From a virus, in the IMG/VR virus record IMGVR_UViG_3300042861_000957, positions 1 to 36,694 of that record: a stretch of DNA of 36,694 nt; one strand, written 5' to 3'. The translations under genes and the position numbers were made by a program. Below the pieces are notes generated by a model, which had not been told where the DNA came from, did not search any database, and saw only the letters and a program-made list of their open reading frames with translations. Every line of letters starts with the position of its first letter. Position 1 is the first letter of the stretch. Positions 1 to 36,694 of this stretch are shown piece after piece.

Positions 1-106
1 TCATATGACAATTGTGTTTTTTACCGGTTCTGTCGGCAAAATCAACAATCATATCATTATGACGATTACGAATAAAGTGGGGACATTCTTTACAGGGTTT
101 TGTCAT
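1..106 (-). CDS. Cys-rich small protein, N-terminal part (C-terminus outside window)
   Basis: A reading frame starts with ATG at 106-104 and runs off the left edge, giving 35 visible residues. They begin MTKPCKECPHF and contain C5-x2-C8 followed by a H31-N-C33-H34 cluster, which looks like a small metal-binding fold. The CKECP start resembles short phage proteins of the DUF6283 type (PCxxCPW/F...CH), but the part needed to confirm this is missing. The start lies inside the last codons of the upstream gene (17-nt overlap), so it is probably translated from the same mRNA. Function unknown. Confidence 0.6.
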   Translation of the reverse strand, partial: MTKPCKECPHFIRNRHNDMIVDFADRTGKKHNCHM

Positions 107-545
107 TCTCTACAATTTCAATTAGTTTTGTTAGACAAGTAAGTTCTGCTTCTTCATATGACCTATATAGTTCAGAATATTGACCTATATTATTTTCCCA
201 ACCCCACTCTTGTTCTGTTAAATCTTTTGGGTTTCCATAAAATGTGTTATACGTATAAACAAATTTAGGTTCTGTAGTACAATCTGTTAATACTTCAGGA
301 AATATTTGATACTTCTCTCTAAACCATCTAAATACTTGTGAGAATGTTGGTGCTGAAATATAGTGTTCAGGTATCTCTGAATTTTTACAAGTTCTATATC
401 CTGTTAACAAATATTGTTCATTATCATCAACCATAATAGGTCTGATTTCGGCAGATTCTTTTTGATAAAAACCAAAACAAGGTTCATCAAATCTAATTGC
501 TTTTAATCTTAATGCTCTATCATAAGGTACAAATTCTTTTTCCAT
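90..545 (-). CDS. Conserved Bacteroidota phage/prophage hypothetical protein
   Basis: The product has 151 residues and starts MEKEFVPYDRALRLKAI, with the motif FDEPCFGFY at about 19-27 and an aromatic FSQVFRWFREKY segment at about 68-79. I know this pattern (FVPYxxALxLK...FDEPCFG...FSQxFRWFREKY) from many small proteins of flavobacterial phages and prophages; no function has been assigned to it. ATG at 545 is supported by a full Bacteroidota-type promoter whose -7 box ends 4 nt upstream, so the mRNA is probably leaderless. The next gene overlaps its 3' end. Confidence 0.75.
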   Translation of the reverse strand: MEKEFVPYDRALRLKAIRFDEPCFGFYQKESAEIRPIMVDDNEQYLLTGYRTCKNSEIPEHYISAPTFSQVFRWFREKYQIFPEVLTDCTTEPKFVYTYNTFYGNPKDLTEQEWGWENNIGQYSELYRSYEEAELTCLTKLIEIVENDKTL

Positions 546-549
546 AAGA

Positions 550-581
550 CAAAGGTAAGAAACTAATTTGAATTAAACAAA
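550..581 (-). promoter_or_regulatory. Bacteroidota-type promoter for the 90-545 gene
   Basis: Read on the minus strand: TTTG (581-578), 20-nt spacer, TACCTTTG (557-550), 4 nt, then ATG at 545. This fits the Bacteroidota -33/-7 consensus (TTTG...TAnnTTTG). The predicted transcription start falls at or next to the start codon. Confidence 0.75.
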
Positions 582-1814
582 TTATTTTTTGAAATTGTAG
601 GAAGTTTCTATTGGTCTTTTACCATATCTTTTTTCTATAAGTTTCTGGTGTAAATCCCAATCTAATATAGATTCATTTGTTTGTTCTTTTTCATCTGGTA
701 TTAAAGAATAAACTTTTGATATTCTTTTAATTAGTTTTGTTGCAACATAATTAAATCTTTCGCATTCATCTTTGAAAAAGTCCATCTCTCTATCAGCGTA
801 TTTTGTAACGTGGTTCTGATATTTTTTAAGAAGTTTTGATTTATCTTCTGATGGTGCTCTTCCGCCAAAAAGTTGTGATAAAGGACCTATTTTTGAAAAA
901 ATCTTTTCTTCGTGTGACAAAATAAAACTTTCAAAAAATTCTAGTTTAAGATTTGATAAATTAATATAAACTAATTCTAAAACCATTTTTATATTTTCTT
1001 CAGGTGAGTTTTCTTTTGGGTTTTCTCCGGCATATTCAAGTAGTGCAAATACTCTATCCATTTGATCATATAAACCTTGAATCAAGTATTCAAATGAAAA
1101 GTTTTGTATTCTTTTTAATTCTTTAATAACTTCGTCTTCCATCAAAAATTCATAAAACTTTTCTTTTGTTATCCCATTTTGTACCATTCTTGATGCCACT
1201 TCTGTTGGTCTAACAACATTTTCTTCGTTCTGGATAAAATAACTATATCTCATAAATTCACTTATAATTGGTATTCCAAAATTTAACTTTCCAGAAGAAT
1301 ATGATTGATAATCGGCGGTATCACCGGCCAAACCTTTTGATTTTTTACTTCTTCTAAATCTGTGCATTAATTCGTGAGCCATTATAGAAGTATTATGTGT
1401 TTTCTGTTCAATAAAAACCATATATAAATCATTTGGTTGCCAACCTTCTGGCACAACAAAATTAATATATAAATCTATTGTTGATGTTTCTTTATTTAAT
1501 TGCATCATTATTCCTTCATCAAATTCAAATTCATTTCCAACACCCATTGCGGCAATTACAGGTTCAGTACCTTCGTAATCTTCTAGTTCATCAACTTTAA
1601 CAAAAAAATTTAAATTTGTAAAATTTATATCAGAAACAGTTAAATCAATTTTAATATCTTTAAAAAAATATTCTTCTTTATCGGTTTGTTTTATTTCTTT
1701 TAATTTATCTTTAACAATGTTATACAATACTCTAGCTTCGTTTAGAATATTTTCTGGAACTCCAACGGCTTCTTTGATAAGTCTTAATTGATTTTCTGTG
1801 ATAATGATTTTCAT
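582..1814 (-). CDS. Putative zincin metallopeptidase with N-terminal leader
   Basis: The product has 410 residues. HELMH at about 147-151 (preceded by NTSIMA) is a canonical HExxH zinc-protease motif. A downstream acidic segment with the sequence RPTEVASR may carry the third ligand, as in other phage zincin-like proteins; that is inference. The N-terminus MKIIITENQLRLIKEA is a basic amphipathic leader shared in style with several other proteins here, and I-K-E/A fits the T4 prohead-protease consensus. The rest is helical and charged, with no recognised domain. The gene follows a hairpin at the end of the metallophosphoesterase gene and has TATTTAT 4 nt before ATG. Substrate unknown; a virion-delivered protease or a capsid/lysis factor are both possible. 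Confidence 0.65.
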   Translation of the reverse strand: MKIIITENQLRLIKEAVGVPENILNEARVLYNIVKDKLKEIKQTDKEEYFFKDIKIDLTVSDINFTNLNFFVKVDELEDYEGTEPVIAAMGVGNEFEFDEGIMMQLNKETSTIDLYINFVVPEGWQPNDLYMVFIEQKTHNTSIMAHELMHRFRRSKKSKGLAGDTADYQSYSSGKLNFGIPIISEFMRYSYFIQNEENVVRPTEVASRMVQNGITKEKFYEFLMEDEVIKELKRIQNFSFEYLIQGLYDQMDRVFALLEYAGENPKENSPEENIKMVLELVYINLSNLKLEFFESFILSHEEKIFSKIGPLSQLFGGRAPSEDKSKLLKKYQNHVTKYADREMDFFKDECERFNYVATKLIKRISKVYSLIPDEKEQTNESILDWDLHQKLIEKRYGKRPIETSYNFKK

Positions 1815-1818
1815 AATA

Positions 1819-1825
1819 ATAAATA
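1819..1825 (-). promoter_or_regulatory. TATTTAT motif (candidate late promoter) before metallopeptidase gene
   Basis: On the minus strand TATTTAT is followed by TATT and then the ATG at 1814. The ECF-sigma gene at 3932 has the identical arrangement, TATTTATTATTATG. Confidence 0.5.
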
Positions 1826-1827
1826 TA

Positions 1828-1857
1828 TTGGTGTTGTAATTTAACCCACAACACCAA
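1828..1857 (-). terminator. Perfect 10-bp inverted repeat at end of metallophosphoesterase gene
   Basis: TTGGTGTTGT (1828-1837) and ACAACACCAA (1848-1857) form a perfect 10-bp stem with a 10-nt loop. The loop contains the metallophosphoesterase stop codon (1841-1843). No long U-tract follows on the minus strand, so it is either a weak terminator or an RNA 3'-end stabiliser rather than a textbook rho-independent terminator. Confidence 0.5.
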
Positions 1858-2494
1858 CTAAATCATCTAGGTGGTGATCTCCAGACATATCTGACCCTAC
1901 TGGTCTTTTATCCATAATTTTAATTATTTCATCAATACTATATGGGTCTAGTCCGTTTCCATCAACACCAACATCCATTTTTTTACCATTACCAAATTTA
2001 GCTTCTCGTCCAAGATGTACGTGTCCGTGTAAATGGATAACACCTTTATTTAGACCGTGCCAGCTTTGGAGTGGATAATGACATAAAACAAAGTTTCTAT
2101 CATTTATTTTAACTTCAAGGTAGTGGTTGATACTCAAAAACCGATTTTGTATATCACCTCGGTTATTCTCAATATGATGATCGTGGTTTCCAAGAATAAG
2201 ATGAATGTTTTTACACACCAGTCTATCAAGGAATAATCCGATATTTTCAAACCCGCCAAATGAAACATCGCCCAACATTATTAGTGTGTCGTCTTGTCCA
2301 ACATAATGATTTATACCATCAATAAGTCTTTCGTTCATTTGTTCAATAGTTTCAAAATCCCTAACCGAATCAACTGGTATTTCACCATCCTGGGTTCTCC
2401 AGTTTGTTACACCTCGTACAATATTTTTGTGTCCATAATGTGTATCCGATGTTATGAATACTTTTCCTGTTGTTAATATTTTTTTAAAACTCAT
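1841..2494 (-). CDS. Calcineurin-like metallophosphoesterase
   Basis: The 217-residue protein shows all motifs of the calcineurin-like phosphoesterase fold: D17-T-H19, G-D76-V, G-N103-H104-D105, a metal-binding H139 in LCHYP, and G-H158-V-H160. These ligate the two catalytic metals, so a phosphodiesterase or phosphatase activity is expected; the substrate cannot be read from sequence. The size fits small phage and bacterial YfcE/MPP-type enzymes. The C-terminal tail (about 200-217, with GDHH and LDDLVGVVG) is outside the fold. It is the last gene of an operon with the WCT protein and the P-loop kinase, all probably driven by the promoter at 3889-3920. Confidence 0.9.
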   Translation of the reverse strand: MSFKKILTTGKVFITSDTHYGHKNIVRGVTNWRTQDGEIPVDSVRDFETIEQMNERLIDGINHYVGQDDTLIMLGDVSFGGFENIGLFLDRLVCKNIHLILGNHDHHIENNRGDIQNRFLSINHYLEVKINDRNFVLCHYPLQSWHGLNKGVIHLHGHVHLGREAKFGNGKKMDVGVDGNGLDPYSIDEIIKIMDKRPVGSDMSGDHHLDDLVGVVG

Positions 2495-2508
2495 AATTTT
2501 TCTTATTC

Positions 2509-3483
2509 TTAATAATTAATTGTGCTACCGGTAAAATATGTCATATAATCACTATAATCAATACCTACTTTTTTTGGGTAATCACTAATTCTTCTTGGTG
2601 AATCTGTTGAATTAATTGTAATTTCAATACTTGGGTCTACTACTGAATCGTTAATAGATGTCCACGTACTATTATAAGGATTATCACCCATTAAACTTCT
2701 TATTCTGTCAAGTATGCTTGAATAATTAGGTGTTTCACTATTACCTTGATGAATATTAATTATATCTGAAATAGAAACTGGTTTATTTCTGGTTTCACCA
2801 TAAATTAAATCAATAGTTCTTTCATTTTTTTGTAATTCTTTTCTAATCTTTAAAAAGATTTCATCCGGAATCCAATCTATAAACATTGGACTAACTTCAC
2901 TATCGTCTGCGGTCCAAGCTTGGAATTTATCATCACCGTAATCTCTTGAAAACGCAACTTTAGTATCATTTTTTTTATTAATACAATAAACTAACCTATG
3001 TGTTTTTAAGTATTTGTCCCAATATCTTTCTTGTGTTGTACACCATTTTGTATTTGATCCGTAAACCCTTGAGGCATCAAAACTTAAAGGTGTTAATATT
3101 AACCAGGTATCGTCTTCGTGTATTTTCAAAATTTGTTTTTCAACTTCTTTTTGTTTTTCAATATCTTCAGCAATCTTAACTTGTTCATTTAACTCTTTAA
3201 AATTTTTATACTTACTAATATCTTTTTCTTTTATCCTATTTGCTTTTATATGTCTTTCAAATTCATTTAAAACTGAAATCTCAACTGAACCAAACAAAAA
3301 CACACCTAAATAACCTTTAAGTTCATCCAAGTTTGGACTGTAATATTGGTTATCCCTTTTAAAGTTTTTAATTAAAAACTCGGTATACTTGTAAGTACCG
3401 GTTGGGTCCAATGATGTTATTATATCAATTAATGATACATTTAAATCCGGATGTTGTTCTTTAAGTTTGTCTAATCTACTCAT
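2509..3483 (-). CDS. WCT-domain phage protein of unknown function
   Basis: The product has 324 residues. The N-terminal part contains LDPTGTYKYTEFLIKN (25-40), a motif common at the start of such proteins in large marine phages. A central helical stretch is followed at 131-180 by PLSFDASRVYGSNTKWCTT and a tyrosine-rich segment with a predicted beta hairpin (RLVYCINKK...VAFSRD). The same WCT module occurs in the 697-residue protein at 13685-15778, so the two are distant paralogues in this domain. The ATG overlaps the upstream kinase stop by 4 nt (ATGA), indicating translational coupling. Biochemical role unknown; the invariant W147, C148, T149 could be catalytic or structural. Confidence 0.7.
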   Translation of the reverse strand: MSRLDKLKEQHPDLNVSLIDIITSLDPTGTYKYTEFLIKNFKRDNQYYSPNLDELKGYLGVFLFGSVEISVLNEFERHIKANRIKEKDISKYKNFKELNEQVKIAEDIEKQKEVEKQILKIHEDDTWLILTPLSFDASRVYGSNTKWCTTQERYWDKYLKTHRLVYCINKKNDTKVAFSRDYGDDKFQAWTADDSEVSPMFIDWIPDEIFLKIRKELQKNERTIDLIYGETRNKPVSISDIINIHQGNSETPNYSSILDRIRSLMGDNPYNSTWTSINDSVVDPSIEITINSTDSPRRISDYPKKVGIDYSDYMTYFTGSTINY

Positions 3484-3884
3484 AACTTTACTTCAAATCT
3501 ATTTTTCATTTGTTCTAATTTATCTTCTGGAACATTGTGAACATTTGTTCCTCCGTGTCTATTTTCCACAACAATTGTGAACACAGTATACCCATACTCT
3601 TTTGCTAATGTAAAGTATGGTTCCATTTCCCATTCTTGTGTGAATGTGTTAGAAACTGTAATTCTATTAACATTAACCTGGTCACCTTTTGTTCCCATCC
3701 AAGCTTCAGTTTGTGCTCTACAATACTCGTGTGCTAATTTAATTTTTGACCCATCAAATTTGTAGTTACCTTCACCATCCATAAAGTATTGGTCGGCTTC
3801 AACGTGTATTCCACCCAATGTTTTAGCGAATGTTGATTTTCCTGCACCACTAACGCCTCTTACGATGTATAATATTTTTTCCAT
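3480..3884 (-). CDS. P-loop ATP-binding protein, N4BP2-like kinase family
   Basis: The 134-residue protein starts with a beta strand and a Walker A loop G10-VSGAG-K16-S17-T18. The middle contains a VEADQYF segment and SNTFTQEWEMEPY, and the end has NVHNVPEDKLEQM. This order matches AAA_33/NEDD4-binding-protein-2-like P-loop proteins, a family close to polynucleotide kinases. It probably phosphorylates a nucleic-acid end or a nucleotide, but the substrate is not known and no phosphatase domain is fused. ATG at 3884 is fixed by a host-type promoter 4 nt upstream. It heads an operon with the WCT protein and the metallophosphoesterase; a kinase next to a phosphoesterase suggests, but does not show, a nucleic-acid repair role. 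Confidence 0.8.
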   Translation of the reverse strand: MEKILYIVRGVSGAGKSTFAKTLGGIHVEADQYFMDGEGNYKFDGSKIKLAHEYCRAQTEAWMGTKGDQVNVNRITVSNTFTQEWEMEPYFTLAKEYGYTVFTIVVENRHGGTNVHNVPEDKLEQMKNRFEVKL

Positions 3885-3888
3885 ATTA

Positions 3889-3920
3889 CAAATATATAAA
3901 ACTTTTTTTGAACTTACAAA
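3889..3920 (-). promoter_or_regulatory. Bacteroidota-type promoter for kinase/WCT/phosphoesterase operon
   Basis: On the minus strand: TTTG (3920-3917), 20-nt spacer, TATATTTG (3896-3889), 4 nt, ATG at 3884. The geometry is the same as at 550-581 and 5392-5423. The predicted transcript is leaderless. Confidence 0.75.
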
Positions 3921-3927
3921 TATTTAT
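3921..3927 (+). promoter_or_regulatory. TATTTAT motif (candidate late promoter) before ECF-like sigma gene
   Basis: TATTTAT is followed by TATT and ATG at 3932, identical to the minus-strand arrangement before the metallopeptidase gene. It lies between two divergent genes and directly abuts the -33 box of the opposite-strand promoter. Confidence 0.5.
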
Positions 3928-3931
3928 TATT

Positions 3932-4537
3932 ATGAAAATTATAATTTCGGAATCACAATATAATAAATTAATCTCTAATATTTTGTTAAAGGAGTCTACT
4001 GAATTGGACACAGGGACTGGAATTACTGATTTTGAAGTGGTTTACAAAGATTGTTACCCAACAATATTTAAACAAGTTTGTCTTAAATATTCAAAAAATG
4101 ATTATGAGCAGGCACAGGATTTTTGTCAAGATGGTTTTATTAAAGCATACCAAAAAAAAGAACAATTTACAGGTACAAACCCTTGTGCTTGGATAAGTTC
4201 AATAGTAAGAAATAATGCAATAGATGAATTAAGAAAACTTAACCGACAAGGAAAAAAAATTGATTTAGATAAAACTAATTTAGGTGCCTATGATGTTAAT
4301 ATGGACGATGATAATGACGAATTTTATTCTCAAAAATATTCTGCTGATGATTTAAGAGCCGCAATTGAAACATTAAAACCAGGTTATAGAGGTGTATTTA
4401 CAAAATACTATCTAGAAGATAAACCACATCAACAAGTGGCAGACGAATTAGGAATAAATATTGGTACCTCAAAATCAAATTCATTTAAAGCCAAGAAAAA
4501 AGTTTTGGATTATCTTAAAAAATTAAAAAGGGACTAA
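3932..4537 (+). CDS. ECF-like RNA polymerase sigma factor with N-terminal leader
   Basis: The ATG at 3932 gives 201 residues; an upstream TTG at 3908 is rejected because it would run through the TATTTAT motif. Residues about 40-105 match sigma-70 region 2 (a CYPTIFKQVCLKY helix, the acidic QDFCQDGFIKAY, then WISSIVRNNAIDELRK). Residues about 140-198 match region 4 (LRAAIETLKPGYRGVF followed by the helix-turn-helix HQQVADELGINIGTSKS). Regions 1 and 3 are absent, as in ECF sigmas. An acidic linker (124-132) joins the two. Unusually, a leader MKIIISESQYNKLISNILLKES precedes region 2, with L-K-E/S resembling a T4 prohead-protease site. A strong terminator follows. It may redirect host RNA polymerase to phage promoters; which ones is unknown. 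Confidence 0.8.
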   Translation: MKIIISESQYNKLISNILLKESTELDTGTGITDFEVVYKDCYPTIFKQVCLKYSKNDYEQAQDFCQDGFIKAYQKKEQFTGTNPCAWISSIVRNNAIDELRKLNRQGKKIDLDKTNLGAYDVNMDDDNDEFYSQKYSADDLRAAIETLKPGYRGVFTKYYLEDKPHQQVADELGINIGTSKSNSFKAKKKVLDYLKKLKRD

Positions 4538-4552
4538 GCTGTCCCTTTTTTT
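4525..4552 (+). terminator. Rho-independent terminator after ECF-like sigma gene
   Basis: AAAAAGGGAC (4525-4534) pairs with GTCCCTTTTT (4541-4550) around a 6-nt loop and is followed by more T. The left arm contains the last sense codons and the loop starts with the TAA stop, so the stem overlaps the end of the gene. Confidence 0.85.
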
Positions 4553-4583
4553 GGTCGACATTAAATTGTTGTCTACTCCACCA

Positions 4584-4603
4584 CCTTGTTTTTCTAAACA
4601 AGG
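4584..4603. repeat. 8-bp hairpin between converging genes
   Basis: CCTTGTTT (4584-4591) and AAACAAGG (4596-4603) form a perfect stem with a TTCT loop just beyond the stop codon of the minus-strand gene at 4607. There is no T-run on either side, so it is listed as an inverted repeat and only possibly as a minus-strand 3'-end element. Confidence 0.45.
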
Positions 4604-4606
4604 AAA

Positions 4607-5098
4607 CTAACTAAAATCTGTTGAAGATGAAATCCTTAAATCATCTATATAAGTATCGTAATATTTACTTTTATCAATCCAGGATATTCTGTGTGATGGG
4701 TTTTCTTCATCGTACTTTTGATTATCCCACCCATCAACACACCAATTGTATGCCATCTCTAAAAACTCGTCTGGTGAAATTTCTTCACCATATTCATCAA
4801 TTACTCGTCCACTACGAACAAATGTTTCCAAGGATTCCTTATTATGATAATGTTTGTTATCGTGAAAATTCCAACAAAACTTCCACCCCATACTTCGTTT
4901 ACCTAAATGTATTTGTATGTCTTCTGTAAATTCATCCCAAGGTGACCGGTTAGTCCATTCATCCGGACCACCACCAATATTAAATCCACGATTAACAGAA
5001 CTAGGTTTTAAATCAATTTGTCTAATTCTAGTTTGTAATCTATTTTTTCTTTGTTCCAATTCTTTTTCAGTTGGAATTCTGTAAAAGTTTGTTCCCAT
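4607..5098 (-). CDS. Conserved phage protein of the MGTNxY type
   Basis: The 163-residue protein begins MGTNFYRIPTEKELEQR and contains IQIHLGKRSMGWKFCWNFH at about 82-100. A further conserved-looking segment follows: GRVIDEYGEEISPDEFLEMA at about 127-146. The order MGTN(Y/F)Y - HxGK(S/R)xGWKFxW - G(R/K)IxDEYGEExSxxEF is one I recognise from many phage and bacterial hypothetical proteins; no function is known. It lies 13 nt downstream of the 91-residue gene at 5112-5387 and is probably cotranscribed from the promoter at 5392-5423. Confidence 0.75.
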   Translation of the reverse strand: MGTNFYRIPTEKELEQRKNRLQTRIRQIDLKPSSVNRGFNIGGGPDEWTNRSPWDEFTEDIQIHLGKRSMGWKFCWNFHDNKHYHNKESLETFVRSGRVIDEYGEEISPDEFLEMAYNWCVDGWDNQKYDEENPSHRISWIDKSKYYDTYIDDLRISSSTDFS

Positions 5099-5111
5099 AT
5101 AAATTTATTAA

Positions 5112-5387
5112 TTATTTAGTTACTAAAGCCTCAATCTTACTTCTAACTTGGTCTACCATACTAAACTCAACTGATGAGGTAACCACAACACAATTTCTTA
5201 ATATATTAAAAGGTATATTAATTAAAAATGTTTCACCATTATAGAAAGATAAATTCTGGTCTAACTCCAATGAAGCGTGAACCATTTTTAAAAAAAGTTT
5301 GAATTGTATTTGATCAACAAATGTTTCATTTAATAATTCACCTATTGTTTCGTGGATGATTCTAATATTATGTCCTTGTTTATTCAT
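5112..5387 (-). CDS. Hypothetical protein, 91 residues
   Basis: The ATG at 5387 (MNKQGHNIRIIHETIGELL) is chosen over the longer TTG start at 5432: a complete Bacteroidota promoter ends 4 nt before this ATG, and the longer version would run through the terminator at 5419-5460. The product is mixed alpha/beta with no recognised motif, signal or membrane segment. It heads a two-gene operon with the MGTN-type protein. Function unknown. Confidence 0.6.
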   Translation of the reverse strand: MNKQGHNIRIIHETIGELLNETFVDQIQFKLFLKMVHASLELDQNLSFYNGETFLINIPFNILRNCVVVTSSVEFSMVDQVRSKIEALVTK

Positions 5388-5391
5388 AGGA

Positions 5392-5423
5392 CAAATATAT
5401 AACATTATTTTATATAAAACAAA
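5392..5423 (-). promoter_or_regulatory. Bacteroidota-type promoter for 5387-4607 operon
   Basis: Minus strand: TTTG (5423-5420), 20-nt spacer, TATATTTG (5399-5392), 4 nt, ATG at 5387. The -33 box overlaps the T-run of the upstream terminator, so termination of one unit and initiation of the next share bases. Confidence 0.75.
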
Positions 5424-5460
5424 AAATCCCAAATATTTTTTTTATAAAATCTGGGATTTC
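5419..5460 (-). terminator. Terminator downstream of NUDIX gene
   Basis: TGGGATTT (5452-5459) and AAATCCCA (5424-5431) pair. The 20-nt AT-rich loop can itself extend the helix, and on the minus strand GGGATTTTTTG gives a U-tract. It lies about 85 nt after the NUDIX stop codon. It also has a weaker T-run on the plus strand. Confidence 0.65.
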
Positions 5461-5542
5461 TTTTTGTTAAACCTCTAAAATGTGAAAGGGGGTTATAGTT
5501 TTTTTGTGTATTATAAATATACACCAATTTTTAAAAAATCAA

Positions 5543-5962
5543 TTATTTTAAAACTTTTTTAATAATTTTCTCTAATTGTGTGTTATTTTTATTTAGAGGT
5601 AGATTTTCTAAACTAAAATAACCACATTCACTATGTTCAAAACCATCTTGGGCGTTTTCTAAATCTGGTATTAATTCTTTTTTTGAATCCAAGTAATACA
5701 CAAATATTAGTCCACGTTTTGTTTTACCATCTTGTTTGTATTTATTTATTAAACCAATCAAATCTAGTTTTTTTGGTAGTTGAATGTCTGTTTCTTCTTT
5801 AAATTCTCTTAACGCAGCATCTAATGGTATTTCGCCATTTTCAATTTTTCCTGAAGGTATTGACCATTGTCCTGGTAAAGTTTCTTCTTTTGATCTTTTA
5901 CAAAGAAGTACTTTATTTTTATGTTTTACTAAAACACCAGAATATCTTTTAAATTCACCCAT
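5543..5962 (-). CDS. NUDIX hydrolase
   Basis: The 139-residue protein carries a Nudix box at about 38-60: G38-x5-E44-x7-R52-E53-F-K-E56-E57-T-D-I. Only the last glycine of the consensus GX5EX7REUXEEXGU is changed (D59). The R-E-x2-E-E residues that bind the catalytic metal are intact. The surrounding strands (SGVLVKHKNKVLLCKRS; GQWSIPSG) are typical of MutT/NudF-like enzymes. It should hydrolyse a nucleoside diphosphate linked to another group; T4 also encodes a Nudix enzyme (NudE), but orthology cannot be claimed. It is transcribed divergently from the DUF192 gene across a palindromic TATTTAT/ATAAATA region and ends before the terminator at 5419-5460. Confidence 0.9.
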   Translation of the reverse strand: MGEFKRYSGVLVKHKNKVLLCKRSKEETLPGQWSIPSGKIENGEIPLDAALREFKEETDIQLPKKLDLIGLINKYKQDGKTKRGLIFVYYLDSKKELIPDLENAQDGFEHSECGYFSLENLPLNKNNTQLEKIIKKVLK

Positions 5963-5969
5963 AGTATAA

Positions 5970-5983
5970 TATTTATATAAATA
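5970..5983. promoter_or_regulatory. Bidirectional palindromic TATTTAT/ATAAATA element
   Basis: TATTTAT (5970-5976) is directly followed by ATAAATA (5977-5983). The same candidate late box is thus present on both strands, 6 nt before the plus-strand DUF192 ATG and 14 nt before the minus-strand NUDIX ATG. Confidence 0.5.
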
Positions 5984-6327
5984 TGAAGATAATAATAAAT
6001 AACAATATATATTCAGTAAAACCAGTTGTTGCCAGTAAAGACATTATGGAAGGTATGATGAATAAAAAATTTCAATCAGACTATGATGGTATGTTGTTTT
6101 TAATGAAAGAAAGCGAAAATAGTTTTTGGATGAAAAACTGTATAACTAACTTGGACATTATCCACATCAATGAAGACTACATAACTGGTATTCATCACAA
6201 TTGTAAGCCTTGTATAACCGAAGATTGTGACAGATATAAAGGTTACGGTGATTTAGTTTTGGAAATCCCTGGTGGTGACTGTAAAAAATTCAACATCAAC
6301 GTTGGTGACCAAGTCAAATTTATTTAG
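5983..6327 (+). CDS. DUF192 family protein
   Basis: The 114-residue product fits the DUF192 family: GMLFLM (36-41), the signature SFWMKNC-x6-LDIIHI (47-62), then LVLEIPGG near 91-98 and a closing NVGDQVKF. It has additional cysteines at 74, 77, 82 and 100, with PC-x4-C as in several phage and marine homologues, perhaps binding metal. The family is a small beta-barrel of unknown biochemical role; bacterial versions are often exported, but this one has no signal peptide. It lies alone on the plus strand, and its stop overlaps the stop of the converging methyltransferase-DUF3310 gene by 3 nt with no terminator between. Confidence 0.85.
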   Translation: MKIIINNNIYSVKPVVASKDIMEGMMNKKFQSDYDGMLFLMKESENSFWMKNCITNLDIIHINEDYITGIHHNCKPCITEDCDRYKGYGDLVLEIPGGDCKKFNINVGDQVKFI

Positions 6328-7157
6328 TTTGATGATTCTAACTTTTGAATGTGGTGTTGTAAGTACCACATAGCTTTTTTCAAATCCTCTAGCTCTTTTT
6401 TGGGGTCTTTCTTTCCAGCTCTAGAAATATACTTTACGGTGTTTCCTAACGCAAAATTTAATTCCCAAGCGTCAATAACTTTAATTGCTTCGTAAGGGTT
6501 ACTTTCACCACCATAATGTTGGGGGTGATTTACGTGTTCTTTTGATTGTGACATATTATTTTTATTATTAGATTGTTTCTGAGCCCAAAATACACCGTCA
6601 ATATAGTAGGTGTGAAAACCTTGCCAGTTAAATTCTGTAACAACCTCATTTACTTCTGGGGTTGGGTCTTTGGATGAATTAAAATCATCAATATAAATTA
6701 TACCATTATCATTTATTTTTTGATAAGTGTTAAGGATATCACCTAAAACATAGTCTTTAAAATGGGCACCATCTATTTCTACAAAATCAAAATTAAATGG
6801 ATAATTACTCAAAACTCTTGGGACCATATCTAATGAATCTCCCTTAAAAAGTTCTATCTGAATGTTATATTCTTTTGCATAATCTTTCAAAATTAAGTAA
6901 TTGTGTTCCGTACACTCATACTTACAAATATCAAAAAGAAAAACAACAATTGGTTCTAGATTAAAACCTGGGTCTTTTTCAATAATTTCAACTAGGGTAT
7001 TAACAATTAATAAAGTTGAGTGTCCGGCGTTAAACCCAATTTCAATAATGTTTCTTGGTTTATGTTGCCTAATTAAGTCAACAAGTGTGTACTGTCTTTC
7101 TGGATACCAAGAGATATTTCCTTCTCCATTATCCAACATTCCTGTCAATAATTCCAT
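6324..7157 (-). CDS. Class I methyltransferase fused to DUF3310 domain
   Basis: Residues about 30-195 form a SAM-dependent methyltransferase-like Rossmann fold: motif I IIEIGFNAGHST (37-48), a strand ending in FDICKYE, FVEIDGAHFKDY (125-136) and IIYIDDF (153-159). This is the Methyltransf_24 pattern. Residues about 208-272 match DUF3310, a phage domain with NHPQHY-x-G and AWYLQ/MWYLQ-like ends. The two are joined by an Asn/Gln/Lys-rich linker (195-206). M202 lies at the exact start of the DUF3310 part and could be an internal start, so a separate short product is possible. DUF3310 is usually a stand-alone or differently fused protein. Substrate unknown; small-molecule or sugar methylation is as likely as nucleic acid. 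Confidence 0.8.
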   Translation of the reverse strand: MELLTGMLDNGEGNISWYPERQYTLVDLIRQHKPRNIIEIGFNAGHSTLLIVNTLVEIIEKDPGFNLEPIVVFLFDICKYECTEHNYLILKDYAKEYNIQIELFKGDSLDMVPRVLSNYPFNFDFVEIDGAHFKDYVLGDILNTYQKINDNGIIYIDDFNSSKDPTPEVNEVVTEFNWQGFHTYYIDGVFWAQKQSNNKNNMSQSKEHVNHPQHYGGESNPYEAIKVIDAWELNFALGNTVKYISRAGKKDPKKELEDLKKAMWYLQHHIQKLESSN

Positions 7158-7163
7158 AAAATA

Positions 7164-7292
7164 TTAAGATTGTTTTTTTGGTTTTTCTTTTTGAATTTTG
7201 TTAAAAAATTTTCTAACTTCCCTCCCAAGTTCAATATCGTTTGGGTATTTCTCAATCATATCTTTAATCAAGTCAATAGATATTTGTGCCAT
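7164..7292 (-). CDS. Small protein, 42 residues
   Basis: ATG at 7292 opens a frame encoding MAQISIDLIKDMIEKYPND and then a basic helix with KKEKPKKQ-like lysines before the stop at 7164. It fits exactly between the genes at 7296 and 7157 with 3-6 nt gaps, which is the tight spacing used across this operon and the main support for it being real. No motif recognised. Confidence 0.6.
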   Translation of the reverse strand: MAQISIDLIKDMIEKYPNDIELGREVRKFFNKIQKEKPKKQS

Positions 7293-7295
7293 AAT

Positions 7296-8072
7296 TTAAA
7301 TGTTTAATGATTCTTTTGTTTTTTTGTAGTTCTCTAAAATTTGTTTTTGGTCAATGTAAGAGATTAACTTTCTTTTAAACATAGGTAAAAGAGTTTCATT
7401 AATTGGAAAATCACCTCTTGAAACCATTTCAATAATTGGTAATTTCTTACTTTCTTCCAAATCAATTTTGGTAAAATTAGTAATTAACTTTGGAATTGAC
7501 AAATTATTTTTATCATTTTCAGAAATTAAATTAACAAATACCTTACTTTCTGGGGATCCTTTGGCCGCTGGTTTCTTTTCGTATTCCCAAATATATGTTT
7601 TTTCACTTGTATTAAAATAAAAATACCCTTTATTCAGTAAAATATTTTTAGTGTTTTTTTTCATCTTTAAATTTACACAATCATATACTGTTTCCCAAAC
7701 AGATTTGGCGATATTAAAGTATTCGTAAATTCTAGGTGTTGAGTACGATAAAATTTTTATAAATTCTTCATACTCGTCGTGAGACATTTCTGGTACGTCT
7801 TTGATTTTTAAATCTTTTACCAAAAGTTCATCATCAATAGATGAGAATTTTTTGTCTGTATACAATAATTTTTTGTCTTTAACAAGGGTTTGGACATTTG
7901 CAAGATGTAATGATAATTCAATAAAACCTGGATATAATTCTAGATTATCTAGTTTTTCACCCATTTTTTGAAAATATGATAGTAGTTTATATTCCTTATG
8001 TTCTCTGTCAATTGGTTTTTCAAACATCCAGTCGGTGTTCATTAAAAATTCTATTTTCTTTTTTCTTCCCAT
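7296..8072 (-). CDS. Conserved large-phage hypothetical protein, 258 residues
   Basis: The protein starts MGRKKKIEFLMNTDWMFEKP and contains LELYPGFIELSLHLANVQ at about 43-60. I associate this pattern (WMFEKPID...LLxYxQK...YPxFxELSLHLAN) with a conserved protein of large T4-like marine phages. It is helical, with a beta-rich middle (NKGYFYFNTSEKTYIWEYEKK). No signal peptide or catalytic motif is visible. It is first in a unit with the 42-residue protein and the methyltransferase-DUF3310 fusion. A TGTTTAT box upstream resembles the TATTTAT motif with one change. Function unknown; a virion-associated role is a guess from its neighbours. Confidence 0.7.
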   Translation of the reverse strand: MGRKKKIEFLMNTDWMFEKPIDREHKEYKLLSYFQKMGEKLDNLELYPGFIELSLHLANVQTLVKDKKLLYTDKKFSSIDDELLVKDLKIKDVPEMSHDEYEEFIKILSYSTPRIYEYFNIAKSVWETVYDCVNLKMKKNTKNILLNKGYFYFNTSEKTYIWEYEKKPAAKGSPESKVFVNLISENDKNNLSIPKLITNFTKIDLEESKKLPIIEMVSRGDFPINETLLPMFKRKLISYIDQKQILENYKKTKESLNI

Positions 8073-8110
8073 CTGACATAATTATAAACATTTAATATAA
8101 TCAGTAAATA

Positions 8111-9628
8111 TTAATTATATTTCATCACAATATATCTAGTTCCATTTACAGTAAATTCATCATAACTACTGTCATAACTATTAAGTGCGTCACCATAATC
8201 GTAATCTCTTGCTAAATCATCTCTTAATTCCTCCTCATCAATAAAATCGTTAAAGTTAGAATACCCCATATCTTCTAAAAATCCAAGTGGGTCATCTTCA
8301 ATACCATCAAGATATTCCTCAACAGCTCGTTCAATATCGTCTTCATCTGGTTCACCATCTGGATTGTCTTTTATTTCTTCTATTTCATAATCAATATCTG
8401 AAATTCTTTCATCCCTAGCTTCCTGATGTTCGTCCGTATCTTCATCGTCATATATTTGATGTGGTGACACTACTTGACCATCTTTATGTAAAACCCAATG
8501 ACTTGCACTTTTATATAAAGATGGGTCTGCACTCATATTTCTATATTGAAATCTGTTACCTTCCGCGTCTTCAAAATCAAACACGTCGCCGTCTTCTCTT
8601 GTTGGTTCAGATATTGGGGCTCTTACTCCCTCATTTTCATATACCCATTTTTCCATTTCAAGTAACCAAATTTCTTCTTCTTGATCATCACTTAACCCTT
8701 TTTCAACATTATAAGAGTCTGGTGATTCTCTTACCCACTCATCAACAGCGTATTCAAACTCATCTCTCACTTTTCTCCCATCAATATAGTTTGATAAAAA
8801 CCTATTGTCATACACATTTGACGCGTCGTTTACCTGGTCAAGTATGTATTCATCTAAACTTTTATCTGCTTCATATTCAGTTCCAACCGCATATTCATCT
8901 CCAGTAGATAAAGATTCAAAAGATGTCATATAAAAATGTGTTCCATTTGGATAAAAATCATACACATCAACATAGTCTTCAAACCCGTCAATTTCCTCCT
9001 GTACTTCGTCATATTCTTCAGATAATTCATCATATTTTTCTTCATCATCTTCATTTTCCATTTGAGTTTCTAATTCAGAAAGTCGTGTTCTTAAATATTC
9101 TAACCTTTCTTTATCTTCATCACTTAAAACTGTAATATTACCCTCTTGTTCGGCATACATAAATGCAACATTTGCTTTTTCACCTTCTTCATCTGTATCA
9201 TCTAAATTCCAATCATCAAGTTCTCTTCTATTTTGTTGTTTGTCGTATTTTTTTTGTTTTGCTCTCCTATCCATAATATTATTGTAAGGAGTACCCCAAT
9301 ACCTCATAGACCCTGTGACTTCAATATTGTCTAAATTTTGAATGTTTGTGTAAGATGCGTTTAAATCGCCTTCAATTTTAATTGGCCCTAAATCAACTAA
9401 TTGTTTTCGGTCGTTAAAATCAGTTAAATCCAAATTTCCTTTTACCACCAATTTTTTTCCTTTAAATTTTGGTAGTTTTGGGATTGCTTGTGCTTGAAAG
9501 AAAACTTTTTTAAGTAACTCAATGTATTCTTCTGGACTAATTTCAACTTCTTCTATATCATCCTCTTTAATTAATCGTTTTAAACGATTAATTAATTTAT
9601 TTTCCGTAAGTCTAAAAACCTTTTTCAT
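8111..9628 (-). CDS. Long acidic protein with N-terminal leader and short solenoid domain
   Basis: The 505-residue protein begins MKKVFRLTENKLINRLKRLI followed by KED. This basic amphipathic leader is of a kind (MKK-x-[IV]-R-LTE-x2-L-x3-[LV]-K-R) that I recognise at the start of many large-phage proteins. Residues about 55-115 form repeated short strands (LVVKGNLDLTDF, IKIEGDLNASYTNI, IEVTGSMRYWGTP) like a beta-solenoid/LRR fragment. A charged coiled coil follows at about 170-220. The rest is very rich in Asp and Glu. It lacks catalytic motifs. Acidic character and leader suggest an internal or DNA-mimicking virion protein, but this is inference. TATTTAT lies 6 nt before ATG, back to back with the homing endonuclease gene. 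Confidence 0.65.
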   Translation of the reverse strand: MKKVFRLTENKLINRLKRLIKEDDIEEVEISPEEYIELLKKVFFQAQAIPKLPKFKGKKLVVKGNLDLTDFNDRKQLVDLGPIKIEGDLNASYTNIQNLDNIEVTGSMRYWGTPYNNIMDRRAKQKKYDKQQNRRELDDWNLDDTDEEGEKANVAFMYAEQEGNITVLSDEDKERLEYLRTRLSELETQMENEDDEEKYDELSEEYDEVQEEIDGFEDYVDVYDFYPNGTHFYMTSFESLSTGDEYAVGTEYEADKSLDEYILDQVNDASNVYDNRFLSNYIDGRKVRDEFEYAVDEWVRESPDSYNVEKGLSDDQEEEIWLLEMEKWVYENEGVRAPISEPTREDGDVFDFEDAEGNRFQYRNMSADPSLYKSASHWVLHKDGQVVSPHQIYDDEDTDEHQEARDERISDIDYEIEEIKDNPDGEPDEDDIERAVEEYLDGIEDDPLGFLEDMGYSNFNDFIDEEELRDDLARDYDYGDALNSYDSSYDEFTVNGTRYIVMKYN

Positions 9629-9634
9629 ATAACA

Positions 9635-9641
9635 ATAAATA
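9635..9641 (-). promoter_or_regulatory. TATTTAT motif before acidic protein gene
   Basis: On the minus strand GTATTTATTG ends 6 nt before the ATG at 9628, the same position relative to the start as at several other genes of this block. Confidence 0.45.
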
Positions 9642-9673
9642 CTTTAAACTTTACAAATATGAATATATCATAA

Positions 9674-9680
9674 TATTTAT
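9674..9680 (+). promoter_or_regulatory. TATTTAT motif before homing endonuclease gene
   Basis: TATTTAT, then ATAT, then ATG at 9685. The 4-nt gap equals that at 1819-1825 and 3921-3927. Confidence 0.45.
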
Positions 9681-9684
9681 ATAT

Positions 9685-10272
9685 ATGAATTGTGGAATTT
9701 ATAGAATTTATAATAATGAAAATAATAAATCATATATTGGTAGTTCTATAAATTTAAAAAATCGTGAATATAAACATTTTTGGTTGTTATCAAAAAAAAT
9801 TCACGACAATATACATTTACAGAAATCTTTTACTAAATACGGAAAAGATTCTTTTGTATTTGAAATTTTAGAGTTATGCGAAGAGTCTCTTTTGTTTGAA
9901 AGAGAAAATTACTATATAAAAATATATGATTCTTGTAATCAAACTTTTGGGTATAACAAAGCTGAAGTTAATGAATTTAGGCGAAATAATTTAAATAACA
10001 CAACAAAAAGAAAATTATCAATCAATAATTTAATTAAAAATAATAATTTCAAGAGATTTTTACTAACGAACATCATAAATGATGATTCACATATTTTTGA
10101 TAATTTATTTGATGCGGCAAGTTATTTAATTAATAATAATTTTTCAAATGGAAGTAATCGTAATGTTAGACAAAAAATTTCTTCAGCATTAAGGGGTAAA
10201 AAAATAAACAATGGTAGTAAAGGAAGTGTAAGACAAACTATTTATAAACATAAATTTCAAATAATAAACTAA
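9685..10272 (+). CDS. GIY-YIG homing endonuclease
   Basis: The 195-residue protein begins with the catalytic GIY-YIG domain: G4-I-Y6, Y17-I-G19, the conserved R27 in the following helix, and an acidic FERENYY helix near 71-77 that supplies the metal-binding Glu. FGYNK at about 88-92 completes the domain. The C-terminal part contains DAASYLINNNFSNGS and SALRGKKINNG, like the NUMOD/IENR DNA-binding repeats that follow such domains. It is free-standing, in an intergenic slot between two conserved phage genes, which is typical of homing endonucleases that spread among T4-like phages. Its very Asn/Lys-rich composition differs somewhat from the neighbours. No intron or intein was seen nearby. Confidence 0.9.
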   Translation: MNCGIYRIYNNENNKSYIGSSINLKNREYKHFWLLSKKIHDNIHLQKSFTKYGKDSFVFEILELCEESLLFERENYYIKIYDSCNQTFGYNKAEVNEFRRNNLNNTTKRKLSINNLIKNNNFKRFLLTNIINDDSHIFDNLFDAASYLINNNFSNGSNRNVRQKISSALRGKKINNGSKGSVRQTIYKHKFQIIN

Positions 10273-10287
10273 TAAAACCAATTAATT

Positions 10288-10440
10288 ATGTCATGTGGAT
10301 GCAAAAACAAAGGAAATCAACAACAAGCTGCTGCTCAACCAGTACCAAGACCAATTTCTGAACAAAGACCTCAAGTTCAAAATCAGAATGTACCGGATTC
10401 AGTTAAAAAAATTGTTGAGAAGTATTATAATAAAAAATAA
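10288..10440 (+). CDS. Small Cys/Gln/Pro-rich protein, 50 residues
   Basis: ATG at 10288 opens a frame starting MSCGCKNKGNQQQAAAQPVP and ending with a lysine/tyrosine-rich helix (DSVKKIVEKYYNKK). The CGC-K start and the following low-complexity Gln/Pro stretch resemble small CGC-type proteins of large phages. The frame ends just before a terminator and starts 15 nt after the homing endonuclease stop. No function can be assigned. Confidence 0.6.
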   Translation: MSCGCKNKGNQQQAAAQPVPRPISEQRPQVQNQNVPDSVKKIVEKYYNKK

Positions 10441-10464
10441 TTTCCTTTGGCCAAAGAAAAATTA

Positions 10465-10493
10465 AGGGTGGAATATTTTTTCCACCTTTTTTT
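10465..10493 (+). terminator. Rho-independent terminator
   Basis: GGTGGAA (10467-10473) pairs with TTCCACC (10480-10486), followed by seven T. It closes the homing endonuclease and small-protein unit. A 12-nt palindrome (CTTTGGCCAAAG, 10445-10456) lies just before it. Confidence 0.8.
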
Positions 10494-10494
10494 G

Positions 10495-10501
10495 TATTTA
10501 T
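10495..10501 (+). promoter_or_regulatory. TATTTAT motif before 370-residue gene
   Basis: TATTTAT directly follows the T-run of the terminator and ends 5 nt before ATG at 10507. Confidence 0.45.
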
Positions 10502-10506
10502 AAAAT

Positions 10507-11619
10507 ATGAGTAAATTAGAAAAATTTTTTGAGTGGTTTCACGATGGTAGAGAAGATGAATACAATAGGATTCTTAAAGTATTTGGAACGACGCGTAATT
10601 TTTTGAAAACTGTATTAAAAAACAATGAACAAGGCCAAGTAGATATTACCTATATACCAAGTAGTGAATTTCAAAATGATTCAGAACTTTTTAATTTTAT
10701 AGTTGATAATGGTTTTTTAGATGATGTTGATTATAATAATTTAGAAGATGTTTTAAAAAATTATTACCTTATTTCCATAATAGAAAAAGACACTAGTAAC
10801 GGTTTAAAATTTATTTGTTATAACATATTTAGTGATGTTCAAATTAGAGATGATGGTTATTGGTTAAGATTACGAGATAGAGAAGAACTTGTTGAATTTT
10901 TTGATAGTGGTGGTAGGGATTATTCTGTAAGTGATATAGCTAAAAGGGTATTTGCTGAAGATGGGACATTATATGAATATTATTGGGATACAACAGATGA
11001 TGTTTATCGTGATGTTATTGAAGAACTAAACGAACAAAACACCCAACATCTTGCTGAACATATTTTAGAAAATATAGGAAATAAAGATTTAAGTACTGAA
11101 GACTTTGGTTCTGACTTTTTCCAAGAATTGGCTGATGATGATGGTCGTGGTGGTTTATTCCAAATTACAAGCGACAATGTTATCTCTCTAATCAATGATG
11201 AAGAAGCGATGAATGAATTATTAGATACAGATTTAGACGAATTAAAAAGTAATTTAAATAATTTACACAACAACGCTTACAATGGTGCTTATGGTGATAT
11301 GTTATGGAATGAAGTAATGGAAGGCTTAGATGAATATTTTTCATCACCAATTGATGAGGTTGCAGTTAAAATTGGTGAAAAAACAAGATACACACCATAC
11401 ATTAAAATTCGTGATTTTTACTCAAATGTTATGACTTTTTTGAACGAATATAGGGGATATTCAGACACTTTAGATTACTATGGGGGTTATACTGAAATGA
11501 TGAGTCAATTATTTAATGATGGTACGTATGAACAAATTGATTTTAGAGTTTACGATTACCCGGATTCTTCGGAGGTTAACCTACAAATAAATGATCTATT
11601 TGGTGATTACCTTTATTAA
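10507..11619 (+). CDS. Acidic protein of unknown function, 370 residues
   Basis: The protein begins MSKLEKFFEWFHDGREDEYN and is rich in Asp, Glu, Asn and Tyr throughout, with alternating predicted helices (for example NTQHLAEHILENIGNKD) and turn-rich acidic stretches. No signal peptide, membrane segment, cysteine cluster or nucleotide-binding motif is visible. It lacks the leader seen on neighbouring proteins. It follows a terminator, has its own TATTTAT box and is followed by the 231-residue gene on the same strand. Codon use and composition match the window. Not recognised; a structural or host-takeover role cannot be decided. Confidence 0.65.
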   Translation: MSKLEKFFEWFHDGREDEYNRILKVFGTTRNFLKTVLKNNEQGQVDITYIPSSEFQNDSELFNFIVDNGFLDDVDYNNLEDVLKNYYLISIIEKDTSNGLKFICYNIFSDVQIRDDGYWLRLRDREELVEFFDSGGRDYSVSDIAKRVFAEDGTLYEYYWDTTDDVYRDVIEELNEQNTQHLAEHILENIGNKDLSTEDFGSDFFQELADDDGRGGLFQITSDNVISLINDEEAMNELLDTDLDELKSNLNNLHNNAYNGAYGDMLWNEVMEGLDEYFSSPIDEVAVKIGEKTRYTPYIKIRDFYSNVMTFLNEYRGYSDTLDYYGGYTEMMSQLFNDGTYEQIDFRVYDYPDSSEVNLQINDLFGDYLY

Positions 11620-11620
11620 C

Positions 11621-11627
11621 TATTTAT
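11621..11627 (+). promoter_or_regulatory. TATTTAT motif upstream of 231-residue gene
   Basis: TATTTAT lies immediately after the preceding stop codon but 40 nt before ATG at 11668, a longer gap than at the other genes, so support is weaker. Confidence 0.3.
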
Positions 11628-11667
11628 AATGTTAATTAAAACTAATATCCATTATAAAAAATGAGAT

Positions 11668-12363
11668 ATGAGAAAAATTAACAAAAATTCAAGAAGAGGT
11701 GTTGTAAACCTATTTGCCGATTTTATTCTTACAAGAATTGACAAAAAAGAAAACTCCATCATCCAGGTAACAGATTGTGAATCATTTATGGTTATCCACG
11801 GACAAACAACTTCAAAAGAAGTATTAAATCTAGATAAAATTAAAACAGACTTTATTGAATGGTTTAAAGATATTTTAGATGAGGTTGGAATTGAAAAAAT
11901 AAATACGTTAGATATTATTCGTTACGACCAGGATATTAAAAATATTGAGAAGGGTTGGATTGATGTAAACAAAGATGTATTTGTGGAAGAAGATGAGCCT
12001 ATACACGAACTTAATGTATCATCTGAATTCCCATATGGTTACAGTCTTAACTGCGGTAGACTTATGACTTACTATTCCCACTATGTTTTTAATCATATGT
12101 ATAGTCTTATGGGTGTTGATAATCTAAAATTTTACTTCACAAAAGAGGAAGATGAAAATGAAGATTTAAAAATAAAAATTGTTTCTAAATCTAAATATAA
12201 TAAAGAGATTGTTAAGTCTTTGGTTCTTGATGTATTTTCCTTTGATTTAGAGGATTTTAAAGATTATGTTAAGGATTATGACCTTTTACAAGATATACTC
12301 TTTCCTGGTAAAGATAAACCCTATACAAAACAAGATAAGTTAGAACACGTAATTGTATTCTAA
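11668..12363 (+). CDS. Hypothetical protein, 231 residues
   Basis: The protein starts MRKINKNSRRGVVNLFADFI. The next ATG upstream (11661) is out of frame and dies quickly, so 11668 is the start. It has an N-terminal segment with IIQVTDCESFMVIHGQTTS (about 31-49), a middle with SSEFPYGYSLNCGRLMTYYSHY (about 117-138) and a basic/acidic C-terminus. The order of an alternating strand, HGQTTS and a DIIRYDQD-like element vaguely recalls methionine adenosyltransferase N-domains, but no catalytic motif of that enzyme is visible, so I do not assign it. It ends at a bidirectional terminator shared with the redox operon. Confidence 0.6.
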   Translation: MRKINKNSRRGVVNLFADFILTRIDKKENSIIQVTDCESFMVIHGQTTSKEVLNLDKIKTDFIEWFKDILDEVGIEKINTLDIIRYDQDIKNIEKGWIDVNKDVFVEEDEPIHELNVSSEFPYGYSLNCGRLMTYYSHYVFNHMYSLMGVDNLKFYFTKEEDENEDLKIKIVSKSKYNKEIVKSLVLDVFSFDLEDFKDYVKDYDLLQDILFPGKDKPYTKQDKLEHVIVF

Positions 12364-12366
12364 AAA

Positions 12367-12398
12367 GAAACCCCACTTTATAGGTGGGGTTTTTTTTT
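12367..12398. terminator. Bidirectional rho-independent terminator
   Basis: AACCCCAC (12369-12376) pairs with GTGGGGTT (12384-12391) around TTTATAG. T8-T9 follows on the plus strand and AAAAAG precedes, giving U-rich tails in both directions. It separates the plus-strand 231-residue gene from the minus-strand glutaredoxin gene. Confidence 0.9.
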
Positions 12399-12681
12399 AT
12401 CCTTTAACAAATGATTTTATTATATCAAACCCTTCATTAATATTTTGGAAGTCTCTATCCGGTGCATACAGTTCCGTTTTTGGTTCTGTATCTGGATTTT
12501 CAATCAACATAAATGATGGTACAAAATCATTACCAGTTACTTCCACAAACATTTGATACTCTTCTTTATATTCGTGTATATCACGATCAAAAAAAGGAAT
12601 ACCTTCTTTTTCTAACATTTCTTTAAGTTCTACACAGAATGGACAACCTTTCATTGAGAACACGACAGCAATTTTATCCAT
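12397..12681 (-). CDS. Glutaredoxin
   Basis: The 94-residue protein has the redox motif C13-P-F-C16 after a first beta strand (IAVVFSMKG), and the cis-proline segment DFVPSFMLI at about 52-60. A C-terminal DRDFQNINEGFDII helix completes a thioredoxin-like fold. CPFC/CPYC is the dithiol glutaredoxin type. It should reduce protein or ribonucleotide-reductase disulfides in the host cytoplasm. Its start overlaps the stop of the thioredoxin gene by 8 nt. As the last gene of the operon it runs into the bidirectional terminator. Confidence 0.88.
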   Translation of the reverse strand: MDKIAVVFSMKGCPFCVELKEMLEKEGIPFFDRDIHEYKEEYQMFVEVTGNDFVPSFMLIENPDTEPKTELYAPDRDFQNINEGFDIIKSFVKG

Positions 12682-12988
12682 TAATTAATTCAGTTACCAA
12701 TCCGTTTATTTGTCCTTCACTTAACATACCTACTTTTGTTTCAATAAGTTGTCCTGCGTTAAACACTTTTGTTGTTGGGATACTTCTAATACCAAGTGCG
12801 ACACTTGCTTCTTTATTTAAATCCACATTCATTGTATACATCTGAACATCAGTTGTATTTTGGTTAGCGACTTTTTCAAATGTTGGTTTCATCATCCTGC
12901 AAGGTCCACACCATTCTGCCCAGAATTCAACAATAATTTTTTCACCTTTGTTGATTTTTTCTTGTAAGTCTACACTGTTAATTTCCAT
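12674..12988 (-). CDS. Thioredoxin
   Basis: The 104-residue protein is a full-length thioredoxin: IIVEFWAEW-C27-G-P-C30 with the canonical WCGPC site, NVDLNKEASVALGIRSIPTTKVF containing the cis-proline loop (IP-T), and the final helix. It should act as a general disulfide reductase; phage thioredoxins often serve phage ribonucleotide reductase, though no such gene is in this window. It overlaps both neighbours (11 nt with the upstream unknown gene, 8 nt with glutaredoxin), so the three are translated from one mRNA. Confidence 0.92.
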   Translation of the reverse strand: MEINSVDLQEKINKGEKIIVEFWAEWCGPCRMMKPTFEKVANQNTTDVQMYTMNVDLNKEASVALGIRSIPTTKVFNAGQLIETKVGMLSEGQINGLVTELING

Positions 12989-13331
12989 TGTTTTCTTTTA
13001 ATTTTAGTAAATTTTTTATGAAGAACTTTGTCTCCTCTAGTTTATTCGGTTCAAAATAAATCATTGTTTGATAATTTAATTCTGATATATCCTTTTTTGA
13101 TAAATATATAAAGATGTCTGACTTATTTCTAAAAATAGCATCTAGATATAAAATATTGTTTTCATATGCACTATTATAACAATATTCTAAAATGAAGTTT
13201 TTAGTAAGAAGTAATTCTGGTGTTAAATTTAGTGAGCCTTGAACTCTTGTTTTTGAAAGAAACTTTTTTTCATTTTCAGAAATAGTTTTTAAAAACTCGG
13301 ATTCCACACTAAAATACTCTTTTAATTCCAT
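12978..13331 (-). CDS. Hypothetical protein heading redox operon, 117 residues
   Basis: The protein starts MELKEYFSVESEFLKTISEN and is helical, with aromatic residues in the middle (FILEYCYNSAYENNILYLDAIF). It has a single cysteine and no recognised motif. It lies directly upstream of, and overlaps, the thioredoxin gene and is preceded by a host-type -7 box. Function unknown. Confidence 0.6.
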   Translation of the reverse strand: MELKEYFSVESEFLKTISENEKKFLSKTRVQGSLNLTPELLLTKNFILEYCYNSAYENNILYLDAIFRNKSDIFIYLSKKDISELNYQTMIYFEPNKLEETKFFIKNLLKLKENNGN

Positions 13332-13352
13332 CTTTATTTATCTATAATAGAA

Positions 13353-13360
13353 CAAATATA
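13353..13360 (-). promoter_or_regulatory. Bacteroidota-type -7 box for redox operon
   Basis: TATATTTG on the minus strand, 21 nt before ATG at 13331. The -33 region about 19-20 nt upstream is only a partial match, so this is a weaker promoter call than the others. It predicts a leader of roughly 15-20 nt. Confidence 0.5.
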
Positions 13361-13383
13361 TGAATTTTTTTTTAAATGTGAAA

Positions 13384-13674
13384 TTAATTTAGAATTATAT
13401 CTCCAAATGTCGTTTTTTGAATTATATTTTCTAGATAGTTACGCTTCTCTTTTTTTATTGCTGGTATTTTTAAGTCTATAACTATATTTACAATTTGGTC
13501 TTTGGTTAATACCATATCATTTCCTTCTTCAACGTTTTTTTCACATCGTTCTCTTATTTTTTTATAAAAATCGTCTTTTTGTAAGGAACCTATTAAGTCC
13601 AATAAATCATTTGGGTTATTCTCAAAGAAACTTATAAGTTGTGATATATAAATTTCCAAATCAACATTTTTCAT
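13384..13674 (-). CDS. Conserved large-phage protein, 96 residues
   Basis: The protein begins MKNVDLEIYISQLISFFENN and continues PNDLLDLIG, then a helix-rich part with MVLTKDQIVNIVIDLK near 54-69. The pattern ISQ(L/I)ISFFxxNPxDLxxLI...(V/L)(P/L)LTxxQxxxxxxxL occurs in many large marine phages and cyanophages without a known function. It is 10 nt downstream of the 697-residue gene and likely cotranscribed. Confidence 0.7.
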   Translation of the reverse strand: MKNVDLEIYISQLISFFENNPNDLLDLIGSLQKDDFYKKIRERCEKNVEEGNDMVLTKDQIVNIVIDLKIPAIKKEKRNYLENIIQKTTFGDIILN

Positions 13675-13684
13675 AAAATATAAA

Positions 13685-15778
13685 TTAACAGTGTTCTTTC
13701 ATTTCATCAGGGTAGTTTGGTTCCCAGAAGCCTTCCGCATCATAATTCCAATATTTTCTAAATTCTTCTGGTAGTTTTTCAAAATTAATTGGTGTTCCAA
13801 GTACTGACATAAAATCTAAACATCTTAAATTAACAATACTTTTTGGTAATTTTGTCATATGTTTATTGTTTGTCAAATTTAAGAAGTGTAGACCTGTTAG
13901 ATTTCCAATTGACTCTGGTAATTCTTTTACACAGTTTTCAAAAACTAAAGTTGTCAATTGACTAAATCGGTCAAATGATTCTGGAATTTTGATTACCCAA
14001 TCTTCACTTGATTTATTTTCAATTTGTAAAAACCCAATATCTTCTGGTAAAAAATCAAATAGTTCGTCTGGACCAAAAATTCTAATGAACTTTCCTGTAA
14101 CACTAGTAGGGTATTCAATTAAAGTATAACTTGGGTCAATGTCACTACCTAACTCAGGAATATATCTTTCTTTTAATCTAGGTAAAAACTGTTTCATTTC
14201 ATCACTAATTATAAGTGCTATATCTTTATCTGTTAGTTCCTTCAATGATTTTTGTAATAATTTGTCACGTTTTTTTCCGGCATAATAAGTCAAAATAGAT
14301 TGTGCTTTGGCCATACCAGGATTATTTGGGTTAGTCGCATCATCACTTAAATTTTTAATCATTTTAGGTGTTAAGTCATTACCTAAACCAATATACTTCC
14401 TTTGTGATTCTTCTGGTAAATTTCTAAATATTTCATCACCATTTTGAGTACTTGACAAATCTGGACTTCTTAATTCTAACCACATCTCAACTTCTTTTTC
14501 ACCACCTAATTCCGCAACTGGATCTGTGGTTCTTAAATTAAGTTGTTTATATCTTTGCATTTTATCCATATCTTCAGTAGAGAATGGTTTTGCTTCTAGG
14601 TATTGTTCTTTTCCTTTTAATACTGGTATTTTTGATAAAATTTCACTCCAAGGAACTACTTGACCCCCTGAATACCGTCCAGAGTTAGTTCCGTCTGCAA
14701 GTCTCATTTCGCCATATCTATCAACCAAAATTACTGAAGCATAATTTGTATCTGAAGATGGTAAATTTTTATTAATAATGTAATACAAAGTAAGGTTTTG
14801 ATTTAATCTATAATTGTAATAATAGTTTCCAGATCCCTCCCAAGATGTACACCATCTTCTATCTGGCGCATGTTTTTTTCTAATATTGATACATTTTTGT
14901 TTTTCATCTGGAGCAAAAATAAGTACATTATCATCCTCATACGGAATATCAACATCGCTTGTGTCAATTTCTGGTATGTCATAATCACTTTCTTCCATTG
15001 GTGTATAACCATCTACAACGTGTTCAAACTCTTCAAAAGTCATATACTTACTTAATTTAGCATTAAGTGGAATTAATTCAAAATGTCTTGCAAATCGTTT
15101 TGCTCTTGGGAGAAGTGTTGTCATTACATCCTCATCTGGTTTTTCTTCGTGAAATTTTTGAGCGATAGCAATAACGTATTCATTCACACCTTGGTTATTA
15201 AAAGTTGAGAAATATTTTCCAACTAACTCATTTAGTTGAGCTGGGTTGAAAGATGTTACTTCTTTTTTAAACTCTCTAGCTTCGGGTAAATGGGTTTTGA
15301 CTTCAAAAAACTTTTTTATGTTAGTTTTAGTCATTTGTAAATCAGTACCTTTGTATTTTTGTACATAGTCTTGTACCAAAGACTCAAGTGTTTTTTTGGT
15401 TTTTTGTTTTGTATCTTTTTCTGCTGTAAGATTTTTTAAACTTTCATATTCATACTTGAATATGTCTAGAGTGTCTTGTATCGTTTTGTTTAAGTCACGG
15501 ATTCTAGTTTGTAAATCTTTATACTCTTGAGAAGACGGTTCTAAAGTTTTTAACTGGTCATTAAGTTGTTTAAGTTCATTTTTTTCATCTGTAGCAAAAC
15601 CACCTTTAAATCTTTCAAAGTCAGCGATTACTTTTCTGATTTCCTCTTCAGTATCATCAGTACTTCCAGAAAACTTATCAAGTAATCTTTTTACTGTTGA
15701 TTCAGGATATTCTAATAATATTTTTTTTGTGGTTAAACTTTCTTTTACAACTTTTGATAAAATTCCAACTAATTCCAT
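13685..15778 (-). CDS. WCT-domain and leucine-rich-repeat protein with N-terminal leader
   Basis: The 697-residue protein begins MELVGILSKVVKESLTTKKI, an amphipathic leader; V-K-E/S at 11-14 resembles a T4 prohead-protease site. Charged coiled-coil helices follow to about 240. An acidic stretch (262-284) leads to the module LIFAPDEKQKCI...DRRWCTSWEG, with W309-C310-T311 and the following tyrosines and beta strands (LTLYYIINK). This is the same module as in the 324-residue protein at 2509-3483. The C-terminus (about 600-680) has leucine-rich repeats (LTTLVFENCVKELPESIGNL; LHFLNLTNNKHMTKLPKSIV). Function unknown. The LRR could bind a protein partner; leader and size fit a virion-packaged effector. 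TATTTAT lies 14 nt upstream. Confidence 0.7.
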   Translation of the reverse strand: MELVGILSKVVKESLTTKKILLEYPESTVKRLLDKFSGSTDDTEEEIRKVIADFERFKGGFATDEKNELKQLNDQLKTLEPSSQEYKDLQTRIRDLNKTIQDTLDIFKYEYESLKNLTAEKDTKQKTKKTLESLVQDYVQKYKGTDLQMTKTNIKKFFEVKTHLPEAREFKKEVTSFNPAQLNELVGKYFSTFNNQGVNEYVIAIAQKFHEEKPDEDVMTTLLPRAKRFARHFELIPLNAKLSKYMTFEEFEHVVDGYTPMEESDYDIPEIDTSDVDIPYEDDNVLIFAPDEKQKCINIRKKHAPDRRWCTSWEGSGNYYYNYRLNQNLTLYYIINKNLPSSDTNYASVILVDRYGEMRLADGTNSGRYSGGQVVPWSEILSKIPVLKGKEQYLEAKPFSTEDMDKMQRYKQLNLRTTDPVAELGGEKEVEMWLELRSPDLSSTQNGDEIFRNLPEESQRKYIGLGNDLTPKMIKNLSDDATNPNNPGMAKAQSILTYYAGKKRDKLLQKSLKELTDKDIALIISDEMKQFLPRLKERYIPELGSDIDPSYTLIEYPTSVTGKFIRIFGPDELFDFLPEDIGFLQIENKSSEDWVIKIPESFDRFSQLTTLVFENCVKELPESIGNLTGLHFLNLTNNKHMTKLPKSIVNLRCLDFMSVLGTPINFEKLPEEFRKYWNYDAEGFWEPNYPDEMKEHC

Positions 15779-15792
15779 AAGTATTTTATTTA

Positions 15793-15799
15793 ATAAATA
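15793..15799 (-). promoter_or_regulatory. TATTTAT motif before WCT/LRR gene
   Basis: Minus-strand AATATTTATTAA ends 14 nt before ATG at 15778. Confidence 0.4.
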
Positions 15800-15829
15800 T
15801 TCTCGTTAATAAAAAAAATAAGAATTAAT

Positions 15830-15836
15830 TATTTAT
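15830..15836 (+). promoter_or_regulatory. TATTTAT motif before small CxxC membrane protein
   Basis: TATTTAT lies 39 nt before the ATG at 15876. An out-of-frame ATG with 33 codons (15844-15945) sits 7 nt after the box and may act as a leader ORF or be chance. Confidence 0.35.
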
Positions 15837-15875
15837 TAGTAAAATGATTACCGCTATTTTAATAAAAAAAGAAAA

Positions 15876-16022
15876 ATGGAAGCAACTAAAGTCGGCTGTC
15901 AAGCCTGTAAACAAAAAGGTAAAAGTAAATTTAATATTTTATTAATCACAGGATTTGTAACCCTAAGTCTTACGATATATGGTCTAATTTCTTTGGTTAG
16001 TGATATAATATCTTTATTTTAA
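15876..16022 (+). CDS. Small membrane protein with CxxC motif
   Basis: The 48-residue protein starts [20 protein letters not shown] and continues with one hydrophobic helix ([21 protein letters not shown]) to the end. C8-x2-C11 before a basic segment and a single transmembrane helix is a layout I recognise in small proteins of large marine phages (GC-x2-CKQKG). Its stop overlaps the DnaJ stop by 3 nt in convergent orientation. It could be a membrane anchor or lysis accessory; unknown. Confidence 0.65.
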
Positions 16023-16930
16023 TTCCTTGTAAATTTTAAGAATTGATTAATTAACAAGTCTCCTTGTTGACCCTCAATTTTAAACCCTTTATCTTTGACT
16101 CTCATAGGTTTAGATGTATCTGTAGTTTTTGGAAATTTTACATTTATTTTACCGTTTGGATGTGGGATGTCAAATGAATCTTGTTGTATTTCTTCCAATG
16201 TAAATGTTTTAGTATATATTAAATGATTTCCGTGTTTTTGAAAATTATCATTTTCTATTAAATTAATTCTAATTACCAAATTCCCCACCATACCATTTTT
16301 ATAATCCCCTTTACCTTGCATCCTCAAAAATTGCCCATTATCAATTCCGTGTGGTATTTTAATATCTAAATCTTCTAATTTATCTGTTGAGGCAGTACCT
16401 TGACATATGTTACATTTTTTGATAAAAATAAATCCTTGTCCATTACAAGTCGTACAATTGACTTGCATCATCTGGACAAACATACCAGAACCTACTTGGA
16501 CTACAATTTGACCATTACCATTACAAGTTGTACAAGTCTTTTTTTCACCCCCTTGTCCATTACAACCACCACATTTTTCTTTTACTTTATACTTAATTTT
16601 TTTATTGATTGCTAAAAACGATTCAAAAACCGTAATGTCTAAATTTATTACAGTGTCGTGTACTCTATTTTGTCTTTGATTAAACATTTGATTGAAGATG
16701 TCGTTAAATCCAAACCCACCAAATGAACCCATCGCAGGATTATCATACTCTTTTCTTTTTTGCTCATCACCTAATACATCATATGCAACGGATATTTTTT
16801 TAAATTTCTCTGGATCTCCTCCTTTATCTGGGTGATTTTCTTTTGCTAAATTTCTATATGCCTTTTTTATGTCGTCTTGAGAAGCGTTTTTATCAACACC
16901 TAATACTTCATAATAATTTTCAGAATTCAT
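16019..16930 (-). CDS. dnaJ: DnaJ-type chaperone (Hsp40)
   Basis: The 303-residue protein has a complete J domain (about 5-65) with H33-P-D35, a short Gly/Phe segment (66-75), and a cysteine-rich zinc domain with four CxxCxG-type repeats at 120-126, 133-139, 159-165 and 173-179, the last degenerate (CNICQGT). The C-terminal substrate-binding domain follows. This is a type I DnaJ, shorter than the usual 370-380 residues, mainly in the linker and C-terminus. It should stimulate host DnaK, probably to help folding of phage proteins or remodel host complexes; no DnaK or GrpE gene is in the window. Divergent from the gene at 16963. Confidence 0.93.
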
Positions 16931-16949
16931 TTATCTAAATTTTTTTTTA

Positions 16950-16956
16950 TATTTAT
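16950..16956 (+). promoter_or_regulatory. TATTTAT motif before 212-residue gene
   Basis: TATTTAT, 6 nt (TCTAAT), then ATG at 16963. Confidence 0.45.
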
Positions 16957-16962
16957 TCTAAT

Positions 16963-17601
16963 ATGAAATATACTGTAATTCTTTTTAAAAATAAAGAAAG
17001 AAAAAAAATTTTAAAATCTTTCAAAACATTAGAAAGAGCTCAAAATTTTTATCAAAAATCAATTGACGATAGTAATAAGATTATTTTTAATAAAGGAATT
17101 GAGAATGGAATTATAACCGAGTATGAAATTGGACTCATAGATAATCAACCATCCGAATTTGAACTTTACTTTGTTAGAGATGAATTAGGAAGACAAGTTA
17201 GGATTCAAACAGATGAAGACAATGTAAGAATTTTAAAAATTTCTAACTATAAAGTTGAGGAATTAATCTATGATGTTAATAAAAACTCTAGACTTACGTT
17301 TGATACTTTTTATAAAAAATACATTTCTAGTAATACTATTAAAATAGTTTCAAAAATTAATAATAAATTTTTTGTCCAGGAAGATGAAAATGTTTTTTTA
17401 TTTTCACTTAAAAGTGATTCAGATTGTTTTAGGTTTTTTGAGATATTTGAACAATATTTAAAAGACAAAAAAAAGACTAACTGTATTTTAGTGACAGATT
17501 CCTCTATACAACAAAAAAAATACCTCTATTCTCTTTTGGAGTCTAAAGGTATTTCAAAAAAATCGTTATACAAACAATCAACTACTTTTTTTAGAAAATA
17601 G
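16963..17601 (+). CDS. Conserved large-phage hypothetical protein, 212 residues
   Basis: The protein begins MKYTVILFKNKERKKILKSF and carries FELYFVRDELGRQVRIQ at about 66-82, then LIYDVNKNSRLTFDTFYKKY. The order MKYTVxLFKNKxRKKI...LYFVxDxxGRQ...KVEExxYDV is one I know from large marine phages with no assigned role. It looks like an alpha/beta protein with a basic C-terminus. Its 3' end overlaps the converging gene at 17578 by 24 nt, and no terminator is visible. Confidence 0.7.
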   Translation: MKYTVILFKNKERKKILKSFKTLERAQNFYQKSIDDSNKIIFNKGIENGIITEYEIGLIDNQPSEFELYFVRDELGRQVRIQTDEDNVRILKISNYKVEELIYDVNKNSRLTFDTFYKKYISSNTIKIVSKINNKFFVQEDENVFLFSLKSDSDCFRFFEIFEQYLKDKKKTNCILVTDSSIQQKKYLYSLLESKGISKKSLYKQSTTFFRK

Positions 17602-17895
17602 GACTGAAGAAAGTTTTTTAAAAAAATTCTTTTTAGGTGGTTCTTGTTTAACCTCTTCTTGTGGTTTTAAGGTGTTTTCTTTAATAAAGATGACCTCAAC
17701 ATCAGAAATGTCAATCTTGAATTGGTCTGTTGACTCACTATACATGTCTAAATCAAATTGTGCCTCAATAAACTTTTGGTGACTTAATTCAATTATAATT
17801 GCGATTTTTCCAATCGGATATGTTGATTGCAATTTGTCTGTTGCAAATGCAATGTTTTCAATTACCCCACTAATGTCTTTTTTATTCTCTGCCAT
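17578..17895 (-). CDS. Hypothetical protein, 105 residues
   Basis: The N-terminal two thirds look like a compact alpha/beta domain (VIENIAFATDKLQSTYPIGK...IIELSHQKFIEAQ). The last 30 residues are a Lys/Pro/Glu tail ending in KKLSSVLFSKKSS, a probable flexible basic end. Its 5' end lies inside the 65-residue gene (34-nt overlap), showing coupled translation. Not recognised. Confidence 0.55.
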   Translation of the reverse strand: MAENKKDISGVIENIAFATDKLQSTYPIGKIAIIIELSHQKFIEAQFDLDMYSESTDQFKIDISDVEVIFIKENTLKPQEEVKQEPPKKNFFKKLSSVLFSKKSS

Positions 17896-18059
17896 ATGCT
17901 AAGTTTTTCTTCTTTGGGTAATAAATCCTCTTTTTTTAATTTTCGTATCTCTTGAATTAAATTATTTTTTTCGTTTTCAAGGGCGTTCTTATCCTTTTCA
18001 GATTCATTTTGTAACCATATCTGGAGTTGTTCCTCCCGTGTCTGTAGTTTCTTCTTCAT
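17862..18059 (-). CDS. Small coiled-coil protein, 65 residues
   Basis: I take ATG at 18059 (MKKKLQTREEQLQIWLQ) rather than a TTG two codons earlier. The protein is almost entirely charged helix (EEQLQIW...EKNNLIQEIRKLKKEDL) and ends KLSIWQRIKKTLVG. It overlaps the genes on both sides by tens of nucleotides in different frames. Function unknown; a scaffold or adaptor peptide is possible. Confidence 0.55.
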   Translation of the reverse strand: MKKKLQTREEQLQIWLQNESEKDKNALENEKNNLIQEIRKLKKEDLLPKEEKLSIWQRIKKTLVG

Positions 18060-18441
18060 CTTCAAATTTAATTTTTGCTGTCATTTCAAATTTTAGATCC
18101 TGTAAATTTTGTAAATTTTGTTTTTCAAAAATTTTCTTTAATTCATTAACTTTATTTTCAAACAATTTTTCTTTTTCCTCTCTTTCTTTGTTGTAGTGGA
18201 TAATGTTTTTTATGTTTGATATTAGTTCGTCAACCGATGATTCATTAAACTCTGAAACAAAACTAAAATTCCTAACACCATCCTTTTGTTTACTATTTTC
18301 AACAACTCTTTCTTCATTTACATATTTTTTTGGTAATTTCCAGGTTTCCGGAAATTCAATGTCAAAAGATAAATATGTTTTTAACTTTCTAACTGAAATC
18401 AAATAAGGAAATAATCCTTCAAATTCTTTAAACAAACTCAT
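18004..18441 (-). CDS. Hypothetical protein, 145 residues
   Basis: The protein begins MSLFKEFEGLFPYLISVRKL, has FDIEFPETWKLPKKY at about 26-40, which resembles a small domain of other large-phage proteins, and then a long charged coiled coil (EREEKEKLFENKVNELKKIF). The C-terminus is acidic and Thr-rich. It follows the membrane protein gene with a one-base stop/start overlap (TAATG) and overlaps the next gene by 56 nt. Function unknown. Confidence 0.6.
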   Translation of the reverse strand: MSLFKEFEGLFPYLISVRKLKTYLSFDIEFPETWKLPKKYVNEERVVENSKQKDGVRNFSFVSEFNESSVDELISNIKNIIHYNKEREEKEKLFENKVNELKKIFEKQNLQNLQDLKFEMTAKIKFEDEEETTDTGGTTPDMVTK

Positions 18442-18632
18442 TAGTTTTTATTAATTATAAATGTTATTATGTAAGAAATTAAAAATAGGTAGTAAAAAGT
18501 TTCATATTTATTAATCTCTAGTTTTCTGGGTGGGTTTTGAAATATTGAAATCAAAAATAAAAGTCCTAGTCTAGTTATGTTTACTATTGAAAATATAAAC
18601 ATAAAAAGAAGTAAATTACCCAAAGACAACAT
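18441..18632 (-). CDS. Small membrane protein, 63 residues
   Basis: Two hydrophobic helices (about 4-30 and 47-60) are separated by a short polar loop with PPRKLEINKY. There is no cysteine and no signal-peptidase site. The fold is compatible with a small holin-like or anchoring protein, but nothing specific is recognised. It sits between the histone H1-like gene (1-nt gap) and the 145-residue gene (1-nt overlap). Confidence 0.6.
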   Translation of the reverse strand: MLSLGNLLLFMFIFSIVNITRLGLLFLISIFQNPPRKLEINKYETFYYLFLISYIITFIINKN

Positions 18633-18633
18633 A

Positions 18634-18807
18634 TTAATTAGTTTTTCTTGATTCTAAAATCTCACCTCTTAATTTCTTCAAAAGTTCACGTAATTCTTGT
18701 GAAGTTTTTCTAGCTCTAGTACCAGCTGTTTTATTACCACCATAAAATTTAGTCGCGTCTTGACTTAATTGTTCTGTTAATGTTTTAATTTGCTCTATTG
18801 TTTCCAT
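18634..18807 (-). CDS. Histone H1-like (Hc1) DNA-binding protein
   Basis: ATG at 18807 opens a 57-codon frame: METIEQIKTLTEQLSQDATK followed by FYGGNKTAGTRARKTSQELR and a charged helix. The core GNK-(A/T)-AG-(A/T)-RARK-x-S-x-EL is the signature of the histone H1-like Hc1 family common in Bacteroidota and also in Chlamydiae. It should bind DNA through its basic helix, in the host nucleoid or inside the virion. It heads a run of five overlapping or adjacent genes down to 17578. It is too short for most gene callers' size cut-offs. Confidence 0.8.
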   Translation of the reverse strand: METIEQIKTLTEQLSQDATKFYGGNKTAGTRARKTSQELRELLKKLRGEILESRKTN

Positions 18808-18866
18808 TTTTTTATTTTAATTTGTTTATTAAAGATAATATAAGTTTTTTTTTCTAGATAGTAAAC

Positions 18867-19337
18867 TTAATACACGATATTTTTATCTAGAGATTTGTAA
18901 ATTGTTGAAATCATATCTAAATCGGACTTGGTGAAAGGTTTTTTCATATCAAATATATCAGTAAAAAAAACATCTATTGAGTTTCTAATTTTACTGTCCT
19001 TTTGGTTATAAAATATATCTGAAAAAAAATCATATAGATAATCTCTATGTTCACCAACTTCATTTATAATAAGCCCTTCTTTTTTAAACTCATCAATTAA
19101 CTTTTTCCAACACCAAGAAAAATGGTTTAATTTATCTTCATCAGTTAATTGTATTTTGGTTTCTTGTCGGGTATTTTCATCATCACCTAAATAAGTGTCT
19201 GAAATGTTTTTAAATAGTGAAAATATAATATCATAATAGAGTTCCATCTTCTCTATTATGATGTTATTTGTTCTGAACCATATGTCAACATCCTCGTTGT
19301 CCAAAGGTTTACTTATATAATTAAAAAAATTCTCCAT
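18867..19337 (-). CDS. Conserved large-phage protein, 156 residues
   Basis: The protein begins MENFFNYISKPLDNEDVDIW and contains YYDIIFSLFKNI...TYLGD and HFSWCWKKLIDEF (about 72-84), then FYNQKDS and PFTKSDLDM near the end. The pattern (FFNYISK...WxxxNNIIxEK...TYLGD...HFxWCW...FYNQ...FTKSDLDM) recurs in large marine phages. It is mostly helical and has no catalytic motif. Its ATG lies in the 3' arm of a terminator-like hairpin (19330-19357), suggesting that its expression is restrained in read-through transcripts. Function unknown. Confidence 0.7.
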   Translation of the reverse strand: MENFFNYISKPLDNEDVDIWFRTNNIIIEKMELYYDIIFSLFKNISDTYLGDDENTRQETKIQLTDEDKLNHFSWCWKKLIDEFKKEGLIINEVGEHRDYLYDFFSDIFYNQKDSKIRNSIDVFFTDIFDMKKPFTKSDLDMISTIYKSLDKNIVY

Positions 19338-19357
19338 AAGAAAGTTCCTATGGAGAA
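19323..19357 (-). terminator. Terminator-like hairpin containing the start codon of the next gene
   Basis: On the minus strand TTCTCCATA (19357-19349) and TATGGAGAA (19338-19330) form a perfect 9-bp stem with a 10-nt loop followed by seven T. The ATG of the 156-residue gene is inside the 3' arm and the T-run is in its coding sequence. It could terminate transcripts from the zinc-ribbon gene and/or hide the start codon. Confidence 0.65.
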
Positions 19358-19384
19358 TTATAAGTTCAATTTATTTTTTGTAAA

Positions 19385-20755
19385 TTATTGAGTCTTATCA
19401 TTATATTTCATTAACTCTTTAATTCTATCAAAATCTTCTTTTAATTTTCCCTTTGATAATGTAACAGGTTGTTCAGCTCTTTTGTAAGTTTCATCTTTAG
19501 CTTTACCAAGTGGATCCTCATCAAATATTTTAGCAAATTTAGAATTAGCTTTTGTTTTTACACTATTACCCCAACCTTGTACGTTAGCGTTTTCTGCTGA
19601 ACCTTCAATTTGTTTTTTAAATCTTTTTTTATCTGGGAATGGGGGATCAAAATCTGGTACCATTTGTCCTGCGTATTTATAATTCCAATCAGTCTCTTCT
19701 TCAGATGTTGAGTAAGCTTTCTTTTCAGATTCTTTAAACTCACCATTTCCTTGTGGAAAACCTTCTGGATTCATTTCGTATGTTGTTTCAGAACCTGGTT
19801 TTGTATAGTCTTTAATTTTTTTCAATACGGAATTAATATAATCGTCATTGTTTTTTTTAGATTGTTTTACAGCTTTTTCATATGCCTCATATCCAGCTGG
19901 TGTTTGACCTTTTTTGAATTTTTGTTTTTCTTCATTAACAAATTGTTCAATCATATCAATAACTTCATTTTCTGTAAAAACAGCAGACTCTTTACCACTA
20001 TAGATTCTATATACGGTTTCTTCAACTTTTGATTTTTTAGATTGTCTTGCTGCCAATTTCATTGGTTCTTTTTTGTTATTATCGTTGTCCAAATCTAAAA
20101 AATCAGGTTTACTTCCTTCTTTAGTTTCTGTTTTTTTACTTCTAAGTTTTTGAAAATCGTTTGCTCCTATTTTATCATATGGTTTAGCTTGTCTTGCGAT
20201 GTGTTTTTGTCCGGTAGATAGTTTTTTACTTTCTTCCATTGACATTTTTCTATAACCACATTCGTTACATTCACCCTCTTTCATAGTTCCCATGCCACAT
20301 TCGTTACATTTTTCTTTACTTTCTTTCATTGACGTTTTTCTGTAACCACACTCATTACATTCACCTTCCGTCATCATTCCTAACCCACACTCATTACACA
20401 CTTCTGCACCTTCAGTTAATTCATCAAAATTAAATTTGGTATCATATGGTAATTTATGTTTTGGCCATTTTTCAGATGGATTAACATCTGTTGCCCAAGG
20501 ATCACCTGGACTCTTGAAGTGTTTAGACATATCTCTATCTGCCATTCTTCTAGCGTCTTTTTTAGATTTGTACTCTGTGTCTCGTCTGTATTTATTAAAT
20601 TTACCCATATCTAAAAAATCATCATCATCTTCTTGTACATAATCAAATTCTGAATCTTTATTTAATTTTAGTGTTTTCACAAGTGAATTTGCCTTTTCTT
20701 CTAAAGTTTCGTTCAGAATTTTTTTAAAAAGTCTATCGTAATAGTTATTATTCAT
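19385..20755 (-). CDS. Zinc-ribbon-repeat protein with N-terminal leader
   Basis: The 456-residue protein begins MNNNYYDRLFKKILNETLEE, a leader of the type discussed for other genes here. Residues 120-179 are two tandem 30-residue copies, each with CNECG-x8-CNECGYRK, so eight cysteines for probably two zinc ribbons. A segment at about 240-285 (YRIYSGKESAVFTENEVIDM with IEQFVNEEK) and the following AYEKAVKQSKKNNDDYINSV...YEMNPEGFPQGNGE are recognisable from a conserved family in large marine phages. The whole protein is polar and Lys/Glu-rich with L/M-T/K-E-G sites that could be cut by a prohead protease. Role unknown; internal head or scaffold-related is a guess. Confidence 0.65.
   Translation of the reverse strand: MNNNYYDRLFKKILNETLEEKANSLVKTLKLNKDSEFDYVQEDDDDFLDMGKFNKYRRDTEYKSKKDARRMADRDMSKHFKSPGDPWATDVNPSEKWPKHKLPYDTKFNFDELTEGAEVCNECGLGMMTEGECNECGYRKTSMKESKEKCNECGMGTMKEGECNECGYRKMSMEESKKLSTGQKHIARQAKPYDKIGANDFQKLRSKKTETKEGSKPDFLDLDNDNNKKEPMKLAARQSKKSKVEETVYRIYSGKESAVFTENEVIDMIEQFVNEEKQKFKKGQTPAGYEAYEKAVKQSKKNNDDYINSVLKKIKDYTKPGSETTYEMNPEGFPQGNGEFKESEKKAYSTSEEETDWNYKYAGQMVPDFDPPFPDKKRFKKQIEGSAENANVQGWGNSVKTKANSKFAKIFDEDPLGKAKDETYKRAEQPVTLSKGKLKEDFDRIKELMKYNDKTQ
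20219..20398 (-). repeat. Two 90-bp tandem repeats encoding zinc ribbons
   Basis: Codons 120-149 and 150-179 of the gene encode nearly the same 30 residues (CNECG...GECNECGYRK...ESK twice). The copies differ at several codons, so this is an older in-frame duplication rather than a recent one. Confidence 0.8.
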
Positions 20756-20769
20756 TTTCTATTTTATTT

Positions 20770-20776
20770 ATAAATA
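20770..20776 (-). promoter_or_regulatory. TATTTAT motif before zinc-ribbon gene
   Basis: Minus-strand GATATTTATAAATA is partly palindromic and ends 14 nt before ATG at 20755. Confidence 0.45.
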
Positions 20777-20785
20777 TCTTATGGA

Positions 20786-21460
20786 TTAATTAATTTCCCT
20801 TTTTATTAAATTTTTGATGTATTGTTCACTAACACCTAATTCTTCACTTATGTTTCTAATTACTTTTTGACCAATTTCGTTTTCAAAAATGTTAAGAGCG
20901 TTGATATCACCTTGATTACAGTACGGAAAACGTGTACATTTTTTTTTAACCTGGACTCTTTTAGCCCCTGGCATGTAATTAGCTCCAGCATTTCTCCAAT
21001 GTTTTTTACTCATTGACTTGGCCCACATCTTATTAGTTTCATAAGAACCAGATGATGCGGTTGATGTACCTTCTTTAGTTTCAACCTTTTTTGTTTCACC
21101 AAAAGAAATTGCCGGCTCAAAACTACCACCGCCAGCACCAGTACCCATACCTTCTTTAGTTTCTTTTTTACTTTTGTTAAATTTTTTCTTAACTGATTGT
21201 AAAAATTCATTCACATCTTCTCCGTCATTTAGGAGTTGTTGTATTTCTTTTTTGATTTTATTTGTTGAAAGTTTTTTATTCTTTGCTAATTCTGTAATTT
21301 CTTCCATTGATACACCTTTTTTAAGATAATCATTTGGGTTTTTATTATTTTCTTTCAAACCAATATCCTTTCTAGATTGGGCTAATTCACTTCCAGTAAG
21401 GCCAGCTTTACTGGCTTCACTATCATAATTTTTCATAAAACTAGCAAATAAATCTGTCAT
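20786..21460 (-). CDS. Hypothetical protein, 224 residues, with C-terminal CTRFPYC motif
   Basis: The protein starts MTDLFASFMKNYDSEASKAG. Residues about 48-100 are helical (MEEITELAKNKKLSTNKIKK). A Gly/Ser/Thr-rich linker at about 101-140 has two KETKEG/VETKEG elements. The C-terminal domain has KKKCTRFPYCNQGDINALNI at about 172-191 and ends with what looks like a helix-turn-helix (VIRNISEELGVSEQYIKNLI). It resembles small proteins of large phages with a CxxFPYCNQGD core, function unknown. It overlaps the upstream 81-residue gene by 4 nt (ATGA). Confidence 0.6.
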   Translation of the reverse strand: MTDLFASFMKNYDSEASKAGLTGSELAQSRKDIGLKENNKNPNDYLKKGVSMEEITELAKNKKLSTNKIKKEIQQLLNDGEDVNEFLQSVKKKFNKSKKETKEGMGTGAGGGSFEPAISFGETKKVETKEGTSTASSGSYETNKMWAKSMSKKHWRNAGANYMPGAKRVQVKKKCTRFPYCNQGDINALNIFENEIGQKVIRNISEELGVSEQYIKNLIKREIN

Positions 21461-21702
21461 GCGTTTCTAAATTTAGTTTCCCAATATCCTCTTTGTTGAT
21501 ACATCATTGTGTAAAATTCTCTAAAAGATTTTATAATCAAATCTTTAACATCTTTTTCTAATTTTCCTTTTTGTATGTCTTTAGAAATTTTTTGTAATAA
21601 TTTGTCCTCAAATTGTTTAAAAGTTGTTGACCCCATAAAGTCTTTAATTTCTTTACGGATTAATGTTTCAACTTCTCTTTTGTCTGCTTGTGTTAGTGCC
21701 AT
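21457..21702 (-). CDS. Conserved large-phage protein, 81 residues
   Basis: The protein begins MALTQADKREVETLIRKEIK and ends YTMMYQQRGYWETKFRNA. The pattern MALTxADKxEVExxxRKEIKDF...FYxxMYQxRxxWExxxRNA is highly recognisable from many T4-like and marine phages. It is a helical protein of unknown function found near head/tail genes. One-base stop/start overlap with the upstream gene (TAATG) and 4-nt overlap downstream show tight coupling. Confidence 0.8.
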   Translation of the reverse strand: MALTQADKREVETLIRKEIKDFMGSTTFKQFEDKLLQKISKDIQKGKLEKDVKDLIIKSFREFYTMMYQQRGYWETKFRNA

Positions 21703-22115
21703 TATTTTAAAAGTTCTATATATACAATTGATGCCATTAGTGCTCCAGAAACAATTTCAATGATATTGTTTTTAATCTCAATCCATTTTAATTTACCTCT
21801 CAAGTCTTTATTGTCTTCTTCAACCAAATTATATTTTTCGGTCCAACTTCTAATAATAACTTGATTTGTGTCGTCTTTTTGTTCCAGTTTAGAAATTATT
21901 GAGTCTTGTTTTACAACTTTAGTTTCTAATTCAGAAATTTCTTTTTTAGTTAATTTTTCATTGTCTTTTAATCTGTCTAACTCATTTAAATCCAAAAGTA
22001 TTTTTTTTACAACAACACTTGGTATACAAATTTCGTTTGTGTCAATGTTTGTTTCTTTTTGAGAAAAAACAAAAAAAGAAAATAAAATAAAAGTTATTGA
22101 AATTAAAATTTTCAT
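21702..22115 (-). CDS. Signal-peptide/coiled-coil/membrane protein, spanin-like candidate
   Basis: Residues 1-19 (MKILISITFILFSFFVFSQ) form a typical signal peptide with a likely cut after FS-Q or nearby. The middle (about 40-110) is a charged coiled coil (KKEISELETKVVKQDSIISK), and about 117-136 is a C-terminal hydrophobic helix. Together with the following TM/coiled-coil protein and the nearby amidase, it could belong to a lysis or envelope-spanning complex. It has no lipobox. Alternatively it is a membrane-associated virion protein; sequence alone does not decide. Confidence 0.65.
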   Translation of the reverse strand: MKILISITFILFSFFVFSQKETNIDTNEICIPSVVVKKILLDLNELDRLKDNEKLTKKEISELETKVVKQDSIISKLEQKDDTNQVIIRSWTEKYNLVEEDNKDLRGKLKWIEIKNNIIEIVSGALMASIVYIELLK

Positions 22116-22116
22116 A

Positions 22117-22470
22117 TTAAAAATTATACCTTTTTCTCAACGCACTGTCAATTTGTTTATTTGTCATACCAGGAATTGTCTTGGCCTTGTTTTCATAATA
22201 ATTATTTATAATTGTCTTTTGTGACCGAATATTTTCAATATTTTCATCTATTCTTTCAATATCTTTTTTATATCTAGCTATTGAGTCGTCCAATTGTTTT
22301 TGTTTTTTAACTAAACCTTCAATTTTGGTGTCAAGTTGGTTTAATTTATATTTTAATAATTCACTCTTATCTGGTGCCGGTGTAAAAATTTTTACAAGTA
22401 AAAAAATAACGACTACAATTAAAACTACAACTAAAATTTCTTTAAAATATTTGTTTATAAAATTTTTCAT
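22117..22470 (-). CDS. Membrane-anchored coiled-coil protein, 117 residues
   Basis: A short basic N-terminus is followed by one transmembrane helix at about 12-29 (ILVVVLIVVVIFLLVKIF), then a coiled coil (LKYKLNQLDTKIEGLVKKQK...RIDENIENIRS) and a short C-terminal basic segment. This topology (N-in, coiled coil outside) is that of an i-spanin or a small structural anchor. It lies 1 nt upstream of the signal-peptide protein gene and near the amidase. Inference only; no family recognised. Confidence 0.65.
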   Translation of the reverse strand: MKNFINKYFKEILVVVLIVVVIFLLVKIFTPAPDKSELLKYKLNQLDTKIEGLVKKQKQLDDSIARYKKDIERIDENIENIRSQKTIINNYYENKAKTIPGMTNKQIDSALRKRYNF

Positions 22471-22471
22471 T

Positions 22472-23041
22472 TTATTTAGTTTTTTTCCTATCTGTAATTA
22501 TTTTAGACCATTTTGATTTGAATTTTTCATAAAAGGTTTTAAGGGCTGTAACCATATTTGTAAATTCTTCGTCTAGTTTTATCATATCACCGTTGATGTA
22601 AACTCCGTTGTTTTCACCAATTGACATATAAAATTCAATATCCATTTCAGTTATTTTTCCAGACCACTCAACATTGTTTTCATATACGTTTAGTTTGTTG
22701 AAGTCCGTAATCTTGGCTACGTCAGTTAAAAACTCATCCATAGTTTCCTGGAATGCTGTCTTATCATCTGTAGTAAGTTGTAGTTTATCTTCTTCTATTC
22801 CGTGGATTACAAGTATACCACCAGAAATTCTATAAGCTCTTTTCTTTTCTTCTGGATTTTTTTCTGTGTCGGTTTGAATTTTTTTCTCAACGTCTTTCAT
22901 TGGGTTGATTTGAGTTTCCATATCTTCGGTAATAATACCGTATTGGTTTTTAATTCTTATTTCTTCATTCATCAATTTAGCACCGCCCAACATATTTTTA
23001 GATGCTTTTAAAAGATTTTTAATTTCTTCGTAATTACTCAT
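22472..23041 (-). CDS. Conserved large-phage protein, 189 residues
   Basis: The protein begins MSNYEEIKNLLKASKNMLGG. After a charged region it contains YRISGGILVIHGIEEDKLQL (70-89), AFQETMDEFLTDVAKITDF and NVYENNVEWSGKI...FYMSIGENNGVYINGDMIKL. This succession (Y(K/R)ISGGxxxIHG...TxDxxxAFQETMDEF...VEWSGKI...IGENNGxYINGDM) is a strongly conserved signature in large marine phages. The function has not been assigned to my knowledge. It overlaps the amidase gene by 8 nt. Confidence 0.75.
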   Translation of the reverse strand: MSNYEEIKNLLKASKNMLGGAKLMNEEIRIKNQYGIITEDMETQINPMKDVEKKIQTDTEKNPEEKKRAYRISGGILVIHGIEEDKLQLTTDDKTAFQETMDEFLTDVAKITDFNKLNVYENNVEWSGKITEMDIEFYMSIGENNGVYINGDMIKLDEEFTNMVTALKTFYEKFKSKWSKIITDRKKTK

Positions 23042-23630
23042 TTTCTAATTTTTTTATAAAATATTCAAAATCAAATGCTGGACTTACATCGGTATAATTT
23101 TCATCAAAATTAGACCTAGTAAAAATCCCATCAAATGTTTCCATTCTATTTGTTTTTGTGTTGTGGCCAACACAAGTTAAGTTTATTGACATTTTTTTTG
23201 ACAAATCTTTACATAGTTCCACCAAAGAATCCATTTGTATTTCAGTGTACGGTTGCCAAAAAAAATAGTCTCTCCATTTTTTATCTACTATTTTTTCTTT
23301 ATAAATATTTCCAATCCAGTTAATGTAATGGTTTTTCAGTGGTTCTTTTTCTAACCAACCCAAATTTTCTAAAGAAATAACAATTGACCTATTGTCATAT
23401 GTTGGGTCATTGAAGAACTCTGAATAGTCTTGGTCATCTAGTAGTTGGATAATCCTACCCTCTCTAGATATAACATAGTGTGGTATTTTATTGTAATTTC
23501 CGTTGTGTCTATATTTTAATGAGGTTAAATATTCTTCTATTTTTCTTGACGTATGCACCAAAATAATTTGAGTTTTATCAGAATTATTTATTGTTTTTCT
23601 TTTGATTTTTTTATCAATAATCTCAATCAT
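23034..23630 (-). CDS. N-acetylmuramoyl-L-alanine amidase (Amidase_2 type), endolysin candidate
   Basis: The 198-residue protein fits the amidase_2/PGRP fold: a first strand with the zinc ligand H26 in IILVHTS, PHYVISREGRIIQLLDDQDY typical of these enzymes at about 50-69, IVISLENLGWL with the acidic residue at about 88, the second His H156 in VGHNTK, and SPAFDF near 183-188, where an Asp/Cys ligand is expected. It should cleave the bond between MurNAc and L-Ala in peptidoglycan. It has no signal peptide, so it needs a holin or other exit. Its neighbours are membrane/coiled-coil proteins, which suggests a lysis cassette. Confidence 0.82.
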   Translation of the reverse strand: MIEIIDKKIKRKTINNSDKTQIILVHTSRKIEEYLTSLKYRHNGNYNKIPHYVISREGRIIQLLDDQDYSEFFNDPTYDNRSIVISLENLGWLEKEPLKNHYINWIGNIYKEKIVDKKWRDYFFWQPYTEIQMDSLVELCKDLSKKMSINLTCVGHNTKTNRMETFDGIFTRSNFDENYTDVSPAFDFEYFIKKLENE

Positions 23631-24681
23631 TTTTTTTAGTGTATCTTAATCTCTTAACTTTATTTTCTTCCTGTAAATCAAAATCTGTATTTTCTAAATC
23701 AAAATACTCATCAATTGGTGTTTCATCTTTTTCTAAATAAACGGGAACTTCAACAATTTTTTCAATTATTATCGGTTCTACTTCGTCGGTACTTGGTCGG
23801 TAGTTAGTCGGTACTTGGTCACTTACTTGGTTACTATCTTGTATGGTATCATGTATGGTATTATGTATGGTAACTTCGTCTTTCCGTTTCCCTTTAAATG
23901 CTTGATTTGTGGCAATAACTAATGTGATTGCCAATGGATCAAACACAAATATCAGAATTAAAATAAAAAGATTTGCTGTTTTTTTTATATTCCAATCAAG
24001 AAGTTCACTAACATATTTAATAGCACCAAGTTCACTACTATTAATGTCTTGTGATTGCATATCTAAAATCTGAATATCAAGTTTTGTAATACTGTCGTTA
24101 TATCCGTCAATCTTTTTTGAGATAGTGTCTCTTCTTGTTTGTGCGTCTTTTAATTGTCCTTCAAATGATTTTCTATTTGCGTTATTGGCTCTTGTTATTA
24201 ACTGACCTGTCTTCTGATCTACAGTTTGTGTTGTTGTGTTATTAGATAGACCATCTCTTAATTTTGTAATATCACCATCAAGAGTTGTTTTTTCTTTTGT
24301 TAATTCGGTTTTTATTTCTTCAAACCTTTTTTTCTTAACTTCAACATTCTTTACTTGTTTTTCACTTATCTCAAGTTTTGCAATGTTTCCTTGAAACCCT
24401 GTACTTAATAGTCCGTAGATACCTAACGATGTTATAATGGATAATGTTATAAGTGCTGTTGTCATATAAATTTTGAGGGCACCGTATGTTTCTTTCCACT
24501 TGTCGTGAAGATACGTGGCAATTGCTATTTTTGATATTTCAAGAAATGATCCCATTATAATTACAGGAATTGCAACACCAACAAACACAATTGATAACCC
24601 AACAACGCTGTAATAAGCGGCTGTTGCTGATAAACCAAGAGCACAAAATAATAAAAACCAAGGTAAAAATTTTTCTTTCAT
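23623..24681 (-). CDS. Polytopic membrane protein with coiled coil, 352 residues
   Basis: Hydrophobic helices lie at about 5-24, 27-48, 72-94 and 236-258, with a long charged coiled coil between the third and fourth (about 100-225). The segment GLSATAAYYSVVGLSIVFVG and the later FDPLAITLVIATNQAF are recognisable from a conserved membrane protein of large marine phages. The cytosolic tail (about 265-352) is low-complexity and acidic; it includes HNTIHDTIQDSNQVSDQVP, encoded by short tandem DNA repeats. The stop overlaps the amidase start by 8 nt. Function unknown; holin-like export or superinfection roles are possible. Confidence 0.7.
   Translation of the reverse strand: MKEKFLPWFLLFCALGLSATAAYYSVVGLSIVFVGVAIPVIIMGSFLEISKIAIATYLHDKWKETYGALKIYMTTALITLSIITSLGIYGLLSTGFQGNIAKLEISEKQVKNVEVKKKRFEEIKTELTKEKTTLDGDITKLRDGLSNNTTTQTVDQKTGQLITRANNANRKSFEGQLKDAQTRRDTISKKIDGYNDSITKLDIQILDMQSQDINSSELGAIKYVSELLDWNIKKTANLFILILIFVFDPLAITLVIATNQAFKGKRKDEVTIHNTIHDTIQDSNQVSDQVPTNYRPSTDEVEPIIIEKIVEVPVYLEKDETPIDEYFDLENTDFDLQEENKVKRLRYTKKND
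23786..23876 (+). repeat. Short-period tandem repeats inside membrane protein gene
   Basis: Two adjacent arrays. First, TCGGTACTTGG and close variants, period 11 with one 12-nt unit, four copies (23786-23830). Second, TGTATGGTATCA-like units, period 12, three copies. They encode the variable-looking tail of the membrane protein on the minus strand. Confidence 0.7.
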
Positions 24682-24699
24682 ATTAATAAACTATAATTA

Positions 24700-24706
24700 A
24701 TAAATA
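24700..24706 (-). promoter_or_regulatory. TATTTAT motif before membrane protein gene
   Basis: Minus-strand AGTATTTATTAA ends 18 nt before ATG at 24681, in the divergent region shared with the plus-strand gene at 24728. Confidence 0.4.
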
Positions 24707-24727
24707 CTTATAATAAAGAATATCAAA

Positions 24728-25180
24728 ATGGACTTATTAAGAGAATCAATTAGAAAACACCTTTTATTAGAAAAAACTATAGCTCAAATCGTTTCTAATC
24801 TGGAAGTAACCTTCAATTTAGAAGTTGATAGAGGACAACATGCTTTTGATAGAAAAAATAGAGAAGACTTGGAAGGTAAGGGGTTTGAACTTACGGGTAA
24901 ACATAGTTACGAATACGATCAGCGTGAAATTAGTAATGGTGAAATAAAGGAAGTAGTTAATTTAGCAAAAAAAGAAATTGCTGAAAAAATTGTCGGTAGA
25001 GAAATTAATAATAAAATTCCATTTATAATAAAATCACTTAAATGGGAATTAGCTATTGTTATTTATCCAATGTTTCAAGGAGGCACATATTGGATACTTA
25101 AAGTTGGGACTGTATTTAGAGAATCTGAAGTTAATCCATTTAGAGTTGGTGAAGACCAATTAGTAATTTGGGTAGAATAA
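24728..25180 (+). CDS. Conserved large-phage protein with leader-like N-terminus, 150 residues
   Basis: The protein begins MDLLRESIRKHLLLEKTIAQ and contains ISNGEIKEVVNLAKKEIAEK (about 68-87), then IYPMFQGGTYWILKVGTVFRES and DQLVIWVE at the end. The pattern (LLRExIRxHLLLEKxIAQI...ISNGE...I(V/Y)PM...YW...KTVFRES...DQLVxW) is familiar from large marine phages. Its first 15 residues resemble the leader seen on other proteins here, with L-L-E/K. Function unknown. The stop is directly followed by the structured non-coding region at 25181-25321. Confidence 0.7.
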   Translation: MDLLRESIRKHLLLEKTIAQIVSNLEVTFNLEVDRGQHAFDRKNREDLEGKGFELTGKHSYEYDQREISNGEIKEVVNLAKKEIAEKIVGREINNKIPFIIKSLKWELAIVIYPMFQGGTYWILKVGTVFRESEVNPFRVGEDQLVIWVE

Positions 25181-25207
25181 TAAAACCCCCACTGGTACCA
25201 ATGGGGG
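25178..25207 (-). terminator. G/C-rich terminator (minus strand)
   Basis: CCCCCA (25186-25191) pairs with TGGGGG (25202-25207), with an inner TGGTACCA palindrome. On the minus strand GGGGG is followed by TTTTATTATT. It is unusually GC-rich for this genome. Confidence 0.65.
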
Positions 25208-25321
25208 AGTGTAGTTTCACTATGCCATATAGACATAGTTGAGGAGTTTCACCCAGAGAACCTCGTGTCTCATTCCGCCGAGTTGTATGGGTAATCTCGG
25301 TTCAACCCATTTTTAAATATT
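25181..25321. ncRNA. Candidate structured RNA with H-type pseudoknot
   Basis: This 141-nt gap lacks an ORF and is much richer in G+C than the surroundings. It contains the G/C hairpin above; ACTATG (25219-25224)/CATAGT (25234-25239); GAGG (25241-25244)/CCTC (25261-25264); and CCGAG (25278-25282)/CTCGG (25296-25300). ATGGGT inside the last loop (25287-25292) pairs with ACCCAT downstream (25305-25310), forming an H-type pseudoknot followed by TTTTT on the plus strand. GTGAAACT also occurs twice on the minus strand. Strand is undecided: both ends have a U-tract. No known RNA family recognised. Confidence 0.5.
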
Positions 25322-25555
25322 TTACAATTCCGGTAAAAGTCCGGCATTCTCCACAATATTCCACACCCGTTCTTTATAACGGTCAACGGTCTCATCAGCG
25401 TTGATATGTGTTATTCTCTGTTCAGTCAACATAGATAAAAATGTGATTAACTCACAAGTCATATGATCAATCTCATCAATGGTAAGTGTGTTATTCTTAA
25501 CACCACTTTTAAGAACTTGGTAATTCTTTTCAACTCTTTTACATAAACCTAACAT
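25322..25555 (-). CDS. Hypothetical protein, 77 residues
   Basis: The ATG at 25555 (MLGLCKRVEKNYQVLKSGVK) is preferred to a TTG two codons upstream. The protein is a single helical domain with HMTCELITFLSMLTEQR in the middle and a short ending with NAGLLPEL. A host-type promoter lies upstream at 25583-25613. The stop borders the structured non-coding region, which may be its 3' untranslated region. Not recognised. Confidence 0.6.
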   Translation of the reverse strand: MLGLCKRVEKNYQVLKSGVKNNTLTIDEIDHMTCELITFLSMLTEQRITHINADETVDRYKERVWNIVENAGLLPEL

Positions 25556-25582
25556 ATACAAATATTTAATTGATTAACGATA

Positions 25583-25613
25583 CAAAGGTATGTATTTTAT
25601 TTTAATCTACAAA
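25583..25613 (-). promoter_or_regulatory. Bacteroidota-type promoter for 77-residue gene
   Basis: Minus strand: TTTG (25613-25610), 19-nt spacer, TACCTTTG (25590-25583). The start codon is 27 nt downstream, so a short leader of about 20 nt is expected. Confidence 0.7.
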
Positions 25614-25618
25614 ATTTT

Positions 25619-26527
25619 TTAACAAATTTTAGCAAATATATGTTTTATCACATCTACAGTCCATCCATTACCAATCATCTTTCTTATTTGATTTTCACTG
25701 GCAACACCATCAAAATAATTATCCGGTACTGTTTGTAATCTACAGTATTCTTTAATGGTATAATATCTAAATGGTAGTTTGTTTTTAAATGCGTCTCTGT
25801 GTCTTCCAATCGGTAAAGTTGTTAATACATTATCTTTAGCCACAGTTGTAATACAATTACTCTTATCTCTATTTGTTGCTCTTACTTCTAGACATTGGGT
25901 TATAGGTATTGATTTATTATAGTCATCTCTCTTACCGTGTTCATTTAATCTCCGACCAAGAATTGTTGCCTTATTTAATTTTTTTTTGTCATAATAATTT
26001 CCATCTGGACCAATATCTTCTAAAATGTCTTCTAGTTTTATACCAAGATTTTCTGGTTGATTCACATTTGGTATGTTTGTCCAGTAAAGACGTTCTCTAG
26101 TTTGAGCTGAAACTAAATTACTATTTATCTTAATTGGTTTAACCCCCATATATTCTGTTATCACATCTTGAAACTCCTGCTTCATCACAACGTTTTCCAA
26201 TAAAAAATACTTTGGGTTTAACTCGTTTTTTAACCTTACAAATTCAAAAAATAATTTACTACGTGGGTCATCAAAATTTAATTGTCTACCAGCAAAGGAG
26301 AATCCTTGGCACGGGGATCCTCCAATTAGTAAATCAATTTGTGGTAGGTCTTGACCTTTAATTTGTGTAACATCACCTAACTGTATTGTATTTGGGTGAT
26401 TGTGTTGTGTCACTTTGATTGCGTGTTTATCCACTTCCGAAGCAAAATACTTATCATATTTAATACCAGCTCTGTTAAGGGCTATTTGTCCACAAGATAA
26501 TCCATCAAATAGACTTAATACATTCAT
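25619..26527 (-). CDS. DNA cytosine-C5 methyltransferase, third of tandem set
   Basis: The 302-residue enzyme shows the cytosine-C5 methyltransferase motifs: I SLFDGLSCGQ (5-14), IV GGSP-C73-QGFS with the catalytic cysteine, VI LLENVV (109-114), VIII QTRERLYW (142-149) and X MIGNGWTVDVI (284-294). The target-recognition region (about 165-255) differs from the two paralogues upstream. No restriction enzyme gene is adjacent, so it is a solitary methyltransferase, probably protecting phage DNA against host restriction. Its ATG lies 23 nt inside the previous methyltransferase gene. It is the last gene of the operon that begins near 29542. Confidence 0.93.
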   Translation of the reverse strand: MNVLSLFDGLSCGQIALNRAGIKYDKYFASEVDKHAIKVTQHNHPNTIQLGDVTQIKGQDLPQIDLLIGGSPCQGFSFAGRQLNFDDPRSKLFFEFVRLKNELNPKYFLLENVVMKQEFQDVITEYMGVKPIKINSNLVSAQTRERLYWTNIPNVNQPENLGIKLEDILEDIGPDGNYYDKKKLNKATILGRRLNEHGKRDDYNKSIPITQCLEVRATNRDKSNCITTVAKDNVLTTLPIGRHRDAFKNKLPFRYYTIKEYCRLQTVPDNYFDGVASENQIRKMIGNGWTVDVIKHIFAKIC

Positions 26528-27410
26528 ATTTCAAATTTTTAAAAATGTGTCCTATAACATCAACTGTCCAACCATTACCCAAAACATTTTTTCTTTGGTT
26601 TAAAGAAATCATAGATGTATATCCATCTGGAAGCGTTTGTAGTCTTTCATATTCTGTTATATTCAACTCACGTAGATTACCATTAACAATAACACCATAG
26701 TTACATGCTGTATTAATTGTATTTGTTTTACCATAACTAACTCTACCTCTTCTATTTTGACTCTTTGGGAATTCCAAATTAACGCAATCGCCCTCTTTTG
26801 CGTATAAGTAACCAGTTTTAGTTCCGTTCTTGATTTTAAAACCTTCTTCATTTATATCAAGTACAAGTATATGGTCATTAATTATTTTTTCATCACCATT
26901 TGGTATTAAAATATCTAATATGTTTATATTTCTGTCTTCTATATTTTTATCAATGGGTATGTTTGTCCAATAAAGTCTTTGTCTTTTTTGTGCTGAAAAA
27001 AATTTACTATCAATCATTACTGGTTCAACACCAATAGCTTCTGTTATAATATTTTCCCACTCTTTTTTCATTACAACATTTTCAAGTAAGAAATAGGTTG
27101 GTTTAACTTCATTTAATATTCTAACATATTCCCAAAATAAACCACTCTTACCATCAAAACCAGTATTGTCTCCAGACCGACTAAAAGACTGGCAAGGCGA
27201 TCCTCCAATTAATAAATCAATCGTTGGTAATTTTGATGTATCTAAACCAACTACACTTCCTAACTGAACTGTGTTTGGAAAATGGTGTTGTGTAACTTGA
27301 ATTGCGTATTTATCAATTTCAGAAGCAAAATAGTTTTCTACTTCAACGCTAGTTCTTTGTAGTGCTAGTTGGCCGCAAGAAATTCCATCAAATAGACTCA
27401 ATACATTCAT
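26505..27410 (-). CDS. DNA cytosine-C5 methyltransferase, second of tandem set
   Basis: The 301-residue enzyme has the same motif order as its neighbours: SLFDGISCGQ, GGSP-C73-QSFS, LLENVV, the QKRQRLYW variant of motif VIII, and VLGNGWTVDVI. It is the most divergent of the three (QSFSRSG instead of QGFSFAG; a different recognition region). Its last seven residues (YECIKSI) are encoded by the first codons of the next methyltransferase read in another frame, giving a 23-nt overlap. Likely a solitary modification enzyme with its own specificity. Confidence 0.93.
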   Translation of the reverse strand: MNVLSLFDGISCGQLALQRTSVEVENYFASEIDKYAIQVTQHHFPNTVQLGSVVGLDTSKLPTIDLLIGGSPCQSFSRSGDNTGFDGKSGLFWEYVRILNEVKPTYFLLENVVMKKEWENIITEAIGVEPVMIDSKFFSAQKRQRLYWTNIPIDKNIEDRNINILDILIPNGDEKIINDHILVLDINEEGFKIKNGTKTGYLYAKEGDCVNLEFPKSQNRRGRVSYGKTNTINTACNYGVIVNGNLRELNITEYERLQTLPDGYTSMISLNQRKNVLGNGWTVDVIGHIFKNLKYECIKSI

Positions 27411-28206
27411 AGTTTCTAATTTCTTTAAATATATGTTCTATAACTCCAACAGTCCATCCATTTCCTAACATTTTATATCTTTGAGTATTTGAAACGACTG
27501 AAGAATAATTATCTGGAACATTTTGTAATCTTTCATATTCTACTGGTGTTAACATTCTAATATTACCATTGTCCATAACGCCACTCATTTGTTGATTACC
27601 AAATCCTTTGTAGTCTCTTGCAAGTAATGTTGCCGCCTTATCGCCACCAGGTTTATGTTCCTTTTTTTGTTTTGATACAATTATATGTTGTCCACTTAAA
27701 AGTATGTTAGACATTGTTATGTTTGAGTCTTCTGGTTGTTCTATGTTTGGTATGTTGGTCCAGTAAAGTCTTTTTCTATTTTGTGCCGACACAAGATTAC
27801 TATTTATAAGAATTGGTTTTACACCCATATGTTCTGTTATAACATCCTCATATTCTTTTTTCATTACAACGTTTTCAAGTAGAAAGTACTTTGGTTTACA
27901 TTCCTCCATTAACCTTACAAATTCAAAAAACAATTTACTTCGTTCATCATTAAAATTTAATTGTTTACCAGCAAATGAAAATCCCTGACACGGACTACCA
28001 CCAATAAGTAAATCTATTTGTGGTAGGTCAGAACCTTTCACTTGTGTTACATCACCAATCTGGATTGTTTCCGGGTAGTTATGTTGGGTTACTTGTATTG
28101 CAAACTTATCTATTTCAGATGAAAAGTATTTACCATACTTAATACCAGCTTTGTTAAGTGCAATTTGTCCACAGGACATCCCATCAAAGAGACTTAATAC
28201 ATTCAT
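27388..28206 (-). CDS. DNA cytosine-C5 methyltransferase, first of tandem set
   Basis: The 272-residue enzyme has SLFDGMSCGQ, GGSP-C73-QGFSFAG, LLENVV, QNRKRLYW and MLGNGWTVGVI. It is about 30 residues shorter than its paralogues, mainly in the target-recognition region (about 165-215), which may mean relaxed or altered specificity. Its N-terminal half is closest to the third copy. The last residues (YECIESI) come from the start of the next gene in another frame (23-nt overlap). It starts 3 nt after the sigma factor stop, so modification genes are coupled to the sigma gene. Confidence 0.92.
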   Translation of the reverse strand: MNVLSLFDGMSCGQIALNKAGIKYGKYFSSEIDKFAIQVTQHNYPETIQIGDVTQVKGSDLPQIDLLIGGSPCQGFSFAGKQLNFNDERSKLFFEFVRLMEECKPKYFLLENVVMKKEYEDVITEHMGVKPILINSNLVSAQNRKRLYWTNIPNIEQPEDSNITMSNILLSGQHIIVSKQKKEHKPGGDKAATLLARDYKGFGNQQMSGVMDNGNIRMLTPVEYERLQNVPDNYSSVVSNTQRYKMLGNGWTVGVIEHIFKEIRNYECIESI

Positions 28207-28209
28207 ATT

Positions 28210-29010
28210 TTATAGATATTCAAACAATTCGGAAGATTCGTTACGAAGTCTACGAAGTGCTTTTTCTTTTATCTGACGAACTCTTTCTTTAGTTAAATTA
28301 AAGTCTGAGCCAATGTCTTCTAATGTTCTTGGTGTTCCTGTTAATCCAAAGTAATCACCAATAATTATTTTTTCACGTTCATCTAACACATTCAATAATG
28401 ACATTAGTTTATTCTTTAAAATGTCTTTTGTATCAAATGCCGCATCTGGAGCTGGTGCGTCGTGGTTTTGAATTAAATCAATTAGTGTGTCACCATCTTC
28501 ATTTATGTTTGTGTCTAGGTTTACAATTGAAGGTAGTGCTAAAAATTTTTCCTCTAATGATTTTCCACTTTGTTCAACTTCTTTTTTTGCTTTTTGTAAA
28601 TCCTGGACAACATTAACCGGTAATCTAATTGTTCTTGCGTTATCATTCAATGATTGGATGATTGATTGTTTTACCCACCATACCGCATATGAAATAAACC
28701 GTAACTCTTTTGTCCAGTCAAAGTTTTTAATTGCTTTCATAAGTCCAAGATTTCCCTCAGCAATAAGGTCTGACAAATCAAGTCCTTGGTTTTGATATTG
28801 TTTTGCAACAGTGATTACAAATCTTAAATTCCCCTCAAGTAATTCTTGTTCAATTTTTTCTTGGTCTCTTTTAGTTAAATTTTCAGATTTCATTAATTGT
28901 GCTAACTCCCTTTCTCTTTCTGGAGTCATTACTTTTATTTTTCTGATGTCTTTTAAATAATGATATATTTCTTCTTGATTAATTGGTGCTCCTAAATTTT
29001 TATCTTTCAT
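28210..29010 (-). CDS. RpoD-like RNA polymerase sigma factor
   Basis: The 266-residue protein is a near-complete primary-type sigma: region 1.2-like helix (IYHYLKDIRKIKVMTPERER), region 2 with NLRFVITVAKQYQNQGLDLS (61-80) and FISYAVWWVKQSIIQSL, a shortened region 3, the finger-like NEDGDTLIDLIQNHDAPAPD, and region 4.2 with TLEDIGSDFNLTKERVRQIK (229-248). It looks like Bacteroidota RpoD but lacks about 30 residues of region 3 and most of region 1.1. It may direct host polymerase to phage promoters, perhaps TATTTAT-type. It is followed at 3 nt by three methyltransferase genes and preceded at 1 nt by the 176-residue gene. Confidence 0.9.
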   Translation of the reverse strand: MKDKNLGAPINQEEIYHYLKDIRKIKVMTPERERELAQLMKSENLTKRDQEKIEQELLEGNLRFVITVAKQYQNQGLDLSDLIAEGNLGLMKAIKNFDWTKELRFISYAVWWVKQSIIQSLNDNARTIRLPVNVVQDLQKAKKEVEQSGKSLEEKFLALPSIVNLDTNINEDGDTLIDLIQNHDAPAPDAAFDTKDILKNKLMSLLNVLDEREKIIIGDYFGLTGTPRTLEDIGSDFNLTKERVRQIKEKALRRLRNESSELFEYL

Positions 29011-29011
29011 A

Positions 29012-29542
29012 TTAAATCTCCCCTGAATATTTGTCTAGTTTATCTTTTTCTGCTTTTGTTAATGAATTAATTCCCTTCTGTGAAATTTTATCTAAAATTT
29101 CGTCAATAGTCAAATTACAAGTTGATTTATTTAAAAGATTTTCAATAATTAAATCAGAATCTTCAAATAATTTCTTCATTCTTTCTGAAAAAAGTTCTGG
29201 ATCAAACTTGTCTTTTTTAGGTTTTCTTAATTTTTTTTGTCTCTTTTTTTCTGACATTAAATGTCCTAGATGGTCTTCCGCCATATTGGATGTGACTTTT
29301 GGTGAGCTCTTAATTAACACAAACATATTTTCTGGTAGTGATTCACTAATTGCTTTTATAATGTCAGCTAATTCGTCATAAGGTACTGTTGATTTAAAGT
29401 GAAATATTGAATGGGCTTCGCCATAAACATATCTAATTTCATCTTCATTCACTACTTGTCCTAATTCGTGAGCTAATTTGTAATTTGATTCAATCTCATC
29501 CCAGTCATCACCACAGGGATATATAAATAATAGGTATTTCAT
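29012..29542 (-). CDS. Hypothetical protein with DUF6576-like C-terminus, 176 residues
   Basis: The N-terminal domain (1-95) starts MKYLLFIYPCGDDWDEIESN and looks alpha/beta without a known motif. A basic stretch (98-112, KKRQKKLRKPKKDK) separates it from a helical C-terminus. Residues 145-173 (TIDEILDKISQKGINSLTKA then EKDKLDKYS) match the short motif [ILV]D-x-ILDKI-x3-G-x2-SLT-x2-E found at the C-terminus of Bacteroidota rhomboid-like proteins (DUF6576). The function of that motif is unknown. It heads the sigma/methyltransferase operon behind a TACCTTTG promoter box. Confidence 0.65.
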   Translation of the reverse strand: MKYLLFIYPCGDDWDEIESNYKLAHELGQVVNEDEIRYVYGEAHSIFHFKSTVPYDELADIIKAISESLPENMFVLIKSSPKVTSNMAEDHLGHLMSEKKRQKKLRKPKKDKFDPELFSERMKKLFEDSDLIIENLLNKSTCNLTIDEILDKISQKGINSLTKAEKDKLDKYSGEI

Positions 29543-29561
29543 ATGTTAATTTTTAATGGTA

Positions 29562-29569
29562 CAAAGGTA
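29562..29569 (-). promoter_or_regulatory. Bacteroidota-type -7 box for sigma/methyltransferase operon
   Basis: TACCTTTG on the minus strand, 19 nt before ATG at 29542. The -33 element is weak. It is the only clear promoter before this five-gene run. Confidence 0.6.
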
Positions 29570-29606
29570 CGAAATTTCTAGTGTTTTTACTAATTTAAAA
29601 TTAGAA

Positions 29607-31979
29607 TTACAATAAATTTGACACGTTATTTTCTTTATGAATTTTCACAGTCGTATCACTCCATTGTGAAATCATTGGGTTATGTGTTATAAGGAAAATT
29701 TTATCAAAATAATCTTTAATTTTAACAAAAAATTCAGAGACCATTTCTAGATTGTCATTACTAATTTTACCAAATACCTCATCAAAGACGACAACATTAG
29801 GTTTTGGTAAACTACATACTTTACTTAATACTGAACGTAATGCAAGTGAGGCGATTGTTTTTTCATAACCAGATCCACTTACCATTAATTTTTCAACCCC
29901 AGTGCTATTGTCAATCTGAATAAACTCAACCTCTGATTTATCGTTGATTCTAATTTCTAATTTGAAGTAACTAGAGTCTTCCATTAGTCTTTGTAGTTCT
30001 GAATTGATGATTGGCATCATTGTTTTCATAATAATCTTACCAACACCATTCTTACCATAACTTTCCATATACATTTTATAAATCTTATCCTTGCTTTCCT
30101 CTTCTTTGATTTTTACAATAAGACCTTTGTTATTAGTAATTTTTTCCTGGTTTGATTTGATATTATACTCATTTGAATTGATTTGATTATTTTTTTCTTT
30201 TAAAAGTTTACCATAACTATCCAATTTCAAATCCGCCTTAATTAATATGCTGTCAATCTGGTCATTCATTTTAATCTTATCCTGGACTTCTTCCCATCTT
30301 TTTAACTTGTCTTCTAGACCGACTATTTTAAGATTACAACTTTCAATACTCAAATCATATTTTTCTTTGATAAGTTTGTTTTTTTCATACTCATCAAATT
30401 GTCTTTTGGTATCAACAAATTCTTTTTCTTTGACTGATAACTCACCCATTAATTTTTCAACGACCTTTTTTTGAACAACGAGACCATCAAGGTCTGAAAT
30501 TTTTTGTTGTGTGATTGCAGCATTCATTAATTCAATACCACAATGTTCACATTTAATCCCACCTTTTACGGACGATTGTAACTTTTCAATTTCAGAAATC
30601 TTTGTATCAAGTTCAATTTTTGATTGGAATTTATTTTTATATTCCTCTTTTACTTTGTCGTGTTTATCTTCTTCATAAAATTGTTCTGGCTCAACCACTT
30701 TTAATTCCGACAATTTTTTAAGATAACCTTCTTTTTCTGTTTGTAAGGTTGTAACTTGTTCTTGTGTTTTTTCTGGATTTAAAAGGGCTATTTCTTTATC
30801 AATGTCCGAATGTTTCTTTTTTAACATTGAGTCTCTGTAATCCTTTCCTTTTGTGATAGAATCCTCTATTTCGGTCACTTCTTTTTTAAAACCATCTATT
30901 TCTTCATTTAGTTCAACAATTTTTAACTCATATGAATCAACGTCTTGTTTTAATTGTTCTGAATTATATATGTTTGACAATTTTGATTTACTAAAAGACG
31001 AGTAAATTTCTTTTGCAACTTCTTCTTTTCTTTTTAAGAACTCAAGACCCATAAATCTTGATAGTACCTGTCCTCTGGCCGTTGGTTTTGACTCTAGTAA
31101 ATCTTCTAGATTGGTTGCCGTTGTTAATATTGTCATTAAGAAGTCTTCTTTTGTACCAATTGAGTTTTTGATGAACTCTTCGGTTTCTCTTCTTTGTTCT
31201 CCAGTAAAATTCTGTAAACTACCGTCGTGTAGTTTTTTAAAGAAATCCAACTCTGTTTTTACATTCCATTCACCTTTTTTAGATTTCTTTCTTTCAATGT
31301 TTCTTACAATGATATAATCTTCACCATCAATTGTGATTTCACCTTTTACAACTACCGAGTCTTTATTGGTAAATCGGTTAAATATTTCTTCTGCTTTTGT
31401 TGTTTTTGTTGTCTCATTGAAGAATAAGAACATAAGTAGGTCAACTGTAAGTACTGTCTTCCCTCCAAAGTTTGGTGGGTCTGATTCAACTACGACAATA
31501 CCATTTAACTTATCAAAATCTAATCTTTGATTTTCCCCATATGATAAAAAGTTGGAGAACTCAATGTTTCTAATATACCACTTTTTAAATTGTGTTATTT
31601 CAACATCACCTTCTTGCATTTTATTTTCAACCATTCGGTTTAATTCTAAAATTTCATCTAGGTGTTCTCCATACCCTTTAGATTCTAAAAACTTTTTTAA
31701 CAAATCTAACTGGTAATTCACATCAGTAATGTTAAGTGATACATCAACTGTTTGCATTGTATCTGTGTCAACATTTTTGACCTTTGTAACCACATTGACA
31801 TTTGTTGTGTTATACTTCTTTTGGAAATAATGTTTAACACTTTTCATCTTGTCTTGTGTGAAATTCTCTTGTAAGTCTTCCCACACAACCTGGATGATTG
31901 GATTTTCAAATTTTGAAAAATCTAAATCTTTTATCATAATATTGTAATTAAATAATTTTGGTGGATTAAATAAATCCAT
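29607..31979 (-). CDS. Recombination endonuclease subunit, gp46/SbcC/Rad50-like
   Basis: The 790-residue protein is an SMC-type ATPase. After an extra N-terminal region (1-133), the ATPase begins with FSNFLSYGENQRLDF (141-155). The Walker A is unusual (DPPNFGGKT, 167-175), keeping GKT but lacking the usual first glycines. Two long coiled coils flank a zinc hook, C477-EH-C480. The C-terminal lobe has an atypical signature SGSGYEK (701-707), Walker B VVVFDEVFGK with D733-E734, and the H-loop H766. With gp47 it forms the Mre11-Rad50-like nuclease that processes DNA ends for recombination-dependent replication. Three small genes separate the two subunits. No promoter is seen just upstream. Confidence 0.9.
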   Translation of the reverse strand: MDLFNPPKLFNYNIMIKDLDFSKFENPIIQVVWEDLQENFTQDKMKSVKHYFQKKYNTTNVNVVTKVKNVDTDTMQTVDVSLNITDVNYQLDLLKKFLESKGYGEHLDEILELNRMVENKMQEGDVEITQFKKWYIRNIEFSNFLSYGENQRLDFDKLNGIVVVESDPPNFGGKTVLTVDLLMFLFFNETTKTTKAEEIFNRFTNKDSVVVKGEITIDGEDYIIVRNIERKKSKKGEWNVKTELDFFKKLHDGSLQNFTGEQRRETEEFIKNSIGTKEDFLMTILTTATNLEDLLESKPTARGQVLSRFMGLEFLKRKEEVAKEIYSSFSKSKLSNIYNSEQLKQDVDSYELKIVELNEEIDGFKKEVTEIEDSITKGKDYRDSMLKKKHSDIDKEIALLNPEKTQEQVTTLQTEKEGYLKKLSELKVVEPEQFYEEDKHDKVKEEYKNKFQSKIELDTKISEIEKLQSSVKGGIKCEHCGIELMNAAITQQKISDLDGLVVQKKVVEKLMGELSVKEKEFVDTKRQFDEYEKNKLIKEKYDLSIESCNLKIVGLEDKLKRWEEVQDKIKMNDQIDSILIKADLKLDSYGKLLKEKNNQINSNEYNIKSNQEKITNNKGLIVKIKEEESKDKIYKMYMESYGKNGVGKIIMKTMMPIINSELQRLMEDSSYFKLEIRINDKSEVEFIQIDNSTGVEKLMVSGSGYEKTIASLALRSVLSKVCSLPKPNVVVFDEVFGKISNDNLEMVSEFFVKIKDYFDKIFLITHNPMISQWSDTTVKIHKENNVSNLL

Positions 31980-31984
31980 ATTTA

Positions 31985-32263
31985 CTATTGTTCTAATTCA
32001 GAAATTTGGTTTTCAACTGGAGATTCGGAATTGTCAAATTGTGGTTCAACATTATCTAATGTTTGTTGTGTTAACAATGATTCAGCTTCACCTAATACTT
32101 CAAACGGCACACTCTCATCACCAATTTTAACATCCATTTCTGATTGTGTTTTCATTCTTTCCATCATTTTTTCAATCGCTTTTTGTGTTGCGTACTTTTC
32201 TTGTGCGATAATTCTGTTTCTTTTCGCAACTTTTGCTCTGTGTTCTTTAGCTTTCTTTCCCAT
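31985..32263 (-). CDS. Small basic/acidic helical protein, 92 residues
   Basis: The protein has a strongly basic first half (MGKKAKEHRAKVAKRNRIIA, then a helix to about 45) and an acidic, Gln-rich C-terminus. MGKK(A/S)KEHR at the start is common in conserved small proteins of large phages. It lies 5 nt before the gp46-like gene and 12 nt after the membrane protein gene. No function recognised; the basic part may touch nucleic acid. Confidence 0.6.
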   Translation of the reverse strand: MGKKAKEHRAKVAKRNRIIAQEKYATQKAIEKMMERMKTQSEMDVKIGDESVPFEVLGEAESLLTQQTLDNVEPQFDNSESPVENQISELEQ

Positions 32264-32275
32264 TTTTATTTATAT

Positions 32276-32671
32276 TTAATCGTTTAAAATTTCTTCTTGA
32301 GTTTCTTCAACATAAACTTGTTCTTTAACCGGTCTATTTTCTTCAAACCATTCTATAATTGCATTGATTGCCCATACAGATCCGGCAGAAAATATCCCAT
32401 CAAAAAATACAGAATAATATTCATTAAGTCCAATGAATGTGTGTACCGGAGAAAACATTGTAAGAGATAAGAAAAATCCGGTCCAAGTTCCAGTACAAAG
32501 CATACACTGTATTAATTCAGAAACAAACTTAAATCCAGGTGTTAGGATGTTTGGTGTTTGTGTATTTGCTTGTTCGTGTATAAAACTTCTTAATCCATTA
32601 AATATGGATCCATAAACTAATATGGTTGTCATACCATACGCTGCTAACATAAAAATTACTAGGCTTGTCAT
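32276..32671 (-). CDS. DUF1360-like membrane protein, 131 residues
   Basis: Hydrophobic helices at about 3-25, 47-72 and 83-108 surround the motif C56-x2-C59-x3-W63 (ELIQCMLCTGTWTGFF), as in DUF1360-like CP-x-C-x-G-x-W proteins of bacteria and large phages. The C-terminus is acidic and polar. Its position in a DNA-metabolism operon between the gp46- and gp47-like genes is unexpected. Function unknown; 4-nt overlap with the upstream gene suggests coupled translation. Confidence 0.7.
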   Translation of the reverse strand: MTSLVIFMLAAYGMTTILVYGSIFNGLRSFIHEQANTQTPNILTPGFKFVSELIQCMLCTGTWTGFFLSLTMFSPVHTFIGLNEYYSVFFDGIFSAGSVWAINAIIEWFEENRPVKEQVYVEETQEEILND

Positions 32672-33435
32672 ATTGTGTCATTTAAATTTGATCCCCGCAA
32701 AAATACAGCACTTTTTCCAGTTTTACTAATATTTCCGAGGTCATTGTTTATTTTTATTAATTCTTTTATTTTTTCATTTTTTTCTGTGAGTTCTTTTCTC
32801 AATTTTTGTAAAGTGTCTTGTAACAATTTTTCATTACTTTTGTCTAAACTTACGTCTAAATTACGTCTAACTTGGTCTAACTCTTCATCTTTTTTAGACA
32901 TTTCACTTTGGTAAAAATTTACCGTTTTTTCGGTTTCAGTGGTAAATTTTTGTTTTTCATTGTCAAGTTCTTGATTTAATTGTAAAATATTTTCTTCCAA
33001 CTGGGTTACTTTCCTCAACAGTTCGTTTACTTGTTGGTTATCTGTAATGTATATTTCTTTTTCTACAATTCTATCAATAGGAATTTCTTTTTCAACAATT
33101 ACTTCTGTTATTATTTCAATTGGCACTTCTTTTACGACTTCAACAATTTTTTCAACTTCTTTAATTGTTTCAATTGGTATTTCCTTTACGACTTCAATAA
33201 TTTTTTCAACTTCTTTAATGACTTCAACTGGAATTTCTACTCGTTTTTCAACAATTACTTCTTTTATTACCTCTTTTTCAACATCATTAAGTGTTTTTCC
33301 TAAAAGACCATACTTCTCAATGTTAAAACCAGTATCAAAACATTTCTTAATGAAACCATCAATGTCTTCAATGTTATTTAGTTTACAATAACTTTCAACA
33401 CTTTTATTAAAAATTTTTGAGTACTTCGGTTCCAT
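32668..33435 (-). CDS. Repeat-rich coiled-coil protein, 255 residues
   Basis: I use ATG at 33435 (MEPKYSKIFNKSVESYCKLN) instead of a TTG 5 codons upstream. Residues about 30-45 contain CFDTGFNIEKYGLLGK, a pattern I know from large marine phages. Residues about 52-135 are a low-complexity Val/Ile/Glu/Lys region (EKIVEVVKEVPIE repeats), and the rest is a coiled coil (ENILQLNQELDNEKQKF...). It overlaps the gp47-like gene by 29 nt. It may act as a fibrous spacer or adaptor; unknown. Confidence 0.65.
   Translation of the reverse strand: MEPKYSKIFNKSVESYCKLNNIEDIDGFIKKCFDTGFNIEKYGLLGKTLNDVEKEVIKEVIVEKRVEIPVEVIKEVEKIIEVVKEIPIETIKEVEKIVEVVKEVPIEIITEVIVEKEIPIDRIVEKEIYITDNQQVNELLRKVTQLEENILQLNQELDNEKQKFTTETEKTVNFYQSEMSKKDEELDQVRRNLDVSLDKSNEKLLQDTLQKLRKELTEKNEKIKELIKINNDLGNISKTGKSAVFLRGSNLNDTI
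33122..33229 (-). repeat. 54-bp tandem repeat encoding VEVVKE(I/V)PIE units
   Basis: TTTACGACTTCAA recurs at 33131 and 33185 and the flanking bases match closely, giving a period of 54 bp (18 codons). Similar but weaker copies continue on both sides. Confidence 0.65.
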
Positions 33436-34186
33436 TTTCAATATCTTCAAAGGATTTTATTGAAAACTTCAAAAATGGTTTTGGGTTTTCAAGGTCTGTG
33501 TAAGTATATTCTTTAGTTCCGAAATCATAAGTTCCGAAACCGTGGTTTCTGATACTCTCTCCAATGTTCTGTTGAATTGGTGATCCAATCATATACCCTT
33601 TACCGGTTTTAAACTTAAACTCCTGTCTTTTATGAATATCACCACACAAAACAATATCAAGTCCGTTGAATTTCTCTACGTCATAGGCTTCCTCGCCAAA
33701 GTCAAAACCTAAATCTGTCTTCATTCCTTGGATTGGTCCGTGAAACAAACCAACTTTAATACCCGTTGCAACATTCAAATCTGGTGGGATATTTCCCTGG
33801 TATTGTGAATACACACACCAACTAACATTATCATCTTCATAAACACCTCGGTCTTTGTAATAAACAATATTGTTGTCATTTAATGAATGGATAATCGGAG
33901 ATAAAGCGTCTAACCTATCTATATTATTCACTAAAAAGTCGTGGTTACCAGGAATGATTATTGTTTTTGCAATACTAGAACATTCGGTCAATATCCACCT
34001 TACCATTTCAATAAGTTCTGGTGTCATTTGATTTTTTGAATGAACGAGGTCTCCAGTGAATACAATTCTATCTGGCTCAATTTCTTTCCATTGATTAATC
34101 GCATCTTCCATAATTGACCTATAAAGGTCGTGGTCTTTAAATAATCTGATGTGTAAATCAGAAAAGTGTACAAGTTTATTTATCAT
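33407..34186 (-). CDS. Recombination endonuclease subunit, gp47/SbcD/Mre11-like
   Basis: The 259-residue nuclease carries all phosphoesterase motifs of Mre11/SbcD: D10-L-H12, G-D46-L-V-H, G-N81-H82-D83, H149 in LFHGP, and G-D183-I-H185-KRQ. Near the end GSPIQQNIGE is the conserved SbcD/gp47 element. It lacks the long C-terminal part of bacterial SbcD, as T4 gp47 does. It forms the nuclease half of the gp46/gp47 complex. One-base overlap with the upstream 76-residue gene. Confidence 0.92.
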   Translation of the reverse strand: MINKLVHFSDLHIRLFKDHDLYRSIMEDAINQWKEIEPDRIVFTGDLVHSKNQMTPELIEMVRWILTECSSIAKTIIIPGNHDFLVNNIDRLDALSPIIHSLNDNNIVYYKDRGVYEDDNVSWCVYSQYQGNIPPDLNVATGIKVGLFHGPIQGMKTDLGFDFGEEAYDVEKFNGLDIVLCGDIHKRQEFKFKTGKGYMIGSPIQQNIGESIRNHGFGTYDFGTKEYTYTDLENPKPFLKFSIKSFEDIENGTEVLKNF

Positions 34187-34416
34187 TACATTACAATTTT
34201 TGGTGGTGCACCCAAGTCATCATATCCATCCTCTTTGAATGGGTTATGAGGTGTTGGTACTTGGATTGGTACTACGGTTCTTGGGTTTGGGAAGAATGGG
34301 TCAACTTCTTTAACTTCATTCATTTTTTCAATTATTGGTAATATAGATATATGTTCATCCTCTAACCTACCATGTAAATAACCTTCTAACCAAAAATAAA
34401 ATTCTTTGTGTGTCAT
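34186..34416 (-). CDS. Hypothetical protein, 76 residues
   Basis: The protein begins MTHKEFYFWLEGYLHGRLED, a conserved opening (LTHKEFYFWLEGF/YL) of short Flavobacteriia phage proteins. The C-terminal half is Pro-rich with VPIQVPTPHNPFKEDGYDDL. No function assigned. It overlaps both neighbours (1 and 4 nt). Confidence 0.65.
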   Translation of the reverse strand: MTHKEFYFWLEGYLHGRLEDEHISILPIIEKMNEVKEVDPFFPNPRTVVPIQVPTPHNPFKEDGYDDLGAPPKIVM

Positions 34417-34637
34417 AGTAAACCCCCCTCTATACTAAAATCCTCCTCTATACTAAAATCGTATTCATCCTCATTTTCAATTTTATCCCATTCTAATTCT
34501 TGGTCTCCCCTAAAATCTACTTCCTCATAAAACTTTTCTTCATCTTCTTCAAAAAGTTTCGCTTCTTCATCTGTTAACTCGGCAGAATACTTACAAATTG
34601 TCGTGTAAGATTCAAACCATACTAATTTTTTTGCCAT
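34413..34637 (-). CDS. Acidic small protein, 74 residues
   Basis: The protein starts MAKKLVWFESYTTICKYSAE and becomes strongly acidic, ending in two repeats DFSIEE/DFSIEG. WFESYTTICKYSAELT is the only distinctive part, and I cannot link it to a function. Its stop overlaps the next ATG by 4 nt. Confidence 0.6.
   Translation of the reverse strand: MAKKLVWFESYTTICKYSAELTDEEAKLFEEDEEKFYEEVDFRGDQELEWDKIENEDEYDFSIEEDFSIEGGLL
34427..34460 (-). repeat. 18-bp period direct repeat
   Basis: CCTCTATACTAAAATC occurs at 34427-34442 and 34445-34460, identical over 16 bases. It encodes the DFSIE repeats at the end of the acidic small protein. Confidence 0.75.
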
Positions 34638-34654
34638 TTTAGTTGTTTTTTTAT

Positions 34655-34801
34655 TTATACTAATTCTCTATTATAAAGATTTACCAGAATTATTCTAGCA
34701 AATCTAAAGTCTTTTACTTTTTTAAGATTTAAACCATAAGCATTCGCTATAGATTTCAAATGAGGATATGCCTCACTAATTGTCATTTTTCCTACTTCCA
34801 T
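34655..34801 (-). CDS. Small protein, 48 residues
   Basis: ATG at 34801 opens a frame MEVGKMTISEAYPHLKSIAN followed by AYGLNLKKVKDFRFARII and a short end. ISEAYPHLKSIANAYGLNL looks like a small helix-turn-helix-like element. It fills the gap between the zinc-ribbon gene (5 nt upstream) and the acidic protein gene, in the same orientation. Function unknown. Confidence 0.6.
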   Translation of the reverse strand: MEVGKMTISEAYPHLKSIANAYGLNLKKVKDFRFARIILVNLYNRELV

Positions 34802-34806
34802 AATGT

Positions 34807-35019
34807 TTAATCAAAAAGTTCAAAATCTTTGTTTACGTGTCCACAGTCATCACATCTATACGTTGGGAACGGTACTAGTGTGTCTTCAGGACTACCAGTT
34901 AGTAATTTGGGTACTTTTTTGATTAGTACTACTTCTCTAAAAAATTTAGATTCACATTTCTCACAAGAAATTGTTTCTTGTTGTTTTAAGTCAATTCTGG
35001 GTTTAATTATATCATCCAT
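34807..35019 (-). CDS. Zinc-ribbon protein, 70 residues
   Basis: Two CxxC knuckles, C19-EK-C22 and C56-DD-C59, are separated by 33 residues with PKLLTGSPEDTLVPFPTYRC, which places a beta ribbon between them. GSPxDTLxPxPxxxCxxCGHVN is recognisable from conserved small proteins of large phages. It likely binds one zinc ion; partner unknown. It starts 1 nt after the PD-(D/E)XK nuclease stop. Confidence 0.75.
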   Translation of the reverse strand: MDDIIKPRIDLKQQETISCEKCESKFFREVVLIKKVPKLLTGSPEDTLVPFPTYRCDDCGHVNKDFELFD

Positions 35020-35020
35020 A

Positions 35021-35878
35021 TTATTTGTTTTTTAATTTTGATTTTATATCCATTTCTAATATCGTATCAATTGTGTTTTTGTCAACTCTATATTCAACAT
35101 ACTCTCTTTCTTCACTTAATCTAACGATTATACAACCAAGCAATTTTATGTTTTCGTACTTGGACCCTTGCAACATTTTAATTAAAAGTTTTCCGTACAA
35201 TGGTAACTGTGTTTTATAATGTCCTAACGCATTGTCTGGTAGGTATTTGAATGGTGGTTTCATCTCTTTTGTATACTTTTTTACTAAAAAGTTTTTTTCT
35301 TGATTTGTTTTCCAATCAGTAATTAATAAACCAATCTCACCTTTTGTACTTAATATTAACCAAACTTTATCTGGTTGACCGGTGTATCCCAGCTCTGGAT
35401 CACCAAGAACAATTTCAGTGTCTAGTAAAACACAACCTCTTTTTTGTAATAATTCAATATAATTTTTACCAGCAACAATCATTGTATCACTAACAACAAT
35501 CTGTTGTGCGTCACAATCAAATATTGGTTGTCTAACTTGTTTATCCTGTTTAAATTCTTTTAATACGTGTTCTTCCAAGAAATAGTGAACTCTAGAACCT
35601 AAATCGGTAGACTTCTTACCTTTAGCTTCCCATTCGTTTATTAATCTTTGTGCCTCATCTGGATTTCCTCCAGACATCTCTAGCGCTTTTTCTTCTTTTG
35701 GAAACTCGTCATAAAACAATTTCATTACCTTTGATACGGACGGAAAATCACTTCTTAATGTACCATCAACATCCAACATTGTATATTTATGTTCGTCTTC
35801 TTCAAAAATTAATTTAAGCTCTTGTTGTCTTTTTTTAATTATCTCCCTAATCTCTTGTGCTACTTTTTCTAAATTCAT
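35021..35878 (-). CDS. PD-(D/E)XK superfamily nuclease
   Basis: The 285-residue protein fits the RecB/Cas4-like nuclease fold: H98 in GSRVHYFLEE, E155 in DTEIVLG, D170 in GYTGQPDKV, D188-W-K190 in LLITDWKTN, and Q224-x3-Y228 in YKTQLPLYGKLL. These are motifs I-III and the QxxxY element of PDDEXK_1 exonucleases. An N-terminal segment (24-55) with FPSVSKVMKLF precedes the core. It should degrade DNA ends or process branched DNA in the recombination pathway of this operon. No iron-sulfur cysteines are seen, so it is not a typical Cas4. Overlaps the next upstream gene by 4 nt. Confidence 0.85.
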   Translation of the reverse strand: MNLEKVAQEIREIIKKRQQELKLIFEEDEHKYTMLDVDGTLRSDFPSVSKVMKLFYDEFPKEEKALEMSGGNPDEAQRLINEWEAKGKKSTDLGSRVHYFLEEHVLKEFKQDKQVRQPIFDCDAQQIVVSDTMIVAGKNYIELLQKRGCVLLDTEIVLGDPELGYTGQPDKVWLILSTKGEIGLLITDWKTNQEKNFLVKKYTKEMKPPFKYLPDNALGHYKTQLPLYGKLLIKMLQGSKYENIKLLGCIIVRLSEEREYVEYRVDKNTIDTILEMDIKSKLKNK

Positions 35879-36153
35879 AAAGTTTTTGTTAAGTTTTTAT
35901 ATATTAGATATCCTTCTATGTCTCTAATCATTTGACCTACAATCGGATATGATTTGTTGTTTCTTACAACAGATTTTGATGTTAGGTATATCATTTTATT
36001 TGGTAATGTTTTTATTGTAACAATTACACCATTTGAAAAATATATTCTCTTTTCGGTTCTTTTTAAGACTTCCACTTTATCCCCACCAGAAAGGTAGAAA
36101 TCACCAACTTTTGCTTCATACACAAATAAGTTTGCTTGTAAGTTTAAATTCAT
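35875..36153 (-). CDS. Hypothetical protein, 92 residues
   Basis: The protein is beta-rich: KVGDFYLSGGDKVEVLKRTE and RIYFSNGVIVTIKTL look like a small barrel with a Gly-Asp turn. It has no cysteines or catalytic motif. It is linked by 4-nt overlaps on both sides to the 104-residue gene and the nuclease gene. Function unknown. Confidence 0.6.
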   Translation of the reverse strand: MNLNLQANLFVYEAKVGDFYLSGGDKVEVLKRTEKRIYFSNGVIVTIKTLPNKMIYLTSKSVVRNNKSYPIVGQMIRDIEGYLIYKNLTKTL

Positions 36154-36464
36154 ATAATCTGAAGGTTTTTTTCATTAAAGACATTAGTATATTCTTCAAC
36201 AACCCATTTTGGTTTATTTTGTCCCATTGCTTTAAAGTAGTGTCCCCACTTTTTCCAATCCTCATTATAAGTTTTTTGTTGGGCTTTTCTATACTTTTCG
36301 GCTTCACTTTGGTTATTGAATGTTAGTATTTTGTAATCTAGATTAATTAGGTTTTTAACGCTTACAACCGTATGCCAAATATCTGTAAGACTGGTTGTGT
36401 CTTTATTTAAAATTTCAAGAGTACCTAATTTTCTGGTTCTTTCAATAACTACGTATTTTTTCAT
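36150..36464 (-). CDS. Hypothetical protein, 104 residues
   Basis: The ATG at 36464 (MKKYVVIERTRKLGTLEILN) is preferred to a TTG at 36491 that overlaps the promoter. The first part has alternating strands, and the second has an aromatic helix (DWKKWGHYFKAMGQNKPKWV). No family recognised. It is the first gene after the promoter at 36489-36519 and so heads the nuclease/recombination operon. Confidence 0.6.
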   Translation of the reverse strand: MKKYVVIERTRKLGTLEILNKDTTSLTDIWHTVVSVKNLINLDYKILTFNNQSEAEKYRKAQQKTYNEDWKKWGHYFKAMGQNKPKWVVEEYTNVFNEKNLQII

Positions 36465-36488
36465 ACCGTATAAATTAATTATTAGGTA

Positions 36489-36519
36489 CAAAGATATATG
36501 TTTTTTTGATTAATCCAAA
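36489..36519 (-). promoter_or_regulatory. Bacteroidota-type promoter for recombination operon
   Basis: Minus strand: TTTG (36519-36516), 19-nt spacer, TATCTTTG (36496-36489). The -33 box lies within the last codons of the primase gene. It predicts a leader of about 20 nt before ATG at 36464. Confidence 0.7.
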
Positions 36520-36694
36520 ATTTTTACAAAAAAATCTTCAATTTGACCTTTCAAATCACAAACATCCCTATCTAAAGGTAGTTTTACAATTTTAATTCTA
36601 CCCCATAATTCACCACCATTAAGTTCGTGATATAGTTTAACTGCGTTTGTCCAAGCGTCACCATCAAGACATATTATTACATCCGCTTTTGCAT
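36510..36694 (-). CDS. DNA primase C-terminal part, TOPRIM domain (5' end outside window)
   Basis: The 60 visible residues read VIICLDGDAWTNAVKLYHEL, then NGGELWGRIKIVKLPLDRD, then VCDLKGQIEDFF. LDGDAWxxAxKLY followed by G(R/K)IxIVxLPxDxDVCDLxG is the end of a TOPRIM domain as in DnaG and T4 gp61-like phage primases; LDGDA is the D-x-D metal site and DxDVxDL the closing motif. The N-terminal zinc-binding and catalytic parts are beyond the right edge. It should make RNA primers with the phage helicase. Confidence 0.8.
   Translation of the reverse strand, partial: AKADVIICLDGDAWTNAVKLYHELNGGELWGRIKIVKLPLDRDVCDLKGQIEDFFVKILD

Follow-up and report, generated by a model that had tools for sequence, protein, structure and literature searches.

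The open reading frame at positions 3932–4537 of the window (the whole stretch of viral DNA analysed here, a virus record of 36.7 kb that lacks end repeats) encodes a small ECF-type sigma factor that is probably carried in the phage head: we consider it likely that the protein is made late, enters the head by way of a T4-style leader, is released there by an S77 protease, is injected and binds the host RNA polymerase. According to this model, a TATTTAT late promoter would direct synthesis of the sigma factor late in infection, and its first 21 residues would serve as a capsid-targeting sequence that draws it into the prohead core. The S77 prohead protease would then cut after L-x-E21, and the freed sigma factor would stay in the head beside the DNA until injected at the next infection, when it could bind host RNA polymerase ahead of any phage gene expression. 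Sequence evidence underlies the tag, the cut site and the late-type promoter, and we infer packaging, cleavage, ejection, promoter choice and action on the host RNA polymerase.

A preliminary description of this DNA had called the product an ECF-like sigma factor with regions 2 and 4, and profile searches bear out both the reality of the ORF and that assignment. The gene lies on the forward strand, starts at an ATG and encodes 201 residues, leader included. Region 2 (residues 47–105; 4070–4246, +) matches Pfam Sigma70_r2 (PF04542, 1.3e-11), region 4 (residues 140–190; 4349–4501, +) matches Sigma70_r4_2 (PF08281, 8.8e-12), and the NCBI model TIGR02937 (sigma70-ECF) aligns at near full model length over residues 35–195 (1.1e-24), its score of 86.9 bits lying 44 bits above the cut-off of 42.9. 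The Pfam search gave no match to Sigma70_r1_2 (region 1.2). Regions 2 and 4 are joined by a short linker, and the nearest solved structures are those of ECF sigma factors. With regions 2 and 4 present and region 1.2 absent, the predicted protein is clearly an ECF (group 4) sigma-70 factor. Its AlphaFold model consists of a helix at residues 7–18 (low confidence), an unstructured stretch and helical domains at residues 34–105 and 138–200; this layout places residues 1–21 outside the sigma domain and the candidate cut site, LKE/S (the slash marks the cut), within the unstructured stretch.

The proposed capsid-targeting sequence, MKIIISESQYNKLISNILLKE, occupies 3932–3994 (+) and is common to at least 46 unrelated protein clusters. 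The candidate cut, MKIIISESQYNKLISNILLKE/S, falls after Glu21 (codon 3992–3994) in the motif L-K-E/S, and is separated from the sigma domain by a linker of about 11 residues (3995–4033, +) modelled as low-confidence coil. Both the extra leader and the L-K-E/S site proposed earlier are therefore retained, the leader at 21 residues, with the correction that residues 5–7, I-[TS]-E, form a further candidate site; since this tripeptide belongs to the conserved leader core itself, the cut position is not certain. At the DNA level, the leader core (3932–3961) is 97% identical to the corresponding stretch of L217, L231, L232 and L253, and three of these loci (L217, L231 and L253) match the left flank at about 79–92%, with much lower identity to the right of the core. 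Along L217, identity to the window falls from 82–92% left of the core and 97% within it to about 42–74% over the sigma gene and rightward, such that the leader looks like a recombination junction in a mosaic. Faster evolution of the sigma gene than of its neighbours was considered and rejected, because the low identity to L217 also covers all of the sequence rightward.

The leader is not confined to sigma factors. Viral contigs were scanned with a degenerate DNA pattern for MKIII[ST]E.Q and ORFs of at least 50 codons were kept, giving at least 134 ORFs that begin with the leader (at least 132 from the contig scan and two from the window). Those among the matches listed form 46 clusters, whose mature parts have no BLAST similarity to one another. 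The same pattern gave five matches in 257 Gb of prokaryote genomes, all in ORFs of 5–10 codons and none in a gene. For the matches listed, the stricter site [LI]xE[ASEDGTN] occurs at residues 11–25 in 24 of the 46 clusters and in 0–2 at later 15-residue intervals; the looser L/I-x-E motif is found in 32, and 14 have no [LI]xE at residues 11–25. Several sigma factors, a phage lysozyme (2.4e-11) and a cell wall hydrolase (4.6e-13) are found among the cargo, together with weak matches to DHH and SprT-like proteins and with zincin-like proteins. One leader-bearing protein, L033 from record G007, resembles an ADP-ribosyltransferase by eye (FLYHGSNIKNLDSI), has no Pfam match, and is a possible analogue of T4 Alt. 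A single 154 kb record (G004) has more than 30 genes with the same or a related leader.

Within the window, a second protein (582–1814, −; zincin-like by motif, from a cluster of 10) has the same leader, MKIIITENQLRLIKE/A, while a related leader, MKKVFRLTENKLINRLKRLIKE/D, is found at 8111–9628 (−) and a possible one, MNNNYYDRLFKKILNE/T, at 19385–20755 (−); all three genes carry a TATTTAT box. A tblastn search of annotated phages with the 410-aa leader protein gave no match. The cultured Flavobacterium phage immuto (NC_055915; L211–L215), related by its capsid protein, encodes S77 and a gp23 with VSE/A and has leader families of its own near its structural genes, for example MENFDLKKFLVENKLTTNSKILKE, which make it usable as a test system.

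As the window is a fragment in which the protease and capsid genes are both missing, the machinery that would recognize such a leader is seen in its relatives. An S77 (T4-type) prohead protease and a gp23-type capsid protein occur in the same 13 of 20 leader-bearing records, and the 13 capsid proteins listed all have LINE/A or LINE/S at the position of the T4 gp23 cut. Both proteins also occur in 3 of 14 additional records carrying the sigma family, and the leader-bearing sigma factor, S77 and gp23 stand together in single records in two cases (G004 and G013). The S77 search gave no match in three 47%-identical relatives, which are fragments. The earlier proposal that a capsid-targeting leader brings the sigma factor into the virion is a candidate that has gained strong comparative support, from the leader on at least 46 clusters and from S77 and gp23 in relatives.

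A profile search of viral contigs recovered 67 sigma loci encoding 39 distinct proteins, and none in bacterial genomes. An [LI]xE motif precedes region 2 in 38/38 usable distinct homologues, lying 18–28 residues ahead of a fixed region 2 anchor (mostly exactly 19) when the leader core is excluded, although these are homologues whose agreement is inflated and not independent. The motif is present in all three architectures of the family. In the first, the leader is followed by sigma; in the second, a hydrophobic FDPTG domain and a second site stand between leader and sigma; in the third, sigma is fused to a DHH phosphoesterase that has a leader of its own. Fusions of the last kind (L254–L277) are about 640–653 aa long, with [LI]xE between the parts; four of the DHH fusions have their first ATG within or after the expected leader, which makes that leader uncertain. 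Hydrophobic domains of the FDPTG type follow leaders both in sigma fusions and in proteins that have no sigma part (L231–L238, and G006 33714–34706, −), and are possibly membrane or ejection modules. A site kept inside fusions would be hard to explain unless the sigma factor is cut free. No such leader was found on the ECF sigma factors of crAss-like, DAC19 and Rhizobium phages.

Late synthesis, also put forward in the preliminary description, is likewise backed by strong comparative support, as the box that would direct it precedes nearly all members of the sigma family and genes in the gp21 and gp22 positions. In the window, the late-promoter-like TATTTAT (3921–3927, +; no −35) starts 11 nt before the ATG, and the box is present in 37/38 sigma genes. 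Among the matches listed, the box lies no more than 60 nt from the ATG in 28 of the 46 leader clusters, against 3.4 expected, with a peak at 11–13 nt, and it precedes the genes at the gp21 and gp22 positions in the 11 capsid regions listed. An alignment of 236 instances contained no −35 element. TATTTAT thus resembles T4 late promoters (TATAAATA, gp55) in being a lone −10-type element ahead of structural and other late genes, but differs from them in sequence and in often lying just 4–6 nt from the ATG, a spacing that may indicate leaderless transcripts. Over all genes, late box and N-terminal LxE are modestly associated (odds ratio 2.1, p 0.002; p 0.004 within the window). Promoters of this class were seen in the window and in the capsid regions of G004, G007 and G009–G022, before gp21, gp22 and leader genes. 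A GIY-YIG-like ORF, identified by motif (window 9685–10272, +), also has the box.

What the sigma factor would do once injected, including the immediate switch of transcription put forward in the preliminary description, is less certain. It is possible, and we hold this reading only tentatively, that the packaged protein has no role at the first phage promoters and is instead an accessory effector that reprogrammes host transcription or counters host defence. Early-type genes of the window already carry the host consensus TAnnTTTG, which suggests that early transcription may not depend on the leader-bearing sigma factor; no window gene has both TATTTAT and TAnnTTTG upstream, and the replication-type genes (gp46, gp47) and an RpoD-like sigma gene have no TATTTAT box. 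When a third promoter class was sought by dyad analysis (window with G002; G004, G006 and G007), only A/T-rich, late-box-like and host-type signals emerged, although a class of few members would escape such a search. The sigma factor is also dispensable in the group: the sigma profile has no match in 7 of 13 large records, and in another three the match is weak and covers the leader end. Against an accessory role, no host target is known. Record G007 (L191–L199) has a very strong repeated promoter-like motif of host type, TTGGTT...TATCTTTG, upstream of 16–26 genes.

The TATTTAT box ahead of its own gene would also be expected if the ECF protein were a late sigma factor reading that box within the same infection cycle. 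We regard this as unlikely, since the box has no −35 element and records with boxes at gp21 and gp22 have no convincing ECF relative, yet six large records keep an RpoD-like sigma factor. In the window, the latter is encoded at 28210–29010 (−) and has neither a leader nor a TATTTAT box; it lies close to gp46 and gp47, the region that holds gp55 in T4. It is 52–82% identical across the six large records, five of which have no convincing ECF match, and is on this account a better late-sigma candidate than the leader-bearing ECF protein, which is putative accessory cargo. Three adjacent paralogues at 25619–28206 (−) of the window are C5-cytosine methyltransferase-like by motif.

Pro-sigma factors are known, for example in sporulation, and a cleavable N-terminal stretch immediately ahead of region 2 could likewise be a pro-sequence that holds the sigma factor inactive until it is cut, without involvement of the capsid. 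Such a function is very improbable given that the same leader precedes unrelated proteins that need no sigma-specific control, among them lysozymes, cell wall hydrolases and phosphoesterases. That the protein is an ordinary ECF sigma factor with a meaningless N-terminal extension is scarcely credible, for although leaderless ECF sigma factors exist in several other phages, the cut site in 38/38 homologues and the leader shared by 46 unrelated clusters among the matches listed largely refute it.

Packaging and injection of the leader-bearing sigma factor would have parallels in known systems. In T4, gp21 cuts short N-terminal leaders after L/I-x-E, foreign proteins tagged with a capsid-targeting sequence are packaged and delivered, and the injected Alt modifies host RNA polymerase (PMC9026906). 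The leader family described here resembles T4 IPI–IPIII and Alt in combining a short N-terminal leader on unrelated cargo with a candidate L/I-x-E cut site and, in relatives of the window, a predicted S77 protease, but differs from them in the leader sequence, in the presence of more than 30 leader-type genes in one genome, and in having a sigma factor as cargo. In phage P1, the N-terminal 30 residues of DarB are enough to bring a reporter into the head (PMC9024508); unlike the leader family, the Dar proteins share no sequence, and P1 is a different type of phage. Jumbo phages with gp23 and S77 encode sigma factors, and phiKZ-like jumbo phages carry a virion RNA polymerase for their early genes (PMC7824862), a whole polymerase where the cargo proposed here is no more than a specificity factor acting on the host's enzyme. 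The window protein is about 28–30% identical over region 2 to 4 to the ECF sigma factors of crAss-like phages (e.g. cr1_1, cr10_1), which have neither leader nor cut site.

We found no earlier report of a packaged sigma factor in the literature searched, the scope of which stopped short of subscription journals and preprints. Capsid-targeting leaders and injected modifiers of transcription such as T4 Alt are already known. The wider reading, to which we give even chances, is that an entire group of phages with gp23-type capsids, whose hosts are probably Bacteroidetes, injects dozens of leader-tagged proteins as an exchangeable set, that a sigma factor in this set redirects the host RNA polymerase ahead of all phage gene expression, and that polyproteins made as fusions are split in the head by the prohead protease into phosphoesterase and sigma factor. 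If the proposal for the sigma factor is true, the phage head would carry its own transcription specificity factor, and the host RNA polymerase could be retargeted at time zero without the phage bringing a polymerase. The tag MKII[IL][ST]E-Q...[LI]xE would also provide a list of candidate injected proteins of uncultured phages, many without an assigned function, and would make what such phages inject directly testable.
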